Shown here: positions 1 through 64,000 of the stretch, piece after piece
How positions within the stretch are numbered: position 1 is the first letter of the stretch
Layout of the letters: each line of letters starts with the position of its first letter
From: Marinobacter salsuginis
Lineage (GTDB): Bacteria > Pseudomonadota > Gammaproteobacteria > Pseudomonadales > Oleiphilaceae
Length of the DNA: 64,000 nucleotides
NCBI RefSeq assembly: GCF_009617755.1
Contig: NZ_BGZH01000001.1
Coordinates: 2,356,001-2,420,000, forward strand
Reading direction: 5' to 3'
Notes under the pieces: generated by a model
Told to the model about the DNA's origin: nothing
Databases searched by the model: none
The model's input: the letters and a program-made list of their open reading frames with translations, nothing else
Program-made: the position numbers and the translations under genes

Positions 1-741
1 ATGGAAAACCAGCAGTGCCAGCATGGCCAGAACGGTGAAGATGAAGATCTGCAGAATCTGGTCCATGTAGGTGTAGGCCCAGCCAACAAGTACGGGCTGG
101 CCTGTGGCGTAGATGGTGACGTCGTCACCGGCCTCCTGCTCGCGGAGCTGCTGCAGTTGCGCGAATGTCTTCTCGTAGTCGAGCTTGCCTTCGATCAATT
201 GTGCTTTGACTAGAGCCATTCTGAAATCCGGAGACACCAGAGGCCCATAGACTCTTGGGTTTGCGGCCACTGCAGCCTTCATTTCACTCAGGGCCTGTTC
301 GGAATACTCGCCTCGGGTGGAGTCGTAGTAGGGCTCGGAGTTAATGCTGCCTACTTCAGTCAGCCAGATCTCCCGGGAATTGCGGTGCGTAACGCTCGCA
401 ACCAGGTTGTGGTTCACGCCGGGCAGGTTATCGACCGCCTGTGTTACCCGGTCGATGGTTGCCAGGTTCTCATTGGAAAAGATGTCGCCTTCGGCGAATT
501 CAACACCGACCACCAGAACGTTGGCGCCGCCAAAATCGTCCTTGATGCTGTTGTGCAGCTCGATGTAAGGATGCTGCTGGGGCAACAGATCGGCGAAGTC
601 CGTGAAGATTTTCAGCCCCGGAATCCGTAGCGCGAAAAACAGCGTCAGGATGGCGATCAGCGACAGGACCTTCCGAGGATTCCTGAAAATCCAGAGTTCC
701 AGCTGGTGCAGGAAGTGCGTGAATCTGTGCAGTCCGGCCAT
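1..741 (-). CDS. RND/MMPL-superfamily exporter, N-terminal part (runs off the window)
   Basis: The reading frame is open from an ATG at 741 to the window edge (247 codons), so the C-terminal part is missing. One hydrophobic segment lies near residues 24-42. A long periplasmic-type domain follows (motifs FTDFADLLPQQHP and DDFGGANVLVVGVEF), and a second membrane segment begins near residue 230. This layout fits the predicted-exporter branch of the RND/MMPL superfamily: inner-membrane, proton-driven pumps for lipids or hydrophobic compounds. The start lies 2 nt after the stop of the YCF48-like gene, so the two are surely co-transcribed. The substrate cannot be read from the sequence. A DmpR-like site upstream of the operon suggests a link with aromatic compounds (inference). 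Confidence 0.85.
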   Translation of the reverse strand, partial: MAGLHRFTHFLHQLELWIFRNPRKVLSLIAILTLFFALRIPGLKIFTDFADLLPQQHPYIELHNSIKDDFGGANVLVVGVEFAEGDIFSNENLATIDRVTQAVDNLPGVNHNLVASVTHRNSREIWLTEVGSINSEPYYDSTRGEYSEQALSEMKAAVAANPRVYGPLVSPDFRMALVKAQLIEGKLDYEKTFAQLQQLREQEAGDDVTIYATGQPVLVGWAYTYMDQILQIFIFTVLAMLALLVFH

Positions 742-743
742 GA

Positions 744-1742
744 TCAGTTACCTCGGTTGTTGCTGGCCACTGAGGCCACGGGAATGTCGAGTTGAAGGAG
801 CAGACCGCGGCCTCCGGCCACCAGGAGCTGGTTGTCTGCGAGAACCACGCCGTCGCGCAGGTAAAGGGGCTGGTTGGGTGTTTCAAGACCTGTCCAGCTG
901 CCTCCGGACAACGCCAGAACCGTGGCGTTATCACCCAGGGCAAACAGGGCATTGCCGGCCTTGACGAAGCCAAACACCGGCATGCTGGTGTCGGTAGGCT
1001 GGCGGTCCCAGGTTTCTCCGCCGTCGGTGGTGTGGTAGATAAAACCGTTCAGGCCACCAACCCAGCCTTCGTCTGCTGATTCGAAGTAAGCTGCATGGGG
1101 ATAGAATTCGTCCGGTAGATAGCCGGCGTAATCCCAGGTCTCGCCACCATCCAGGGTTTTCAAAACCAGGCCATATTCTCCGGTCGCAAGTGCCGTTTCC
1201 GGATCGAGGAACTGGAGGTTGGTCAGAATGGCGTCCTCATTCAGGGAAGTTTCCTGCCAGGTCGTACCCTGATCCGATGAGCTCTGCAGCGTGGTGAAAC
1301 TGCCGCCCGCCCACCAGGTGCCGTCGGGCGCGCAATCGGCGGTCATCATCTGCTCCTGGCTCGGAAGCTCATGGGCAGTCCACTGGGTGCCGGCAGGGTT
1401 CCCGTGCCAGAGCTGATTGTTGAAGGTCAGGGCGATGAAACTGCCGTCCGGGCAGGCATCAAGGGAAAGAAAACTCTCGGTGGTTTGCACCGGGACCCGT
1501 TGCCAGTCCGAACCTCCGTTCTCGCTCACAAGCAACGCGCCGTTGTTGCCGGCGATGGCAACAATTTGATCGTTCCGGGCGACGGACTGGAAAAAATCGG
1601 TTCGCTGAATGGCTTGCTGGGACTGTTGTCGTACCGCTTCAAGATTCAGCGGCGCCTCGCAACCGGTTAGCAGCGCGGACGCACTCGCAAGAGCGAGCGT
1701 GACTGGAACTTTGCCGCGAGGATATTCCATGGGGTATGGCAT
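744..1742 (-). CDS. YCF48/BNR-repeat lipoprotein, partner of the RND exporter
   Basis: The 332-residue protein has an N-terminal signal peptide ending in a lipobox (LLTGC), so it is probably a lipoprotein. The rest is a repeated beta-propeller pattern with motifs such as SENGGSDWQRV, SDQGTTWQET, TLDGGETWDY and TTDGGETWDR, typical of YCF48/BNR-like proteins. Homologues are often found next to RND/MMPL exporters in proteobacteria and are thought to act as periplasmic or outer-membrane accessory factors; their activity is not established. The ATG at 1742 is used because a GGTGA sequence precedes it; an in-frame ATG at 1730 is an alternative. A sigma-54 promoter lies about 50 nt upstream. Confidence 0.85.
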   Translation of the reverse strand: MPYPMEYPRGKVPVTLALASASALLTGCEAPLNLEAVRQQSQQAIQRTDFFQSVARNDQIVAIAGNNGALLVSENGGSDWQRVPVQTTESFLSLDACPDGSFIALTFNNQLWHGNPAGTQWTAHELPSQEQMMTADCAPDGTWWAGGSFTTLQSSSDQGTTWQETSLNEDAILTNLQFLDPETALATGEYGLVLKTLDGGETWDYAGYLPDEFYPHAAYFESADEGWVGGLNGFIYHTTDGGETWDRQPTDTSMPVFGFVKAGNALFALGDNATVLALSGGSWTGLETPNQPLYLRDGVVLADNQLLVAGGRGLLLQLDIPVASVASNNRGN

Positions 1743-1790
1743 GTTATGTCACCGTCTTTGTTTTTGTGGAAAAGCGACTGACGGTGGTTC

Positions 1791-1806
1791 AGCAACGGCT
1801 GTGCCA
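1791..1806 (-). promoter_or_regulatory. Sigma-54 (-24/-12) promoter of the YCF48/RND operon
   Basis: Read on the minus strand the sequence is TGGCAC-AGCCG-TTGCT, a perfect match to the RpoN consensus TGGCAC-N5-TTGCW. The -24 and -12 hexamers are the same as in the phenol operon promoter at 4019-4034. The predicted start of transcription is near 1780, giving a leader of about 37 nt before the ATG at 1742. Confidence 0.8.
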
Positions 1807-1905
1807 GAACGGATTTAAACGATCTAAGCTTTTGAAAATAAAATTAAAAATGCTTTGTGCTTGGCAGGTTTTGATTTTCGATAACGTGGGATCACAGCGT
1901 TGATT

Positions 1906-1921
1906 TTTATCAAATGATCAA
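1906..1921 (-). promoter_or_regulatory. Candidate DmpR/XylR upstream activating site for the YCF48/RND operon
   Basis: On the minus strand the 16-mer is TTGATCATTTGATAAA. It matches 14 of 16 positions of the XylR/DmpR site consensus as I recall it (TTGANCAATTGATCAA). Its centre is about 130 bp upstream of the transcription start predicted from the -24/-12 element, the usual distance for this enhancer class. The site at 3882-3897 next to the phenol operon shares the same TTGATCATTT core. Confidence 0.6.
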
Positions 1922-2001
1922 GCGCTGGGCTGGGTTGTCCATTTCGTCATAGTCGGTGTGAAGGAGGTGCAACTTCCATGTCGCAGATACTCTTTGAAGA
2001 A

Positions 2002-3705
2002 TCAGCTTTCATCGAGAATGCCAGTTTTTTTAAGGCGATAGGCGAGAGCGGGACGGGTCAGCCCCAGAATTCGAGCAGCCCCTGAGACATTCTGATTCGC
2101 CTGTTCCATGGCCTGCCGCATCAGCGTTTCTTCCACTTCCTCCAGGCTGATTCCGCTGTTGATGATATGATCAGACCAGCTTTCCTCCTTGCCGGCAGCC
2201 TGGCCGACGCAGACATTACCGTCTGCATCGATTCGTTCTATGGGCATTGGCTCCGATGGAGGAGGCGAGACGAACAGGGCATCCTGACTGATGGATTCGT
2301 TGTTGTCAGTTAGGATGACACCGCGCTCGATGACATTCTCAAGCTCCCGTATATTGCCCGGCCACTGATAGTTCATGCACAGCGCCAGGGCTTTGTCCGA
2401 TAACCCCAGAGTGCGTTTTTCATACTGGGCGTGGAATTTTTCCAGGAAGTGGCCGACCAGCAAAGGCAAATCTTCAAGTCGTTCCCGCAAAGGTGGGATT
2501 CTCACCGGGAAAACGTTCAGGCGATAAAACAGGTCGGCTCTGAAGCGGCCGTCCTCGACTGCCTGTTCAAGGCTCTCGTTGGTGGCGGCGATCACTCGAA
2601 CGTTGACCTTTCGGGTGCGATTGTCGCCCACTCTTTCAAGTTCACTTTCCTGTAATACTCTGAGCAGGGTGGCCTGGGCTCGGGGAGTGAGCTCCACAAC
2701 CTCGTCCAGAAAGATGGTTCCACCGTTGGCGCGTTCGAAACGCCCTTCTCTCGACTGGTTCGCACCCGTGTAGGCGCCTTTTTCAACGCCGAAAAGTTCC
2801 GCCTCAATCAGATCCGGCGGAATGGCCGCGCAATTCACGGCGATGAAGGGCCCATCAGCCCTTGCGCTTCGCAAATGGACGCTGCGGGCTATTACTTCCT
2901 TGCCGACGCCTGTCTCGCCCAGGAGAAGTACCGACACCTTTCCCTGTGCGGCCTTGTCAATCATCCGGCACACCTTGTTATAGGATGCGGACTGGCCAAT
3001 GCCGTAATACTGGCCTTCTTGCCGCTGAAAGGAGCTTCGCAAGGAGTTTAATTGTGCCTGAAGATCGTAAAGCTCTTCGATGATCGGATCCGCTTTGAAG
3101 TAGCGGGAGAACTCTTTCCCGTCCTTCCATTGCTCAGCAGGTTTACCCTCGATCATGCATTTCTCATCGCCACAGCCCCGGCAGCTGACTTCCCGGAAGA
3201 TGATTTCCCGGCCCATGAACGATGAGGTATAGGCGCAGGCATACCCCAGCAGTACCCAGCAGGCCGGTTCTTTCATAAGACCCAGCTCGGTCTTGCAGAT
3301 TTCCACTTCCCAGGAGTCGATCCATTCTAAGCGTCCGTAAAAATCTCCGGATTCCTGGTCCAGATCAATCTCCAGGGGAATGACTTTTACCATACCCTTC
3401 AGTGAGTGAAGTTGCGGACCGGCCAAAAAAATATCCAGCTCACTGCAATGAGGCCTCAGCTTGCGGGCCAGCTCAGCATCCTTGAGCCCAGAGAGATAGC
3501 CAAGCCTCAGGAAGAATCCCTTGGCTCTCTCAATGCCCATGCTATTAACGATCTCGCGACGGAATGCTGCCAATGAACTGAGATTCATTAACAGCATTCG
3601 CTGTTCGCCAAACCAGATTTTGCCCTCCGTGGATTGAAACTGGATCTGGTCCTTGAGATCCCTGAAGTCTGAATAACTCAGCTGTGGCTTGTAGCTTACA
3701 GCCAT
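2002..3705 (-). CDS. dmpR: Phenol-responsive sigma-54 activator, DmpR/XylR family
   Basis: This 567-residue enhancer-binding protein (DmpR is 563) is expected to sense phenols directly and activate the RpoN promoter of the divergent dmp operon. Residues ~1-210 form the XylR_N/V4R sensor with H100 and a cysteine cluster at C137, C175, C178 and C183, matching the zinc-containing sensor of DmpR. The AAA+ domain has Walker A GETGVGKE (263-270), the sigma-54 loop GAYTGA (310-315; Tyr replaces the usual Phe) and Walker B around 330-335. A Fis-type helix-turn-helix lies near the C-terminus ([17 protein letters not shown]). The start at 3705 is chosen because AAAGGGG precedes it and the length fits; an upstream extension to 3807 has no such support. 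Confidence 0.95.
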
Positions 3706-3779
3706 AGTGTTCACCCCTTTTGTTGTTGTCGGCGGGGACTGCTCTTTTCGGAGAGCCTGTTGGCATTTCGTATAAACAG

Positions 3780-3807
3780 TTAATACCTGATGGATGTCAC
3801 AAATCAA
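3780..3807 (-). promoter_or_regulatory. Possible sigma-70 promoter of dmpR
   Basis: On the minus strand, TTGATT (3807-3802) is followed 16 nt later by TATTAA (3785-3780), each 4/6 to the -35 and -10 consensus. This would give a leader of about 70 nt. A DmpR-like half-palindrome (ATCA-N6-TGAT, 3803-3816) overlaps the -35, which could allow autoregulation. The support is by pattern only. Confidence 0.3.
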
Positions 3808-3897
3808 CCAAATGATAAAAAACTGCTTGCAGCAGGGCGAGATCAGGGCGTCTCAGCATTTGGTTATTCGGGTGGGGGAAATTGATCATTTAGTAAA
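3805..3897 (+). promoter_or_regulatory. Candidate DmpR upstream activating region of the phenol operon
   Basis: The best site is TTGATCATTTAGTAAA at 3882-3897, 12/16 to the recalled XylR/DmpR consensus and centred about 155 bp upstream of the predicted transcription start. Weaker candidates lie at 3805-3820 (11/16) and around 3854-3869, roughly 27 bp from the best site and so close to the usual spacing of paired sites. The 369-nt gap between dmpR and dmpK holds only these elements, an inverted repeat and the -24/-12 promoter; no gene was seen in it. Confidence 0.5.
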
Positions 3898-3965
3898 AAG
3901 ATAGCCGCGGAAGCAGCAGGTACTCTCCAAGAACTATTCACGCTGATTCATTTCGAATGACTGAT

Positions 3966-3984
3966 AACTGTTTGAAAAACAGTT
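3966..3984. repeat. Perfect 8-bp inverted repeat between activator sites and promoter
   Basis: AACTGTTT (3966-3973) and AAACAGTT (3977-3984) are exact inverted copies with a 3-nt centre. The element lies 35 bp upstream of the -24 box, between the DmpR-like sites and the promoter, where a bending protein or a second regulator would bind. It does not match an IHF site well. Confidence 0.45.
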
Positions 3985-4018
3985 GGATGGATATTTACGC
4001 TCGGCTTTTTGACGGGTT

Positions 4019-4034
4019 TGGCACACGCGTTGCT
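4019..4034 (+). promoter_or_regulatory. Sigma-54 promoter of the phenol catabolic operon
   Basis: TGGCAC-ACGCG-TTGCT is a perfect -24/-12 element. The predicted transcription start is near 4045, about 30 nt before dmpK. Dmp and Xyl-type operons are typically transcribed by RpoN polymerase under DmpR-family control, and such a regulator is encoded divergently here. Confidence 0.88.
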
Positions 4035-4074
4035 CGTCCCCTCCCAGACAACAACAAACCCAGTGGTGCAAATC

Positions 4075-4332
4075 ATGACCAGCGAGACACGAGCCAAATC
4101 CTTTGACGAGATGACCCGCTATATCCGGGTTCGCAGCGAGCCGGGCGACAAATTCGTGGAATTCGACTTTGCCATCGGTCACCCGGAGCTGTTCGTCGAA
4201 CTGGTTCTACCCAGGGAGGCGTTCCAAATCTTCTGCAAGCACAACAACGTGGTCCACATGGACTCCGACATGATCCGCCAAATCGACGAAGACATGGTCA
4301 AGTGGCGGTTCGGGGAGCGCGGCCAGCGTTAA
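4075..4332 (+). CDS. dmpK: Phenol hydroxylase assembly/accessory protein
   Basis: This 85-residue protein is the first gene of the operon and corresponds to DmpK (about 92 residues). DmpK is not a catalytic subunit; it is needed for assembly of the active oxygenase, probably in iron loading. Recognisable features are the FVEFDFAIGHPELFVELVLPR stretch in its middle part and a C-terminal acidic/basic end. The ATG at 4075 gives the family length. A longer frame from 4009 would begin upstream of the transcription start and is rejected. The Shine-Dalgarno sequence is weak. Confidence 0.9.
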   Translation: MTSETRAKSFDEMTRYIRVRSEPGDKFVEFDFAIGHPELFVELVLPREAFQIFCKHNNVVHMDSDMIRQIDEDMVKWRFGERGQR

Positions 4333-4385
4333 TGAGCAACATCCATCAACGTTCTGTTCCACAAAAACAACACGGTAAGGTTGAT

Positions 4386-5387
4386 ATGACTATCGAAATA
4401 AAGACCAACTCGGTGGAGCCCATCCGTCAGACCTACGGCCACATCGCGCGCCGTTTCGGAGACAAACCCGCCACCCGCTACCAGGAAGCAAGTTACGACC
4501 TGGAGGCGAAAACCAATTTCCACTACCGCCCCCAGTGGGATCCGAATTACGAGCTCAACGACGAGCGGCGTACCGCGATTCGCATGGAAGACTGGTATGC
4601 GGTGACTGATCCGCGCCAGTTCTACTACGGGGCATACGTCGGCAATCGCGCCAAGATGCAGGAGGCCGCCGAGACCAGCTATGGCTTCTGCGACAAGCGT
4701 AACCTGCTGACCCGTCTGCCGGAAGAAACCCGCACCATGCTGCTGCGTCTGTTGGTTCCCCTGCGTCACCTGGAGCTGGGCGCCAACATGAACAACAGCA
4801 AAATCGCAGGTGAGGCCACCGCAACCACGGTATCCCAGATGCATATCTACCAGGCCATGGACCGTCTCGGTATCGGCCAGTATCTCTCGCGAATTGCCCT
4901 GATGATTGACGGGACCACCGGTGCCGGGCTCGACGAGTCCAAGGGTTACTGGATGGACGATGCGCTCTGGCAACCCATGCGCAAGCTGGTGGAAGACACC
5001 CTGGTTGTCCAGGACTGGTTCGAGCTGACCCTCATTCAGAACGTGCTGATGGACGGCCTGCTGTTCCCGCTGGTTTACGAAAAGATGGACCAGTGGTGGG
5101 AAGAGCAGGGTGCCGAAGACGTTTCCATGCTCACCGAGTTCATGCGCGACTGGTACAAGGATTCCCAACGCTGGACCAACGCCATGGTCAAGGTGGTTGC
5201 CGGCGAAAGCGAAGCCAACCTCCAGCAGCTCCAGACCTGGGCCGACCAGTGGGAGCCGGAAATCTACAACGCCCTGAAGCCGCTGGCGGAAGCATCCGTT
5301 GGCGTGGAAGCCCTCGATGAGGTCAGGGCGCAACTCGCCACCCGTCTCAAGAAGTTCGGGCTCAACACCCAGGGAGTATCGGCATGA
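4386..5387 (+). CDS. dmpL: Phenol hydroxylase oxygenase beta subunit
   Basis: A 333-residue homologue of DmpL (331), the beta subunit of the (alpha-beta-gamma)2 diiron monooxygenase. It has the family pattern DPRQFYYGAYVGNRAKMQEA followed by LRHLELGANMNNSKIAGEA and MLTEFMRDWYKDSQRW. It lacks the diiron ligand set of the alpha subunit, as expected for beta. Start 4386 is supported by GTAAGGTTGAT just upstream and by the MTIEIKTN N-terminus. An ATG at 4332 that overlaps the dmpK stop is in frame and would add 18 residues. Confidence 0.95.
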   Translation: MTIEIKTNSVEPIRQTYGHIARRFGDKPATRYQEASYDLEAKTNFHYRPQWDPNYELNDERRTAIRMEDWYAVTDPRQFYYGAYVGNRAKMQEAAETSYGFCDKRNLLTRLPEETRTMLLRLLVPLRHLELGANMNNSKIAGEATATTVSQMHIYQAMDRLGIGQYLSRIALMIDGTTGAGLDESKGYWMDDALWQPMRKLVEDTLVVQDWFELTLIQNVLMDGLLFPLVYEKMDQWWEEQGAEDVSMLTEFMRDWYKDSQRWTNAMVKVVAGESEANLQQLQTWADQWEPEIYNALKPLAEASVGVEALDEVRAQLATRLKKFGLNTQGVSA

Positions 5388-5653
5388 GCCAGCTCGTATT
5401 CATCGCATTCCAGGACAACGACAACGCCCGCTACATGGTGGAAGCCATTCAGGAAGACAACCCTGAAGCGGAGGTTCAGCACCAGCCGGCAATGATCCGG
5501 ATCCAGGCCGAAAAGCGCCTGGTGATCAACCGGGAGACCATGGAAGAAAAGCTGGGCCGCGACTGGGATGTCCAGGAAATGCTTATCGATGTCATCAGTA
5601 TTGGCGGCAACGTCGACGAAGACGATGACCACTTCATCCTTGAGTGGAAATAA
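5384..5653 (+). CDS. dmpM: Phenol hydroxylase effector (coupling) protein
   Basis: An 89-residue, strongly acidic small protein of the MmoB/DmpM family. These cofactor-free proteins bind the oxygenase and tune oxygen activation and product release. The N-terminus MSQLVFIAFQDNDNARYMVE and the C-terminal DVISIGGNVDEDDDHF are family hallmarks. The start overlaps the dmpL stop by 4 nt (ATGA), indicating translational coupling. Confidence 0.95.
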   Translation: MSQLVFIAFQDNDNARYMVEAIQEDNPEAEVQHQPAMIRIQAEKRLVINRETMEEKLGRDWDVQEMLIDVISIGGNVDEDDDHFILEWK

Positions 5654-5667
5654 TCGGGAGACACATC

Positions 5668-7203
5668 ATGGCTGTTAAAAACAAAAAGTTGAACCTGAAA
5701 GACAAGTACCAGTACCTGACTCGGGACATGGCCTGGGAGCCCAGCTACCAGAAGAAAGAGGACATCTTCCCGGACGAGCAGTTCGAGGGTATCAAGATCA
5801 CTGACTGGTCCCAGTGGGAAGACCCGTTCCGTCTGACCATGGATGCCTATTGGAAGTACCAGGCGGAAAAAGAGAAGAAGCTGTACGCAATTTTTGATGC
5901 CTTTGCCCAGAACAACGGCCATCAGAACATTTCCGATGCCCGCTATGTCAACGCCCTGAAACTGTTCCTGACCGGCGTATCACCGCTTGAACATGCGGCG
6001 TTCCAGGGTTATGCCAAAGTAGGCAGACAGTTCAGTGGTGCCGGTGCACGCGTGGCCTGCCAGATGCAGGCCATTGACGAGCTGCGTCATTCCCAGACCC
6101 AGCAGCACGCCATGAGCCACTACAACAAGCACTTCAATGGCCTGCACGATGCTGCCTACATGCACGACCGGGTTTGGTTCCTGTCGGTGCCCAAGTCGTT
6201 CTTTGACGATGCTCGCTCGGCCGGCCCGTTCGAGTTCCTGACCGCTATCTCGTTCTCCTTCGAGTATGTGCTGACCAACCTTCTGTTCGTGCCCTTTATG
6301 TCCGGCGCCGCCTACAACGGCGACATGGCCACGGTGACCTTTGGTTTCTCGGCTCAGTCTGATGAGGCGCGGCACATGACCCTGGGCCTTGAGGTGATCA
6401 AGTTCATCCTGGAGCAGCACGAGGACAACGTGCCCATCGTTCAGCGCTGGATCGACAAGTGGTTCTGGCGCGGGTTCCGCCTGCTCAGCCTGGTCAGCAT
6501 GATGATGGACTACATGCTGCCGAACAAGGTTATGAGCTGGGCCGAGGCCTGGGAAGTCTATTACGAGCAGAATGGCGGTGCCCTGTTCAAGGATCTGGAA
6601 CGCTATGGTATCCGTCCGCCCAAATACCAGGACGTGGCCAACGATGCCAAGCATCACCTGAGCCACCAGCTATGGACCACCTTCTACCAGTACAGCCAGG
6701 CCACCAACTTCCACACCTGGATTCCGGAAAAGGAAGAAATGGACTGGATGTCCGAGAAGTACCCGGAGACTTTCGACAAGTACTACCGTCCCCGCTACGA
6801 GTACCTGGCGAAAGAAGCCGCCGCTGGCCGGCGCTTCTACAACAACACCCTGCCGCAGCTATGCCAGGTGTGTCAGGTACCCACCCTGTTTACCGAGATG
6901 GGTGCGCCCACCAAGCTGAGCCATCGTCAGCTGGTGCATGAAGGCGAGCGCTACCACTTCTGCTCCGAAGCCTGCTGCGACATTTTCAAGGATGAACCGG
7001 AGAAGTACGTCCAGGCCTGGTTGCCGGTGCACCAGATCTACCAGGGCAACTGTGAGGGTGCCGACGTCGAGACAGTGGTGCAGAAGTACTACCACATCAA
7101 TATCGGCGAGGACAATTTCGAGTACGTAGGGTCCCCAGACCACAAGCATTGGCTTTCCATCAAGGGCCAGAAACCGGCTGACCAGAGTAAAGACGCAGCC
7201 TGA
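5668..7203 (+). CDS. dmpN: Phenol hydroxylase oxygenase alpha subunit (diiron)
   Basis: The 511-residue catalytic subunit converts phenol to catechol with O2. The diiron ligands are all visible at family spacing: E108, E138 with H141 (DELRH), E199, and E233 with H236 (DEARH). A cysteine-rich YHS-type C-terminal module (residues ~400-460, LCQVCQVP then FCSEACCDIF) is present as in DmpN. Start 5668 follows GGGAGA at good spacing; the 8 upstream in-frame codons from 5644 overlap dmpM and are excluded. Confidence 0.96.
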   Translation: MAVKNKKLNLKDKYQYLTRDMAWEPSYQKKEDIFPDEQFEGIKITDWSQWEDPFRLTMDAYWKYQAEKEKKLYAIFDAFAQNNGHQNISDARYVNALKLFLTGVSPLEHAAFQGYAKVGRQFSGAGARVACQMQAIDELRHSQTQQHAMSHYNKHFNGLHDAAYMHDRVWFLSVPKSFFDDARSAGPFEFLTAISFSFEYVLTNLLFVPFMSGAAYNGDMATVTFGFSAQSDEARHMTLGLEVIKFILEQHEDNVPIVQRWIDKWFWRGFRLLSLVSMMMDYMLPNKVMSWAEAWEVYYEQNGGALFKDLERYGIRPPKYQDVANDAKHHLSHQLWTTFYQYSQATNFHTWIPEKEEMDWMSEKYPETFDKYYRPRYEYLAKEAAAGRRFYNNTLPQLCQVCQVPTLFTEMGAPTKLSHRQLVHEGERYHFCSEACCDIFKDEPEKYVQAWLPVHQIYQGNCEGADVETVVQKYYHINIGEDNFEYVGSPDHKHWLSIKGQKPADQSKDAA

Positions 7204-7217
7204 CAGTGACCCGGGAA

Positions 7218-7245
7218 TCGCCCGGCTGCCTGGGGCGTCGGGCGA
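7218..7245 (+). other. Hairpin in the dmpN-dmpO gap
   Basis: TCGCCCG (7218-7224) pairs with CGGGCGA (7239-7245) around a 14-nt loop. At 72 nt this is the longest gap within dmpLMNOPQBCDEFGHI. No U-tract follows, so it is not a terminator. It could stabilise the upstream message coding for the catalytic subunits or reduce downstream expression. Confidence 0.4.
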
Positions 7246-7275
7246 ACCACGCACAAAAACAACAAGGTGACCACC

Positions 7276-7635
7276 ATGAGTGTTAACGCGTTATACGACT
7301 ACAAGTTCGAACCGAAAGACAAGGTTGAGAACTTCAATGGCATGCAACTGCTGTATGTCTACTGGCCCAATCACTTGCTGTTCTGCGCGCCGTTTGCGTT
7401 GCTGGTGCAGCCGGATATGACGTTCGGCGATCTCGTCGAGACCGTTATCAAACCGGCAGCTGCCGCCCATCCGGATGCCGCCAAAGCCGACTTCCTGAAT
7501 GCCGAGTGGCTGCTGAACGATGAACCGTTCACGCCGCGGGCTGACGCCAGCCTGAAAGACAACGGCATTGATCACAAAAGCATGCTCACGGTCACCACGC
7601 CGGGGCTGAACGGCATTGCCGACGTCGGTTACTGA
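7276..7635 (+). CDS. dmpO: Phenol hydroxylase gamma subunit
   Basis: 119 residues, the same length as DmpO, the gamma subunit of the oxygenase hexamer. The sequence MSVNALYDYKFEPKDKVENF with an internal YVYWPNHLLFCAPF block is typical. The ATG at 7276 is preceded by AAGGTG. A GTG at 7267 in the same frame would add three residues and overlap that Shine-Dalgarno. Confidence 0.95.
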   Translation: MSVNALYDYKFEPKDKVENFNGMQLLYVYWPNHLLFCAPFALLVQPDMTFGDLVETVIKPAAAAHPDAAKADFLNAEWLLNDEPFTPRADASLKDNGIDHKSMLTVTTPGLNGIADVGY

Positions 7636-7650
7636 GCGGGGAGAAGTGCC

Positions 7651-8712
7651 ATGAGTCATACCGTGACTATCGAGCCTATCGGCGAGCAGATTGAAGTGGA
7701 GGACGGCCAGACCATCCTCCAGGCCGCGCTCCGCCAGGGTGTCTGGCTGCCCTTCGCCTGCGGTCATGGCACCTGCGCAACGTGCAAGGTCCAGGTGTTG
7801 GAAGGCGACGTGGAGATTGGCGACGCCTCGCCCTTTGCCCTGATGGACATTGAGCGGGACGAGGGCAAGGTGCTTGCCTGCTGTGCCACCGTTGAAAGTG
7901 ACGTGACCATCGAAGCAGATATCGATGTCGATCCGGATTTCGAGGGATACCCGGTGGAGGACTACACCGCTACCGTGACAGACATCGTCGACCTGTCGCC
8001 CACCATCAAGGGTGTTCATCTGAAGCTGGACCGCCCCATGACGTTCCAGGCCGGCCAGTACATCAATATCGAATTGCCGGATGTGGACGGCCCCCGGGCT
8101 TTCTCACTGGCCAACCCGCCCAGCAAGTCCGACGAAGTGGAACTGCACGTTCGCCTGGTGCCTGGCGGTGCTGCCACCACCTACATCCATGAACAGCTCA
8201 AGGTCGGCGAAGAGCTGAACCTGTCCGGCCCCTACGGGCAATTTTTTGTCCGCAGCTCCCAGCCGGGCGATCTGATCTTCATTGCCGGCGGCTCCGGCCT
8301 TTCCAGCCCGCAGTCCATGATTCTGGACCTGCTGGAGCAGAACGACGAGCGCAAGATCACCCTGTTCCAGGGTGCCCGGAACCAGGCCGAGCTCTACAAC
8401 CGCGAGTTGTTCGAGGCACTGGCCAGGGATAACGAACATTTCACCTACGTGCCCGCATTGAGTGACGCCGACGACGATGCTGATTGGCAGGGCTTCCGCG
8501 GCTACGTCCATGAAGCGGCCAAAGAGCACTACGACGGGCGGTTTGCCGGCAATAAGGCCTACATGTGTGGACCGCCTCCGATGATCGATTCCGCGATTAC
8601 AGCATTGATGCAGGGACGGTTGTTCGAGCGGGACATCTTTATGGAGAAGTTCCTGACGGCTGCAGATGGTGCGGAAGACAACCAGCGTTCAGCGCTGTTC
8701 AAGAAGATCTGA
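7651..8712 (+). CDS. dmpP: Phenol hydroxylase reductase (2Fe-2S, FAD, NADH)
   Basis: This 353-residue protein carries electrons from NADH to the DmpLNO oxygenase. Residues ~1-90 are a plant-type ferredoxin domain with CGHGTCATC and a downstream Cys for the 2Fe-2S cluster. An FAD domain follows (RAFSLAN motif), then a NAD-binding domain (AGGSGLSSPQSMILDLL, and CGPPPMI near the C-terminus). The length equals DmpP of the CF600 system. Confidence 0.96.
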   Translation: MSHTVTIEPIGEQIEVEDGQTILQAALRQGVWLPFACGHGTCATCKVQVLEGDVEIGDASPFALMDIERDEGKVLACCATVESDVTIEADIDVDPDFEGYPVEDYTATVTDIVDLSPTIKGVHLKLDRPMTFQAGQYINIELPDVDGPRAFSLANPPSKSDEVELHVRLVPGGAATTYIHEQLKVGEELNLSGPYGQFFVRSSQPGDLIFIAGGSGLSSPQSMILDLLEQNDERKITLFQGARNQAELYNRELFEALARDNEHFTYVPALSDADDDADWQGFRGYVHEAAKEHYDGRFAGNKAYMCGPPPMIDSAITALMQGRLFERDIFMEKFLTAADGAEDNQRSALFKKI

Positions 8713-8724
8713 TGCGGAGGAAGC

Positions 8725-9048
8725 ATGGCGGTATTCCATGTGATCAACCGCACGACCGGCGACCGGTTCCGGTGTGACGAGGACCAGAGTGTCCTCAAGG
8801 CCATGGAGCTGGTTGGCAAGAAGTGTGTCCCGGTGGGTTGCCGGGGCGGCGGCTGCGGGTTTTGCAAGATCCGTGTTGTTGAAGGTGAGTTCCGGTGCGG
8901 AAAGATGAGCAAGACACATTGCCCCCCGGAGGCTCTTGAAAAAGGGGAAGTCCTGGCCTGCCGGATCTACCCGAGAACCGATTTGATGATCGAGTGTATG
9001 CCGCAACCTGCAGCGCCACTCGCCGAACAGACAAAAACAAAACCGTAG
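8725..9048 (+). CDS. dmpQ: XylT/DmpQ-like [2Fe-2S] ferredoxin for dioxygenase reactivation
   Basis: A 107-residue plant-type ferredoxin with the cluster pattern CRGGGCGFC and a later Cys (LACRIYP). XylT/DmpQ proteins reduce the oxidised, inactivated iron of catechol 2,3-dioxygenase, which matters with 4-methyl-substituted substrates. Its place directly before dmpB supports that role. It has an extra C-terminal tail rich in Pro, Ala, Thr and Lys. Confidence 0.92.
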
Positions 9049-9059
9049 AGGTAATCGTC

Positions 9060-9983
9060 ATGAAAAAAGGTGTTATGCGTCCCGGCCACGTTCAGATCCG
9101 CGTTCTGGACATTGAAGAAGCGGTAAAACATTACACAGACCTCATGGGCCTTATTGAGACAGACCGAGACGAACAGGGTCGGGTCTATCTGAAGGCCTGG
9201 ACCGAAGTGGACAAGTTCTCGGTGGTACTGATTGAAGCCGACGAGCCCGGTTGTGATTTCATGGGCTTCAAGGTTGTGGATGAGGCAGCGCTTGTTCAGC
9301 TGGAAAAAGACCTGGTGGCTTACGGGCTGGATGTAGAGCAGATTCCCGAAGGCGAGCTGAAAGACTGCGGCCGCCGGATCCGCTTTACCGTGCCTTCGGG
9401 CCACGCGTTCGAGCTATACGCCGACAAACTCTACACCGGCAAATGGGGTGTTACCGAGGTTAATCCCGAGGCCTGGCCCCGTGGCCTTTCCGGCATGAAG
9501 GCGGTGCGATTTGACCATTGCCTGTTCTACGGGCCGGAACTGGCGGCTGTGTATGACATCTTCGTGAACGTGCTCGGGTTCCATCTGGCCGAGCAGGTGC
9601 TGGACCCGGAAGGCACCCGGATTGCCCAGTTCCTGACCGTGTCCATGAAGGAGCACGACATTGCTTTCATTCACCATGAAGAGAAAGGCAAGTTCCACCA
9701 CGCGTCCTTCTTCCTCGAAACCTGGGAAGACGTCCTGCGGGCCGCAGACCTGATTTCCATGACCGATACCTCTATTGATATCGGGCCCACACGGCACGGC
9801 CTGACCCACGGCAAAACCATCTATTTCTTCGATCCGTCGGGCAATCGCAACGAAGTCTTCTGTGGCGGTGACTACACCTATCCGGACCACAAACCGGTGA
9901 CCTGGCAGGCGGAGCAGCTCGGCAAGGCCATCTTCTATCACGATCGCCAGTTGAACGAGCGGTTCCTGACGGTTCTGACCTGA
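9060..9983 (+). CDS. dmpB: Catechol 2,3-dioxygenase
   Basis: 307 residues, the length of XylE/DmpB. It cleaves catechol next to the hydroxyls to 2-hydroxymuconic semialdehyde. The iron ligands fall at the XylE positions H153, H214 and E265, and second-shell residues H199, H246 and Y255 are also in place. The two vicinal-oxygen-chelate halves are complete, so the enzyme should be active. The start at 9060 follows AGAGGTAATC; the upstream frame from 8994 lies in dmpQ. Confidence 0.97.
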
Positions 9984-10011
9984 CACCATCCAGCAACAGG
10001 ATTTAGCAGCA

Positions 10012-11472
10012 ATGAAAGAGATCAAACACTACATCAACGGTCAGTACGTGGGCTCCGCCAGCGGCAAGCTGTTCGACAACGTGAACCCCGCCAACGGCAA
10101 GGTCATTGCCAAGGTGCACGAGGGTGGTCGAGACGAAGTCGACGCCGCTGTGAGGGCAGCCCGGGCGGCCTTGAAAGGCCCCTGGGGCAAGATGACTCTG
10201 GACGAGCGCACCCGCATTCTGCATCGGGTGGCCGATGGCATCAACGAACGCTTTGAGGAATTCCTGGAAGCCGAGTGCCTGGATACCGGTAAGCCGAAAT
10301 CCCTGGCTAGCCACATCGACATCCCCCGGGGTGCGGCCAACTTCAAGGTGTTCGCGGACATGATCAAGAACGTGCCCACGGAATCCTTCGAAATGGCCAC
10401 GCCGGACGGCGCGGGTGCCCTGAACTACGCCGTTCGCCGTCCCAAGGGTGTGATCGGTGTGATCAGCCCCTGGAACCTGCCGCTGCTGCTGATGACCTGG
10501 AAGGTCGGGCCGGCCCTGGCCTGTGGCAATACCGTCGTCGTCAAACCGTCGGAAGAGACACCGACCACCACCGCCCTTCTGGGCGAGGTGATGAAGGAAG
10601 CCGGTGTGCCGGATGGCGTCTACAACGTTGTTCATGGCTTCGGTGGTGATTCCGCTGGCGCCTATCTGACCGAGCACCCGCAGGTTGACGGGTTCACCTT
10701 CACCGGTGAGACCGGCACGGGTGAAGTCATTATGAAGGCGGCTGCCAAAGGTATCCGGGATATTTCCCTGGAGCTGGGCGGCAAGAATGCCGGCCTGGTA
10801 TTCGCCGATTGCGACATGGACAAGGCCATCGAGGGCACCATGCGCTCTGCTTTTGCCAACTGTGGCCAAGTCTGCCTGGGTACCGAGCGAGTTTACGTTG
10901 AGCGGTCGGTTTTCGACGAGTTTGTCGGTCGCCTCAAGGAAGCCGCGGAAGGTCTGAAGATTGGCCCGCCTGATGATGCAGAAGCCAACCTGGGGCCGCT
11001 TGTCAGCCTCGAACACCGCGAAAAGGTGCTCTCTTACTACCAGAAAGCCGTCGATGACGGAGCAACCGTTGTGACCGGTGGTGGTGTTCCTGAGATGCCT
11101 TCCGAGCTGGCGGGCGGAGCCTGGGTCGAGCCCACCATCTGGACCGGCCTGCCGGACGATTCGGCGGTCGTTACGGACGAGATCTTTGGACCCTGCTGCC
11201 ATATCCGCCCGTTCGATACCGAAGAAGAGGCAATCGAGCTGGCCAACAGTCTCCCCTACGGCCTGGCATCAGCAATCTGGAGCGAAAACATCACCCGCGC
11301 CCATCGCGTCGCGGGCCAGATTGAAGCCGGCATTATCTGGGTAAACAGCTGGTTCCTGAGAGACCTGCGGACACCGTTCGGTGGCAGTAAGCAGTCAGGG
11401 GTCGGTCGTGAAGGTGGTGTGCACTCCCTCGAGTTCTACACCGAAATGAAAAACATCTGCGTCAAATTGTGA
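10012..11472 (+). CDS. dmpC: 2-hydroxymuconic semialdehyde dehydrogenase
   Basis: A 486-residue NAD-dependent aldehyde dehydrogenase. Motifs include the cofactor loop GVIGVISPWNLPLLL, the general base in DISLELGGKN, and the catalytic Cys in FANCGQVCLGTERV. It oxidises the ring-fission aldehyde to 4-oxalocrotonate (the 4-oxalocrotonate branch). It lies 28 nt downstream of dmpB. Confidence 0.95.
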   Translation: MKEIKHYINGQYVGSASGKLFDNVNPANGKVIAKVHEGGRDEVDAAVRAARAALKGPWGKMTLDERTRILHRVADGINERFEEFLEAECLDTGKPKSLASHIDIPRGAANFKVFADMIKNVPTESFEMATPDGAGALNYAVRRPKGVIGVISPWNLPLLLMTWKVGPALACGNTVVVKPSEETPTTTALLGEVMKEAGVPDGVYNVVHGFGGDSAGAYLTEHPQVDGFTFTGETGTGEVIMKAAAKGIRDISLELGGKNAGLVFADCDMDKAIEGTMRSAFANCGQVCLGTERVYVERSVFDEFVGRLKEAAEGLKIGPPDDAEANLGPLVSLEHREKVLSYYQKAVDDGATVVTGGGVPEMPSELAGGAWVEPTIWTGLPDDSAVVTDEIFGPCCHIRPFDTEEEAIELANSLPYGLASAIWSENITRAHRVAGQIEAGIIWVNSWFLRDLRTPFGGSKQSGVGREGGVHSLEFYTEMKNICVKL

Positions 11473-11479
11473 GGGCGTC

Positions 11480-12340
11480 ATGAATGCACCTGTAGACAGC
11501 CCTGAAATCGGGCGTGAAATTGTTGCCGCAGGCTACCGCACCAACGTGCACGACCATGGCGAAGGCGGTTTCCCCGTGATGATGATTCATGGCTCCGGCC
11601 CCGGTGTGACGGCCTGGGCAAACTGGCGCCTGGTGATTCCGGAACTGGCCAAACACCGTCGCGTTGTGGCGCCGGATATGCTGGGCTTCGGCTACAGCGA
11701 GCGCCCGGAAGACCAGATCTACAACCGGGAGCGCTGGGTCAAGCACGCCCTGGGCGTGATGGATGAGCTGGGCCTGGAACAGGTCGACCTAGTGGGGAAT
11801 TCCTTCGGGGGAGGTTTGGCCCTGGCGCTCGCCATTGAGCATCCAGAACGGGTACGCCGCCTGGTGCTGATGGGCTCAGCAGGGGTCAGCTTCCCGATTA
11901 CCAAAGGCCTGGACGAGGTGTGGGGGTACGAACCTTCGCTTGAGACCATGCGCCGTTTGATGGACGTGTTTGCCTTCAACAAGGGCCTGCTGACCAGCGA
12001 GCTGGCGGAGATGCGCTATCAGGCCAGCATCCGGCCCGGTTTCCAGGAGTCGTTTTCGGCCATGTTCCCGGCTCCTCGTCAACGTTGGGTCGATAACCTG
12101 GCTAGTAACGAAGACGACATCCGGGCGCTTCCCCATGAAACCCTGATCCTCCATGGCCGGGAAGATGAAGTCATTCCTCTCGACGCCTCTTATCGACTGG
12201 CTGAACTGATCGACCGCGCCCAGCTGCATGTATTCGGTCGCTGTGGCCATTGGACCCAGATTGAGCATGCCGGCCGGTTTGCCCGGTTGGTCAATGATTT
12301 CCTGAACGAGGCCGATCAGGCCGCTGCCGGAGGTAACTAA
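11480..12340 (+). CDS. dmpD: 2-hydroxymuconic semialdehyde hydrolase
   Basis: A 286-residue alpha/beta hydrolase that cleaves ring-fission products to 2-hydroxypenta-2,4-dienoate plus a carboxylic acid (formate from catechol). The nucleophile elbow is GNSFGG, the acid lies in HGREDEVIP, and the catalytic His in GRCGHWTQIEH. The N-terminal HGSGPGVTAW oxyanion region is typical. This is the hydrolytic branch, needed for ketone products from methylcatechols. Confidence 0.95.
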   Translation: MNAPVDSPEIGREIVAAGYRTNVHDHGEGGFPVMMIHGSGPGVTAWANWRLVIPELAKHRRVVAPDMLGFGYSERPEDQIYNRERWVKHALGVMDELGLEQVDLVGNSFGGGLALALAIEHPERVRRLVLMGSAGVSFPITKGLDEVWGYEPSLETMRRLMDVFAFNKGLLTSELAEMRYQASIRPGFQESFSAMFPAPRQRWVDNLASNEDDIRALPHETLILHGREDEVIPLDASYRLAELIDRAQLHVFGRCGHWTQIEHAGRFARLVNDFLNEADQAAAGGN

Positions 12341-13125
12341 TGGAACAGACGAAAATTCACGCCTTTGGCGACGAGCTCTACCAGGCAATGATGAAAAGGG
12401 AAGCGGTCAGCCCGCTGACCAGCCGTGGTGAGGATATCACCATTGATGATGCCTACCACATTTCCCTGCGCATGCTGGAACGTCGTCTGGCGGATGGCGC
12501 CTCGATTATCGGCAAGAAAATTGGCGTTACCAGCAAAGCCGTACAGAACATGCTCAACGTCCATCAGCCGGATTTTGGCTATCTCACCGACGACATGGTG
12601 TTCAACAGCGGTGAAGTCATGCCCATCAGCGACCGGCTGATCGCGCCGCGCGCAGAGGGCGAAATTGCCTTCATCCTGAAAAAGGATCTGACCGGTCCGG
12701 GCGTGACCAACGCCGACGTTCTGGCGGCTACGGAATGCGTGATGCCCTGCTTCGAAATTGTCGATTCCCGCATCCAGGACTGGAAGATCGCCATCCAGGA
12801 CACCATTGCCGACAACGCTTCCTGCGGCCTGTTTGTGCTTGGCGACCAGGCGGTATCGCCTCGCAAGGTGGATCTGGTGACCTGCGGCATGGTCGTCGAG
12901 AAGAACGGCAGTGTGATCAGTGCCGGCGCCGGGGCAGCGGCACTGGGTTCGCCGGTGAATTGTGTTACCTGGCTGGCGAACACGCTGGGTGAGTTCGGTA
13001 TTTCCCTTAAGGCCGGCGAAGTCATTCTGTCTGGCTCGCTGGTACCCCTTGAGCCGGTCAAGGCCGGTGATTACATGCGGGTCGACATCGGCGGCATCGG
13101 TAGCGCGTCTGTGCGCTTCGCATGA
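12340..13125 (+). CDS. dmpE: 2-hydroxypenta-2,4-dienoate (2-oxopent-4-enoate) hydratase
   Basis: 261 residues of the hydratase/decarboxylase family. It adds water to the dienoate to give 4-hydroxy-2-oxovalerate and needs a divalent metal. Family features include [13 protein letters not shown], the acidic metal patch EGEIAF, and [19 protein letters not shown]. The start codon overlaps the dmpD stop by one base (TAATG). It is a paralogue of DmpH, encoded three genes downstream. Confidence 0.95.
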
Positions 13126-13151
13126 CCGAAAAGAACAATGAGGAAAAGGCT

Positions 13152-14087
13152 ATGAGCAAGAAAATCAAGGCAGCGATCATCGGCTCGGGCAACATCGGCA
13201 CCGATCTGATGATCAAGATCCTGCGCAATGGCAAGCACATTGAAATGGGCGCCATGGTCGGTATCGATCCGGAATCGGACGGTCTGGCCCGGGCTGCCCG
13301 CATGGGCGTGGCCACCACCCACGAAGGCGTCGACGGACTGGTAAAGATGCCGGAATTCGCCGACATCGATATCGTATTCGATGCCACCTCCGCCAAGGCC
13401 CATATGCACAACGAAGTGTTCCTGCGCGGCCACAAAGAGAACATCAAGATCATTGATATGACCCCGGCAGCGATCGGTCCCTACTGTGTGCCGGTGGTGA
13501 ACCTTGAGCAGCAGCTCCAGGAAGGCAACGTCAACATGGTCACCTGTGGCGGCCAGGCCACCATTCCGATGGTGGCCGCGGTATCACGAGTCGCCAAGGC
13601 CCACTACGCGGAGATTGTCGCGTCGATTTCCTCGAAGTCCGCCGGCCCTGGCACTCGCGCCAACATCGATGAGTTTACCGAAACCACCTCCCGGGCTATC
13701 GAAGTGGTGGGTGGTGCCCAGAAGGGCAAGGCCATCATCATCCTGAATCCGGCCGAGCCGCCCCTGCTGATGCGGGACACCGTATACGTGCTCTCGGATG
13801 CGGCCGACAAGGCCCAGGTGGAAGCTTCCGTGGAAGAGATGGTCAAGGCCGTGAACAGCTACGTGCCGGGCTACCGCCTGAAGCAGAAAGTGCAGTTCGA
13901 CGACATCCCCGAAGACCAGCCCATGAATGTCCCGGGCCTGGGCCGCTTCAGCGGCCTGAAGACCTCCATCTTCCTGGAAGTGGAGGGCGCCGCCCACTAC
14001 CTGCCGGCCTACGCCGGTAACCTGGACATCATGACCTCCGCCGCTCTCGGTACCGCCGAGCGCATCGCCGAATCGCTGGTCAACTGA
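13152..14087 (+). CDS. dmpF: Acetaldehyde dehydrogenase (acylating)
   Basis: 311 residues (DmpF 312). It converts the toxic acetaldehyde channelled from DmpG to acetyl-CoA using NAD and CoA. It shows the Rossmann motif [12 protein letters not shown], the catalytic Cys in [12 protein letters not shown], and [19 protein letters not shown]. The ATG at 13152 is preferred because AGGAAAAGGCT precedes it and it matches the family N-terminus. An ATG at 13122 that overlaps the dmpE stop by 4 nt is in frame and may help coupling. Confidence 0.95.
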
Positions 14088-14100
14088 GGAGGGTATTCCC

Positions 14101-15138
14101 ATGACATTCAATCCCGGCAAAAAACTCTACATCTCCGACGTGACCCTGCGAGACGGCAGCCACGCCATTCGTCATCAGTACTCCATCAAGAACGTGCAGG
14201 ATATTGCCCGTGCGCTGGATAAGGCCAAGGTGGACTCCATCGAAGTGGCCCACGGCGACGGACTGCAGGGCTCCAGCTTCAACTACGGCTTTGGTGCCCA
14301 CACCGACCTGGAGTGGATCGAGGCGGTGGCCGAAGTGGTTACCCATTCGAAGATTGCCACCCTGCTGCTGCCCGGCATCGGCACCGTCCATGATCTGGAC
14401 AACGCCTACAACGCCGGCGCCCGGATTGTGCGCGTGGCTACCCACTGCACCGAGGCGGATGTGTCCAAGCAGCACATCGAACACGCCCGGAAGCTGGGCA
14501 TGGATACCGTCGGCTTCCTGATGATGAGCCACATGCAGACCCCGCAGGGTCTGGCTGAGCAGGCCAAGCTGATGGAAGACTACGGCGCCACTTGCCTGTA
14601 CGTGGTCGATTCCGGCGGCGCCATGAACATGAACGACATCCGCGACCGGTTCCGGGCTCTAAAAGACGTGCTGAAACCCGAAACCCAGACCGGCATTCAC
14701 GCCCACCACAACCTCGCCCTGGGTGTAGCCAACTCCATCGTGGCGGTGGAAGAGGGCTGTGACCGGGTGGATGCCTCCCTTTCCGGTATGGGCGCCGGCG
14801 CTGGCAACGCGCCGCTGGAAGTCTGCATCGCCGCCTTCGACAAGATGGGCTGGGAGCACGGCACCGACGTGTACGCCCTGATGGACGCCGCCGACGACAT
14901 CGTGCGTCCGTTGCAGGACCGCCCGGTTCGTGTGGACCGTGAAACCCTGGCGCTGGGCTATGCCGGTGTGTACTCAAGCTTCCTGCGCCATTCCGAAGTG
15001 GCAGCGCAGAAGTACGGCCTGAAGACCGTGGATATTCTGGTGGAGCTGGGCAAACGCCGCATGGTGGGTGGCCAGGAAGACATGATTGTGGATGTGGCGC
15101 TGGATCTGCTGGCGGCACAGAAGGAGCAGAACGCATGA
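14101..15138 (+). CDS. dmpG: 4-hydroxy-2-oxovalerate aldolase
   Basis: A 345-residue TIM-barrel aldolase of the HMG-CoA lyase-like family. It splits 4-hydroxy-2-oxovalerate to pyruvate and acetaldehyde and forms a channelling complex with DmpF. It carries [13 protein letters not shown], metal-binding [12 protein letters not shown] and the C-terminal DmpG communication domain. GGAGGG precedes the ATG. Confidence 0.96.
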
Positions 15139-15929
15139 GCAAGACATTGAGCCGTGAGCAGGTTCTGGCCCTGGCGGAACACGTGGAAAACGCCGAATTG
15201 CAGGCCCATGACATCACCAAGGTCACCAACGACTTTCCGGACATGACCTTCGAAGATGCCTACGACGTGCAGTGGGAGATCCGCCGTCGCAAGGAAGCCC
15301 GTGGCAACAAAGTCGTTGGCATGAAAATGGGCCTTACCTCCTGGGCCAAGATGGCCCAGATGGGAGTGGAGACGCCGATCTACGGATTCCTGGCGGATTA
15401 CTTCAGCGTGCCCGACGGTGGAGTGGTGAACACCAAAGAACTGATCCACCCGAAGATCGAGGCCGAGATCGCCTTTGTCACCAAGGAGCCGCTGAAGGGC
15501 CCTGGCTGCCACATTGGCCAGGTTCTGGCCGCCACCGATTTCGTGATCCCCGCGGTGGAAGTGATCGATTCGCGCTACGAAAACTTCAAGTTTGATCTGG
15601 TGAGTGTGGTGGCAGACAACGCCTCCTCGACCCGCTTTATTACCGGTGGCCAGATGGCTGATGTCGCTGATGTGGATCTGAAAACCCTGGGCGTGGTGGT
15701 CGAGAAGAATGGCGAAGTGGTAGACGTTGGGGCCGGTGCCGCGGTTCTGGGCCATCCGGCTTCCAGTGTCGCCATGCTGGCCAATTTGCTGGCAGAGCGC
15801 GGTGAACACATCCCGGCTGGCACCTTCATCATGACCGGCGGTATTACCGCAGCCATCACGGTTGAGCCCGGTGACAACATCACGGTCCGATACCAGGGCC
15901 TGGGTACGGTATCCGCACGATTCGAATAA
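15135..15929 (+). CDS. dmpH: 4-oxalocrotonate decarboxylase
   Basis: 264 residues of the same fold as DmpE. It removes CO2 from the keto form of 4-oxalocrotonate and gives 2-hydroxypenta-2,4-dienoate. Motifs are [23 protein letters not shown] and [20 protein letters not shown]. The start overlaps dmpG by 4 nt (ATGA). In related systems it complexes with the hydratase. Confidence 0.95.
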
Positions 15930-15938
15930 GGAGGTTTT

Positions 15939-16130
15939 ATGCCTGTCGCCCAGATCAACATCCTGGAAGGCCGGTCTGATGAGCAAAAGGAAGCGCTCAT
16001 CAGAGAGGTCACCGATGCGCTTTGCCGGTCGCTAGGGGCGCCTGTAGAGAGTGTCCGGATCATCATCAATGAAATGCCGAAGCAGCATTTCGGTATCGGT
16101 GGTCAATCCGCGAAGAAGCTGGGGCGCTGA
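15939..16130 (+). CDS. dmpI: 4-oxalocrotonate tautomerase
   Basis: A 63-residue tautomerase subunit. After Met removal, Pro1 is the catalytic base (MPVAQINILEGR), and the conserved Arg is present in EGRSDEQK. It interconverts enol and keto 4-oxalocrotonate for DmpH. A strong AAGGAGG precedes the start. It is the last gene of the classical dmp set; the operon appears to continue. Confidence 0.95.
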   Translation: MPVAQINILEGRSDEQKEALIREVTDALCRSLGAPVESVRIIINEMPKQHFGIGGQSAKKLGR

Positions 16131-16167
16131 GTCCCAGCTTCTGGACAGGCCCGTTTTGGAGGAAATC

Positions 16168-16842
16168 GTGGACAAGCTGCCGGTATTATTTGTCTCATGT
16201 GATGCACGAAGCCTAGAGGCTCAGCGACAAGCTGGTTCCGGACCAGCGAGGATGATCTGGGGGCAAAGTGTCAGGAGTGTCTTGCTGTTAAGCACGGACA
16301 CAAGTCTCCAGGCGCCGGAGGTCACCCACCTGAAAGGGGATCATGAGCGTTCGGAGCGTGTCTTTTCTCTGCTCAGTTCCCGGGGCTTTGCTCCGGGTTT
16401 TCAGGATGAAACGTGTGAGGGTAGAGAGAATTTTCTTCGGGCGTTGCTTTCCGAAGAACCGGCGGACCTCTGTGAGCTCCGACTTAATACCGGGATGAGT
16501 GAAGGAGAGTACCGGCTTGTCGGGCAATGTCTGGAAACCATTCGGGAGCAGGGTGTCCTCGTGATCTGTCTGGATGACAAGCGCGAAAGCCAGGTATCGC
16601 TGCATGACCGGCACCTGCGTGAGATGATCAACGGCTGGGTTCAGGACCAGCAGTGGGGTGCCGCGATCTCGGTCAAGGGCGGCCTGTCCGGTAACAGGCA
16701 TAACCGTAAACTGGAAGATCCAACCGTGTGCCTCCTCAACGCCGCGTTTACGCTTGGCGGATGTAAATTCCCTCAGCGGATGTTCAGCAGCGGTATGAAT
16801 AATGCTGGCCAGATGCTGTCCGGATTTGGCTGGATGCGGTAA
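16168..16842 (+). CDS. LigB/DODA-like (class III extradiol dioxygenase) homologue lacking metal ligands
   Basis: A 224-residue protein starting at GTG 16168, behind a strong GGAGG and 37 nt after dmpI. I do not recognise a named gene. By eye its order of blocks fits the LigB/DODA extradiol dioxygenase fold: LPVLFVS (4-10), SVLLLSTD (37-44), LCELRLN then IREQGVLVICL (101-135), EDPTVCLLNAAFTLGG (183-198), and a C-terminal SSGMNNAGQMLSGFG. Where active DODA proteins have histidines (SHG, SAHW, HGxW, HN, HPTPEH) this protein has SCD, STDT, CEG, DK and EDPTVC. It therefore cannot bind Fe or Zn in the usual way. It could be a structural or regulatory subunit, as the metal-free alpha subunit of 2-aminophenol 1,6-dioxygenase is. 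The homology is inferred from memory. Confidence 0.6.
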   Translation: MDKLPVLFVSCDARSLEAQRQAGSGPARMIWGQSVRSVLLLSTDTSLQAPEVTHLKGDHERSERVFSLLSSRGFAPGFQDETCEGRENFLRALLSEEPADLCELRLNTGMSEGEYRLVGQCLETIREQGVLVICLDDKRESQVSLHDRHLREMINGWVQDQQWGAAISVKGGLSGNRHNRKLEDPTVCLLNAAFTLGGCKFPQRMFSSGMNNAGQMLSGFGWMR

Positions 16843-16847
16843 TCCCA

Positions 16848-18245
16848 ATGGCCGGGAAACAGTTGCTGTCGATGCCATTGCGCGATCTTGCTGATGGGCT
16901 CCGATCCCGGGACATGACAGCGGAGTCTCTGGTTGAAGCCTCGATAGAAGCCAGCAAGGACTGTGATAACCGAGCCTATATCAGCTGGCGCCCCGAGCCG
17001 GCATTGGAACTTGCCCGCGCCGCTGATCAAGTCAGGGCTGCCGGTGGTTCCACCGGGCCTTTGATGGGTATACCGGTATCGGTAAAGGACATGTTCGGGG
17101 TGTCGGGTTTTCCCACCTACGCCGGTTGTGCGAGAGCCTTGCCGAAAAGCTGGGAGGCTGAAGGGCCTCTGGTTCGAGCCTTGCAATCCCAACTTGCTCC
17201 GGTGGTGGGTAAAACCCACTGCGTGGAGTTCGCTTTCGGGGGGCTGGGAACAAACGCCCATTGGCCAACCCCCCAAAACCCCTGGTGCAAGAATGAGCAT
17301 CGGGTGCCTGGCGGGTCGAGTTCAGGTGCCGGAGTGTCTTTGATCAATGGAACCGCGGCGCTGGCTCTGGGCACTGATACCGCCGGCTCTGTGCGTGTTC
17401 CTGCAGCAATGACGGGTGTGGCCGGCCTCAAGACCACAGGCGGGCGCTGGTCCACCCGCGGAATTGTTCCGCTGTCGAGCACCCTGGATACACCCGGTTT
17501 GCTGGCCCGTCGTGTTGAGGATCTGGCCTTTGCGTTCGAGGCGCTTGACCCGATGTTAGCTCGCAGAGGCGCCGGGATACCTGCCAGCCCGGACCTGTCC
17601 CATTTGACCCTGGGGGTTCCGGATGGTTTTTTTTGGGAGAATTGCAGTCCCGGCATTGCGGAAACTGTCGAAGCATCCCTTAAACAGCTTGAAGCTGCCG
17701 GCGCCCGGCTGGTGAAGTTTGAGTTGTCCGGTCTGGCAACGGTTCATTCAATGTTCCTCAAGGGCGGCGTGGCAGCACCGGAACTGGCGGCTTTAATCAG
17801 GGAAGAGCTACCGGATTACAGATCGTCGCTTGATCCCGATGTGGCGGCCAGGCTTCACAAAGCCGAGGGATTACCCGCGTGGGAGTACATTCAACGCCGT
17901 ACCCTGATTGATCGTTTGTCTGCTCAGGCGGCCGAAGAACTATCAACAGTGGATGCTCTTCTGACACCGACGGTTACGCTTACGCCGCCAACCGTGAGCA
18001 GTCTGGCGGACCCTGATGCCTATGTAGCGGCCAATATGCAGGTTCTGCGCAACACAGCCGTGGCGAATTATCTGGGCCTGTGTGGGCTGAGTTTGCCGGT
18101 CGGTTTCGATTCGATGGGTTTGCCGGTAGGGCTTCAATTGTTGATGGGGCCCTGGCGGGAAGAGCGGCTGCTGGCAGTCGGTCAGGCCGTTGAGCGCTGC
18201 CTCGGCACAGGTCCTGATATAATGGGCCTGGCGCCTGCAGACTAA
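16848..18245 (+). CDS. Amidase-signature family hydrolase
   Basis: 465 residues of the amidase-signature (GatA-like) family. The Ser-cisSer-Lys triad is visible: K80 in GIPVSVKDMFG, the cis-Ser within GGSSSGAG (155-162), and the nucleophile S181 in DTAGSVR. It follows the LigB-like gene by 5 nt and continues the dmp transcription unit. The substrate is unknown. The context suggests an amide or ester derivative of an aromatic or ring-fission compound (inference). It is not a GatA: gatB and gatC are absent nearby. Confidence 0.85.
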   Translation: MAGKQLLSMPLRDLADGLRSRDMTAESLVEASIEASKDCDNRAYISWRPEPALELARAADQVRAAGGSTGPLMGIPVSVKDMFGVSGFPTYAGCARALPKSWEAEGPLVRALQSQLAPVVGKTHCVEFAFGGLGTNAHWPTPQNPWCKNEHRVPGGSSSGAGVSLINGTAALALGTDTAGSVRVPAAMTGVAGLKTTGGRWSTRGIVPLSSTLDTPGLLARRVEDLAFAFEALDPMLARRGAGIPASPDLSHLTLGVPDGFFWENCSPGIAETVEASLKQLEAAGARLVKFELSGLATVHSMFLKGGVAAPELAALIREELPDYRSSLDPDVAARLHKAEGLPAWEYIQRRTLIDRLSAQAAEELSTVDALLTPTVTLTPPTVSSLADPDAYVAANMQVLRNTAVANYLGLCGLSLPVGFDSMGLPVGLQLLMGPWREERLLAVGQAVERCLGTGPDIMGLAPAD

Positions 18246-18307
18246 CGGCTTGTCTGCTTCCTCTGGGTGTCAAATTCGGCGGGCATTTTCTGAGCGGTGA
18301 GGTTCCC

Positions 18308-19255
18308 TTGGCAGGTCTGAAGATTTTAATGATGGGTGCCGGTGGCATTGGTGGATATTACGCGGCAAGACTCGCCCAGGCGGGACACGAGCTGGTCCTG
18401 ACCGCGCGTGGTGATCATCTCAAGGCGTTGAAAACCGGTGGCCTGACTGTGGATTATGAAGGCGAGATTCTGCATCAGGCACTGCCGGCCTTTTCCCACA
18501 CAGAGCTGATGCAGAAGCATGAACCCGATGACTTTGATCTGATCGTCATCGCCCTGAAGTCCACGGCGACAGCGCCGGTCATGGATGAGATTTCCGATTG
18601 GCTGGAGAACGCGTCTGTTCCGATACTGTCGCTCCAGAACGGGGTCGACAACGAGCCGGTGATTGCCGGGGTGGTTGGTGAGGATCGGGTACTGGGTGGG
18701 CTTGCGGTGCGCATTGGCGGCCACATTACCGAACCCGGGCATGTGTTCGCCGAGGGCGTTGCCCAGGTTGTGATGGGTGCCTGGCCCAGGCAGCGACCTG
18801 ACGATCCCCGCGTTTCCCTGCTCAGACGGTTGGAAGCATTGTTCAACGCGGCCGGCATTCCAACCACCGTCTCTGAAAACATCCGTTACGAACTCTGGCG
18901 CAAGCTGGTGATCAACAACGGTGTGAATCCGCTGTCCGCCCTGACCGGTCTTGATACCCGGAGCCTCACACACCACCCAGAATTCCGGAAGATTGTCCAT
19001 GGAATGATGGCGGAAACAGTGGCTGCATCGGAGGCCGACGACGTCAACCTCGGGCCGGAGGATCTGGCCGAGATGTTCGACCTGATCAGCAACTTCAACG
19101 CCATCAAGACGTCCATGCTGGTCGACAAGGAAAAAGGGCGGCCCCTCGAACTGGACAGTATCGCCGGTGCCGTCCTGAGACGCTGCGAGACCCTGGGCAT
19201 TGAGGCGCCATACACCGGGACGGTGAACGCCCTGCTGACCCATTCGCAGAATTAG
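18308..19255 (+). CDS. 2-dehydropantoate 2-reductase family protein (PanE/ApbA-like)
   Basis: A 315-residue NADP-dependent reductase with N-terminal Rossmann GAGGIGGYYAARL, the family KS motif in LIVIALKS, the LQNGVDN block, and C-terminal KLVINNGVNPLSAL with the conserved lysine. The start is a TTG at 18308 behind GAGG. Paralogues of PanE often reduce other 2-oxo acids. Its place 62 nt behind the amidase, after a pathway rich in 2-oxo acids, makes a catabolic substrate possible, but true PanE activity cannot be excluded. Confidence 0.8.
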   Translation: MAGLKILMMGAGGIGGYYAARLAQAGHELVLTARGDHLKALKTGGLTVDYEGEILHQALPAFSHTELMQKHEPDDFDLIVIALKSTATAPVMDEISDWLENASVPILSLQNGVDNEPVIAGVVGEDRVLGGLAVRIGGHITEPGHVFAEGVAQVVMGAWPRQRPDDPRVSLLRRLEALFNAAGIPTTVSENIRYELWRKLVINNGVNPLSALTGLDTRSLTHHPEFRKIVHGMMAETVAASEADDVNLGPEDLAEMFDLISNFNAIKTSMLVDKEKGRPLELDSIAGAVLRRCETLGIEAPYTGTVNALLTHSQN

Positions 19256-20277
19256 CGGTCCGTGAGCTTCAGCTCAATTCGCCGGTTTCTCTGAAGTGCC
19301 TCCGGCGAGGTGCCTTCCGCCACCGGGAAGAACTCGCCAAAGCCGGCAGCCGCCATGCGCCGTTCCGGAACCCCCTGGTCGGCCAGGTAGCGAACGACTG
19401 CAACCGCCCGGGCGGTGGACAGCTCCCAGTTGGAAGGGAATCTCGGGGTGTTGATAGGTATGACATCGGTATGGCCGTCAATTCTCAGAATCCAGTCAAC
19501 GTCATCAGGAATCCTGGCTGAAACATCCAGCAGTAAATCCGCAAGCTTGTCCAGCTCTCGCCGGCCTTCCTCGCCCAGTTCCGCCGAGGCCGAAGCAAAC
19601 AGCAGTTCCGAGGGCAGCAGGAAGCGGTCGCCGACAATCCGGACGTTCTCGTTACCTGCCAGAATATCCCGCAGACGGGCAAAGAATTCCGACTGATACT
19701 GTTCCAGCTGGCTGACCCGCTCCGCCAGCAGGGTATTCAGCCGTCGACTGACCTGCTCCAGTTCCTGCTCTTTCTCGGCGGTCATCTGTTCCTGGAGCTC
19801 CAGTGCGGAGGCAATCTGTCTGAGTTGTTCCCGGAGTGAGGCAATCTGGTTGGACAGCCTCAGGATCATGGCCTGCTGGCTGGCGGACATTTCGTCTTTC
19901 TCGTCGATGGACTCTTCCAATCTGGCCAGCCGTTCCGACTGGGCATCGGCCATGGCGGTCTGCCGCATCAGCTGTTCGCGGGTGGATTCAAGCTGACCAA
20001 CCAGGCTGTCGTTGCGAGCCTGAACACTGGTCAGCTGTTCTTCCAGCGCTTCGCTTCGGCTTTCCTCAAGGCCCAACAGCTCCGAGAGTTCGTTCAACTG
20101 GGCATTCAGGCGCGCAAGCTGGGTATCCCGGTCGGACAGGGTCTGGGACAGGTAGAGCTGGCTAACCACGTACACCAGCAGCATGAAGATCACCAGCATC
20201 AGAAGAGCCGAGAGGGCATCCACATACCCCGGCCAGACGTTGGTGGTGCTGCGGCTTCGGCGCCTGGATCCAATCAT
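19252..20277 (-). CDS. OmpA/MotB-domain protein with coiled coil
   Basis: 341 residues: one N-terminal membrane anchor (~20-42), a long heptad-rich coiled coil (~45-185), and a C-terminal OmpA-like peptidoglycan-binding domain with DGHTDVIPI and NWELSTARAVAVVRYL. It overlaps the start of its MotA-like partner by 4 nt, so the two form a stator-like pair in the inner membrane. A role in cell-envelope energisation is inferred. The 3' end overlaps the convergent reductase gene by 4 nt. Confidence 0.85.
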   Translation of the reverse strand: MIGSRRRSRSTTNVWPGYVDALSALLMLVIFMLLVYVVSQLYLSQTLSDRDTQLARLNAQLNELSELLGLEESRSEALEEQLTSVQARNDSLVGQLESTREQLMRQTAMADAQSERLARLEESIDEKDEMSASQQAMILRLSNQIASLREQLRQIASALELQEQMTAEKEQELEQVSRRLNTLLAERVSQLEQYQSEFFARLRDILAGNENVRIVGDRFLLPSELLFASASAELGEEGRRELDKLADLLLDVSARIPDDVDWILRIDGHTDVIPINTPRFPSNWELSTARAVAVVRYLADQGVPERRMAAAGFGEFFPVAEGTSPEALQRNRRIELKLTDR

Positions 20278-21002
20278 GACAGGTCTTTCTCGCTATCTAC
20301 GCGGTCTACCAGGTTGGTCACGCCGGTCAGCCACTCCTCGAGACCGTCATAAAAGCGGTTCTGGGCATGACCAGCCTGGATGTCCAGAAAGCCAAGTATC
20401 AGTGAGCCGCCAAGGCCTAGCAGGGAGGAACTGAACGCCGTGCCCATGCCCTCCAGGGGTGTAAGCAGGCCTTCCTGAAGCTCCGCGAACACTTTGCCGA
20501 AGTCTTCCTGGCTCATGTCCAGGCCCGTGATGACCTGGCCGACCGAGTTGATGGTGCCCAGCAGGCCCCAGAAGGTGCCCAAAAGCCCCAGAAATACCAG
20601 GAGGCTGATGAAATAGCGGGTGATTTCCCGCTGTTCGTCCATGCGGGAGTGGATACCATCGAGTACGGTTCGCAGGGACAGGGTGGACAGCGTGAACCGG
20701 TCCTTGGTGGCATCCTCGCCGAGCTGCCTTGCCAGCGGCTTCAGCAATTTGGGCTCCTGAACCACCGAAAGGCCGGCGTGTCCGGTCCGGAACTGGGCGA
20801 CCCACTTCAGTTCCGGAAACAGCACGAACACCTGCCGGTAGGTCAGCGCAATGCCGACGATCAGAACCCCCAGAATCAGCAGATTGAAAACCCAGTTGGC
20901 CATAAAGGCCGAGATCAGGGGTTTGTGGATCAGTGCGCCGACGATGGCGACTACGCCTAGGAACAGCGTCATCCAGAACAGGGTGTGCTTGGGGTTGCTC
21001 AT
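20274..21002 (-). CDS. MotA/TolQ/ExbB-like proton channel subunit
   Basis: 242 residues with membrane segments near 8-30, 33-55 and in the FISLLVFLGLLGTFWGLLGTI region. The latter, with its GTFWGLLGT motif, is the signature of MotA/TolQ/ExbB channels. The protein is encoded upstream of the OmpA-domain partner in a two-gene operon. The start at 21002 (MSNPKHTLF) is chosen over a TTG at 21035 that would add 11 basic residues. It is probably not the flagellar stator, because no flagellar genes are adjacent. Confidence 0.82.
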   Translation of the reverse strand: MSNPKHTLFWMTLFLGVVAIVGALIHKPLISAFMANWVFNLLILGVLIVGIALTYRQVFVLFPELKWVAQFRTGHAGLSVVQEPKLLKPLARQLGEDATKDRFTLSTLSLRTVLDGIHSRMDEQREITRYFISLLVFLGLLGTFWGLLGTINSVGQVITGLDMSQEDFGKVFAELQEGLLTPLEGMGTAFSSSLLGLGGSLILGFLDIQAGHAQNRFYDGLEEWLTGVTNLVDRVDSEKDLS

Positions 21003-21097
21003 AGCGATGGCCAGCTTTTTTGAGATATTCCTCAAAACGTTAGCACAGATATGAGAAGCTGTTGCCGACAGTAACTGAACTTTAATCGGAGCACTTC

Positions 21098-21544
21098 ATG
21101 GCCGGTGATCTGCCTTTCCGTTTTCGTTTCCGTGTTCGCTATGGCGAATGCGATGCCCAGGGTGTGGTGTTCAACGCCCGCTATGCGGATTTCGTTGATA
21201 TTGCAGTGAATGAGTATATTCGCACGCTGTTTGGCGATTACCAGCATCTGCTGGATCAGGATCTGGATATTCAGGTTGTGAGCCTCACCGTGAACTGGAA
21301 AGCCCCGGCGAAGTTCGATGATGTGCTGGAGGCGCGTATTCGGGCGGGGCGAATCGGCAACACTTCGTTTACATTGCATCTGGAGTTTTTCCGATATGGG
21401 GATGGGGCGTTTATCGCTGATGCCGATGTGACCTACGTGTTGATTCAGCCTTCAGTGATGGGAAAAGTGACGATACCGGATCATATTCGTGAACTGCTGG
21501 AGCAGGGCGCTCCTGGCCAGTTGATCAGTCACGCGGGGGAATGA
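21098..21544 (+). CDS. 4-hydroxybenzoyl-CoA thioesterase family (YbgC/FadM-like) acyl-CoA thioesterase
   Basis: A 148-residue single-hotdog protein with the family motif RYGECDAQGVVFNARYADF, in which the Asp is the catalytic residue. It hydrolyses acyl-CoA thioesters; the exact substrate is unknown. The CGGAGC ribosome site lies close before ATG 21098. It is transcribed divergently from the MotA-like gene. Confidence 0.85.
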   Translation: MAGDLPFRFRFRVRYGECDAQGVVFNARYADFVDIAVNEYIRTLFGDYQHLLDQDLDIQVVSLTVNWKAPAKFDDVLEARIRAGRIGNTSFTLHLEFFRYGDGAFIADADVTYVLIQPSVMGKVTIPDHIRELLEQGAPGQLISHAGE

Positions 21545-21555
21545 ACTCGAAGCGT

Positions 21556-21590
21556 AAGAAAAAGGCCAGATGAGAATCTCACCTGGCCTT
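21556..21590 (-). terminator. Rho-independent terminator of the DJ-1/PfpI gene
   Basis: AAGGCCAG (21562-21569) and CTGGCCTT (21583-21590) form an 8-bp stem, extended inward by TGAG/CTCA after one mismatch. On the minus strand the stem is followed by TTTTTCTT, so it ends the minus-strand gene 21617-22300. The stem could also slow the convergent thioesterase transcript. Confidence 0.75.
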
Positions 21591-21616
21591 GGGTTCATCT
21601 TCCGGTCTTTACCGGA

Positions 21617-22300
21617 TCAGGCCTCCTGCAAAGCCTGCACAACGGCTTTCGCGGCGCCCTCGGAGGATGCCGGGTTCTGCCCGGTGATCAGCTTGCCGTC
21701 CACCACGATGTGCGGAGCCCAGTCGTCACCGCGGGTGTAGGTGGCGGTATTTTCCTTCAGCATGTCCTCGAGCAGGAAAGGCACCACACCGCTGAGGCCT
21801 ACTGCTTCTTCCTCGCTGTTGGTGAAGCCCGTTACTTCCCGGCCGCCAACGATGTTCTGGCCCGGTTTGACTTCCACGTTCTTGAACACGGCCGGCGCGT
21901 GGCAAACCGCACCAATGACCTTGTCCTGCTCGTAGGCGGTCTTGATCAGGGCAATGGACTTGTCGTCGTTGACCAGATCCCAGAGCGGGCCGTGGCCACC
22001 CGGATAGAAAATCGCGTCGTACTCGTTCATGTCCACATCACTCAGCTTCTTGGTGCTGGCAAGGGATTCCTTGGCGTGGGCATCCTGCTGGAAACGACGG
22101 GTGGTTTCCGTGAGTGCCTCTTCCGCCTCGCTGTTGGGGTCCACTGGCGGCTGGCCGCCTTTCGGCGAGGCGATGGTGATGTCTGCACCGGCATCCCGGA
22201 AAACATAGTAGGGCGCGGTGAATTCTTCGAGCCAGAAGCCGGTCTTGTGGCCGGTGTCGCCCATCTGGTCATGTGAGGTGAGAACCATCAGAATCTTCAT
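21617..22300 (-). CDS. DJ-1/PfpI family protein (class I glutamine amidotransferase-like, Hsp31-type)
   Basis: 227 residues with the nucleophile elbow AVCHAPA (catalytic Cys followed by His) and the YPGGHGPLWDL loop typical of the Hsp31/YhbO-like group. These proteins act on methylglyoxal or glycated molecules, or as stress chaperones. AAAGGACG precedes the ATG. It is a single-gene unit with its own terminator. Confidence 0.88.
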   Translation of the reverse strand: MKILMVLTSHDQMGDTGHKTGFWLEEFTAPYYVFRDAGADITIASPKGGQPPVDPNSEAEEALTETTRRFQQDAHAKESLASTKKLSDVDMNEYDAIFYPGGHGPLWDLVNDDKSIALIKTAYEQDKVIGAVCHAPAVFKNVEVKPGQNIVGGREVTGFTNSEEEAVGLSGVVPFLLEDMLKENTATYTRGDDWAPHIVVDGKLITGQNPASSEGAAKAVVQALQEA

Positions 22301-22539
22301 GGTGTCCGTCCTTTCTGTTGACGAATGAATGGCACTTTCGACAGCTATTGGTAAATAACGTGCAGCCGGTTTGGTGAATCACTTCTTGACTGATCTGGTA
22401 ACCGATCTTGTGCCATGGGTGGTTGATTTCAACCGTGATTACGTAAATCCGACGTTCCCGGATCTTGAACCGTCTATACTGGACACAGATGACCAGACTG
22501 CATAAGAACCTGAAAGACTCACGTGCAAGGACGACAGGA

Positions 22540-23292
22540 ATGCGAGTGCTAACAGCCGCCCTTCTGATGGTGTTGGTGTTTCCGGCTTGGGCCCAGCAGG
22601 GCACAGAAACTGTGGAACCTCTTACCATCACCGTGGGTGCCAACCATGCCCCCCCATACCGGATTCTCGAGGGTGGGGAGAGAACCGGCCTCTACGTGGA
22701 GATCTTCGAGGAGATTGCCGATCGGCTCGGCTGGGAAGTGCACTACCGGGAAGCCCCGTTCAGGCGCGTGTTGAGAATGGTCCAGCAGGGCGAGGTTGAT
22801 GTCATGCTTGGTCCTCTGGAAACCGAGGAACGGGCCGAATTGATGGAATTTGTGGCACCGGCGTTTCCGCCAGAACGACGATTGTTCTTTTATCTGAACA
22901 AAGAGCACCGCATTGAGCGCTACGCCGATCTGTACGGCAGGGCTATTGGCGTGCTCGAAGGCGCGTCGTATTTTCCGAGGTTTGATGATGATGAGGGCTT
23001 GCTCAAAGAACCTGCGCCTCGATATGAAAACCTGATGCTGATGCTTCAGAAGGGCCGGGTGGATGTGGTGATTGCGCCAGAACTGGTGGGTTTGTACGCG
23101 GTTGAGAAACTGGGTCTGGATATTGAGGTCTCGCCGTTCTTTGTGCCCGGAGAGCGCTCTTACATCGCCGTTGCGAAAAACTCGCCGGTGATTCAGTACG
23201 CCGACGATATCCGGGCGGCGCTGAAACTGATTGAAATGGAAGGCATACACGAGGACCTGGTGTTGAAGTATCTGGACCGAGCCGCCGAATGA
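22540..23292 (+). CDS. Periplasmic family 3 solute-binding protein
   Basis: 250 residues with a signal peptide (MRVLTAALLMVLVFPAWAQ) and a type 3 binding-protein fold (NHAPPYRILEGG, GLYVEIFEEIADRLGW, GEVDVMLGPL). The ATG at 22540 follows AGGACGACAGG. An upstream ATG at 22489 would put a long charged stretch before the signal peptide, and it lies only a few bases after a likely -10 box (TATACT, 22475-22480). There are no permease or ATPase genes nearby, so it may be a sensor-type or orphan binding protein. Confidence 0.8.
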   Translation: MRVLTAALLMVLVFPAWAQQGTETVEPLTITVGANHAPPYRILEGGERTGLYVEIFEEIADRLGWEVHYREAPFRRVLRMVQQGEVDVMLGPLETEERAELMEFVAPAFPPERRLFFYLNKEHRIERYADLYGRAIGVLEGASYFPRFDDDEGLLKEPAPRYENLMLMLQKGRVDVVIAPELVGLYAVEKLGLDIEVSPFFVPGERSYIAVAKNSPVIQYADDIRAALKLIEMEGIHEDLVLKYLDRAAE

Positions 23293-24671
23293 TTCCTGCG
23301 CAGTCTGATCTCTGGTTTCTGCCCCTGGGAGGCACCGGCGAAATTGGCATGAACCTCAACCTCTATGGCCACGACGGTGCCTGGTTGATGGTGGATTGCG
23401 GCGTCACCTTTCCAAAGCCTGGCCGTATTGCCGCTGGTGGAACCGTGCACCACCGGGGGGAACCGCCGGTACAAATGGCGGATCCCGCTTTCATCGCTGA
23501 CCGCCGTGACCGCCTCGCGGGTCTGGTGATAACCCATGCCCATGAGGATCACGTTGGAGCCGTACCCTATCTCTGGCCGCTGTTGCAGTGTCCGATCTAT
23601 ACCAGTCGGTTCACTGCGGAAATTCTGCGACGAAAACTGGCGGAGTTCGATCTGCTGCACCGGGTTCCGATCATTGAAGTGGAGACCGGCCAGAGCAAAC
23701 AGATCGGGCCGTTCAGCGTGCAGTGGCTGGCGCTGACGCATTCCATTCCAGATCCCAACGCCCTGATGATTCGAACCGCCGCAGGTAACATCTTTCATAG
23801 CGGTGACTGGAAGCTGGATGAGCAGCCGCTGGTCGGCCATGGCTATTCGCCACAGACCTTTACCGATCTGGCAAAAGAGGGTGTGAACGCCATGGTATGC
23901 GACTCCACCAACGCAACGGTGTCAGGTCACTCGGTGTCCGAGGCGGCCTTGCATACCGGATTGTTGCAGGCTATACGATCCGCTGAGGGGCGCGTTGTAG
24001 TGACCTGCTTCGGCAGCAATATTGCCCGCCTGCATACGCTCTCTTCGATTGCGCGACAAACCGGGCGCTATATGGGGCTGTTAGGCCGTTCGCTGATCAA
24101 TATGAGCGGCGCCGCCAGGGCCGCCGGGCTGTGGGATTCGGCTGACCAGTTGATCAATCCCGCTCATCTTGGTTATCTGCCCCGGGATGAAGTCATGGCC
24201 GTGGCCACCGGCAGTCAGGGTGAACCCAGAACGGCTCTGCGCAGACTGGCTGCTGGTACGCATCCGGATTTCGAGCTGGAAGCCGGCGATACAGTTATCT
24301 TCAGCGCCCGTGCTATTCCCGGCAATGAAGAAGCCATCGAGGCGCTCGTGGCGAGACTCAAAGAGTTGGGTGTCCGGGTTATCACCGCCGAAGATGCGGA
24401 TTTGCCAATTCATGCTTCAGGTCATCCTGCGCAGGAAGAACTGGAGTTAATGTACAAATGGGTCAGGCCTGCCATTGCCATTCCGGTGCATGGTGAGGCT
24501 GAACACATGGAAACGCACGCTGACATAGCCAAAGCAACTGGTGTACCCCGAGCCATGGTGGGCAGAAACGGCGATCTTTTCATGATCCGGCCAGTGCCGG
24601 GGATACGTCGCCAGGTTGTCGAAACCGGCCGTCTGGGCTGGCACAAAGAAGGTCTTGTCAGAGTTGAATAA
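23289..24671 (+). CDS. RNase J-like metallo-beta-lactamase/beta-CASP hydrolase
   Basis: 460 residues. It has the N-terminal signature LPLGGTGEIGMNLNLYG, metal motif HAHEDH (83-88), FHSGDWKLD, the beta-CASP Ser/Thr block (CDSTNATVSGHS) and IPVHGEAEH. RNase J enzymes process and degrade RNA. At 460 residues it is shorter than the roughly 550-residue Firmicutes enzymes and lacks most of the C-terminal domain, as in other proteobacterial homologues. The start overlaps the upstream binding-protein stop by 4 nt. Confidence 0.85.
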   Translation: MIPAQSDLWFLPLGGTGEIGMNLNLYGHDGAWLMVDCGVTFPKPGRIAAGGTVHHRGEPPVQMADPAFIADRRDRLAGLVITHAHEDHVGAVPYLWPLLQCPIYTSRFTAEILRRKLAEFDLLHRVPIIEVETGQSKQIGPFSVQWLALTHSIPDPNALMIRTAAGNIFHSGDWKLDEQPLVGHGYSPQTFTDLAKEGVNAMVCDSTNATVSGHSVSEAALHTGLLQAIRSAEGRVVVTCFGSNIARLHTLSSIARQTGRYMGLLGRSLINMSGAARAAGLWDSADQLINPAHLGYLPRDEVMAVATGSQGEPRTALRRLAAGTHPDFELEAGDTVIFSARAIPGNEEAIEALVARLKELGVRVITAEDADLPIHASGHPAQEELELMYKWVRPAIAIPVHGEAEHMETHADIAKATGVPRAMVGRNGDLFMIRPVPGIRRQVVETGRLGWHKEGLVRVE

Positions 24672-25476
24672 GCTATTGTTTTCTGTTGTTGGTAAGTCAC
24701 TTGTCTTTTTTGCAGCCGCGATGATTCTTTCGCCGACTAATGCCACGGCAGTAACCCCGTGCGACACACTCACCGTGAGTGGTAATCCGGAGTATCCGCC
24801 CCTGCTCTGGCGAGACGAGCAAAATCCTGGTTTCCTGAATGGCGCCGTACCTGCTTTGCTCCGGGAAATTACCCAACCCCTCGGCGTAACCGTGGAAGTG
24901 AAAGATATCGGTTCCTGGGCCCGGGTCCAACGGATGGCGCGCGAGGGGGAGATTGATATGGTAGCCGGGGCGTTCATCACGTCGGAACGCATTCGCTACA
25001 TGGATTATCTGCTTCCTCCGGTCACGCACTTGCCAACAGCGGTCTGGGTGCCCATCGGGCGGGAGTTCGTCTATCGCCACTGGCCAGACCTGAAGGGCAA
25101 GCGCGGCAGTACCCTGATCAACAACAGCTTTGGCCAGAACTTCGACCGGTATGCAGAGCAGAATCTGCGCATTGAAGGTGTCCGGTCCATTGAGCAATCC
25201 TTCCAGATGGCGTTGGTTGATCGTGTTGATTATGTGCTCTATGAAGTCCTTCAGGGAGAGGTGAAACTTGAATACATGGGCATTGCTGACGATTTCGTTC
25301 CGCTGGAAACGCCGGTTAGCCGTGAGGGCCTGTTTCTGACTTTTTCCAAGGCTTCGCCGTGTAATTCTTTTGAACTGAGAGAGCGCATTGCGGACCGGCT
25401 TTATGAGCTCGTGAACTCTGGCAGGGTCGATGAGCTGATCCTGCAGTATAAAGCTCGTTATACAAAAGCGAGTTGA
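24655..25476 (+). CDS. Second periplasmic family 3 solute-binding protein
   Basis: 273 residues: a signal peptide (VVGKSLVFFAAAMILSPTNATA) then a type 3 binding-protein domain (VSGNPEYPPLLWRDEQ, FLNGAVPALLREITQPLGV, GEIDMVAGAF). The start is uncertain. The TTG at 24655 behind GAAGG is chosen; it overlaps the RNase J-like gene by 17 nt. A TTG at 24664 is a close alternative. It forms an apparent operon with the preceding two genes. Confidence 0.75.
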   Translation: MSELNKLLFSVVGKSLVFFAAAMILSPTNATAVTPCDTLTVSGNPEYPPLLWRDEQNPGFLNGAVPALLREITQPLGVTVEVKDIGSWARVQRMAREGEIDMVAGAFITSERIRYMDYLLPPVTHLPTAVWVPIGREFVYRHWPDLKGKRGSTLINNSFGQNFDRYAEQNLRIEGVRSIEQSFQMALVDRVDYVLYEVLQGEVKLEYMGIADDFVPLETPVSREGLFLTFSKASPCNSFELRERIADRLYELVNSGRVDELILQYKARYTKAS

Positions 25477-25595
25477 GAGGCTACCGTTAGTGCTAGCACA
25501 TGAACTTTTGAGGCGCACCCGTCGTAACTCAGTACAGGTACTCCCGGTATAAAATAAAATTCATGGGCAGTATTGCTGGGAAGGAGTCCGTAGCA

Positions 25596-27863
25596 ATGGC
25601 AAAGGCAGTTACCTCGGGCCACAGGGATTTCGTGTACAGGTTGTCGCTCAACCTTGCCCGCTCGAAGATTGACGAACTCGATGGCTGCATCCACGGGGTT
25701 ATTGCTGAGCTTGGCGATTGGCTTGGATCTGATCGCGCCTACCTGATCAATTTCGAAGAAGCCACCCAGACAATTTCAATCTCCCATGAAATCTGCAGAG
25801 ACGGCGTCACACCCCAACGGGATGCCATTCAAAATGTTCCGAAGGACCGATATCCCTGGCTTATGGAACAGCTTCAGATCCTTCCGGTTCTGGTGATCCC
25901 CGAAGTCGAACAACTTCCCCCCGATGCAGAAGAAGAGAAACTGGAATTCCTTCGTGAAAGTATCCGGAGTCTGGTTCTCATTGGTTTGAAGTTGGAGGAG
26001 CAAGTCAGCGGTATTCTGGGGTTCGATTTTCTTGACCATTCCTGTGCACTGAATCCGGGTACAGAGGATTTTCTGCTCCAGGTAGGCGAAGTTCTGGGGG
26101 CTGCGGTGCACCGACAGATATTGGCCAGTCGCAATGTGCGATTCGAAAACAGCCTCTATCGGTATTCAGACCAGTTTCCGGGGGTTATTTTCCAGTTCAG
26201 GATGTACCCCGACGGGCAAACTACGTTTCCCTTCATCAGTGAAAAAGTGAAGGAGCTGTTCGGACTCACGGCCAATGCACTCAGCTTCGATGCGAAGCCC
26301 CTTTTAGACCTCATTGATCCAGAAGACAAGAAATCCTTCGACGAAGATGTAGATGAATCAAGGCGGCAAATGACGCCGTTTGAAACAAACTTCCGGGCCA
26401 GGAAACAGGACGGAACAACGGCTTGGATGGAAGCGCGGTCGGTTCCTGCCCGGTTGGCCGATGACAGCATGATCTGGCACGGGTACTTCTACGATGTGAG
26501 TGACCGCAAGCAATCGGAATCAGAGATAGAGAAACTGGCGTTCTATGACGCGTTGACGGGCCTTCCAAACCGGCGCTTGTTGCGGGATCGCCTGGCCCAG
26601 GCGTTAACTGGAAGCACCCGGGATCATAACCACGGCGCCCTGGTCTTTATCGATCTGGATCACTTCAAGAACATCAATGACTCGGCGGGCCATATGACAG
26701 GAGATGAGCTGTTGATTCAGGTCGGCAAAAGGCTCAAGCAGACAGTCAGGGAGTGGGATACCGTCGCAAGGCTTGGTGGCGATGAGTTTGTTCTCGTTCT
26801 GAAGGGGTTTCCGGCCGATGATGCCAGCGCTGCGGCCCGTGTGGAAAAGGTCTGTGAGAAAGTCCGGGAAGCACTGAACGAACCCTATGAACTGAATGGC
26901 TTTGAGTACACCGGTACGCCAAGTATTGGTGTCACCCTGTTTTTTGATCACGATGATTCCCTCGAAGAGCTCCTTGGTCAGGCCGACATGGCCATGTTTC
27001 GTGCCAAGGAAGACGGTCGCAACTGCATCCGTTTCTACGATGCCATGATGCAGAAAAAGGTGTCCGAACGCCTGGCCATGGAATCCGACCTTCGACTGGC
27101 CATTCGGAAGAACCAGCTGGCGGTGCACTATCAGGTTCTTGTTGACGAGAAAGGAAAGCCGATAGGTGCCGAGGCGTTGCTTCGGTGGCATTGCCCGGGC
27201 CGCGGCATGGTGTCTCCCGCCGAGTTCATTCCGTTGGCAGAGGAAACGGGCCTCATTGAATCGGTGGGCTACTGGGTACTTGAAGAGGTCATGTCCACGA
27301 TAGCCAGTTGGAAGCAACGCGGCGGTGCTCTGGCACGGCTCCAGGTGTCGGTAAACGTGAGTGCGAGGCAGTTCCATCTGCCGTCTTTTTGCTCAACTGT
27401 GATGGCATTGCTCAGAAAAACGGGTGCATCCCCCAGAAACCTGAAAGTGGAAATTACCGAGAGTGCATTGGCTTACGATCTTGATTTGGTGGAGGAAACA
27501 CTGCGAACCCTGAGAAGCATGGGCATACGCATTTCCCTGGACGATTTCGGCACGGGCTATTCATCCCTTGGTTACCTGAAACGGCTCTCGCTGGATGAGC
27601 TGAAGATTGACCAGGGGTTTGTCCGGGACATCCTTGATGATCCCAATGACGCAGCCATCGCCGAGACTATCCTGGCTCTTGCCTCTGCCCTGAAGTTATC
27701 CGCGGTGGCCGAAGGTGTCGAGACCAAAGGGCAGTTGGAACGCCTGGTGAGCATGGGGTGCACCCGCTTCCAGGGCTACTATTTCAGCCGGCCACTGCCT
27801 GCGACCGAGTTTGAGAGGTTGCTCGAAAAGTCCGGGACAGGTGAGCAAAGAAGGGCTTGGTAG
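25596..27863 (+). CDS. GAF-PAS-GGDEF-EAL c-di-GMP signalling protein
   Basis: 755 residues. A GAF-like sensor (~10-180) and a PAS domain (~190-320, ending WHGYFYDVSDRKQ) precede GGDEF (motif 394-398 intact, LGGDEF) and EAL (E526 in GAEALLRW, DDFGTGYSS near 649, EGVET). Both catalytic signatures look intact, so it could make or break c-di-GMP. The start at 25596 has AAGGAG 9 nt upstream; an ATG at 25563 has no Shine-Dalgarno. Confidence 0.9.
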   Translation: MAKAVTSGHRDFVYRLSLNLARSKIDELDGCIHGVIAELGDWLGSDRAYLINFEEATQTISISHEICRDGVTPQRDAIQNVPKDRYPWLMEQLQILPVLVIPEVEQLPPDAEEEKLEFLRESIRSLVLIGLKLEEQVSGILGFDFLDHSCALNPGTEDFLLQVGEVLGAAVHRQILASRNVRFENSLYRYSDQFPGVIFQFRMYPDGQTTFPFISEKVKELFGLTANALSFDAKPLLDLIDPEDKKSFDEDVDESRRQMTPFETNFRARKQDGTTAWMEARSVPARLADDSMIWHGYFYDVSDRKQSESEIEKLAFYDALTGLPNRRLLRDRLAQALTGSTRDHNHGALVFIDLDHFKNINDSAGHMTGDELLIQVGKRLKQTVREWDTVARLGGDEFVLVLKGFPADDASAAARVEKVCEKVREALNEPYELNGFEYTGTPSIGVTLFFDHDDSLEELLGQADMAMFRAKEDGRNCIRFYDAMMQKKVSERLAMESDLRLAIRKNQLAVHYQVLVDEKGKPIGAEALLRWHCPGRGMVSPAEFIPLAEETGLIESVGYWVLEEVMSTIASWKQRGGALARLQVSVNVSARQFHLPSFCSTVMALLRKTGASPRNLKVEITESALAYDLDLVEETLRTLRSMGIRISLDDFGTGYSSLGYLKRLSLDELKIDQGFVRDILDDPNDAAIAETILALASALKLSAVAEGVETKGQLERLVSMGCTRFQGYYFSRPLPATEFERLLEKSGTGEQRRAW

Positions 27864-27935
27864 TTCGCATCCTATCTGTATAAACTGGGCTCTTGCGTTT
27901 TTCCTGTTTTCAACAATATCGAGAGCAACTCCCCT

Positions 27936-28364
27936 ATGGCAATCTGGACCCGCACCCCCAACCTCGAACAACTGGCCAAATCCAGCGAAAACACCGCCGT
28001 CAGCCACATGGGTATCGAATACCTGGAAATTGGCGATGATTATGTGAAGGGCCGTATGCCCGTGGATGAACGCACAGTCCAGCCGTTTGGCATTCTCCAT
28101 GGAGGAGCATCGGTGTTGCTGGCGGAAACCCTGGGCAGCATGGCGGCCAATTGCTGTCTGAAGGATTCGGAAACCGTTGCGGTTGGGTTGGATATCAACG
28201 CCAACCACATCCGGCCGGTGACCAAAGGCTGGGTGTATGGCACGGCCAGGGCCATCCATATTGGTAGCGCCACTCAGGTATGGGAAATTCTGCTTGAGAA
28301 CGAAGAAGGTAAAACCACCTGTATTTCCCGGCTGACCATGGCGGTAACCAAGCGGCCGGGGTGA
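27936..28364 (+). CDS. PaaI/MenI-type hotdog thioesterase
   Basis: 142 residues with the YdiI/MenI-like signature QPFGILHGGASVLLAETLGS, where the Glu after HGGAS is catalytic. Relatives hydrolyse 1,4-dihydroxy-2-naphthoyl-CoA or other aromatic and acyl-CoAs. It is a monocistronic gene between signalling genes. The true substrate is unknown. Confidence 0.85.
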   Translation: MAIWTRTPNLEQLAKSSENTAVSHMGIEYLEIGDDYVKGRMPVDERTVQPFGILHGGASVLLAETLGSMAANCCLKDSETVAVGLDINANHIRPVTKGWVYGTARAIHIGSATQVWEILLENEEGKTTCISRLTMAVTKRPG

Positions 28365-28390
28365 CTTGTGTGATTTATTCCGGGTGCGGT

Positions 28391-29344
28391 TCAGGGTTTG
28401 ATTCGCACCCGGCCCCTGCCAAGTGCTTTTGACTGATACATGGCGTTATCGGCCCTGGCCAGAAGGTTTTTGAGATCTGGCTCCTCGGGGTGAAGTGCTG
28501 AAATGCCGAAACTGGCAGTTGGCCGGATACGCACGTCACGGTACCGGACTGGCGTTTTCTGCATGAGTTCCAGTAGCCGCTCTGCCAGCTCTGAAGCCTG
28601 AACCGCATGAGCATCGGCAAGGAGGATTGCGAACTCTTCGCCGCCAATGCGTGCCGCAATATCCGCCTCACGTACATTGCTTTCCAGAAGCTGCCCGATG
28701 TGCCGCAACACCTCATCTCCGGCCTCGTGGCCGTGGTTGTCATTGATCTTTTTGAAGTAGTCCAGATCAAACATGATGATCGCCAGGGGCGAGCCGCTCC
28801 TTCGGGATTGCTTCAAAAGCTGGTTGCCCAGTTCGAAAAAGGCTCTCCTGTTTCGAAGACCGGTAAGGTCATCCTCCAAGGCGGCGGCCCGGGCTTTTTC
28901 ATGGGCTTCCTTGAGTGCCAGCTCCATTTCTTTTCGTTCGGTAATGTCGGTAGCGATCTCCAGGCGGACCAGCCGGCCATCTATCCAGGGAATTGCCTGA
29001 TCCCGGCACTGGTACCAGCGTTGGTCCAAGCGGTTCTGGAATTCCCAGATGTGCGGCGGAGACGGGGTGCCTTCGGCATCAATCAAAAGGTGGTTGGTGC
29101 AGAAGTCGCAGGGGCTGGCGCTATCCTGCAGGACTTCCCAGCACTTTCTACCGTCTATGGAACCCCAGATTTTCCGGCCATAAGCATTCATGTACAGAAG
29201 ATCATGGGTTTCAAGGTCTGATACGTAAACCAGGGCGTCCAGGTTGTCGAGCACGGCCCTGAGGCCCTCGGCGGGAGTAACCTCCGAAATGCCACCAGCT
29301 TCTGGCGCGGCAGGAAGATTGAGGGAGGGGATGGCGGATTTCAT
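28391..29344 (-). CDS. PAS-GGDEF diguanylate cyclase
   Basis: 317 residues. The PAS-like domain (~30-140) has a Cys pair, SPCDFCTNH, which also occurs in a subclass of PAS domains preceded by the CWEVLQ block seen here. A GGDEF domain follows with IGGEEF (234-238), so the cyclase should be active. Single gene, convergent with the thioesterase. Confidence 0.87.
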   Translation of the reverse strand: MKSAIPSLNLPAAPEAGGISEVTPAEGLRAVLDNLDALVYVSDLETHDLLYMNAYGRKIWGSIDGRKCWEVLQDSASPCDFCTNHLLIDAEGTPSPPHIWEFQNRLDQRWYQCRDQAIPWIDGRLVRLEIATDITERKEMELALKEAHEKARAAALEDDLTGLRNRRAFFELGNQLLKQSRRSGSPLAIIMFDLDYFKKINDNHGHEAGDEVLRHIGQLLESNVREADIAARIGGEEFAILLADAHAVQASELAERLLELMQKTPVRYRDVRIRPTASFGISALHPEEPDLKNLLARADNAMYQSKALGRGRVRIKP

Positions 29345-29420
29345 GTCTTGTTGTGCCGGAATTTGTTTGCAACGCAGTATAGCAGGGCATTCCCGGTTAG
29401 AAAGTAACAGACTGTCCCTT

Positions 29421-30758
29421 TTATGTGGCGTCAGTGCCCGGGTTTGGCTTGGTTACAATCAGACCCTGGTCAACAAACTCCTGTAGCACGATGTCGTAGG
29501 TGCCGTCAGGGACTTCCCGGGCGATGCGATAGATTTCACCCGCGGCGTCTTCAGGACTGACTTTCAGGTCGACTGTCCGGTAGGGGTTCGTCAGGCTTTT
29601 ATCGGCCTCCCTGACCAGAAGAACGCAGGGCTTCAGCTTGTGCTCTGGCCTGCTCTCCACAACGATGCCAACCTCGCCGTTCACCATTTCCACGATGGAG
29701 CCCGGCGGATACACGCCAATCATCTGGATAAAGGCATCTGCCAGTTCTTCATCGAACTGTGTGCCGCGGTGCTTGTGGATGATTTCCAGCGCCTGCATGG
29801 AGGCCCGACCCTTGTCGTAGATCCGGTTGCTGGTAATGGCATCGTAGGTATCCACCAAACCGATGATCTTGGCAAAGTAGGGGATCTGCTGGGCATGAAG
29901 TCCGCGAGGGTAGCCAGAACCATCCATCCGCTCATGGTGGCTGAATGCGACATCCACGGCGGTATTCAGGGAGTTGCTGGTACCCATCAGGATAGTGCGG
30001 CCGTGGGTGGTGTGGTGACGCATCACGTCGAACTCTTTCGGCGTCAGTGCTCCCGGCTTGTTCAGGATCTCATCGGGAATCCGGGTCTTGCCGACATCGT
30101 GGAGCAGGCCACACAGGGCCAGATTGCGGATTTCTCCTTCAAGCAATCCCAGATGCTTGCCAAAGGCCGCCGCCAGAATGGACACGTTGATGCAATGCTC
30201 GGCGGTGTATTCATCCTGGTGCTTGATTTTTGTGAGTAACAACAGCGCGTTTTCATTGCGGAGGACGCTTTCCACGCAGTGGTTTACCACTGTCCGGGCA
30301 TTGTTAAGGTCCAGTGTGCGGCCCACCCTAAGGCCCGACATGATGGACTTGGCGGTCTTCTGAGCCTCTTCGAAGCGTATGATCGCGGTTTCCATCTCCC
30401 GGCCAGCGTCGATCTTGTTGATGTATCGAACGCGCTTTCGGGGTGGTACAGATTTAGGAGGATTGTGCACCGGTACGGTCGTCTGTTTCCTGCGGAAGAG
30501 TCCCATCAGGCCTGAAGGCTTTCGCCCGTGGCCGTTACCGTGTTGTGGAAGCGGTGCCCCATCGATACGTCCTTCAATGAAGACAAATTCGCACTGTGCC
30601 CGCAGCGCATCAATCTCCGTCTGGTCACGAATAACAAACCCCTGAATCAGGAAGTCCGTATCTTCCCAGGGGCGGTCCAGGCGTGTGACGTGCATGCCGA
30701 TGGCGAGTTCTGACACGTCGATCTGGCTTTCAACAATTTCCTGATGGGGTGCACTCAT
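29421..30758 (-). CDS. HD-GYP c-di-GMP phosphodiesterase with N-terminal DUF3391
   Basis: 445 residues. The N-terminus (ESQIDVSELAIGMHVTRLDRPW) is the DUF3391 domain usual in this family. The HD domain has LLHDVGKTRIPDEIL (H and D near 220-221), then HHERMDGSGYPRGL with the GYP signature. It hydrolyses c-di-GMP to GMP via pGpG. With the GGDEF-EAL and PAS-GGDEF genes it forms a local group of turnover enzymes. Confidence 0.9.
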   Translation of the reverse strand: MSAPHQEIVESQIDVSELAIGMHVTRLDRPWEDTDFLIQGFVIRDQTEIDALRAQCEFVFIEGRIDGAPLPQHGNGHGRKPSGLMGLFRRKQTTVPVHNPPKSVPPRKRVRYINKIDAGREMETAIIRFEEAQKTAKSIMSGLRVGRTLDLNNARTVVNHCVESVLRNENALLLLTKIKHQDEYTAEHCINVSILAAAFGKHLGLLEGEIRNLALCGLLHDVGKTRIPDEILNKPGALTPKEFDVMRHHTTHGRTILMGTSNSLNTAVDVAFSHHERMDGSGYPRGLHAQQIPYFAKIIGLVDTYDAITSNRIYDKGRASMQALEIIHKHRGTQFDEELADAFIQMIGVYPPGSIVEMVNGEVGIVVESRPEHKLKPCVLLVREADKSLTNPYRTVDLKVSPEDAAGEIYRIAREVPDGTYDIVLQEFVDQGLIVTKPNPGTDAT

Positions 30759-30921
30759 ACTCTAATCCTGAATCCCTGGAGCACTATTTTGAGGCAAAAT
30801 CGCTCTAACAGGATGGACCGGATTGCAAAATCTGGTCAAATAATGTTCATTCAATGCATTGGCGAACAAGTTCGCCGGTGTTGCGTTGCCGGGCAAGGAG
30901 TCGGTCAGAGGGATTTTTCCA

Positions 30922-31602
30922 ATGAATGACCATCGTTCCTTTCATCTGTGGTGGCTGGCTCTGGCAGCGGCTCTTATTCCGCTGTTGACCATACACACCA
31001 CGTTTACCGTATCGGTGCTGGAAGGGTATGTGGAGCTGTGCAACCCCTACTGGGATAGCTGTACCAGCATCAGTCGTACCGGCCGTCACGGAACATCTTA
31101 CTTCATTTTCAAAGGTACCATGCTGCCGGCGGCCTTGCTCGGGATTCTGTTCTGGTGGCTCAACGGCCGGTGGTTGCGCCAGCTCGGCGTACATTCGTCC
31201 GGGGTTGCCTGGATCCCGTGGCTGGGTATGGTGGCCAGTGTGTCGCTTGCCGCCTATACCCTGGCGCTGGGCCATGCCGGCGACGGCTTCAATCTGGTCC
31301 GCCGTGTTGGTGTGGTTCTGTATTTTTCGCTCACCTTCATCTGTGAGTTGCTGGTTAGCGCCGGCTTGCGCAGCCATCCACTTTGGAAACACACGGGCAT
31401 GAGGCTGTTGAATCTCTGCCAACTGACCCTCGCTGTGGGGATTCTTTCAGTGATCCTGAATGGCGTGGCCCCGGAGTTCTATAGCCGCAAGGACGATGCT
31501 TTCGAGTGGATCCTGGCTTTCCTGATCAACGCCAATGCCATCTGGCTGGCGCTGCTCTGGCGCAAGAATCGGTTCCGTGTCCGGCTCTGGGCCGATTCCT
31601 AA
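30922..31602 (+). CDS. Frag1/DRAM/Sfk1-like multispan membrane protein
   Basis: 226 residues with about five or six hydrophobic segments. The first loop contains CNPYWDSCTSISRTGRHG, resembling the Frag1/DRAM family luminal loop. The bacterial function is not known. ATG 30922 follows AGGG. The 3' end overlaps the convergent TauE/SafE gene by 4 nt. Confidence 0.65.
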   Translation: MNDHRSFHLWWLALAAALIPLLTIHTTFTVSVLEGYVELCNPYWDSCTSISRTGRHGTSYFIFKGTMLPAALLGILFWWLNGRWLRQLGVHSSGVAWIPWLGMVASVSLAAYTLALGHAGDGFNLVRRVGVVLYFSLTFICELLVSAGLRSHPLWKHTGMRLLNLCQLTLAVGILSVILNGVAPEFYSRKDDAFEWILAFLINANAIWLALLWRKNRFRVRLWADS

Positions 31603-32330
31603 AGCGAGAGCAGGCCGCGAATAAGGGCTGCGGTTCCGGCGATGGCCGCGATACCGAGAATGACCGGGCGAAGGCCTTCAAAGGGCATGCGGTTGACGAG
31701 TTTGCCGGACAGCCAGAAGCCCAGGAATACGCCAGGGAAGGTCAATGCGAACAGGAACAACTCCCGGGTGCCCAGGTAGCCGGAGGCGAGCAGGCCAGAC
31801 AGACTCAAGACGCTGGCCGCCAGAAAGAACGCGGACATATTGGCCCTGACCAGAGGCCCCTTTTCATTCTGGTAAATCAATGCGATCGGTGGTCCACCCA
31901 CCGCGGTAATCGTGCCCATATAGGTCGAGGCGGCTCCGGCCATCACACTGTTTCGGGCGTTCAGCGCTGGCTTGAGCCCACCAATGCTGAGCGCTACCCC
32001 CGCGAGAATCAGAACACCAAAAATCAGCTCGAAGCCCGCCGTCGAGATCACCAGCAATGTCAGAGCCGCCAGAATTGCGCCGACCACTCCGCCCACAATG
32101 GCAAAGCGTACTTCCCGGACCTGCAATGCGCCTCGATTGCGTATCAGCATGAAGACAGTAAGCAGAGTGGCATTCAGTATCAGGGGGCCAGGAACGAACA
32201 CCGGGCTGATCAGAAAAAGCAATGGCGCAGCCAGTGTACCAATGCCATAGCCGGCCACGCCCTGCAGGCAGGCCCCGGCTAGAATGGCAAGGTTGGCCAG
32301 AAGAATCTGTAACAGCGATACATCCGTCAA
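31599..32330 (-). CDS. TauE/SafE family anion permease
   Basis: 243 residues, highly hydrophobic with about eight membrane segments. It has the twin repeat pattern of the family (AGACLQGVAGYGIGTLAAPLL near the start and a related block in the second half). TauE/SafE proteins export or import sulfite, sulfoacetate and related organic anions. The substrate is not readable here, and no sulfur genes are adjacent apart from the rhodanese about 600 bp away. Confidence 0.83.
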   Translation of the reverse strand: MTDVSLLQILLANLAILAGACLQGVAGYGIGTLAAPLLFLISPVFVPGPLILNATLLTVFMLIRNRGALQVREVRFAIVGGVVGAILAALTLLVISTAGFELIFGVLILAGVALSIGGLKPALNARNSVMAGAASTYMGTITAVGGPPIALIYQNEKGPLVRANMSAFFLAASVLSLSGLLASGYLGTRELFLFALTFPGVFLGFWLSGKLVNRMPFEGLRPVILGIAAIAGTAALIRGLLSL

Positions 32331-32429
32331 AGGAAATCACCAGGAAGTCGTTGGAAAAGGCCGGAGCAGTACCGGTCAGATATTGATACACTGCGGGGCC
32401 AGGAGCAAAGTCGAAAAGAATGATCCCCG

Positions 32430-32888
32430 ATGATCCAGCAGCCTGAACACCAAAGTTGCCCCTGTGGCAGCGGCAAATCCTACCCTGAATGCTGCCAGTC
32501 CTTCCATCAGGGTAAACCGGCTCCGTCTCCGGAGGCACTGATGCGGTCCCGTTACGCAGCATTTGTTCTCCATCTTCCGGAATACCTGCGCGCCACCTGG
32601 CATCAGAGCGCACGACCGGACACGCTCGACCTAAAAGATTCGCCGGACTGGACCGGCCTGCAGATCCTGGACACCAGTGAGTCGGGCAATCGCGGCACGG
32701 TTCATTTCCGAGCGCTCTACCGCCTGGCTAAGGGCTGGGGCTTTCTCGAAGAAAATTCCGATTTCGTTCAGGAGCAGGGCCGCTGGTATTACCTTCGAGG
32801 CGATACCAGCGAGGGCCAGTTAAAGCCCGGTCGGAACGATCCCTGCCCCTGTGGCAGTGGCCGGAAGTACAAGGCCTGCTGCCTGTAG
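32430..32888 (+). CDS. YchJ-like SEC-C motif protein (UPF0225)
   Basis: 152 residues with two SEC-C zinc motifs, one at each end (CPCGSGKSYPECC and CPCGSGRKYKACC). The middle (ALMRSRYAAFVLHLPEYLRATW) is a cystatin/NTF2-like YchJ domain. The family is conserved, but its function is not established. It may bind the translation or secretion machinery through the zinc motifs, by analogy with SecA. Confidence 0.9.
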   Translation: MIQQPEHQSCPCGSGKSYPECCQSFHQGKPAPSPEALMRSRYAAFVLHLPEYLRATWHQSARPDTLDLKDSPDWTGLQILDTSESGNRGTVHFRALYRLAKGWGFLEENSDFVQEQGRWYYLRGDTSEGQLKPGRNDPCPCGSGRKYKACCL

Positions 32889-32895
32889 GCGCCCA

Positions 32896-33276
32896 TTACT
32901 CGAACGAGGGCAGTTCCGGCTTGGCGACCGGTTTGTCGGCTTCCTGCCAGGCATCGAATCCACCGGCGATGGACTGCACATGCATGTAGCCCATTTCCTT
33001 CAGGGCCTTGGCGCTCAGGGCGGCTCGCCCGGATGTCTTGCAGTAGCAGACAATGTTCATGTCGCGGCTCTCAAACGCCGGATCGTTGGTAAACTTGAAC
33101 TCCAGCAAACCGCGGGAAATGTTCACCGCGCCCGGAATATGGCCAGCCCGGTATTCATCCGCATCACGCACATCCAGCAGAAGATCGGCATTCCTGATGG
33201 CATCGTCCGCCTGATCCAGGGGCACTTCCTGGATTTCTTTCCTGGCGGCTTCTACAAGGTCATGGGCAGTTTTCAT
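32896..33276 (-). CDS. Single-domain rhodanese
   Basis: 126 residues with the rhodanese fold and active-site loop VCYCKTSGRAALSA. The second Cys of CYC is the expected persulfide-carrying residue. It probably transfers sulfane sulfur to thiols or cyanide. Start 33276 (MKTAHDLVEA) has GAGGAGC upstream; an ATG at 33291 lies further out. Confidence 0.87.
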   Translation of the reverse strand: MKTAHDLVEAARKEIQEVPLDQADDAIRNADLLLDVRDADEYRAGHIPGAVNISRGLLEFKFTNDPAFESRDMNIVCYCKTSGRAALSAKALKEMGYMHVQSIAGGFDAWQEADKPVAKPELPSFE

Positions 33277-33359
33277 AGCTGAGCTCCTCAAACTGATGGA
33301 ATAAGGTTATGCCTCAGGATAAGGGTTCGACCGCCGAGCGTCACTCCGCATATGTACGA

Positions 33360-33734
33360 TTAAGCCGCCTCGTTGTCACCGAAGGCACAGGCGTATTTCC
33401 GTTCATACCGCTTGTCTGCCCATCTCCCGTAGATACGCGAGGCAATCTGGAAAATGCCGGGCCACAGCAGGGGCTTGAACAGAAAGCCATAGGGCGTGTG
33501 GGACCAGGCCCGAACGTTTGCAGGCAAGCCGATGACCCATTCCCCGGTCCAGGTCATCAGGTGCAGGCGTCGCAGCAGAGTTTCATGGCTCGGCAAATTG
33601 CCGCTGCCATCACGCTGTTCGTGGATGTCTGCGAAGATGAGATTGCCACGCTGCAGTTTGCGCAAGGTGCGAATCTCCTTGGCACACAGTGGGCATTGTC
33701 CGTCGTAAAACAGGGTGTCATAACGGGGCTCCAT
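33360..33734 (-). CDS. DCC/DUF393 family thiol-disulfide oxidoreductase-like protein
   Basis: 124 residues starting TLFYDGQCPLCAKEIRTL, the YDGxCxxC signature of the DCC (DUF393) family. The family is predicted to be thioredoxin-like; its function is unproven. The start at 33734 follows GGAGGACTTG inside the end of the SixA-CHAD gene, with 17 nt overlap, so the two are coupled. Confidence 0.85.
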   Translation of the reverse strand: MEPRYDTLFYDGQCPLCAKEIRTLRKLQRGNLIFADIHEQRDGSGNLPSHETLLRRLHLMTWTGEWVIGLPANVRAWSHTPYGFLFKPLLWPGIFQIASRIYGRWADKRYERKYACAFGDNEAA

Positions 33735-35070
33735 CAAGTCCTCCAAGGGTCAGAATCTGTTTCCGGGCGTCCACTTTGCGCTCTTCCAGGGTTTCCAGAA
33801 TCCCGTCGAGGGCGGCGGGTAAGACCTCCGGGGCCGCCTTGTGGAACTGGTCAAGCAGTTCGATCTGAACATGTAGATCCTGGAAGCGGCCATACAGCTT
33901 TTGGCGTGCTTTCATCGTTTTCAGCTCGGACTTCCAGGTTTTCGAGTCCAGCTCCATCAGGTAACGGATTCGCTTGAGTTGCTTGCGAAGCCGATGAATA
34001 TCCTCATCCGGGGAGGTATGCATCAGCTCAGCGGTCAATTTGTTGAACCCTTTTATACGGCTCTCCACCGCCTTTCGGATGTCTTTTGCCCTCAGCGTCT
34101 CCGCCAACTTCTGGAACTTTCGGGACTCAATGAGGTTCAGCCAGTGCTCCATGCTGTCGTGATAGCGCTTGCTCTGCAGGCGCTTGACCAGTTTTTTGTG
34201 GCGGTTGGCGGCTTCCTGTTCGAACCAGATCTGCAGGGCTGCCCGGATTTCCGAATTGTCGCCACACAATTCAGGCAAGTCCTGGAGAAAAACATGCAGA
34301 TCGCGTAACGGTCCCGTCGCACGGGCATGACGTTTCAGGGTTTTAACCGCTTTTGCCAGCGTCTTGTCACCGGTCACTTCCTGCACCGATTCGGCAATGG
34401 CCCGGCTGCGCCGAATCGCAATCCGGTATTGGTGCAGGAATTCGTCGTCCAGGCCCAGGATAACGCCACGCTCCAGTTGCCATAGCCGATCATGTTGGTG
34501 GTGAAGGGCCTTGGGGATGTCCCTTGCCGGGTCGTCTCCCTCGGTTCTGGCTTTCTTTTTAAGTTTCCGTTCGAAGTGGGCATAGCTGTAATCCTGTGGC
34601 GTCATCAGAGCCACCAGCTTGCCCTTGCCCCGGTCTAGCTGGTGCCAATGTTTGATCGGGAGGCGGATGTGAATGAAGCTGGCGGTGGGTAGCTGTTCGG
34701 GAGGTTGTTTTAACAGCCACTGGGCCAGTTCCAGCAGGGCCGGATTGTGACCTACAAGCATAACCTGGGCATCTTCTTCCCGCTCTTTCAGCCAGGCAAT
34801 CAACCGACGGTAGTCAAACGTATAGAGCTCGCTTTGAGTGTGCCAGTGCTCGGGCATAACAGGCTCGGGCATGGCCCCCTCGAGGGTCGCCAGGGCACGG
34901 GTGGCGTTACTGCAGTAAATCTCACCTTGCAGGGCGCCTGCAGCCTTCAGTGCCTTGCCCAGCGGAGCCAGCTGGCTTTCACCCCGGGCATTGAGAGGGC
35001 GCTCATGGTCGCACAGAGACTCATCAGCCCAGCTGGATTTGGCGTGGCGAACCAGAAACAGGTGCTTCAT
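33718..35070 (-). CDS. SixA-type histidine phosphatase fused to a CHAD domain
   Basis: 450 residues. Residues 1-~155 are a histidine phosphatase of the SixA type (MKHLFLVRHAKSSW with R8-H9, and MLVGHNPALLELAQWL). From ~185 to ~430 is a CHAD domain, alpha-helical and very rich in Lys, Arg and His, with the repeated signature helices RIAIRRSRAIAE and RLRKQLKRIRYLMEL. CHAD domains bind polyphosphate, and SixA removes phosphate from histidines. The fusion suggests a phosphatase tied to polyphosphate or acting on it (inference). Confidence 0.88.
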   Translation of the reverse strand: MKHLFLVRHAKSSWADESLCDHERPLNARGESQLAPLGKALKAAGALQGEIYCSNATRALATLEGAMPEPVMPEHWHTQSELYTFDYRRLIAWLKEREEDAQVMLVGHNPALLELAQWLLKQPPEQLPTASFIHIRLPIKHWHQLDRGKGKLVALMTPQDYSYAHFERKLKKKARTEGDDPARDIPKALHHQHDRLWQLERGVILGLDDEFLHQYRIAIRRSRAIAESVQEVTGDKTLAKAVKTLKRHARATGPLRDLHVFLQDLPELCGDNSEIRAALQIWFEQEAANRHKKLVKRLQSKRYHDSMEHWLNLIESRKFQKLAETLRAKDIRKAVESRIKGFNKLTAELMHTSPDEDIHRLRKQLKRIRYLMELDSKTWKSELKTMKARQKLYGRFQDLHVQIELLDQFHKAAPEVLPAALDGILETLEERKVDARKQILTLGGLDGAPL

Positions 35071-35109
35071 TGGCCTACCTTCGTAGTGGTCCTTTAGTCT
35101 AACGCTTGC

Positions 35110-35135
35110 TCAAGACATTTTCGTTACTGCCGATA
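35110..35135 (+). promoter_or_regulatory. Sigma-28 (FliA) promoter of the chemoreceptor gene
   Basis: TCAAG (35110-35114), 14 nt spacer, GCCGATA (35129-35135) matches the Pseudomonas-type FliA consensus TCAAG-N14-GCCGATA. It implies expression with late flagellar genes and a leader of about 150 nt before the MCP start. Confidence 0.6.
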
Positions 35136-35295
35136 CTCTACTTGTCTGATAACAATGGCGGAAGATCAGTTTGTCCAGAAATCCGAACGCGCCATGCGTC
35201 GGTCTCTGAAACCTCTTTTTACAAACTGGAACAGAGCACCTGAGTGGGTCTGTGGATAATCCGCATCAATAGTAAGTTCCCTGGAGTCTGGAAAC

Positions 35296-36972
35296 ATGAA
35301 TGTTTTGAGTCGGTTAAAAATTCGAAGCCGCCTACTTTTAGCTATACTGGTGCCCGTACTGATAACGGCGGCAACCCTCGCTTGGATCACCGCCAACCAG
35401 ATTCAGGCGAACGGAGAAGCCGAGCTCAAGCGCCTGGAGACCAGTCTTCTCGATGCGCGCAAGACCGGGCTGCAGAACCTGATTGATGCTGCTGAGGCGG
35501 TGGTGTTGGAGGCCAAGAACGACCCCTCAATGACAGAAGCGGAGGCGAAGGAAGCGGCTGCCGCGCGTCTGCGTTCTATCCGTTTTGATGAAACCAATTA
35601 TGTATTCGCCTACACCCGGGACGTTTTCAACCTGGCGTATGCCCCGGATCCCTCGAAAGAAGGCCCCACGACAAACCCGGTTGTCAGAAAACTGGTTGGC
35701 AATCTTTTCAACGCGGCCCGCGGTGAGGGCTTCTACGGCTACGATTGGATGAACCCGGCCTCCGGCAATGAAGAACCCAAGATGTCCTATTCCACCATCA
35801 TCCCGGACTGGGACTGGATGATCGGTGCCGGCGTCTACATCACCGACATCGATCGCCAGGTGGCAGCGGCTCGAGAAAAAATTGAAGCCGGTATGGCCGA
35901 GACCCTGGGCTTTATCCTGCTGGTGACAGTCCTGGTAGTTGTGGTTGCTTTGGTAATCGGCATTTTCGTGGGTCGTAGTGTGACCCGGCCACTGAAGAGC
36001 GTCAGCAACATGATGCAGGAAATCGCCGACGGTGAGGGTGACCTGCGCCAGCGCCTGCCAGACGAAGGCGTTGACGAACTGGCCGAGCTGGGCCGGCGTT
36101 TCAACGCCTTCGTGGTCAAGATCCAGGACACCATGCGTGAGGTGGGCGCGACCACCGATCAGGTAGCGTCCGCAGCCGAGGAGTTGAGCCGGGTGGCTAA
36201 TGAAACCCGGGCTTCGGTTCAGGAGCAGGGCTCCGAGACTGACCAGATCGCCTCAGCCATCAACGAAATGGCCGCCACCATCCAGCAGATTTCCGGCAAT
36301 GCCAATGAGGTTGAGAGCTCTGCCTCAGACGCCGATCGCATGGCCCGGGAAGGTGGCGAAACCATCAGCAGTGCTCAGGGTGCCGTGAACAAACTGTCCG
36401 AAGAGATCGAAGATACCGCCCGAAGCATCAACGCTCTGGCGGAAAAGTCCGATGAGATCCAGCAGGTGCTGGATGTCATTCATGCTGTGACTGAGCAGAC
36501 CAATCTGCTGGCCCTTAATGCCGCCATCGAGGCTGCACGGGCTGGTGAGCATGGGCGTGGTTTCTCAGTGGTTGCGGATGAGGTTCGCCAGCTGGCGAAA
36601 CGCAGCGCCGAGTCCGCTGATCAGATTCGCACCATGATTGACGGCTTTGTTACCGAATCCAAGGCATCGGTTGAGCGGATGAACAAGTCACGCAACCGCT
36701 CGACGGAAACCGTCGAAAGGATCAATCATGCAACCAGCGCGTTGCGAACCATCGAGACCTCGGTCGGCAAGATTCATGATCAGGTGACTCAGATCGCCAC
36801 AGCCTCAGAGCAGCAGAGCCAGGTTGCCGAAGAAATCAACCAGAACGTGGTCCGTATTGTCGATGCTGCCCAACGCAGTGATACCGGCGTAAACCAGACC
36901 AACGAAGCCAGCCACGAACTGGCGCGCCTGGGTGAGAGCCTTCGGGAGCTAGTTGGTCAGTTCAAGGTCTGA
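35296..36972 (+). CDS. Methyl-accepting chemotaxis protein with periplasmic Cache sensor
   Basis: 558 residues: membrane segment ~14-33, periplasmic sCache-like sensor ([45 protein letters not shown]), second membrane segment ~203-227, HAMP, and a cytoplasmic signalling domain. The hairpin [20 protein letters not shown] lies near 398-417. The [13 protein letters not shown] motif is usual in sensors for small organic acids and related ligands, but the ligand is unknown. There is no C-terminal CheR-binding pentapeptide; the end is LVGQFKV. Confidence 0.93.
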
Positions 36973-38151
36973 TCAGCGGCTGTCGGTCGCATTGATGAGC
37001 TCGCGCAACCTTCGGGAGCGTTTGGCACGGGCGCGGACCGTGGCCGTCAGGTAGTCGGTGTCGAACGGCTTCAGGACGTAGTCGTCGCCTCCGAGGGCAA
37101 CACTCAGGGTTTTCTCATCCTGATGAGACTGTGACGTCAGGAAGACGATGGGAGTGGCATCGAATTCACGGTCCTCCCGGAGGATGGCAGCGAGTTCTGT
37201 CCCGGAGACGTTGGGCATCACAATATCCAGAATGATCACATCTGGCCTGATCGCCCGCGCAACCGTCAATGCCTGCAGAGGTTCCTCGCAGGCATGTACC
37301 TCAAGCCCAACATATTCCAGCTGTATTTTTGCGGCCTGCAGGGCGGTTTGATCATCATCTACCAGCAGTACGCGGTAGGTTGTCGTGTGCTTGCGCTCGG
37401 CGAATTCATGGGCGAGGTCCATAAGGCGGTCTTTGGTGACCGGTTTGACCAGATAGCGCGAGGCACCCGCCCGGAGTGCTGCAAGCCTGGCGGGCATTTC
37501 GTCATGGATAGAAAGAAAGATAACCGCCGGCATTCTCCCCAGCCGGTTGCGAAGCTGTCGAATGATGTCCGGCCCCGCGCTCATGTCCTCGCCAAAGGCG
37601 ACGTCCATAATAATCATGTCTGGCCGGGCAAGCGTTTCAAATATATCCAGATAAACCGACGAAGACAGGAAAACTTCCGCATCAAATCCGGCCTCAATAA
37701 GCCAGGTAAGCATTTCCTGAGCCACCAACTCGTCATCGTCCACAATGTGGATTTTCCGAGAGCCGCGTTTATTGGGTCCAGGGCTTTCCTCAACCGGCTT
37801 CAGGTCGCAATTTCGCATGGTCTCGACCAGCGTATCCATCGTTTCTCTTTTCGAAAGAGCGTCGAGAGGATGCGTGTGCCAGTTCTCGGCAAGAGACAGC
37901 AACTGCCTTGCCGCTGTAGAAACATACTCAAGACCGAGAGAACCGGAAGTGCCAGCGAGCTTGTGGGCCTCCTGGTATAGCAGTCCGAGTGAGGCGTTCA
38001 GGTTGTCGAGCCCGAATGCATCACTCGGGTCGGTCGGTATCGCGTCGATGAGCGCTTCGAGACGTTCAAACGTCTCGGGCAACTTTTCCACGTAGGCGGC
38101 CCGGAGGGCCTCTAACTGTGCCCGATGTCTGGAAAGCTCGTTGTCTGGCAT
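36973..38151 (-). CDS. Hpt-REC-REC phosphorelay protein
   Basis: 392 residues. An Hpt domain has its phosphorylatable His at 63 (AHKLAGTSGSLGL). REC1 follows (IHIVDDDELVAQEM, then PDMIIMDVAF), then REC2 (VLLVDDDQTALQAAK, then PDVIILDIVMPNVSG and FLTSQSHQDEK). There is no output domain or kinase domain. It ends directly against the MCP stop codon, convergent. A cognate hybrid kinase must be encoded elsewhere. Confidence 0.87.
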   Translation of the reverse strand: MPDNELSRHRAQLEALRAAYVEKLPETFERLEALIDAIPTDPSDAFGLDNLNASLGLLYQEAHKLAGTSGSLGLEYVSTAARQLLSLAENWHTHPLDALSKRETMDTLVETMRNCDLKPVEESPGPNKRGSRKIHIVDDDELVAQEMLTWLIEAGFDAEVFLSSSVYLDIFETLARPDMIIMDVAFGEDMSAGPDIIRQLRNRLGRMPAVIFLSIHDEMPARLAALRAGASRYLVKPVTKDRLMDLAHEFAERKHTTTYRVLLVDDDQTALQAAKIQLEYVGLEVHACEEPLQALTVARAIRPDVIILDIVMPNVSGTELAAILREDREFDATPIVFLTSQSHQDEKTLSVALGGDDYVLKPFDTDYLTATVRARAKRSRRLRELINATDSR

Positions 38152-38311
38152 GGACTGTATCCCGGATCCCTGGAATTACTGCAATCAGTGGTATTCAACA
38201 TAGCCAATAAACGCCCGGATGAACAGATTTTGGCCTTTTTTAAACTCTCAGGTTACTATCTCCGAGGCATCAAAAATCACAACATAACAATGAAATAGAG
38301 GTTCAACGACA

Positions 38312-39376
38312 ATGACCCACCTGCTGAAAGCAACGGTAGCGTCGGCGCTGCTTCTCGCAAGCAGCATCGGCCTCGCCGAGGAAAACTATACTCTGCGCCT
38401 TGCGCAAACCTGGGGGCCCAACTCTCCGGTACTGGGAGAGACAGTTCAGCATATGGCGGACATGGCAGAAACCATGTCGGACGGCCGTCTGCAGATCCGC
38501 ATAGATCCGTCCAACAAGCACAAGGCGCCGTTCGGCATCTTTGATCTGGTGCGCAATGGCCAGTACGACATGGGTCACACCGCGTCCTACTACTACAAGG
38601 GCACCATCCCGAACGCCATGTACTTCACCACCATCCCATTCGGGCTGATTGCGCCTGAAATGTACGCCTGGTTCTATCACGGCGAGGGCATGGAACTGAT
38701 GCAGAAGGTCTACGAGCCGTACGGCATGCTGTCTTTCCCGGGCGGTAATACCGGTAACCAGATGGGTGGCTGGTTCCGCGAGGAAATCAACTCGCTGGAA
38801 GACCTGAAGGGGCTGAAGATGCGTACTCCGGGCTTTGCTGGCGAAGTGATGTCCGAGCTGGGGGTTGCCGTGACCAACCTGCCGCCGGGTGAACTCTATA
38901 CCGCACTTGAGCGTGGCACCGTGGATGCCGTTGAATGGGTCGGTCCGGCCCTGGATTTCCAGATGGGCTTCCATCAGATCGCCAAGTACTACTATTCGGG
39001 TTGGCAGGAGCCGGGCGCGGAAGTCCAGTTCCTGATCAACAAGAAGACCTGGGAAGAGCTGCCAAAGGATCTTCAGGAAATCCTGCGTGTGGCCATGCGC
39101 ACCGCCGCCTATGACATGTACATCCAGAGCACCCACCAGAGTGGCGTAGCCTGGGATCGCATGAAGGAAGACTACCCGGATGTGACCCACAAGGTGTTCC
39201 CGCCGGAAGTCATTGATGCCCTGCGCAGCACCACCAACCGGCTACTGGCCGAGGCTGCGGAGAACGATCCGCTGGCGAAGGAAATCATCGAGTCCCAGCG
39301 TGACTACCTGAAGCAGGTTCGTCAGTGGACCAATATTTCAGACAAGGCCTACCTGAACAGTGTGGCTGAGGACTGA
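38312..39376 (+). CDS. TRAP transporter DctP-type binding protein (orphan)
   Basis: 354 residues with a signal peptide (TVASALLLASSIGLAEE) and the family signatures HTASYYYKG, LKGLKMRTPGFAGEVM, NLPPGELYTALERGTVDAVEWVGP. It belongs to the TakP-like group, which binds 2-oxo acids and related anions. No dctQ or dctM lies next to it; the following genes are a separate ABC operon behind a terminator. AGAGG precedes the ATG. Confidence 0.9.
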   Translation: MTHLLKATVASALLLASSIGLAEENYTLRLAQTWGPNSPVLGETVQHMADMAETMSDGRLQIRIDPSNKHKAPFGIFDLVRNGQYDMGHTASYYYKGTIPNAMYFTTIPFGLIAPEMYAWFYHGEGMELMQKVYEPYGMLSFPGGNTGNQMGGWFREEINSLEDLKGLKMRTPGFAGEVMSELGVAVTNLPPGELYTALERGTVDAVEWVGPALDFQMGFHQIAKYYYSGWQEPGAEVQFLINKKTWEELPKDLQEILRVAMRTAAYDMYIQSTHQSGVAWDRMKEDYPDVTHKVFPPEVIDALRSTTNRLLAEAAENDPLAKEIIESQRDYLKQVRQWTNISDKAYLNSVAED

Positions 39377-39426
39377 AGCCTGACAATACCTGAGAGCCAG
39401 CCAAAGGCTTGAGGACTTTGTCAGTC

Positions 39427-39470
39427 AAAGGGGCGCCGGGGCTGTAATACCCCGGCGCCCCTTTTTGTTT
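39427..39470 (+). terminator. Strong rho-independent terminator after the TRAP binding protein
   Basis: AAAGGGGCGCCGGGG pairs perfectly with CCCCGGCGCCCCTTT around an 8-nt loop, followed by TTTTGTTT-like sequence. It separates the dctP gene from the polyamine ABC operon that starts at 39518. Confidence 0.95.
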
Positions 39471-39517
39471 GCGTCGGTTTCTGGAAAAATAGGCCGCTCA
39501 TTCTTTGGGCAGCGCCG

Positions 39518-40633
39518 ATGAAACAGACACTGCTATCCCTGAGCAATCTTTCCAAGCAATTCGGTGGCAAAACGGTGCTCGACGGTCTGGATCTTGAGAT
39601 CTACGACGGCGAGTTCATTACCCTGCTGGGCCCTTCCGGGTGCGGAAAAACCACCCTGCTGCGGCTGATGGCCGGTTTCGAACATCCCGATGAGGGCAGC
39701 ATCACCCTGGCGGGACAAGATCTCACCCACACTGCCCCGGAAAACCGTCCGCTCAATACCGTATTCCAGCATTATGCGCTGTTTCCCCACATGTCGGTGT
39801 TCGACAACGTGGCCTATGGCCTGAAGATGGAAAAGCGCCCGAAGGACGAGATTCGCCAGCGAGTCGATGAAGCGCTGGCCATGGTCCAGTTGCAGGATTT
39901 TGCCCGTCGCAAGCCGCATCAGCTGTCCGGCGGCCAGCAGCAGCGGGTTGCCATCGCCCGGGCAGTGGTCAAGCGGCCGAGGCTGCTACTGCTCGATGAA
40001 CCGCTCTCGGCCCTGGATTACAAGCTGCGTCGTACCATGCAGGTTGAGCTGAAACGCCTGCAGCGGGAGCTGGGCATCACCTTCGTATTCGTAACTCACG
40101 ACCAGGAAGAGGCGCTGTCGATGTCGGATCGCGTAGTGGTCCTCAAGGATGGCGTGGTGCAGCAGCTCGGCACTCCGCGGGAGGTTTACGAGCGGCCAGC
40201 CAACCTCTTTACCGCCCGGTTTGTGGGGGAAACCAATTTTTTCCCCGGCACGGTCGAGTCGGTTCACGATGGCTCTATTACCGTGGATGTCTTTGGCCTC
40301 AAACGAACCCTGCGCCGCCCCGACTTTTCGGTAAGCGAAGGCCAGCCCCTGAACGTGCTGCTGCGGCCTGAGGACATCCGGGTGCTGGATCCGGCCGATG
40401 AGCAGGGTGTCGCGGGCAAGATCGTTGAGCGTAACTACAAAGGCAGCACGCTGGATTCTGTCATTCACCTGGACGATGGCACCGAGGTATTGGCCAGCGA
40501 ATTCTTTGATGAGGACGATCCCGCCTTCGATTACCGCCTGGGCGAGCCGGTCAAGGTCAGTTGGGTGGATGGCTGGGAATGGCTGCTGCCCGGCGAAACC
40601 GCAACGGAAGAGGAACTTGCGGCCGATGCATAG
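39518..40633 (+). CDS. potA: Polyamine-type ABC transporter ATPase (first system)
   Basis: 371 residues with Walker [10 protein letters not shown], signature [14 protein letters not shown], Walker [13 protein letters not shown] and a C-terminal TOBE domain, as in PotA. It energises uptake through the two permeases that follow. Order is ATPase, two permeases, binding protein, all overlapping or tight. The specificity (putrescine, spermidine or other) cannot be decided. Confidence 0.92.
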
Positions 40634-41483
40634 CGTTATGCAGCAGCCGTTCAAAACCGCCGTCCTGATCCTGGTCTGGGGTTGGCTCCTGTTTCTGGTG
40701 TTGGCACCGAATCTCCTGGTGGTAGGCGCCAGTGTCATGACCCGGGATCCGGCAACCTTTCTGTCGCTGCCTCTGAATCTGGACGCCTATCGCCAGCTGT
40801 TTGACCCGCTGTATCTGGAGGTTTTCCTCCATTCCCTGTACATGGCGGCAATGACGACCCTGGTGTGCCTGCTGATCGGTTATCCGTTTGCCTGGGCGCT
40901 CTCCAAGGTGGGCAAGCAGCGTCAGCTGATCCTGATCTTCCTGCTGATCGTGCCCTTCTGGACCAACTCCCTGGTGCGCACCTACGCCCTGAAGCTGATC
41001 CTGGCTACCAACGGTCTGCTGAACAGCGCCCTGATGTCGATCGGTTTGATTGATGAGCCCCTGCAGCTGCTTTATACCGAGGGTGCGGTAATCATAGGGC
41101 TGGTGTACCTGCTGCTGCCGTTTATGATCCTGCCGCTGTATTCGGTGTTCGAAGACCTGAAGCAGGAGTTGCTGCTGGCCTCCCACGATCTGGGCGCGGG
41201 TCGGCTGTCCACCTTTATTCATGTGATTGTGCCGCTGACTTTGCCGGGAGTTCTGGCTGGTGTAATGCTGGTCCTGTTGCCGGCCATGGGGCTTTTCTTC
41301 GTGCCGGATATTCTTGGCGGTTCCCGCAATCTGCTGGTGGGTAACGTGATCAAGAACCAGTTCCTCGATGCCCGCAACTGGCCCTTCGGGGCGGCGGCCA
41401 GCATTGTGCTGACCCTGACCATGGCGTTCCTCATGTTCGCCCATCGCCTGAGTAAACGGCGAATTGGCGAGGAGGGTGCCTGA
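40626..41483 (+). CDS. potB: Polyamine-type ABC permease PotB (first system)
   Basis: 285 residues with six membrane segments and the permease EAA loop ([25 protein letters not shown]). Conserved [13 protein letters not shown] is typical of PotB. The start at 40626 overlaps the potA stop by 8 nt, with GAGGAA upstream; an ATG at 40638 is possible. Confidence 0.9.
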
Positions 41484-42253
41484 TGACACGATGGTTGCCC
41501 CGCACCTATCTGACCCTCGTCTACATTTTGCTCTACGTGCCCATCGTGGTGCTGGTGGTGTTCTCCTTCAACGAATCCCGCACCGGTTATGCCTGGGGCG
41601 GGCTCAGCCTGCGCTGGTACGAGGCGCTTTTCGATAACCGGGCCATGGTCAATGCCATGTGGAATTCCCTTTGGCTGGCGCTGTCTGCCGCCACCGTGTC
41701 CACGGTGATTGGCGCCCTGACCGCCCTGGCGCTGCATCGTTACCGGTTCCGGGGCAAGAAGCTGCTCAATGGCATGCTGTTTGTGGTGATGATGTCGCCG
41801 GAGATTGTCCTGGCCATTTCGTTGCTGGCCCTGTTTCTGTTGGTGGGGTTGCAGCTCGGCTATGTATCGCTGCTACTGGCTCATGTCACCTTCTGTCTTC
41901 CGTTTGTGGTGATCACGGTCATGGCTCGATTGAGTGGTTTCGATGAGAGCCTTCCCGAGGCCGCCCGGGATCTTGGTGCCTCTGATTTCACCATGACCCG
42001 TACCGTGCTGATCCCGGTGATCATGCCGGCATTACTGGCAGGCTGGCTGCTAGGGTTTACACTGTCCCTCGATGATGTGGTAGTGAGTACTTTTGTGAGT
42101 GGCCCGAGCTACGAGATTCTGCCCCTGCGCATTTACTCCATGGTGCGTGTGGGCCTGAAACCCGAGGTGAATGCCCTGGGCACACTGTTGCTGGTGTTTT
42201 CACTGATTATGCTGATGTTGTCTCAATGGATTCTGATAAGGAGCAAACGATGA
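41483..42253 (+). CDS. potC: Polyamine-type ABC permease PotC (first system)
   Basis: 256 residues with six membrane segments, the N-terminal PIVVLVVFSFNESRTGYAWGG block of PotC, and EAA loop EAARDLGASDFTMTRTVLIPVIMPAL. The start shares one base with the potB stop (TGATG), behind GGAGG. Confidence 0.92.
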   Translation: MTRWLPRTYLTLVYILLYVPIVVLVVFSFNESRTGYAWGGLSLRWYEALFDNRAMVNAMWNSLWLALSAATVSTVIGALTALALHRYRFRGKKLLNGMLFVVMMSPEIVLAISLLALFLLVGLQLGYVSLLLAHVTFCLPFVVITVMARLSGFDESLPEAARDLGASDFTMTRTVLIPVIMPALLAGWLLGFTLSLDDVVVSTFVSGPSYEILPLRIYSMVRVGLKPEVNALGTLLLVFSLIMLMLSQWILIRSKR

Positions 42254-43290
42254 AGAAACTGGCACTGGCCGGCTTGCTGGCAGTGGGATTGACGGGGTGC
42301 AGTTCCGAGGAGCCCCAGGTTCTCAACCTCTATAACTGGTCCGAGTATATGCCCCAGGAAGCGCTCGACCGCTTCACTGAGGAAACCGGTATCCAGGTGG
42401 TCTACACCACCTACGACAGCAACGAGGCCATGTATGCCCGCTTGAAATTGCTGGATGACAGTGCAGCCTACGACCTGGCGGTACCTTCTACTTACTACGT
42501 CAGCAAGATGCGTCAGGAAGACCTGCTGCTGCCGATCGATCGCAGCAAGATCGAGGGCTTCGATAATCTGGACCCGGAACTGGTGAACCTGGATATTGAT
42601 CCGGAGAACAAATTCTCCGTCCCGTACCTCTGGGGTACCACGGGGCTGGCCGTGGACACCGCAGACATCGAAGGTGAGCCTGTCACTGCCTGGGAAGACC
42701 TGTGGGAAGACCGTTTCGATGGCCGGGTGATGCTGACCAACGACATGCGGGAGGTTTTCCACGTTGGCCTGCGGGTATTGGGCTATTCCGGCAACAGCAC
42801 CAATCCGGATGAAATCGAGGCGGCCTATGAAAAGCTGTCCGAGCTCATGCCCTCGGTTCGTACTTTCAATTCCGATGCGCCCCGCATGCCTTACCTGGAG
42901 GGTGAGACCGACGTGGGTATGATCTGGAACGGCGAAGCCGTGATGGGCAAGGACACCATGGAGTCGCTGGAGTACGTCTATCCGGAAGAAGGCATCATTG
43001 CCTGGCTGGACAGTTTCGTGATTCCGAAGAACGCGAAGAATCCGGAAGCGGCCCACCAGTTCATCAGTTTCGTGTTGCAGCCGGAAATCTCCGCTTTGAT
43101 CAGTAAGGAGATCGGTTATGCCACTCCGAACCTGGCAGCGCGGGACTTGCTGCCGGACGAAGTGGCGAATAACCGGGCAAGCTATCCGAACGCCACCGAT
43201 ATGATCAACGCGGAGTTCCAGACCGACATCGGCGACGACGCCCTGCAGGTCTACGCCAAGTACTGGGAAATGTTGAAGTCTGGCCGCTAA
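42250..43290 (+). CDS. potD: Polyamine-type periplasmic binding lipoprotein PotD (first system)
   Basis: 346 residues. The signal peptide ends in a lipobox (LTGC), so it is a lipoprotein rather than free periplasmic. Family motifs are LNLYNWSEYMPQEAL and the central VPYLWGTTGLAVD. The start at 42250 follows AGGAG and overlaps the potC stop by 4 nt. Being last in the operon is unusual for a binding protein, which is normally made in excess. Confidence 0.9.
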   Translation: MKKLALAGLLAVGLTGCSSEEPQVLNLYNWSEYMPQEALDRFTEETGIQVVYTTYDSNEAMYARLKLLDDSAAYDLAVPSTYYVSKMRQEDLLLPIDRSKIEGFDNLDPELVNLDIDPENKFSVPYLWGTTGLAVDTADIEGEPVTAWEDLWEDRFDGRVMLTNDMREVFHVGLRVLGYSGNSTNPDEIEAAYEKLSELMPSVRTFNSDAPRMPYLEGETDVGMIWNGEAVMGKDTMESLEYVYPEEGIIAWLDSFVIPKNAKNPEAAHQFISFVLQPEISALISKEIGYATPNLAARDLLPDEVANNRASYPNATDMINAEFQTDIGDDALQVYAKYWEMLKSGR

Positions 43291-43314
43291 GCGCGCGGAT
43301 TGTTAATGGTCCTG

Positions 43315-43346
43315 AAAAAGCGGAGGCTGCGGCCTCCGTTTTTTTG
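43315..43346 (+). terminator. Rho-independent terminator between the two polyamine operons
   Basis: CGGAGGC (43321-43327) pairs with GCCTCCG (43332-43338), flanked by AAAAAG and followed by seven Ts. It ends the first pot operon 25-50 nt after potD. Confidence 0.93.
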
Positions 43347-43440
43347 TATCGGGTTTCACAAAACTGCAATACATGGTCTATAACTTCCTGATAACAAATG
43401 GTTAGCAAACTTCTGAACTTGCCATCAGTAAGGACACGTT

Positions 43441-44526
43441 ATGATCATGCCCTCTCGCTCGATACGGAACCGTGCTTTTTTGCTGTCTGCAGCCCTTGCC
43501 ACCACAGGTTTTTCTGGCAGTACCCTGGCTGAAGAGCTGCGCCTGATTACCTGGGGTGGCTACGCCCCGGATGATGTGGTCGCCCAGTTTGAGGAGGAGA
43601 CCGGCATCGATGTGAAGGTTACCCTCTCCAACAATGAAGACATGATTTCCAAGCTCCGTGCCACGGGCGGTGCCGGGTTTGACCTGGCCCAGCCGAGCCA
43701 GGACCGGATTGTTGGTGTGCAGCGCCAGTTCAATATCTACAAGCCGATCGATTTCAGCCGGGTGAACACGGATCAGTTGCAGCCGTCCATGGTCAAGGCG
43801 ACCCAGGATTCCACCGAACTGGATGGCCAGTTTTATGGAGTGCCCTCGGTGTGGGGAACCAGTGGTCTGATCGTGCACAGCTCGGTAGCGGATACCGTGT
43901 CTGACTATACCGACCTGTGTGATCCTGCTGTCGAAGGACAGGTCAGCTACCGCCTCAAGCGACCCACACTGATCGGTTTTGCCTTTGCGATGGGTTTGGA
44001 TCCGTTCGCAGCCTACGATGACCGGGACCAGTACGAGTCGATCATGGCAAAGGTTGAGGACAAACTGATCGACTGCAAAAGCAATGTGAAAACCTACTGG
44101 ACCGGTGGCGACCAGTTGCTGGCCCTGCTGCGTACCGGTGAAGTGAAAGCGGCCATGGCCTGGGATGCCGGCGGCTGGAAGCTCAATGCCGAGAACCCGG
44201 ACATCCGGTTTGTGGCCCCCGAATCCGGCGCCCTGGGCTGGATCGATACCTTCGCGATTCCTCGCCGCAGCGAGAACGAAGAAGCCGCCTACAAGTGGAT
44301 CAATTTCGTGATGCAGCCGGAGATTGCGGCCCGTATTACCAATGCGTCGGGCAACTTCACCGCCTCAAAAGGTGCCGATGAGTTTGTCAAAGCCGATCTG
44401 AGGGACGCTTATCGCGAAAGCTTTGATGAAGCCGCCATCAACAACATCAAGTGGTATCCGCCGGTTCCCCCGGGACTGGAAACCATGGAAGGCCAGGTGC
44501 TGGATCGCGTCCAGGCCGCGAACTGA
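43441..44526 (+). CDS. Polyamine-type periplasmic binding protein (second system)
   Basis: 361 residues with a Sec signal peptide (FLLSAALATTGFSGSTLAEE) and no lipobox. PotD/PotF-like pattern: RLITWGGYAPDDVVAQFEEETG, VPSVWGTSGLIV, VAPESGALGWIDTFAIPRRSEN. AGTAAGGA lies before the ATG. It begins the second ABC operon (binding protein, ATPase, two permeases). The sequence is quite different from the first PotD, so the ligands may differ. Confidence 0.9.
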   Translation: MIMPSRSIRNRAFLLSAALATTGFSGSTLAEELRLITWGGYAPDDVVAQFEEETGIDVKVTLSNNEDMISKLRATGGAGFDLAQPSQDRIVGVQRQFNIYKPIDFSRVNTDQLQPSMVKATQDSTELDGQFYGVPSVWGTSGLIVHSSVADTVSDYTDLCDPAVEGQVSYRLKRPTLIGFAFAMGLDPFAAYDDRDQYESIMAKVEDKLIDCKSNVKTYWTGGDQLLALLRTGEVKAAMAWDAGGWKLNAENPDIRFVAPESGALGWIDTFAIPRRSENEEAAYKWINFVMQPEIAARITNASGNFTASKGADEFVKADLRDAYRESFDEAAINNIKWYPPVPPGLETMEGQVLDRVQAAN

Positions 44527-44531
44527 TCCCT

Positions 44532-45626
44532 ATGGGAATGGATTCGGATCTGTTCTGTGAGGGACTGGTCCGCCGCTTTGGCAGCAATGCCGCGGTGGAC
44601 CATGTGTCCCTGGACGTGCCTGCGGGCACGTTTTTCTCCATTCTTGGCCCCTCCGGTTGCGGCAAAACCACTCTCCTGCGACTGCTGGCCGGTTTTGACA
44701 AGCCCGATGAAGGTGACATCCACATCCGTGGCCAGCGCATGAACGATGTGCCACCAAACCGGCGGCCCGTGAACATGGTGTTCCAGCATCTGGCCCTGTT
44801 CCCCACCATGACCGTGGGCGACAACATCGGTTACGGGCTCAAGCGCCGGAAGATGCTACTGGCAGAACGTCGAAAGCGCATTGCCCGGGTGCTGGAGCAG
44901 GTTGGCCTGCCGGATCTTGAGCACCGAAATCCACAGGAGCTATCCGGTGGTCAGCGACAGCGGGTGGCGCTGGCGCGCTGCCTGGTACTGGAGCCCACGC
45001 TTCTGCTGCTGGACGAACCCCTCGGCGCCCTCGATCTGAAACTCCGTGAGCAGATGAAGGTGGAGCTCAAGCACCTGCAGAAGCAGTTCGGCACCACCTT
45101 CGTGTACATCACCCACGACCAGTCGGAAGCCATGGTGATGTCGGATCAGGTGGCCGTCATGCGGGACGGGCGGTTTGATCAGGTGGCGCCACCGGAGGAA
45201 CTTTACCGGGAACCGGCCACACCCTTCGTAGCCGGGTTCGTCGGCGACAATAATCGGTTGTCCGGAGAACTGGTAGCGGTGCGGGATAATCTGGCAGACA
45301 TCCGTCTGGATGATGGTGTTCTGGTTCAGGGACGGGTGGCATCGGACAACCTCAGAACCGGCCATCGGGCCGAACTGTATATCCGGCCCGAATCGCTGGT
45401 GTTGTCAGGTGATGCCCTCTGTGCCGGTTTCTCATCAATGCAGGCAAAGGTGCGAACCACCCTGTTCGATGGAGCCAACAGTCGGGTTGAGGCAGAGAGC
45501 TGTGGCCAGCCGGTGTATGCCCGCCTGCCCCAGGATGGCTCGGCACCGAGGCTGTCTGCCGACAGCTCCATCCGGCTGGCATGGAATCCGGCTTTGGCCA
45601 GGGTCTTTGGAGCCGACAGTCCGTGA
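44532..45626 (+). CDS. Polyamine-type ABC transporter ATPase (second system)
   Basis: 364 residues with Walker [10 protein letters not shown], signature ELSGGQRQRVALARC, Walker [13 protein letters not shown] and a TOBE domain. It starts 5 nt after the binding-protein stop; ATG 44538 is a near alternative. It is clearly a separate copy and not a duplication of the 39.5-kb ATPase. Confidence 0.9.
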   Translation: MGMDSDLFCEGLVRRFGSNAAVDHVSLDVPAGTFFSILGPSGCGKTTLLRLLAGFDKPDEGDIHIRGQRMNDVPPNRRPVNMVFQHLALFPTMTVGDNIGYGLKRRKMLLAERRKRIARVLEQVGLPDLEHRNPQELSGGQRQRVALARCLVLEPTLLLLDEPLGALDLKLREQMKVELKHLQKQFGTTFVYITHDQSEAMVMSDQVAVMRDGRFDQVAPPEELYREPATPFVAGFVGDNNRLSGELVAVRDNLADIRLDDGVLVQGRVASDNLRTGHRAELYIRPESLVLSGDALCAGFSSMQAKVRTTLFDGANSRVEAESCGQPVYARLPQDGSAPRLSADSSIRLAWNPALARVFGADSP

Positions 45627-46483
45627 AGTCATCGGTCAGTCGCTTATCCCTCTGGTTGCTGCTTACCCCGTTCCTGCTCTGGATCGTGTTGCTGGTGTTG
45701 TTGCCCCACCTCCAGATGTTACGGGTGTCGTTCCAGGTGCGGGAAAGCTGGGACACCATTGCCTGGGGCATTGAGCAGTATCAGAACTTCTTTACCGAGT
45801 CCTATTACTGGCGAACGTTCGTGCGAACCGGGGTGATGTCGTTGTTCACTACCTTTTTGACGCTGATCATCGCCTTCCCCATTGCCTGGTACATAGCCCG
45901 TCTTGCGAGGGGGCGCTCCAAGGGCATTCTGTTTCTGGCCTGCCTGATTCCGTTCTGGGCCAGTGAGTTGGTACGTACTTACGGCTGGATGATCTTGCTG
46001 CGTGAGAGTGGTCTGTTCAGTTCCTGGCTACAGGCCCTGGGCTGGGTGGATGGTCCGGTGGAAATGCTCTATAACGACGTGGCGGTCATTATCGGCCTGG
46101 TCTATAACGGGCTGTTGTTTATGGTGGTACCGCTGGTGACCACGCTGGATGGCATGGACGAGAATCTGGTGGAAGCCGGCTACGATCTGGGTGGCGGCCA
46201 CGGTACCGTATTGCGCGAAATCGTTGTGCCCTGGGCCATGCCCGGCATTGTCTCCGGCTGCATCGTCGTGTTCATGCTTACCCTGGGTAGCTATCTGACT
46301 CCGGTGCTCATGGGCGGGAAGGACAGCGCCTGGTTTACCGAGCAGATCTTCACCCAGTTCATTACCCGCTTTAACTGGGAGCAGGGCGCCGCACTGGGTG
46401 TTCTGCTGCTGGTGCTGTCTTCGGTCATCGTCTGGCTCGGTCTGAAAATCTCCGGCCAGTCGTTGCGCAAGGTGATGGGATGA
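45623..46483 (+). CDS. Polyamine-type ABC permease, PotB-like (second system)
   Basis: 286 residues with six membrane segments and EAA loop EAGYDLGGGHGTVLREIVVPWAMPG. It has the PotB-like WASELVRTYGWMILLRE block. Starts with GTG at 45623, overlapping the ATPase stop by 4 nt (GTGA). Confidence 0.88.
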   Translation: MKSSVSRLSLWLLLTPFLLWIVLLVLLPHLQMLRVSFQVRESWDTIAWGIEQYQNFFTESYYWRTFVRTGVMSLFTTFLTLIIAFPIAWYIARLARGRSKGILFLACLIPFWASELVRTYGWMILLRESGLFSSWLQALGWVDGPVEMLYNDVAVIIGLVYNGLLFMVVPLVTTLDGMDENLVEAGYDLGGGHGTVLREIVVPWAMPGIVSGCIVVFMLTLGSYLTPVLMGGKDSAWFTEQIFTQFITRFNWEQGAALGVLLLVLSSVIVWLGLKISGQSLRKVMG

Positions 46484-46493
46484 GGGTGAAGCC

Positions 46494-47345
46494 ATGATCC
46501 GTTCCGTCCCCCGATCCCGTCTGTTCGATTGGCTCTACCTGGCGTATCTGGTGGCGTTTTTCGTTTACCTCGCACTGCCCCTGCTGGTTACAGCCGTGTT
46601 TGCCTTCAATGACGCGCCGTTTCCGTCGCTGCCATGGAAAGGCTTCACTCTGGACTGGTATTTCGCCGATGGCAGCGAGGGCCGCACCGGACTCTTCCAC
46701 GACGATGGGCTGCTTACGGCGCTATGGGTCAGTGCCAAAATTGCGTTCTGGGTAACGCTGGTGAGCGTTGCCCTGGGGTGTGTTAACGCCGTGTTGTTCG
46801 AACGGGTACAGTTCCGGGGCAAGGAGTTCCTGTACCTGCTCATGCTGCTGCCTTTAGTGATTCCCGGTGTCATTCTGGGGGTGTCCATACTGGTGTTTTA
46901 CAGCGGCATGGCCAATGATATGTCGGCCGCCTGGGGCATCGAACTGGACCTGTTCCGGCCCGGTATGACGCTGGTGGTAATGGGGCAGGTGACCTTCATC
47001 GCGACTCTGAGTACGTTGGTGATCGCTGCCCGTCTTCGCAAGTTTGATCCCCAGCTGGAAGAGGCTGCCCTTAACCTGGGCGCCACGCCCCTGGTGGCCT
47101 GGTTTACCGTTACCCTGCCATGGCTGTTGCCATCCATTTTCGGAGCGGCCGCCATGGCCTTCCTGATGTCATTTGAAAACTTCAATACCACCGTTATGCT
47201 GACAGGTAGTGATACACCATTGACGGTGGCCCTCTTCAATCGCCTTCGGGAAGGGTCGACGCCCGTGCTCAATGCGGTGGCACTGTTGCTGATGGTGGGC
47301 TCTGCGCTCCTGGCGTTGCTGGTGATGGGTCGCTCCTCACGTTAA
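46494..47345 (+). CDS. Polyamine-type ABC permease, PotC-like (second system)
   Basis: 283 residues with six membrane segments and EAA loop EEAALNLGATPLVAWFTVTLPWLLPS. PotC-like N-terminus with AVFAFNDAPFPSLPWKGFTLDWYF. It follows the PotB-like gene by 10 nt with GAGGGTGA as ribosome site. Confidence 0.9.
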   Translation: MIRSVPRSRLFDWLYLAYLVAFFVYLALPLLVTAVFAFNDAPFPSLPWKGFTLDWYFADGSEGRTGLFHDDGLLTALWVSAKIAFWVTLVSVALGCVNAVLFERVQFRGKEFLYLLMLLPLVIPGVILGVSILVFYSGMANDMSAAWGIELDLFRPGMTLVVMGQVTFIATLSTLVIAARLRKFDPQLEEAALNLGATPLVAWFTVTLPWLLPSIFGAAAMAFLMSFENFNTTVMLTGSDTPLTVALFNRLREGSTPVLNAVALLLMVGSALLALLVMGRSSR

Positions 47346-47408
47346 CGGTGTTCGCCGCCATCATGGGATAACGCGACCCGATTGAGCCGGCAGTCACCGG
47401 GAGGTCTC

Positions 47409-47744
47409 ATGAAATTTATTTTCGAAGTGCATATCCGGGAAGGCCATACTGCCGAGGAATACGCGGATGCTTGGGTAAGAGCGAGCGAAATTATCCAGCA
47501 GGCGCCGGGGGCCCGCGGCACCGAGCTGCACCGCAAGATTGGCGACCCCAATACGCTGATTGCCATCGCCTCCTGGGAGAGCAAGGAACAGCGGGATGCC
47601 ATGGAAGGGCAGCATAACCCCGAGGTAGCCGCGATCATCCGCAGCGCTGCGCCTTTCGTGGATATCAAACCCATCGGTGAGTTTGAGGACCCGGAATGGG
47701 TGGTGGAGCCGCCTCGATCATCGCATGGTCACGAATCGCCTTGA
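47409..47744 (+). CDS. Dimeric alpha-beta barrel (ABM-like) small protein
   Basis: 111 residues with the ferredoxin-like pattern of antibiotic biosynthesis monooxygenase-type proteins (KFIFEVHIREGHTAEEYADAW, GTELHRKIGDPNTLIAIASWES). Start 47409 has GGGAGGT; a 9-residue extension from 47382 is rejected. The function is unknown. It lies 63 nt behind the second ABC operon and may be co-transcribed with it. Confidence 0.7.
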   Translation: MKFIFEVHIREGHTAEEYADAWVRASEIIQQAPGARGTELHRKIGDPNTLIAIASWESKEQRDAMEGQHNPEVAAIIRSAAPFVDIKPIGEFEDPEWVVEPPRSSHGHESP

Positions 47745-47840
47745 GCGCACCGGTCGTATGCCCCGAAAGAGTGCTCCGGATTTTCGGGGACTGGACTATA
47801 ATCAGATCTGATCGCCCCACAACTCAGGTTTGCCTTCCTG

Positions 47841-50099
47841 ATGCCACAGATTAGCCTGCTTCGTCTGGTTACCGCGTTTCTGGCCTTGATACTGCCTGCA
47901 CTTACCTATGGAGCGTCTCAGCCGGTAGCCGAAGGTTGGGAGTATCGCTGGGGTGATTCTCCCTTTACCGAGGACGGTGTTCCGGAGTGGGTGGTGCAGG
48001 ATGCACCCGAAAAATGGCAAAGCATTGGTTTTCCCTCCAATCCACCCGGCCGTGAAGGGCGTGAGAATGTCTGGTTCCGGGTCACCCTGCCAACTGGCGA
48101 GTGGCAGGAGCCCGTCCTTTACATCTTCAGTGTCGATCTGATCGTTCAGGTCTGGGTTGAGGGTGAAAAAATCTACCAGTATGGCGAGTTTGATGACCAG
48201 GGCCGGGGCCGGTTTGAGGGCTGGCCGTGGCATGAAATCGTGCTGCCGGAGAACTATGAAGGCAAGCCGGTGTATTTCCGGATTTTCTCCAATTACACGG
48301 ATATCGGGCTGTGGGGCGAAGTCTCCATCATGGATCATCCGGATCTGGTTCTCTACATTCTCAAGAATTCCCTCGAAGCACTGGTCATTGCGGGTTTCGC
48401 CACCTTGATTGCGTTGTTGGCGATCATCTTTGCGCTGTTGCAGGCGGAAAAGAAAACCTTTGCGACTATCTCTCTGTTTACCCTCTCATCTGCCCTGATG
48501 CTGGTTTCTGAGAGCCAGGCCAGTCTACTGATTGCTTACCAGCCGTTGATGTGGGATTACCTGGCTGCCGGCTCCTATTACATGCTGCCGGTGGCACTGG
48601 CACTGCTGCTGGAGCAATGGCTGACCAATCATCGCCCCTGGGTGATAAATCTGATCTGGAAAGTTCATCTTGTTTACCTGGTGGGTGCATTGCTGGGCGC
48701 GCTGGCGGGCGTGTTTGATCTCTCATCCACGTTCCCGCCATTTGATGCCATGTTTCTCGTTTCTCTGGTTATTATTTTTGCCGTCGTGCTTCGTCGTATC
48801 GGTAAAATGTTGCGCGAGCAACAGGTACTGCTGTTGGCCTTTGGCTTTTTCTGTACGCTGCTGATTGTGGATATGGCAGTGGCCCATGGTGTTCTTCCCT
48901 GGGGCCGGGTCCCGGTCAGTTGGGGAATGCTCCTGTTCTCTCTGGCGGTGGTGGTTATTTCACTCTGGCACTACGCAGGCACCCAGGAGGCGTTGAAGCG
49001 GCTGAACGTGTCACTGGAAGAAAAGGTTGCCGAACGTACCGCCAAGGCGGAGGCTCTGGCCCGGCGCGAGCAGGCGCGGGTCCGGATGCTGACCTTTGAA
49101 AATGAGAAAAACCGGATTCTGGGCGACGTGATAACCGAGCTTCAGGACTGTCTGGGCCTGAAGCAGGCGTTCGGGTTGCTTGTCCGGGCGCTCCCGGATA
49201 TTTGCAGCCCGCTTAAAGGCGCCTTTTATCAGCGGGGCTCAGACGAGCGGTATGATCGGGTTGCCGTCTGGGGTTTCAGTCGCCCGGTTCCGCTCCCGGT
49301 GATTCTGGATGCCCGCAAAGGCCTCCCGGAGCCCTCCAGGCTGCCGCAACTGAAACAGTGGCAGGGCGCCGAGGGGGAGGGGAGAGAGGCTGAGAGCAGT
49401 ACATTGTGTTTCTGGGTGAATGTGGAGTCAGCCAGTGCCGGCAATGTGACTGAAGGTGTGCTTCTGCTCGAGGGCGATGGCGTTTTCGGTAAGGCAGAGA
49501 GCGAGTATGGCTCGGCACGTCTGCTTACGGCGCTGGATCAGGCCATCCAGAGAATCGGTATCACCCTCTCAAGCATTGCCCTGCGGGAAGAGTTGCAGAA
49601 GTTTTCCTACGAGGATGCACTCACCGGACTGAAAAACCGCCGCTACTTTGATCAGCTTTTCGAACATGAAAGCGCCGTCGCGCAGCGTAACGATTTGTCG
49701 CTATCCCTGTTAATTGTCGACATCGATCACTTCAAACGGTTCAACGATACCCACGGCCACGAAGCGGGAGACCATGCCCTGAAGATCGTCGCTGGCATTC
49801 TTCAAAAGCAGTTCCGGGAGAGTGACATAGTTTGCCGGTACGGCGGTGAAGAGTTTGTGGTGGTCATGCCGGGAGCAACCTCCGAAGCAGCCCGGGATAA
49901 AGCGAACCAGCTGTGCGAAGCCGTTCGCAAGGTACCTATTATCCATCGGGAACAGGATCTTGGGGTGCTGACGGTCTCGGTGGGTGTTGCCAACTGGCCC
50001 GACGATGCTGAAAGGCCATTACAGATTCTTACCCTGGCCGACAAGGCGCTGTATCGCGCCAAGGAAGCCGGCCGTAACCGGGTCGAAACCTCGGTTTAG
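47841..50099 (+). CDS. 7TMR-DISM membrane diguanylate cyclase
   Basis: 752 residues: a signal peptide, a periplasmic jelly-roll 7TMR-DISMED2-type domain (~30-170), seven membrane helices (~180-390), a coiled-coil linker, a GAF-like segment and a GGDEF domain (YGGEEF 668-672). The periplasmic part should sense a carbohydrate-like or other ligand and control c-di-GMP synthesis. It ends 4 nt from the convergent teaD. Confidence 0.87.
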   Translation: MPQISLLRLVTAFLALILPALTYGASQPVAEGWEYRWGDSPFTEDGVPEWVVQDAPEKWQSIGFPSNPPGREGRENVWFRVTLPTGEWQEPVLYIFSVDLIVQVWVEGEKIYQYGEFDDQGRGRFEGWPWHEIVLPENYEGKPVYFRIFSNYTDIGLWGEVSIMDHPDLVLYILKNSLEALVIAGFATLIALLAIIFALLQAEKKTFATISLFTLSSALMLVSESQASLLIAYQPLMWDYLAAGSYYMLPVALALLLEQWLTNHRPWVINLIWKVHLVYLVGALLGALAGVFDLSSTFPPFDAMFLVSLVIIFAVVLRRIGKMLREQQVLLLAFGFFCTLLIVDMAVAHGVLPWGRVPVSWGMLLFSLAVVVISLWHYAGTQEALKRLNVSLEEKVAERTAKAEALARREQARVRMLTFENEKNRILGDVITELQDCLGLKQAFGLLVRALPDICSPLKGAFYQRGSDERYDRVAVWGFSRPVPLPVILDARKGLPEPSRLPQLKQWQGAEGEGREAESSTLCFWVNVESASAGNVTEGVLLLEGDGVFGKAESEYGSARLLTALDQAIQRIGITLSSIALREELQKFSYEDALTGLKNRRYFDQLFEHESAVAQRNDLSLSLLIVDIDHFKRFNDTHGHEAGDHALKIVAGILQKQFRESDIVCRYGGEEFVVVMPGATSEAARDKANQLCEAVRKVPIIHREQDLGVLTVSVGVANWPDDAERPLQILTLADKALYRAKEAGRNRVETSV

Positions 50100-50103
50100 A
50101 CGT

Positions 50104-50544
50104 TTACACCACCAGAACCGGGCATTTGGCGTGGGATGCAACCCGGTGGGAAACACTGCCAAGGAACATGCCATCCTTGTCGCTGTGAGTTCCTTTGGTG
50201 CCCACGACAATCAGGTCTGCGCCCTTGTCTTTGGCAAAATCGATGATAACTCTTGACGGCCTGCCCGCCTTCACAAAGCCCCGAACGTGGGTGGCGCCAC
50301 GTTCCTTGGCAAGTTCCTTTGCGTGATTGACGACTTCCTTGGCGTATTCCGACAGCACCTTGTCCGGGATATCCATGTCGTCCGGGCGTCCTATCGACAG
50401 CGACGCCTCAAACAGGCTGTGGTGTTTGTAGACGCAGAGGAGAAAAATCTCTGCGTCGGTCAGTTTTTGTAATTCGATGGCCTTGGTCAGAGCATCGAAG
50501 GAGGTCATCGAGCCATCGACTGCCACCAGAATCCGTTTGAACAT
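50104..50544 (-). CDS. teaD: Universal stress protein, TeaD-like
   Basis: 146 residues of the UspA fold with N-terminal ILVAVDGSMTSFDAL and ATP-binding GTKGTHSDKDGMFLGSVSHRV. It lies 38 nt after the TRAP large-subunit gene, as teaD does in Halomonas, where TeaD binds ATP and lowers TeaABC activity. Start 50544 follows AAAGGAGAG. The name rests on the context and the TeaA match. Confidence 0.85.
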   Translation of the reverse strand: MFKRILVAVDGSMTSFDALTKAIELQKLTDAEIFLLCVYKHHSLFEASLSIGRPDDMDIPDKVLSEYAKEVVNHAKELAKERGATHVRGFVKAGRPSRVIIDFAKDKGADLIVVGTKGTHSDKDGMFLGSVSHRVASHAKCPVLVV

Positions 50545-50582
50545 CTTGCTCTCCTTTGTATTCACCCTTCAGGGTGATCAGA

Positions 50583-51866
50583 TCACCTGAAGGCCAGGTC
50601 GCGCAGGAACAACGCAATTTGCGGGAACGCAATCAATAACCCGGCAGCGGCTATCAGCATGATTACGAACGGCGGCGTGCCGCGAATAACCTCCAGATAG
50701 GGGCGCTTGAATATCGCGATGGCGGTAAAGATGTCACAGCCGAACGGCGGCGTTGCCGAGCCGATGGCTACCTGCAGGGTAATGAGCACACCGACCAGTA
50801 CCGGGTCGATGCCAGAGGCCTCGATGGCTGGTGCAAAGATTGGCGTCAAAACCAGGATCACCACAATCGGGTCAACGAACATGCACGCAATAAAGAAGGC
50901 GATACAGATGGTAATCATCACGCCTATCGGGCCCATGTCACTGATTCCGACCGCGTCCAGAATAGCCTGGGGGATTTGGGCAAAGGAAATAATCCAGGAG
51001 AAGCCGGTGCCCACGGCTACCAGAATAAATACGACAGCGGTGATCAAGCCTGTGGACTTCGCGATCCGATAGATGTCAGCAAGCTTGAGTGATCGGAACA
51101 CCACGAACTCAAGCAGGAAGGCGTAGAGTACGCAAACTGCTGCAGCCTCTGTCGGACTGAAGATGCCCCCGTAAATGCCGCCCACGATAATGACCGGGAA
51201 AAACAGCGGCCACAAAGCCTCGCGCATGGCTACGGCTCTCTGGCTCCAGGTGGACTTCTCCTCGGTCGGAAGGTTGTTGACGCGAGCATAGATCAGGCAG
51301 TAGATCGAAAACATTATCAGAATCATCAAGCCTGGCCCGATACCGGCAATGAACAGCTCGGCAATGGAGGTCTCCGAAATAACCCCGTAGATAATGAAGC
51401 CGATGCTCGGGGGTATCAGAAACGCAATGTCACTGGAGTTGATAATCAGCGCGAGCGAGAACGGATCCGAATAGCCGGCCTTGAGCAGTTTGGGCCGCAA
51501 TGGCGAGCCAACCGCCACAACTGTTGCCTGGGTAGAACCTGATACCGCACCGAAAAGGGTGCAGGAGGTGGCGGTACTGATCGCCAGACCGCCTTTCACG
51601 TGGCCGATGAACGCCATGACCATATTGATAAGGCGGTCAGCGGATTGACCGCGGGTCATGATGTCTGCGGCGAGAATAAACATCGGGACGGCAATGAGAG
51701 AGGCTGGCCGGATGCCACCCATCATCTGCTGGACGAAGGTGCCCATCTGGCCGAAGCCATCAAACATCATTACAAAGCCGACCACAGCGCCGGTGATCAG
51801 GGGAATCATCATCGGGAAGCCCAGCAGCAATAGCCCGATCATGATCAACATCATTATAGTTGCCAT
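50583..51866 (-). CDS. teaC: TRAP transporter large membrane subunit, TeaC-like
   Basis: 427 residues of the DctM family with about twelve membrane segments. Typical motifs are MTRGQSADRLINMVMAFIGHVKGGLAISTATSCTLFGAVSGSTQATVVAVGSP (quoted in parts: TRGQSADRLINM and GAVSGSTQATV) and VGVLITLQVAIGSATPPFGCD. It forms the sodium-driven channel for ectoine uptake if the TeaA assignment holds. Confidence 0.9.
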   Translation of the reverse strand: MATIMMLIMIGLLLLGFPMMIPLITGAVVGFVMMFDGFGQMGTFVQQMMGGIRPASLIAVPMFILAADIMTRGQSADRLINMVMAFIGHVKGGLAISTATSCTLFGAVSGSTQATVVAVGSPLRPKLLKAGYSDPFSLALIINSSDIAFLIPPSIGFIIYGVISETSIAELFIAGIGPGLMILIMFSIYCLIYARVNNLPTEEKSTWSQRAVAMREALWPLFFPVIIVGGIYGGIFSPTEAAAVCVLYAFLLEFVVFRSLKLADIYRIAKSTGLITAVVFILVAVGTGFSWIISFAQIPQAILDAVGISDMGPIGVMITICIAFFIACMFVDPIVVILVLTPIFAPAIEASGIDPVLVGVLITLQVAIGSATPPFGCDIFTAIAIFKRPYLEVIRGTPPFVIMLIAAAGLLIAFPQIALFLRDLAFR

Positions 51867-51901
51867 GATTTCTTATCCTTCCTTTATGTCAGCTGCAGGG
51901 T

Positions 51902-52495
51902 TCATACTTCCGATTCGGTATCCGCGTAACCGTCTACCACCCCGGTAGAGAGGTATACGTCCTTGCTGGTGAAGTTCTTGATGGCCGTGAGGAGGTACTG
52001 AATTCCCGTAATGGCAAAACCGATGGGCACCCAGATATAGATCCACCAGATTTCAAAACCCAGCGCAGGCAGAATGCGGCCCCGGCTGTACAGGGTCTGG
52101 ATATATTCGAACGAGTGATAGCAAAGGAAGAACATAACCACAGAGGTGAACAAAGCGATGATGATCATCAGCACTTTTCGCCCCTTGACCGGAATGGCGT
52201 CGTAAATTGCAGACATCCGGATATGCCTGCCATGGCGGGCCGCATAGCCGATGCCGGCAAAGGTGATCAGGATAATGAGAATCCGGTTGATTTCACCGGA
52301 GAAGAAAAGGCCTTCGCCGAACACATACCGCGCAATAACGTTCACACAGGTATTGATGGCCATCAGGATGACGCCAACGGCCAGCATGAACGCCTCGACC
52401 TTGGCAATTATTTCATCGATGGTTCCAAGAAATCCGGGCAGGCCGGACTCGTAGATGCCGGTATCGTCTTCAAGATCCGGGGAATTCTCGGACAT
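51902..52495 (-). CDS. teaB: TRAP transporter small membrane subunit, TeaB-like
   Basis: 197 residues with four membrane segments, of the DctQ family (AFMLAVGVILMAINTCVNVIARYV; GYAARHGRHIRMSAIYDAIP). The RHGRHIRM motif is the DctQ hallmark. It is separated from teaA by 108 nt that contain a stable hairpin, and from teaC by 35 nt. Confidence 0.9.
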   Translation of the reverse strand: MSENSPDLEDDTGIYESGLPGFLGTIDEIIAKVEAFMLAVGVILMAINTCVNVIARYVFGEGLFFSGEINRILIILITFAGIGYAARHGRHIRMSAIYDAIPVKGRKVLMIIIALFTSVVMFFLCYHSFEYIQTLYSRGRILPALGFEIWWIYIWVPIGFAITGIQYLLTAIKNFTSKDVYLSTGVVDGYADTESEV

Positions 52496-52565
52496 GGGAT
52501 CTGCTCCAGAGAATGTCGCTCCCGGCCGGTAGGAAGTCCCCGGCGGGGCGGGGTTAGTACAGCTA

Positions 52566-52587
52566 CCCGCCGGCCGGAGCCGGCGGG
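52566..52587 (-). other. Stable hairpin in the teaA-teaB gap
   Basis: CCCGCCGGC and GCCGGCGGG form a perfect 9-bp all-G/C stem with a 4-nt loop, 17 nt after the teaA stop. No U-run follows on the minus strand, so it more probably protects the teaA message from 3' decay or partly attenuates the operon. This would raise the binding protein over the membrane subunits. Confidence 0.6.
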
Positions 52588-52603
52588 AGTGGTTCCATCA
52601 GGT

Positions 52604-53632
52604 TCAGTTGTTCTGAACTTCTTCCAGATCCTGCTTGAACTGGTTCAGCAGCGCCTCGCCGGTGTCACCAGTCATCTCGATGAACTTTTCTTCCACCTGG
52701 GGCGCGCGGGCCTTGAAGGCTTCGATCTGTTCGTCGGTCAGGCGGGTGACGGTGACTTCATCGCTGGCTTTCTGGATCTTGGCCAGGGCTTCGTCGGCAA
52801 GACCGTCGATGTGCACGATGATTTCTTCAAAGGCATAGTCAGCGGCGTCTTGCACCAGTTTCTTGTCTGCATCAGACAGGCCGTTGTAGAAATCCTGGTT
52901 GGCCATCATGGCGGTGGTGAACCAGCCGTGCTTGGTGAATAACAGGTTCGGAGACACTTCGTACAAACCGCCGGACTCGATCCAGAAAATAGGGTTCTCC
53001 TGACCCTGGATCATGTTGGTCTGCAGTGCGCCGTACACTTCACCCCAGGGCAGCGGGGTCGGTGTGGCGCCAAAGGCAGAATAGGTCTCGGACAGAAGCG
53101 GGTTAGTCATGACCCGGATCTTCTTGTTGTTGAAATCTTCCGGCTTGGTGACCTTCTCGTCCACGGTCACAACCATTTCACCTTCAGGGTACATCTTCAG
53201 AAGTTCGAGGCCCTTTTCTGCGTAGAGCTCCGGGAAGTCTTCGTTGATGGCTTCACTCGTGCGGAAGAACTCGATAACCGTATCCATGTCGGTCGGCATC
53301 AGGTAAGGAATGAAGAAGATCTGGGCTTCAGGAATCAGGGAACCGGTAAAGCCGGGCGACTGGTTAACGAAGTTGAGGATGCCCGCCTGGGTCTGCTCCA
53401 TGATGTCGTCGGACTCACCCAGCTCGCCAAAACGGTAAACCTGCAGGGTGTGGTCGGAATTTTCCTCGATGTATTCCTTGAACTTGTAGGCGAACACATC
53501 CTGTACGTCGCCCTCGTATTCCTCGTGCGCGTACCGCCAGTTTGCGGCATTTACAGAATTCGCCATGGTCATCGCAGCGAACGCGAACGCTGAAATTCCG
53601 GCCAGTTTTTTGAACTTGCTCATGCTGCTCAT
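52604..53632 (-). CDS. teaA: Ectoine/hydroxyectoine TRAP binding protein, TeaA-like
   Basis: 342 residues with a Sec signal peptide (ISAFAFAAMTMANSVNAA) and a mature start NWRYAHEEYEGDVQDVFA. That start and the blocks VYRFGELGESDDIMEQTQ, FVNQSPGFTGSLIPEAQ and LPWGEVYGALQTNMIQGQE agree closely with Halomonas TeaA as I remember it. It should bind ectoine with high affinity for osmoprotection. GGAGAAAA precedes ATG 53632; the next Met (53623) is an alternative. Confidence 0.9.
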   Translation of the reverse strand: MSSMSKFKKLAGISAFAFAAMTMANSVNAANWRYAHEEYEGDVQDVFAYKFKEYIEENSDHTLQVYRFGELGESDDIMEQTQAGILNFVNQSPGFTGSLIPEAQIFFIPYLMPTDMDTVIEFFRTSEAINEDFPELYAEKGLELLKMYPEGEMVVTVDEKVTKPEDFNNKKIRVMTNPLLSETYSAFGATPTPLPWGEVYGALQTNMIQGQENPIFWIESGGLYEVSPNLLFTKHGWFTTAMMANQDFYNGLSDADKKLVQDAADYAFEEIIVHIDGLADEALAKIQKASDEVTVTRLTDEQIEAFKARAPQVEEKFIEMTGDTGEALLNQFKQDLEEVQNN

Positions 53633-53773
53633 CGGGTTTTCTCCGTTCGTTTTTTTGCTGAAATTTATTGTTACATTATTAAAGACTGGCAAAACAAAGT
53701 GGTTTTCGCAAGAAAATGGCCAAAAAGGTAAATTCCGAAGATGTGGTTCTCCCAATTTCGCAAGTTCATGAAA

Positions 53774-54313
53774 TCACGGTTGATTCAAATCTGAAAGGCA
53801 GGTTTGGAGGAATCCGCGGAACTCACTGACAACCCGATCGAGACTGTTTTCCAGCCGGTGGCCATCGGGCACAACCAGTATGGGAAGGCCCTGGTCCCGG
53901 GCCAGGCCTAGCACCGGCGCGACCGGTACCACGTCGTCGTCCCAGCCGTGGATGATCTGGCAGTGGCGGGCCCGGATGATCGGGCTGGACTGGGGGTACC
54001 GGGCCATGGCAAGGGCTGGTGCCAGGATAAAGCAGCCCAGAACCGGAGTGTCAGAACTGGTTTGAGCGCACACCCAGCCGCCCATGCTGGAGCCGGCCAG
54101 TATGGTGTTTGCCGGATTGGCGCCGCTCTGAGCTATCGCCTCCTGCATTTGTTTCAGGCGGGTAGAAGGATCCTTGGTACTCCTGTGATCAATCGCATGG
54201 GCCTTAATGTTCGGGCAGGTTTCGGCTTCGGCTTTCATGGCCTGGATTTTCGTGCTGCCCGGGCCGCTTTCCAGGCCGTGGGAGAGGAAGACATGGATCG
54301 GGGTATCGGTCAT
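53774..54313 (-). CDS. Small alpha/beta hydrolase (YqiA/Tex30-like)
   Basis: 179 residues with HVFLSHGLESGPGSTKIQ, nucleophile elbow AGSSMGG, acid in HGWDDDVVP and His in PDGHRLEN. These elements form a complete Ser-Asp-His triad in a minimal alpha/beta fold. The substrate is unknown. Start 54313 is favoured over 54340 because GGAGCG lies upstream. Confidence 0.75.
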   Translation of the reverse strand: MTDTPIHVFLSHGLESGPGSTKIQAMKAEAETCPNIKAHAIDHRSTKDPSTRLKQMQEAIAQSGANPANTILAGSSMGGWVCAQTSSDTPVLGCFILAPALAMARYPQSSPIIRARHCQIIHGWDDDVVPVAPVLGLARDQGLPILVVPDGHRLENSLDRVVSEFRGFLQTCLSDLNQP

Positions 54314-54452
54314 GATGAAAATCGCTCCGGCTTTGAACATTGTTTACCCGGGATGATGAGCAGCCGAACCCTTTATGTCCACTTTGCGGGCTGAGCCAGT
54401 CGTCCGATCGGCGCGTATAAAAAGCAGCGAAGCGAACAGGGAAGCGGGATCC

Positions 54453-55004
54453 ATGAAAAACCTGAAAGAGATTCTTACGATTCCGGCATTGATTGCCAGC
54501 CTTATGGGCGCGCCTTTGGCGCAAGCCGACAGCTGCCCGGCGTTTCTCGATCATGAAATGCGCAAGCTGCACTCCTCCGACACCGTTAATCTCTGCGACC
54601 TGGCGGCCGGCAAGCCGATGCTGGTGGTCAATACCGCCAGCCGCTGCGGTTACACCGGCCAGTTTGAGGGGCTCGAGGCCCTGCATAAGCAATACGCGAA
54701 GGATGGGTTGGTGGTGGTCGGTTTTGCCAGCGACGATTTCCGGCAGGAGGCAGATTCAGAAGCCGAAGCAGCGACTGTCTGTTTCAAGAACTTCGGTGTG
54801 ACCTTCACCATGATTGCCCCGGGCGCGGTTACCGGACCCGAGGCAAACCCTGTGTTCCAGGCCATTAACGAGCAGAGTCTGCCCCCGCGCTGGAATTTCA
54901 CCAAGTATGTGATTGATCGATCAGGCACGGTGATGGAGAGCTTCCCAAGCCGTGTGCGTCCCCAAGATCCGGAGCTGATCGATGCGGTGGAGTCTGTGCT
55001 CTAG
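54453..55004 (+). CDS. Exported glutathione peroxidase-family protein
   Basis: 183 residues with a signal peptide ([14 protein letters not shown]) followed by a GPx-fold domain. The peroxidatic Cys is in [12 protein letters not shown], and [12 protein letters not shown] supplies the conserved Trp-Asn-Phe. Family members reduce hydroperoxides with thioredoxin or glutathione; this one acts outside the cytoplasm. The ATG at 54453 gives a proper signal peptide. The 3' end overlaps the convergent gene by 4 nt. Confidence 0.87.
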
Positions 55005-56008
55005 GAGAGTGCCTGCGGGGCCTTTCTGGTTTGAGCAAGGATATCGAGCGCATGCCTGCGCTTCGCGGGATCGTAAATGTCCACGGTAAACATCAATTCA
55101 TCGACCTCAATGCCTGAAAGGATCTGTTCAAGCTGGCGCTGGATGGTGTTGGCATCGCCGAGCAGCTGGAGCCCGAGGAAATCCTTTACGCTGGCTTTTT
55201 CGCCGGCGTTCCACAATCCCTCCATGGTGTCCACGGGAGGCTTCATCCAGAGTGGCTGGCCCCGGAACAGCGCGAGAATACGCTGGTAGCTGGTTGTGGC
55301 CAGATGCTCGGCTTCCTGCACCGAGTCCGCCGGAATGGCCGGCAGTGCGAGCATGGCGTAGGGCTTTTCGAGTCGCTCCGAAGGTTGGAAGTTGTCGCGG
55401 TAGACTCGCAGGGCTTCCCGATACAGTCTGGGGGCAAAATGCCCGGCGAAGGCATAGGGCAAGCCTCGCATGGCGGCAAGCTGGGCACTGTAAAGACTTG
55501 AACCCAGCAGCCACAGAGGCACGTTGGTGCCGGCCCCCGGTATCGCCTTCACGGGTTGGCCAGGCTGAAGAGGGCCAAGCAGCGACTGAAGCCGCGCGAC
55601 ATCCTCCGGAAACTGTTCTGCCCCCAGGCCATCACGCCTGAGAGCCCGTGCGGTTACCGGGTCAGTGCCAGGTGCGCGGCCGAGTCCGAGATCAATCCGG
55701 CCCGGGTACAGGCTTTCCAGCGTTCCGAACTGCTCGGCGATCACCAGTGGGGGATGATTTGGGAGCATGACGCCGCCAGAACCGACCCGGATAGCTTCCG
55801 TCTTGCCCGCGATGTGCCCGATCAAAACCGATGTAGCGGAGCTGCTGATGCCCTCCATGTTGTGATGTTCGGCCAGCCAGAAGCGCTTGAAGCCGAGTTT
55901 CTCAGCCCGTTGGGCATAGGCCACACTGTTGGCAAGCGTGGTGCCGACCGAGTCGCCCTCGCGGACGGACGCCAGTTCGAGCAGTGAGTATTCAGGACAG
56001 TCAGACAT
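55001..56008 (-). CDS. LLM-class (luciferase-like) flavin oxidoreductase, YhbW type
   Basis: 335 residues of the bacterial luciferase-like fold ([63 protein letters not shown] in parts). This subgroup, YhbW/MsnO8-like, probably uses FMN; its substrate is unknown. Monocistronic. Confidence 0.87.
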
Positions 56009-56093
56009 GGAGCTCCCGTTGCAGAAAAGTCATTCGCGAATTCGCAACCATGGTGCCTGCGGGCGCTTGTTTCAAGATTAGCCCCAATCGGTG

Positions 56094-56723
56094 CTACAGA
56101 TCGATCACAATCGGCGGGTTCAGAGGCTTGAACCTTGCGTTGCAGGTGCTGGCGTTCACGTAGAGGCAGTCACCGATCTGTTCCCGTCCGTGGTCTTCGT
56201 GAATATGGCCGAAGATATGCAGCTTCAGAGTCAAGCTGGCTACGCGTTCGGCCAGTGCTTCGCAGCCGGGACGAATAATGCCGGTGGGCGAATCGATTTT
56301 GTCCCGGATACCCGCCGGGGGACCGTGGGTGATCAACACGTCGGTGTCTTCGGGAATACGGGCCCAGCGTTCGGCAAGAGCATCGCCCCGTTCAAGGTTG
56401 AACGCCCAGTTGAAGAACATCGGCGTCCATGGGCTTCCCCAGAACTTCAGGCCTTCCAGTTCCACCGGGCTGTCCTGCAAATAATGGGCATGGCGTATCA
56501 GTTCGCGAGCTTCGGCCGGCTCATCCTGGAAACACCAGTCGTGATTGCCGGCAATCAGGATTTTGTTTCTGTGGGGTAACTCGGAAAACCACCGGTCGAG
56601 ATCCTCCAGTTCATCCAGGGTCCCGACGCCGAGGCAGTCGCCGGCGTGAATCAGCAGGTCGCCGTCAGGCACCTGGATCTGGCGATGCATGCTGTGGGTG
56701 TCGGAGATGCAGACTATTCTCAT
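56094..56723 (-). CDS. Calcineurin-like metallophosphoesterase
   Basis: 209 residues with the full dinuclear metal set: SDTHSMH, LLIHAGDC, IAGNHDWC, ITHGPPAG and FGHIHEDHG. Homologues of this short group hydrolyse phosphodiesters; the exact substrate is unknown. Start 56723 (MRIVCISDTH) follows GGAAC; a frame from 56750 adds nine residues. Confidence 0.87.
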   Translation of the reverse strand: MRIVCISDTHSMHRQIQVPDGDLLIHAGDCLGVGTLDELEDLDRWFSELPHRNKILIAGNHDWCFQDEPAEARELIRHAHYLQDSPVELEGLKFWGSPWTPMFFNWAFNLERGDALAERWARIPEDTDVLITHGPPAGIRDKIDSPTGIIRPGCEALAERVASLTLKLHIFGHIHEDHGREQIGDCLYVNASTCNARFKPLNPPIVIDL

Positions 56724-56820
56724 GGTGTTGAAGGTTCCGATCGGTGGCATTCGCGCATTATTGTTGAAACTACGATAGCATTTACGGCCCGTTCAGCCCT
56801 CATGATTTTCCAGTGATGCC

Positions 56821-57693
56821 ATGCGATTGATTCTGAGCCGGAAGGGGTTCGATTCTTCTGCCGGTGGTTGTCCCAGCCCGGTTTTACCGGACGGTTCCCT
56901 GTGTGTACTGCCCATTCCGGATGCCCAGTCCCGAATCCGCTATAGCGAAGTCGTTTTCGAAGAACGCCGTCTGGGCAAAATCGCCCGGGATCTCACCGGC
57001 GGCAGAATTCGAGGCGGGCATGGCGCCCACCTGGACCCGGACCTGGTGGCCGATGCCTACCCACGTGAGAATGGCTGGCGACCTTTATTGGGGCAAACCG
57101 GTTCTGCCCAGGGGCATTTGCGCAATCAGGGGGTTGAGCCCGGAGACCTGTTCCTGTTCTTCGGGGTATTCCGGCACGCTGAACTGCATAACCGGCGCTG
57201 GCGCTTTGTGCCCGGTTCACGCCCGTTTCATGCCATCTGGGGCTGGCTGCAGATTGGCCAGATACATGCCATTGATGAACTAGCACCGGATGCGTTGCCC
57301 TGGGCCCGATATCATCCGCATTTCCACGGCCAGCCGGACGCTGGCAACACGCTCTATGAGTCTTCTGATGCCTGCCAGTTGGCAACCGCGACGGAGGTCT
57401 TTCCCGGCAGTGGCGTGTTCCCGATGTTGCGGGATGATCTTGTTCTCACGGACCCGCAGAGCCGGCTGCCGACCCGATGGCGTCTGCCGGCTGCATTTTT
57501 TCCGGGCGAGGACCGCCCGCCCCTGAGCTACCACACCAGAGCGGACCGCTGGCAGCTCGATTCACCCTGGTGCTACCTGACTTGCGCGGCCCGCGGACAG
57601 GAATTTGTGCTGGCTCTGGATGCCTATCCGGATCTGATCGACTGGCTTGCGAGCCTGCTCAGAACTGGCCGTGGCGGCCAGCCCCCTCTTTAA
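56821..57693 (+). CDS. Nmad3-like protein (predicted nucleotide-modification-associated domain)
   Basis: 290 residues. The N-terminus MRLILSRKGFDSSAGGCPSP, LPIPDAQSRIRYSE, AHLDPDL and GQTGSAQGHLRNQGVEPGDLF resemble the Nmad3 domain as I recall it. That domain was predicted from genome context to take part in making or handling modified nucleotides. No catalytic activity is proven. There is no phage or modification gene next to it. It overlaps the convergent crotonase gene by 35 nt at the 3' end. Confidence 0.6.
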   Translation: MRLILSRKGFDSSAGGCPSPVLPDGSLCVLPIPDAQSRIRYSEVVFEERRLGKIARDLTGGRIRGGHGAHLDPDLVADAYPRENGWRPLLGQTGSAQGHLRNQGVEPGDLFLFFGVFRHAELHNRRWRFVPGSRPFHAIWGWLQIGQIHAIDELAPDALPWARYHPHFHGQPDAGNTLYESSDACQLATATEVFPGSGVFPMLRDDLVLTDPQSRLPTRWRLPAAFFPGEDRPPLSYHTRADRWQLDSPWCYLTCAARGQEFVLALDAYPDLIDWLASLLRTGRGGQPPL

Positions 57694-58435
57694 ATTTCCG
57701 GGCCCCGTCAATGGCCTCTTCGAAAACCACCGGGTAGCCCGCGGCCCCCTCGGCTTCCAGGGCTTCCCGGGTATCCAGATCCCATTGATGAATGGCAGAC
57801 GCCCTGTCTGTCCGCATGCAGCGTTGCGGGAATCCGGCAATGGTTGCTGCCAGTTCCTGGGCCGCTTGCAGTGCCGTCCCGTCCGGAACGAGTCGGTTTG
57901 CCAGTCCCATTTCCATGGCCTCCTCTGCGTTGACGGGGCGCCCGGTCAGTATCATGTCCATGGCTCGCCCATGGCCGACAATGCGGGGCAGCCGGACGGT
58001 GCCACCATCAATCAGGGGAACGCCCCAGCGCCGGCAGAAAACGCCAAATACCGAAGAGGCTTCCACAACCCGCAGGTCGCACATCAGTGCCAGTTCCAGA
58101 CCTCCGGCCACGGCATAGCCGGAGACGGCAGCGATCACCGGTTTGGTAAAGTGCATACGGGTCGGGCCCATGGGGCCGTAGCCCGTCCCGTGCGGATCAA
58201 TGCGGTTTCGCCGCTGTTCATCGCCGATCGCTTCCAGGTCGGCGCCGGAGCAGAAATTTCCCCCGGTGCCGCACAGCACTGCAACCTTCAGGGCATCGTT
58301 TTCCTCAAACTCGATGAATGCCCTGCGCAGGGCATCGGCTGTCGGGCCGTCCACGGCGTTGCGTTTGTCGGGCCGGTTGAGCGTGATGGTGCAGATGCCG
58401 TCATTGCTACTGGTCAGAACCGCGTGCTCGGTCAT
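57659..58435 (-). CDS. Enoyl-CoA hydratase/isomerase family protein
   Basis: 258 residues of the crotonase fold. Oxyanion-hole segments are GGNFCSGADLEAI and VSGYAVAGGLELALMCDLRV. The Glu in GLEL fits a hydratase-type residue. The start at 58435 (MTEHAVLT) is preferred; a GTG at 58474 would add 13 residues. Its acyl-CoA substrate is unknown. It is divergent from eutB. Confidence 0.85.
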   Translation of the reverse strand: MTEHAVLTSSNDGICTITLNRPDKRNAVDGPTADALRRAFIEFEENDALKVAVLCGTGGNFCSGADLEAIGDEQRRNRIDPHGTGYGPMGPTRMHFTKPVIAAVSGYAVAGGLELALMCDLRVVEASSVFGVFCRRWGVPLIDGGTVRLPRIVGHGRAMDMILTGRPVNAEEAMEMGLANRLVPDGTALQAAQELAATIAGFPQRCMRTDRASAIHQWDLDTREALEAEGAAGYPVVFEEAIDGARKFKEGAGRHGQF

Positions 58436-58511
58436 TGCGTTACCCTGCAGTTGATCTGTCTGTGTGATATTCACCTAAGATAGTAGAACAACGCGTCTCA
58501 GGGAGAGGGAT

Positions 58512-59915
58512 ATGTATCGGTACAGTCTGGGTGACCGGCGCTGGCAGTTCGCAACGCTGGCGGAATTGATGGCCAGGGCCACGCCGGCGCGTTCCGGTGA
58601 TCGCCTGGCAGGCGTCATCGCGCATACGGCGGAGGAAAGGGTGGTGGCCCAGATGGCTCTGGCGGACCTGCCTTTGAAAACCTTTCTGAACGAAGCGCTG
58701 ATTCCCTACGAGCAGGACGAAGTCACCCGACTGATTCTGGATGACCATGATCCTGTGGCGTTCGAGCCGGTTTCGCATCTGACCGTCGGCGATTTCCGCA
58801 ACTGGCTTCTCAGCGACCACGCCACTCCGGAGATGCTCGCAAGCATCCGGGCGGGTATCACACCGGAGATGGCAGCTGCGGTCTCCAAGATCATGCGCAA
58901 CCAGGATCTGATCCTGGCGGCGGGCAAATGCCGAGTCCAGACTGCCTTTCGCAGCACCATCGGTTTACCCGGGCGAATGTCCACACGACTCCAGCCCAAC
59001 CATCCAACGGACGACATGACCGGTATAGCGGCCAGCATCCTGGATGGGTTGCTGTATGGCAGTGGTGATGCCGTTATCGGGGTCAACCCCGCGACTGACA
59101 ACGTGGCCCAGACCGTTCGGCTGTTGCAGATGATGGATGAGGTGATTCGACAATACGACATCCCTACGCAGTCCTGCGTCTTGACACATGTTACCAACAG
59201 CCTGGAAGCCATCGAACAGAAGGCGCCTGTGGATCTGGTATTCCAGTCCATCGGCGGTACCGAGGCGACTAACCGCAGCTTCGGATTTGATCTGGCAACT
59301 CTGGCCGAGGCCCGGGATGCGGCGCTCTCGCTGAACCGAGGCACCGTGGGCAACAATGTGATGTATTTCGAGACCGGCCAGGGCAGTGCGCTGTCCGCTG
59401 ATGCCCATCACGGTGTGGACCAGCAGACCTGTGAAGCCCGGGCGTACGCCGTGGCCCGCAAATTCCAGCCGCTTCTGGTGAACACGGTGGTTGGATTCAT
59501 CGGCCCCGAATACCTGTTTGACGGCAAGGAGATTACCCGGGCCGGTCTGGAAGATCACTTCTGTGGCAAGTTGCTGGGCCTGCCCATGGGGTGTGATATC
59601 TGTTACACCAATCATGCCGAGGCCGACCAGAACGACATGGACAACCTGCTCACACTTCTGGGCGTAGCCGGCTGTAACTTCATCATGGGCATACCCGGCT
59701 CGGACGATATCATGCTGAACTATCAGACCACGTCGTTTCACGATGCCCTGTATCTGCGACGGGTTCTGGACAAGCGACCGGCGCCGGAGTTCGAACAGTG
59801 GCTGACCAGGATGCAGATCTTCGGCGATTCCGAAGGCAAGGTGCCCTCCGAGGGCTTACCGGAGGCGTTCCGGGAGAGTCTGGCCCGGTTGCCGGAGGGG
59901 CAGGGCCATGACTGA
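58512..59915 (+). CDS. eutB: Ethanolamine ammonia-lyase large subunit
   Basis: 467 residues (E. coli EutB about 453) of the TIM-barrel AdoCbl enzyme that turns ethanolamine into acetaldehyde and ammonia. Recognisable blocks are RAGITPEMAAAVSKIMRNQDLI, FRSTIGLPGRMSTRLQPNHPTDD, VNPATDNVAQT, MYFETGQGSALSADAHHGVDQQT and CDICYTNHAEADQND. A GGGAGAGG ribosome site is present. The gene starts a short operon with eutC. No eut microcompartment or transporter genes are seen. Confidence 0.95.
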   Translation: MYRYSLGDRRWQFATLAELMARATPARSGDRLAGVIAHTAEERVVAQMALADLPLKTFLNEALIPYEQDEVTRLILDDHDPVAFEPVSHLTVGDFRNWLLSDHATPEMLASIRAGITPEMAAAVSKIMRNQDLILAAGKCRVQTAFRSTIGLPGRMSTRLQPNHPTDDMTGIAASILDGLLYGSGDAVIGVNPATDNVAQTVRLLQMMDEVIRQYDIPTQSCVLTHVTNSLEAIEQKAPVDLVFQSIGGTEATNRSFGFDLATLAEARDAALSLNRGTVGNNVMYFETGQGSALSADAHHGVDQQTCEARAYAVARKFQPLLVNTVVGFIGPEYLFDGKEITRAGLEDHFCGKLLGLPMGCDICYTNHAEADQNDMDNLLTLLGVAGCNFIMGIPGSDDIMLNYQTTSFHDALYLRRVLDKRPAPEFEQWLTRMQIFGDSEGKVPSEGLPEAFRESLARLPEGQGHD

Positions 59916-60738
59916 GCACAAACCGGTAGTTATTGAGAACCCGTGGCGTCGGCTGTCGGCCTGGACCGATGCCCGGATTGGTCTGGGTCGCGCAGGTGTG
60001 AGCCTGCCCACCCGGGAGATGCTGGCGTTTCAGTTGGCTCATGCCCAGGCCAGGGACGCGGTACATCTGCCATTGGACACGGCTGCGTTAATGACGCAAC
60101 AGGCGGAACTGAGCGAACCAGGAAAATCACTGCTGCCACATCAGCCGGTTCATCTGCACAGTCAGGCCGACGACCGGGTAACCTACCTGCAGCGCCCGGA
60201 CCTTGGTCGCAGGCTCAGCGCTCAGTCCTGTGAGCAGTTGGATCGGTTGGGCCACACCGGCGACTCGCCCGTCGACCTGGCACTGGTGATCGCAGACGGC
60301 CTGTCCTCCTTCGGTGTGCAGCAAAATGCCCTCGGCCTTCTCGATGCGCTACTGACAGATCTTGAAGCCGACGATCAGGCCTGGGAACTGGCGCCCCTGA
60401 TCGTTGTCTCTCAAGGACGGGTTGCGATCGGGGACGATGTGGGGCACCGGCTCAACGCCCGCTGTGTGGTGGTGCTGATTGGCGAACGCCCCGGCCTGAG
60501 TTCTCCGGACAGTCTCGGGCTTTACCTGACCTGGGCGCCTGAGCCCGGGCTGACCGACGCCAGCCGGAACTGCATATCGAACATTCGGCCGGCGGGGCTG
60601 TCGTGCGCAGAGGCGAGCCGGCGGCTGATGTATCTGCTCAAAGAGGCCCGCCGACAGCAGGTTTCCGGGGTGCCGCTCAAGGATCGCTCGGAAGAGACGG
60701 TTATTGATCAGGGCATTGGCAACTTCCTGTTAGGCTAG
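59908..60738 (+). CDS. eutC: Ethanolamine ammonia-lyase small subunit
   Basis: 276 residues with DARIGLGRAGVSLPTREMLAFQLAHAQARDAVH and DGLSSFGVQQNA typical of EutC, which binds adenosylcobalamin with EutB. It overlaps eutB by 8 nt. The acetaldehyde produced could feed the same kind of acylating dehydrogenase as DmpF. Confidence 0.93.
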   Translation: MTEHKPVVIENPWRRLSAWTDARIGLGRAGVSLPTREMLAFQLAHAQARDAVHLPLDTAALMTQQAELSEPGKSLLPHQPVHLHSQADDRVTYLQRPDLGRRLSAQSCEQLDRLGHTGDSPVDLALVIADGLSSFGVQQNALGLLDALLTDLEADDQAWELAPLIVVSQGRVAIGDDVGHRLNARCVVVLIGERPGLSSPDSLGLYLTWAPEPGLTDASRNCISNIRPAGLSCAEASRRLMYLLKEARRQQVSGVPLKDRSEETVIDQGIGNFLLG

Positions 60739-60775
60739 TGATAACCGTTAAACCATTCAGGCTAGGAGAATTCCC

Positions 60776-61531
60776 TTGCAGCAAGCCGCGTACTATGAAA
60801 ACGACACCACCCTCGCCCAATACCTGGAATTTCACTTTGGCGAACGGTGGCATGGTGAGGCCAACTTTCCCAAGGCCCTGGCCGACGCTGCCATGCATGC
60901 GATGGATGGAAGGCCCCTGGATCGTGCGCTGGATATTGGCTGCGCCGTTGGCCGCACCAGCTTCGAGTTGGCCCGGCATTTCCGCCACGTAGACGGCATT
61001 GATTATTCCAACGCCTTCGTTAACAAAGGTCAGGAAGTGGCCCGGGATAAACGAGTGCGCTATGCCCGTCTGGAAGAAGGTGAGCTGGTGAGTTTTCAGG
61101 ATCAGAGCCTGGCATCCCTCGGGCTGGAGGAGGCCGCCGACCGTGTGGCTTTTCACCAGGGCGATGCCTGCGATCTGCCATCGCAGTTCGCGGGGTATGA
61201 TCTGGTGCTCGCGGGCAACCTGATCGATCGGCTGTACCAGCCATCGCTGTTTCTGGAAACCATCCACGAACGGATTAACGAGCTCGGGCTTCTGGTGATT
61301 GCCTCACCCTACACCTGGCTGGAGGAATACACGCCCAGGGAACACTGGGTCGGTGGTTTCAAAAAGGATGGTGAGGACTTCTCGACGTTCGACGGCCTGA
61401 GGGAAATGCTGGCGCCACATTTCCGCCTGCTGTTCGAGCCCTGGAGTCTGCCGTTTGTTATACGGGAGACGAGAAACAAGTTTCAGCACAGCTTCTCCGA
61501 GCTGACCGTCTGGGAGAGGGTAAGTCAGTGA
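60776..61531 (+). CDS. SAM-dependent methyltransferase like the OvoA C-terminal domain
   Basis: 251 residues starting with TTG behind AGGAGAATTCCC. Class I methyltransferase with motif I LDIGCAVGRTSFEL, then DGIDYSNAFV and YDLVLAGNLIDRLY. The N-terminal YYENDTTLAQYLEFHFGE and ASPYTWLEEYTPREHWVGG blocks are those of the putative 4-mercaptohistidine N1-methyltransferase domain, normally the C-terminal part of the ovothiol synthase OvoA. Here it is free-standing, 37 nt after eutC. The sulfoxide-synthase part is not in the window. Confidence 0.75.
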   Translation: MQQAAYYENDTTLAQYLEFHFGERWHGEANFPKALADAAMHAMDGRPLDRALDIGCAVGRTSFELARHFRHVDGIDYSNAFVNKGQEVARDKRVRYARLEEGELVSFQDQSLASLGLEEAADRVAFHQGDACDLPSQFAGYDLVLAGNLIDRLYQPSLFLETIHERINELGLLVIASPYTWLEEYTPREHWVGGFKKDGEDFSTFDGLREMLAPHFRLLFEPWSLPFVIRETRNKFQHSFSELTVWERVSQ

Positions 61532-61560
61532 ACAGGGAAAGTTTGACGATGGCCTGCCGG

Positions 61561-61578
61561 CTGTCATCAAACTGTCAC
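61561..61578 (+). promoter_or_regulatory. PHO box (PhoB-binding site)
   Basis: CTGTCAT-CAAA-CTGTCAC is two 7-bp direct repeats with a 4-nt A/T-rich spacer. This is 13/14 in the repeats to the PHO consensus CTGTCAT-N4-CTGTCAT. A weak -10 (TAACCT, 61589-61594) lies 10 nt after the box, the normal geometry of PhoB-activated promoters. Expected transcription start is near 61600. Confidence 0.6.
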
Positions 61579-61599
61579 CGGAAAAGCCTAACCTGAGAT

Positions 61600-61670
61600 C
61601 TCATCAGGACGACATGCATTGTGTTGTGCATCGTGTGAATGCTTTAACCGGGGACTTCCCCGGTTTTTTT
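61600..61670 (+). ncRNA. Candidate PhoB-controlled small RNA or parA leader
   Basis: From the predicted start near 61600 the transcript would run only ~70 nt to a strong terminator. It contains a small stem (ATGCA 61614-61618 with TGCAT 61627-61631) and then the terminator stem. No open frame with a ribosome site is seen in it. Either it is a free small RNA, or the terminator is an attenuator for parA. Confidence 0.35.
61646..61670 (+). terminator. Rho-independent terminator or attenuator upstream of parA
   Basis: AACCGGGG pairs perfectly with CCCCGGTT around ACTT and runs into a seven-T tract. It is 115 nt after the methyltransferase stop and 27 nt before parA, so it ends the eutBC-methyltransferase transcript and any transcript from the PHO box. 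Confidence 0.9.
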
Positions 61671-61696
61671 ATGCCTGGATAAAAGGATCTGACAGG

Positions 61697-62437
61697 ATGA
61701 GGACCATCGCGTTTTACAGTCTGAAGGGCGGTGTTGGCAAAACCGCCGCTGCCGTGAACATCGCTTATCTGGCCAGCCAGGCCGGGTATTCGACACTGTT
61801 GTGGGATCTGGACCCTCAGGGCGCTTCCAGCTGGTACCTGGCCGGTGCCGACAAGATCAAAGGTCACAAGTTGTCGCAGTTGCTCAAGGGGAAGACGCCC
61901 ATCGCCGAGTTCATTCACGAGAGCGACTATGAAAACCTGGACTTCATCCCGTCCCACACCAGTTTCCGTAATCTGGATGTCAAACTGGACCAGGAGGATG
62001 GCAGTAACCTGATCAAACAGTGGCTGGCACCTCTGTCCGAAGAAACCAGTCTGGTGATACTGGATTGCCCGCCGTCGCTGTCCCGGCTTTCGGAGCAGGT
62101 GCTAAAAGCGGCAGACGAGGTGTTTGTGCCGGTGATTCCCACCTGGCTGTCCCTGAATAGCTGGAAACAGCTGGCGGAGTTTGCCAAGGACAAGAAGCTG
62201 AAGCCGGGTAAGCTGCACCCGTTTTATTCCATGGCCGATCGGCGCAAAGGGCTGCACCGGGAGCTGATCAATGCCCAGGATGAGATCCTGCCCAAAGGCC
62301 TGAAAACCATCATCCCGAACGCCAGTGTAGTTGAGAAAATGGGCGAAGAAGGCACGCCGGTGCAGCTGCTCGCGCCCAGCTCCGTGGCCGCCGATGCCTA
62401 TCGCAGATTGTGGAAAGAGATCAATCGAATGCTCTGA
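61697..62437 (+). CDS. Orphan ParA-family ATPase
   Basis: 246 residues with the deviant Walker A LKGGVGKTAAAVN, LWDLDPQGASSWYL and Walker B VILDCPPSL. Start 61697 follows AAAGGATC; a frame from 61619 reads through the terminator and is rejected. There is no ParB or parS-like repeat nearby, so it is an orphan positioning or regulatory ATPase rather than a chromosome partition pair. Confidence 0.87.
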   Translation: MRTIAFYSLKGGVGKTAAAVNIAYLASQAGYSTLLWDLDPQGASSWYLAGADKIKGHKLSQLLKGKTPIAEFIHESDYENLDFIPSHTSFRNLDVKLDQEDGSNLIKQWLAPLSEETSLVILDCPPSLSRLSEQVLKAADEVFVPVIPTWLSLNSWKQLAEFAKDKKLKPGKLHPFYSMADRRKGLHRELINAQDEILPKGLKTIIPNASVVEKMGEEGTPVQLLAPSSVAADAYRRLWKEINRML

Positions 62438-62455
62438 GCACCGGCCAGGGCTTGT

Positions 62456-63232
62456 TCAGGTTCGCGCCAGTTTGTCCCGCCGCAGGGACCGCTCCAGCCG
62501 ACGGTTATTCTCGCTCCGTTCCGAGAGCACCTGCTGAACGTACAGAATGTGCTTGCCGGCCAGTTCCCGGGCTTCGTCGGCCCTACCTTCCGTGATGGCC
62601 TCGTACAGCATTCGATGCTGCTCCACCAGGCCCTGACGGGTCTCCGCCTCCCTCTGGTACATGCCGCCAATGTTGGTCACTACGTTGCTCTTCAGCATGT
62701 TGAAGAGGTTGCGAATGGTATGCAGAAGGATCACGTTGTGGCTGGCCTCGGCAATGGCCAGGTGAAAGCGTGCGTCCGCCGCGCCTTCGGCTTCCAGATC
62801 CCGCTCCTTTTCGGTGCTGTAGCAGGCTTGCAGCGCCTCATAGGCGGTTTTCAGGTGGGCGCGGTCCACCTCGGTGGCCCGCAATGCCGCGTAGTAGGCG
62901 CAGTCCGCTTCCAGGGTGCGTCGGAACTCCAGCAAATCCCGTTGGGCATCCGGCCGGTTTTCCAGCAAGGGAATCAGCGGGTCACTAAAACTGCCACCCA
63001 GGGACTCGGTGACATAGTTGCCGCCGCCCTGGCGGCTCACCAGCAGGCCCCTGGCCGTCAGTCGCTGGATAGCCTCGCGCAGCGAAGGGCGTGACACTCC
63101 GAATTGCTCTGACAACACCCGTTCTGGCGGCAGGCGCTCGCCTGGCTGCAAGGTGCCCTCCAGAATCATGGTTTCCAGCTGTTCAACAATGGTGTCTGCG
63201 AGTCTTTTCGGCGCGATCTGTCCGATGGCCAT
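62456..63232 (-). CDS. lldR: FadR-type GntR repressor, probably LldR (lactate-responsive)
   Basis: 258 residues: an N-terminal winged helix-turn-helix (LSEQFGVSRPSLREAIQRLTARGLL) and a C-terminal FCD ligand domain with metal-type residues (ARFHLAIAEASHNVIL). It is divergent from lldE, with two palindromes in the 220-nt gap that fit FadR-family operators. In lactate systems LldR represses until L- or D-lactate binds. The assignment is by family, gene neighbour and operators. Confidence 0.8.
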   Translation of the reverse strand: MAIGQIAPKRLADTIVEQLETMILEGTLQPGERLPPERVLSEQFGVSRPSLREAIQRLTARGLLVSRQGGGNYVTESLGGSFSDPLIPLLENRPDAQRDLLEFRRTLEADCAYYAALRATEVDRAHLKTAYEALQACYSTEKERDLEAEGAADARFHLAIAEASHNVILLHTIRNLFNMLKSNVVTNIGGMYQREAETRQGLVEQHRMLYEAITEGRADEARELAGKHILYVQQVLSERSENNRRLERSLRRDKLART

Positions 63233-63258
63233 TCCTGATGTACCCGTATCGAAAATTT

Positions 63259-63273
63259 ATTGGTAATACCAAT
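63259..63273. promoter_or_regulatory. Upstream LldR-type operator
   Basis: ATTGGTA-A-TACCAAT is a perfect 15-bp palindrome of the FadR-family TGGT-N3-ACCA type. It lies 27 nt upstream of the lldR start and may mediate autoregulation. Confidence 0.75.
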
Positions 63274-63347
63274 ATCACAAGTGACTTTCTCGGCCAAGGG
63301 TTAGCATGAAGAAGTCCTTCAAAGTGTGTCTTTTGCACCAAAAACTT

Positions 63348-63376
63348 TTGACATTGGCGGACATTTTCCCATACCT
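63348..63376 (+). promoter_or_regulatory. Possible sigma-70 promoter of the lldE operon
   Basis: A consensus -35 TTGACA (63348-63353) is followed after 17 nt by a weak -10 (ATACCT, 63371-63376). The second operator begins about 20 nt downstream, where a bound repressor would block clearance. Confidence 0.4.
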
Positions 63377-63394
63377 TGGTTAACTATTGATGTC

Positions 63395-63411
63395 AATTGG
63401 TATTACCAATT
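63395..63411. promoter_or_regulatory. Downstream LldR-type operator
   Basis: AATTGGTATTACCAATT is a perfect 17-bp palindrome with the same core as the site at 63259-63273. The centres are about 137 bp (13 helical turns) apart, which would allow looping between two bound dimers, as proposed for E. coli lldPRD. Confidence 0.78.
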
Positions 63412-63452
63412 TATAAATTGGTCAGTTTGATAGTGTATTGAGGCACCAGCCA

Positions 63453-64000
63453 ATGAGCGACCTGTTTTACGATGCCGCCCCCAATGCCACCCGTGTAGCC
63501 CCGGAGCGGGAGCCGGAGAGGTATTACCCTGAAAAGCCCGAGGCCGTCACCCTGTTTGGCACCTGCGTGGTGGATCTGTTCTTCCCGGAAGCCGGGCTGG
63601 ACGCCATTCGTCTGCTGGAACGTGAAGGCGTCCGCGTGCATTTCCCTCAGGAGCAGAGCTGTTGCGGGCAGCCTGCCTGGACTTCGGGATACCGGGATGA
63701 GGCCAAAGCCGTGGCCCGTGCCCAACTGGAGATCCTGGATCGTTCGGGGCTGCCGGTCGTTGTGCCGTCCGGCTCCTGTGCCGGTATGTTCCGGCATCAT
63801 TACCGGGCGCTGTTTGCCGACGAGCCGGACACACTCAAGCGGGTGGAAGCGCTGGCGGAGCGCACCTTCGAGCTGACCGAGTTCCTGCTGAAAGTCTGCA
63901 AAGTGCAACTGTCGGACCGGGGGGCACCCAGCAAGATCGCCCTGCACACGTCCTGCTCGGCCCGTCGGGAAATGAACACACACCTCCATGCGCGTGAGCT
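63453..64000 (+). CDS. lldE: Lactate utilisation Fe-S protein LldE/LutA (5' part; runs off the window)
   Basis: 182 codons are visible. The first CCG domain (QEQSCCGQPAWTSGY, then SGSCAGMFRHHY) is complete, and the second begins (LHTSCSARREM). Two CCG cysteine-rich domains are typical of LldE/LutA, part of the three-protein L-lactate dehydrogenase complex with LldF and LldG. GAGG precedes the ATG. The neighbouring regulator and operators support lactate control. Confidence 0.88.
   Translation, partial: MSDLFYDAAPNATRVAPEREPERYYPEKPEAVTLFGTCVVDLFFPEAGLDAIRLLEREGVRVHFPQEQSCCGQPAWTSGYRDEAKAVARAQLEILDRSGLPVVVPSGSCAGMFRHHYRALFADEPDTLKRVEALAERTFELTEFLLKVCKVQLSDRGAPSKIALHTSCSARREMNTHLHARE

Follow-up and report, generated by a model that had tools for sequence, protein, structure and literature searches.

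A probable pseudoenzyme of class III extradiol dioxygenase fold, with conserved cysteines near the lost metal site, in the dmp phenol operon of Marinobacter

Directly after the tautomerase gene of its phenol (dmp) operon, Marinobacter salsuginis has an open reading frame for a protein that resembles ring-cleavage dioxygenases and has none of the histidines with which such enzymes hold their metal. What does a protein of this kind do in a phenol operon? The locus was analysed within a window of 64,000 nucleotides, by which we mean the whole stretch of DNA under study, and the features that are needed first are the following, in window coordinates.

5644..15929, plus strand: dmpN to dmpH, phenol hydroxylase / meta-cleavage operon (open reading frames and conserved order)
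15939..16130, plus strand: dmpI, 2-hydroxymuconate (4-oxalocrotonate) tautomerase (Pfam Tautomerase), the constant upstream neighbour of the pseudoenzyme gene
16158..16162, plus strand: Shine-Dalgarno sequence GGAGG, 5 nt upstream of the GTG start, read from the sequence
16168..16842, plus strand: gene for the 224-residue class III extradiol dioxygenase-like pseudoenzyme, GTG start, intact frame
16848..18245, plus strand: amidase gene (PF01425), directly downstream
18308..19255, plus strand: PanE/ApbA-like ketopantoate reductase gene (panE), a frequent downstream neighbour (family scan)

The earlier note had described a gene with a strong ribosome site lying between dmpI and an amidase gene on the dmp strand, and this description is accurate, coordinates and frame included; 37 nt separate the end of dmpI from the start of the gene, and 5 nt its end from the amidase gene. 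The order of dmpN to dmpH upstream is the usual one. The names of these genes were mostly given on presumed homology, with DmpB scanned against Pfam and found to be a class I extradiol dioxygenase of the Glyoxalase superfamily, a fold unrelated to that of the pseudoenzyme. Ahead of the operon is a divergent gene (2002-3807, minus strand) that by eye encodes a sigma-54 activator of the DmpR type, V4R domain included, and the panE-like gene and its homologues are frequently the last of the operon, also in genomes that lack the pseudoenzyme.

The relationship of the protein to the LigB/DODA group is seen through profiles and folds, single-sequence searches having given nothing useful: these found no match in Pfam (up to E 10), NCBIfam or PADLOC, and no meaningful one in the PDB. 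The 34 homologues from a protein database search carried no precomputed Pfam domain, and PF02900 (LigB) is absent from the five Pfam families listed for 31 family members. When the family profile was aligned with that of DODA, hhalign gave a probability of 97% and a score of 75.9, whereas 100 controls with shuffled columns reached 25.5 at most and reversal gave 14.4; given these controls, the match is beyond chance. The top match of a profile search of the PDB was 8in2 (E 0.009), and Foldseek gave 28 PDB matches at E<=0.001, which consist of proteins named as class III extradiol dioxygenases, two uncharacterised proteins, YgiD (2pw6) and TK2203 (5hee), and MEMO1. The LigB/DODA fold is present across the full length of the protein, so that similarity to this group, on which the earlier note had staked its reading, was indeed found. 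What is shared with the DODA/YgiD group (PF02900) is the whole fold and the order of secondary structure, together with an N-terminal PVLFVS(H/C) strand, a GVL(V/I)I strand and a PT-helix-G block near the C-terminus. The pseudoenzyme differs from that group in its lost metal-ligand histidines, in having no Pfam match, in its length (224 residues against about 257-276), in being locked in the dmp operon and in a gap of about 23 residues in the hhalign alignment at the HDFRGFP loop region of DODA. The family as studied here comprises 60 distinct sequences from the protein database search and from searches of genomes, two of them without the N-terminus, and falls into two groups by identity to the query (about 45-94% and 30-39%); its novelty was judged against Pfam, NCBIfam, the PDB and record annotations only.

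How far the metal site has been dismantled can be followed residue by residue. In the DODA-type protein L001, H7, H42 and H217 are taken to be the three metal ligands, and H107 and H163 presumably act as second-sphere histidines with a catalytic role; each of the three ligand positions is histidine in 43 of 43 DODA-type rows. The corresponding codons in the window, with one further cysteine, are these.

16198..16200, plus strand: C11, opposite the first metal histidine of DODA (SHG to SC)
16297..16299, plus strand: D44, opposite the second metal histidine (SAHW)
16567..16569, plus strand: C134, at the end of the strand that bears the GSGS loop in DODA (G157 of L001)
16729..16731, plus strand: C188, at or at most two residues from the third metal histidine (PTxEH to PTVC)

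The motifs quoted in the earlier note are all present (SCD at residues 10-12, STDT at 42-45, EDPTVC at 183-188), and the loss that it read from one protein extends to the homologues, none of the 60 family sequences having a histidine at positions 5-11, 42-45 or 179-200. The residue at position 44 varies across the family and is never histidine. At the first ligand the register is unambiguous, with a mean BLOSUM score of 3.2 at offset 0 and negative scores at eight other offsets (54 family and 34 DODA rows). The third is less clear: ungapped comparison over 12 residues favours offset 0 (0.24 and 0.19, the next being 0.09 and 0.03) and places C188 opposite the ligand histidine, whereas hhalign and an ungapped comparison over 35 residues, in which offset +2 scores best (0.09 and -0.18 vs -0.21 and -0.54), place it two residues later; 3 of 60 family and 4 of 43 DODA rows whose motif patterns did not fit were dropped from these comparisons. 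A profile comparison of the C-terminal parts of the pseudoenzyme family and DODA was not significant, and the placement of C188 therefore rests on the ungapped helix score. Since the test for the metal ligands showed them to be absent, classing the protein as a class III dioxygenase would be a mistake. An active enzyme of that class with an unusual metal site might still be argued from the ancestry of fold and pocket and from H146, a non-ligand histidine near the old catalytic one, which is kept in 46 of 60 sequences and aligned by hhalign to the conserved histidine of the DODA 'THN' motif (H163 of L001). However, the ligand columns hold neither a histidine nor a conserved glutamate, the loop region noted above is missing from the alignment, and we regard this as the least probable of the readings weighed here. 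Of the two second-sphere positions, that of H107 of L001 has no conserved histidine nearby in the family (positions 76-92), and that of H163 is the one to which H146 aligns.

What the earlier note overlooked is the presence of near-invariant cysteines in, or next to, two of the three ligand positions; its core claims are otherwise upheld. Position 11 is cysteine in 57 of 58 sequences (glycine in the other), position 188 in 60/60 and position 134 in 58/60, with phenylalanine in the remaining two; C121 is kept in 54/60. Overall, cysteine makes up 2.3% of the residues of the family and 0.7% of those in the DODA rows. A dioxygenase fold that has lost its metal histidines, and that has conserved cysteines near that site instead, makes it probable that the protein is a helper rather than a ring-cleaving enzyme, and the location of these near-invariant residues at or near the old metal site suggests, on sequence grounds, a thiol or metal-binding role. 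MEMO1 (3bcz, 7kq8, 7l5c, 7m8h), whose metal site consists of two histidines and one cysteine, offers a comparison, although it is eukaryotic and structurally less similar to the pseudoenzyme than DODA is; the pseudoenzyme keeps no histidine ligand, with none at the first two positions and a cysteine at the first.

The gene could in principle be a passenger, functionless or decaying and carried along with the operon. Broken copies exist: profile pieces with stops were found in G036, G098 and G147 and a fragment in G090, the copy in G024 ends after 40 residues, and that of a Marinobacter salarius plasmid matches in two pieces. The broken copies of five loci (L060, L061, L062, L084 and L138) are found in dmp operons of G036, G098, G024 and G147 that are surplus or in decay. 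A passenger would also account for the genomes, described below, that have the operon and lack the gene. Against this, nine genome pairs were compared, and in the seven for which pairwise dN/dS was computable it lies at 0.08-0.20 for this gene (dS was saturated in the other two, and one of the seven used has a dS of 2.2), as the earlier note's picture of an intact and selected frame would predict. Furthermore, 28 positions are conserved in 97% or more of the 60 distinct sequences, the gene accompanies the operon in other genera, and the broken copies of G036 lie in operons whose dmp genes are split as well, as are the dmp neighbours at L060 and L062. Decay without function is largely refuted by the selection test, and we consider it highly improbable.

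Purifying selection on the pseudoenzyme, which these ratios indicate, nevertheless permits it to evolve faster than the surrounding enzymes, for which dN/dS is 0.06-0.14 (panE) and 0.004-0.055 (dmpG and dmpH, one pair without any dmpH replacement being omitted). The same is seen in mean pairwise distance across 19 loci, which is 0.51 for the pseudoenzyme, 0.27 for panE and 0.06-0.20 for eight dmp genes. The pseudoenzyme's distances show their highest correlations with those of panE (Pearson 0.75, Spearman 0.41) and dmpE (0.61, 0.53), correlations that cannot be told apart from linkage and shared history.

On the question, raised in the earlier note, whether the homologues always follow dmpI, that gene lies directly upstream in 28 of 30 match regions, the exceptions being a contig edge and a remnant; the 28 include L062, where the copy of the gene is a fragment visible with the profile only. 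Scanning of GTDB species genomes, with Haliea salexigens, Alteromonas oceanisediminis, Zhongshania sp. and Spongiibacter thalassae among the carriers, yielded 29 loci, and here dmpI is upstream in 27, at one of which about 1.8 kb separates the two genes, with two exceptions of the same kinds; the two sets share genomes and are not independent. A full copy of the amidase gene follows in the window and in only two of the 30 regions (L036 and L037), so that dmpI and the pseudoenzyme gene form the constant unit. On the Alteromonas macleodii plasmid pAltEZ55 the gene, annotated as hypothetical, ends the operon, and the annotation shows neither an amidase nor panE downstream. At L056 (8936-10161, minus strand) a pair of genes lies between dmpH and dmpI, by eye a DsbA/hydroxychromene-carboxylate isomerase-like protein (197 residues) and a glutathione transferase-like one (211 residues), and gaps of like size occur in L043 and L050.

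Among 120 Marinobacter genomes, 28 gave a match to the gene, that in G090 being a fragment only, and within its own taxonomic family the gene was found in Marinobacter alone (1 of 16 genera, 163 genomes). Samples of the phylum and class gave matches in 3/398 and 7/369 genomes respectively, with at most seven candidates scored per genome; one match in each is the window's own genome, and the others are short (positions 54-164) and lie within open frames of 273-340 residues, the size of DODA. When dmpN carriers are defined as Marinobacter genomes with dmpN of at least 85% identity (36 of 120), the gene is present in 26 and absent from 10, and the operon can thus do without it; the proposition that the gene is present wherever dmp is was rejected on this count. 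Two more carriers of the gene are incomplete assemblies whose loci retain dmpG (partial in G090), dmpH and dmpI. In nine of the ten dmpN genomes without the gene, the slot after dmpI is occupied by a gene for an outer-membrane protein of the Phenol_MetA_deg (PF13557) type.

L072, 10558-11463: PF13557-type protein gene after dmpI
L074, 10558-11433: PF13557-type protein gene after dmpI
L068, L069, L071, L073 and L075-L077: further genes of this type after dmpI

Two of these proteins were scanned against Pfam and the others were matched to them by tblastn. No protein of this type was found in the 31 gene-bearing stretches, window included, and the slot seems to be taken by one gene or the other, while relatives of the PF13557-type protein occur elsewhere in carrier genomes (55% in G004, 28% in G115). 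Another kind of phenol meta operon, with a DmpN about 66% identical and the order dmpH-dmpI-dmpF-dmpG-dmpB-dmpQ, was seen at L078, L079, L082 and L083; the fetched stretches of these operons contain no copy of the pseudoenzyme gene. Two of the Marinobacter genomes outside the counts above have an operon of the 66% type only, and they lack the gene.

The constant slot directly after dmpI speaks for the main rival to a thiol site, namely that the protein is a structural subunit or scaffold that might bind DmpI, DmpH-DmpE, DmpG-DmpF or DmpB, its cysteines serving in a disulfide or in packing. The invariant or nearly invariant arginines and tryptophans (R126, R151, W157, W163, R204 and W222) would suit such a role, as would the Foldseek matches to chains of 2-aminophenol 1,6-dioxygenase (best E 1e-6). 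The alpha subunit of that enzyme is without metal and binds its catalytic subunit, and the PDB entries 3vsg, 8ihg and 7txy, which came up in Foldseek and in another search, are presumably of this enzyme. The pseudoenzyme shares with the alpha subunit a class III fold and the lack of a working metal site, but it has conserved cysteines at the old site, its nearest structures are DODAs rather than aminophenol dioxygenase alpha subunits, and, in agreement with the earlier note, no class III catalytic partner is encoded in the window, both PF02900 genes of the genome lying outside it. In addition, DmpB is of the unrelated class I fold, the pseudoenzyme has diverged several times as fast as the presumed partners, and its top distance correlations (panE and dmpE) are explicable by linkage alone. 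A scaffold is possible, but on balance we doubt it.

The near-invariant polar residues that accompany the cysteines, together with the 28 strongly kept positions and a level of purifying selection like that seen for the panE-like enzyme, raise the alternative of a new cysteine-dependent enzyme, in which the fold would have been adapted to a different reaction of the pathway, E103, Y115, R126, R151 and C188 being the candidate catalytic residues. However, we know of no missing step in the meta pathway, genomes that bear the operon without the gene exist, and the grouping of these five residues in one pocket is without positional support. A new enzyme accordingly seems unlikely.

From the fold and homology, the loss of ligands, the conserved cysteines, purifying selection and the linkage to the operon, all of them computed, we infer that the protein is no oxygenase and that it serves as an accessory of the meta pathway. 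The explanation that we favour, with some reserve, is that it is a non-oxygenase descendant of DODA in the dmp operon of Marinobacter and a few marine gammaproteobacteria, with an old active site that is probably lined by cysteines and would now be a thiol site. The class III fold has been retained while the histidine iron site was dismantled, and C11, C188 and perhaps C134 would probably line the former metal space, their predicted side-chain positions turning the pocket into a cytoplasmic thiol site. Such a site may either bind a metal ion that is soft or reduced, or react reversibly with electrophilic intermediates, for example o-quinones and 2-hydroxymuconic semialdehyde; either way, enzymes of the pathway could be protected or tuned, with DmpB, an oxygen-sensitive Fe(II) enzyme, as the first candidate, and a part in signalling may also be considered. 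Counting against this explanation are the uncertain register of C188, the exceptions at C134 and C11, the absence of the gene from 10/36 genomes, H146, and the fast divergence of the protein, which would suit a partner under loose constraint no less than a specific one. More tentative is the specific version in which histidine-to-cysteine changes at two ligand positions and a third cysteine create a thiolate site, for a soft metal or cluster or for trapping quinones and aldehydes, in a part dedicated to maintenance or sensing; we think this possible rather than likely.

A real thiolate site would give one more dedicated part to a phenol operon whose inventory had seemed finished. The meta-cleavage route encoded by dmp belongs to the textbooks, and a conserved and selected protein of unassigned role inside it is a testable gap. 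The family, which has been missed by Pfam and NCBIfam, adds a bacterial example of an oxygenase fold that loses its iron site and gains conserved cysteines, and it may be useful for understanding how metalloenzymes turn into pseudoenzymes or into new metal-binding or redox proteins.
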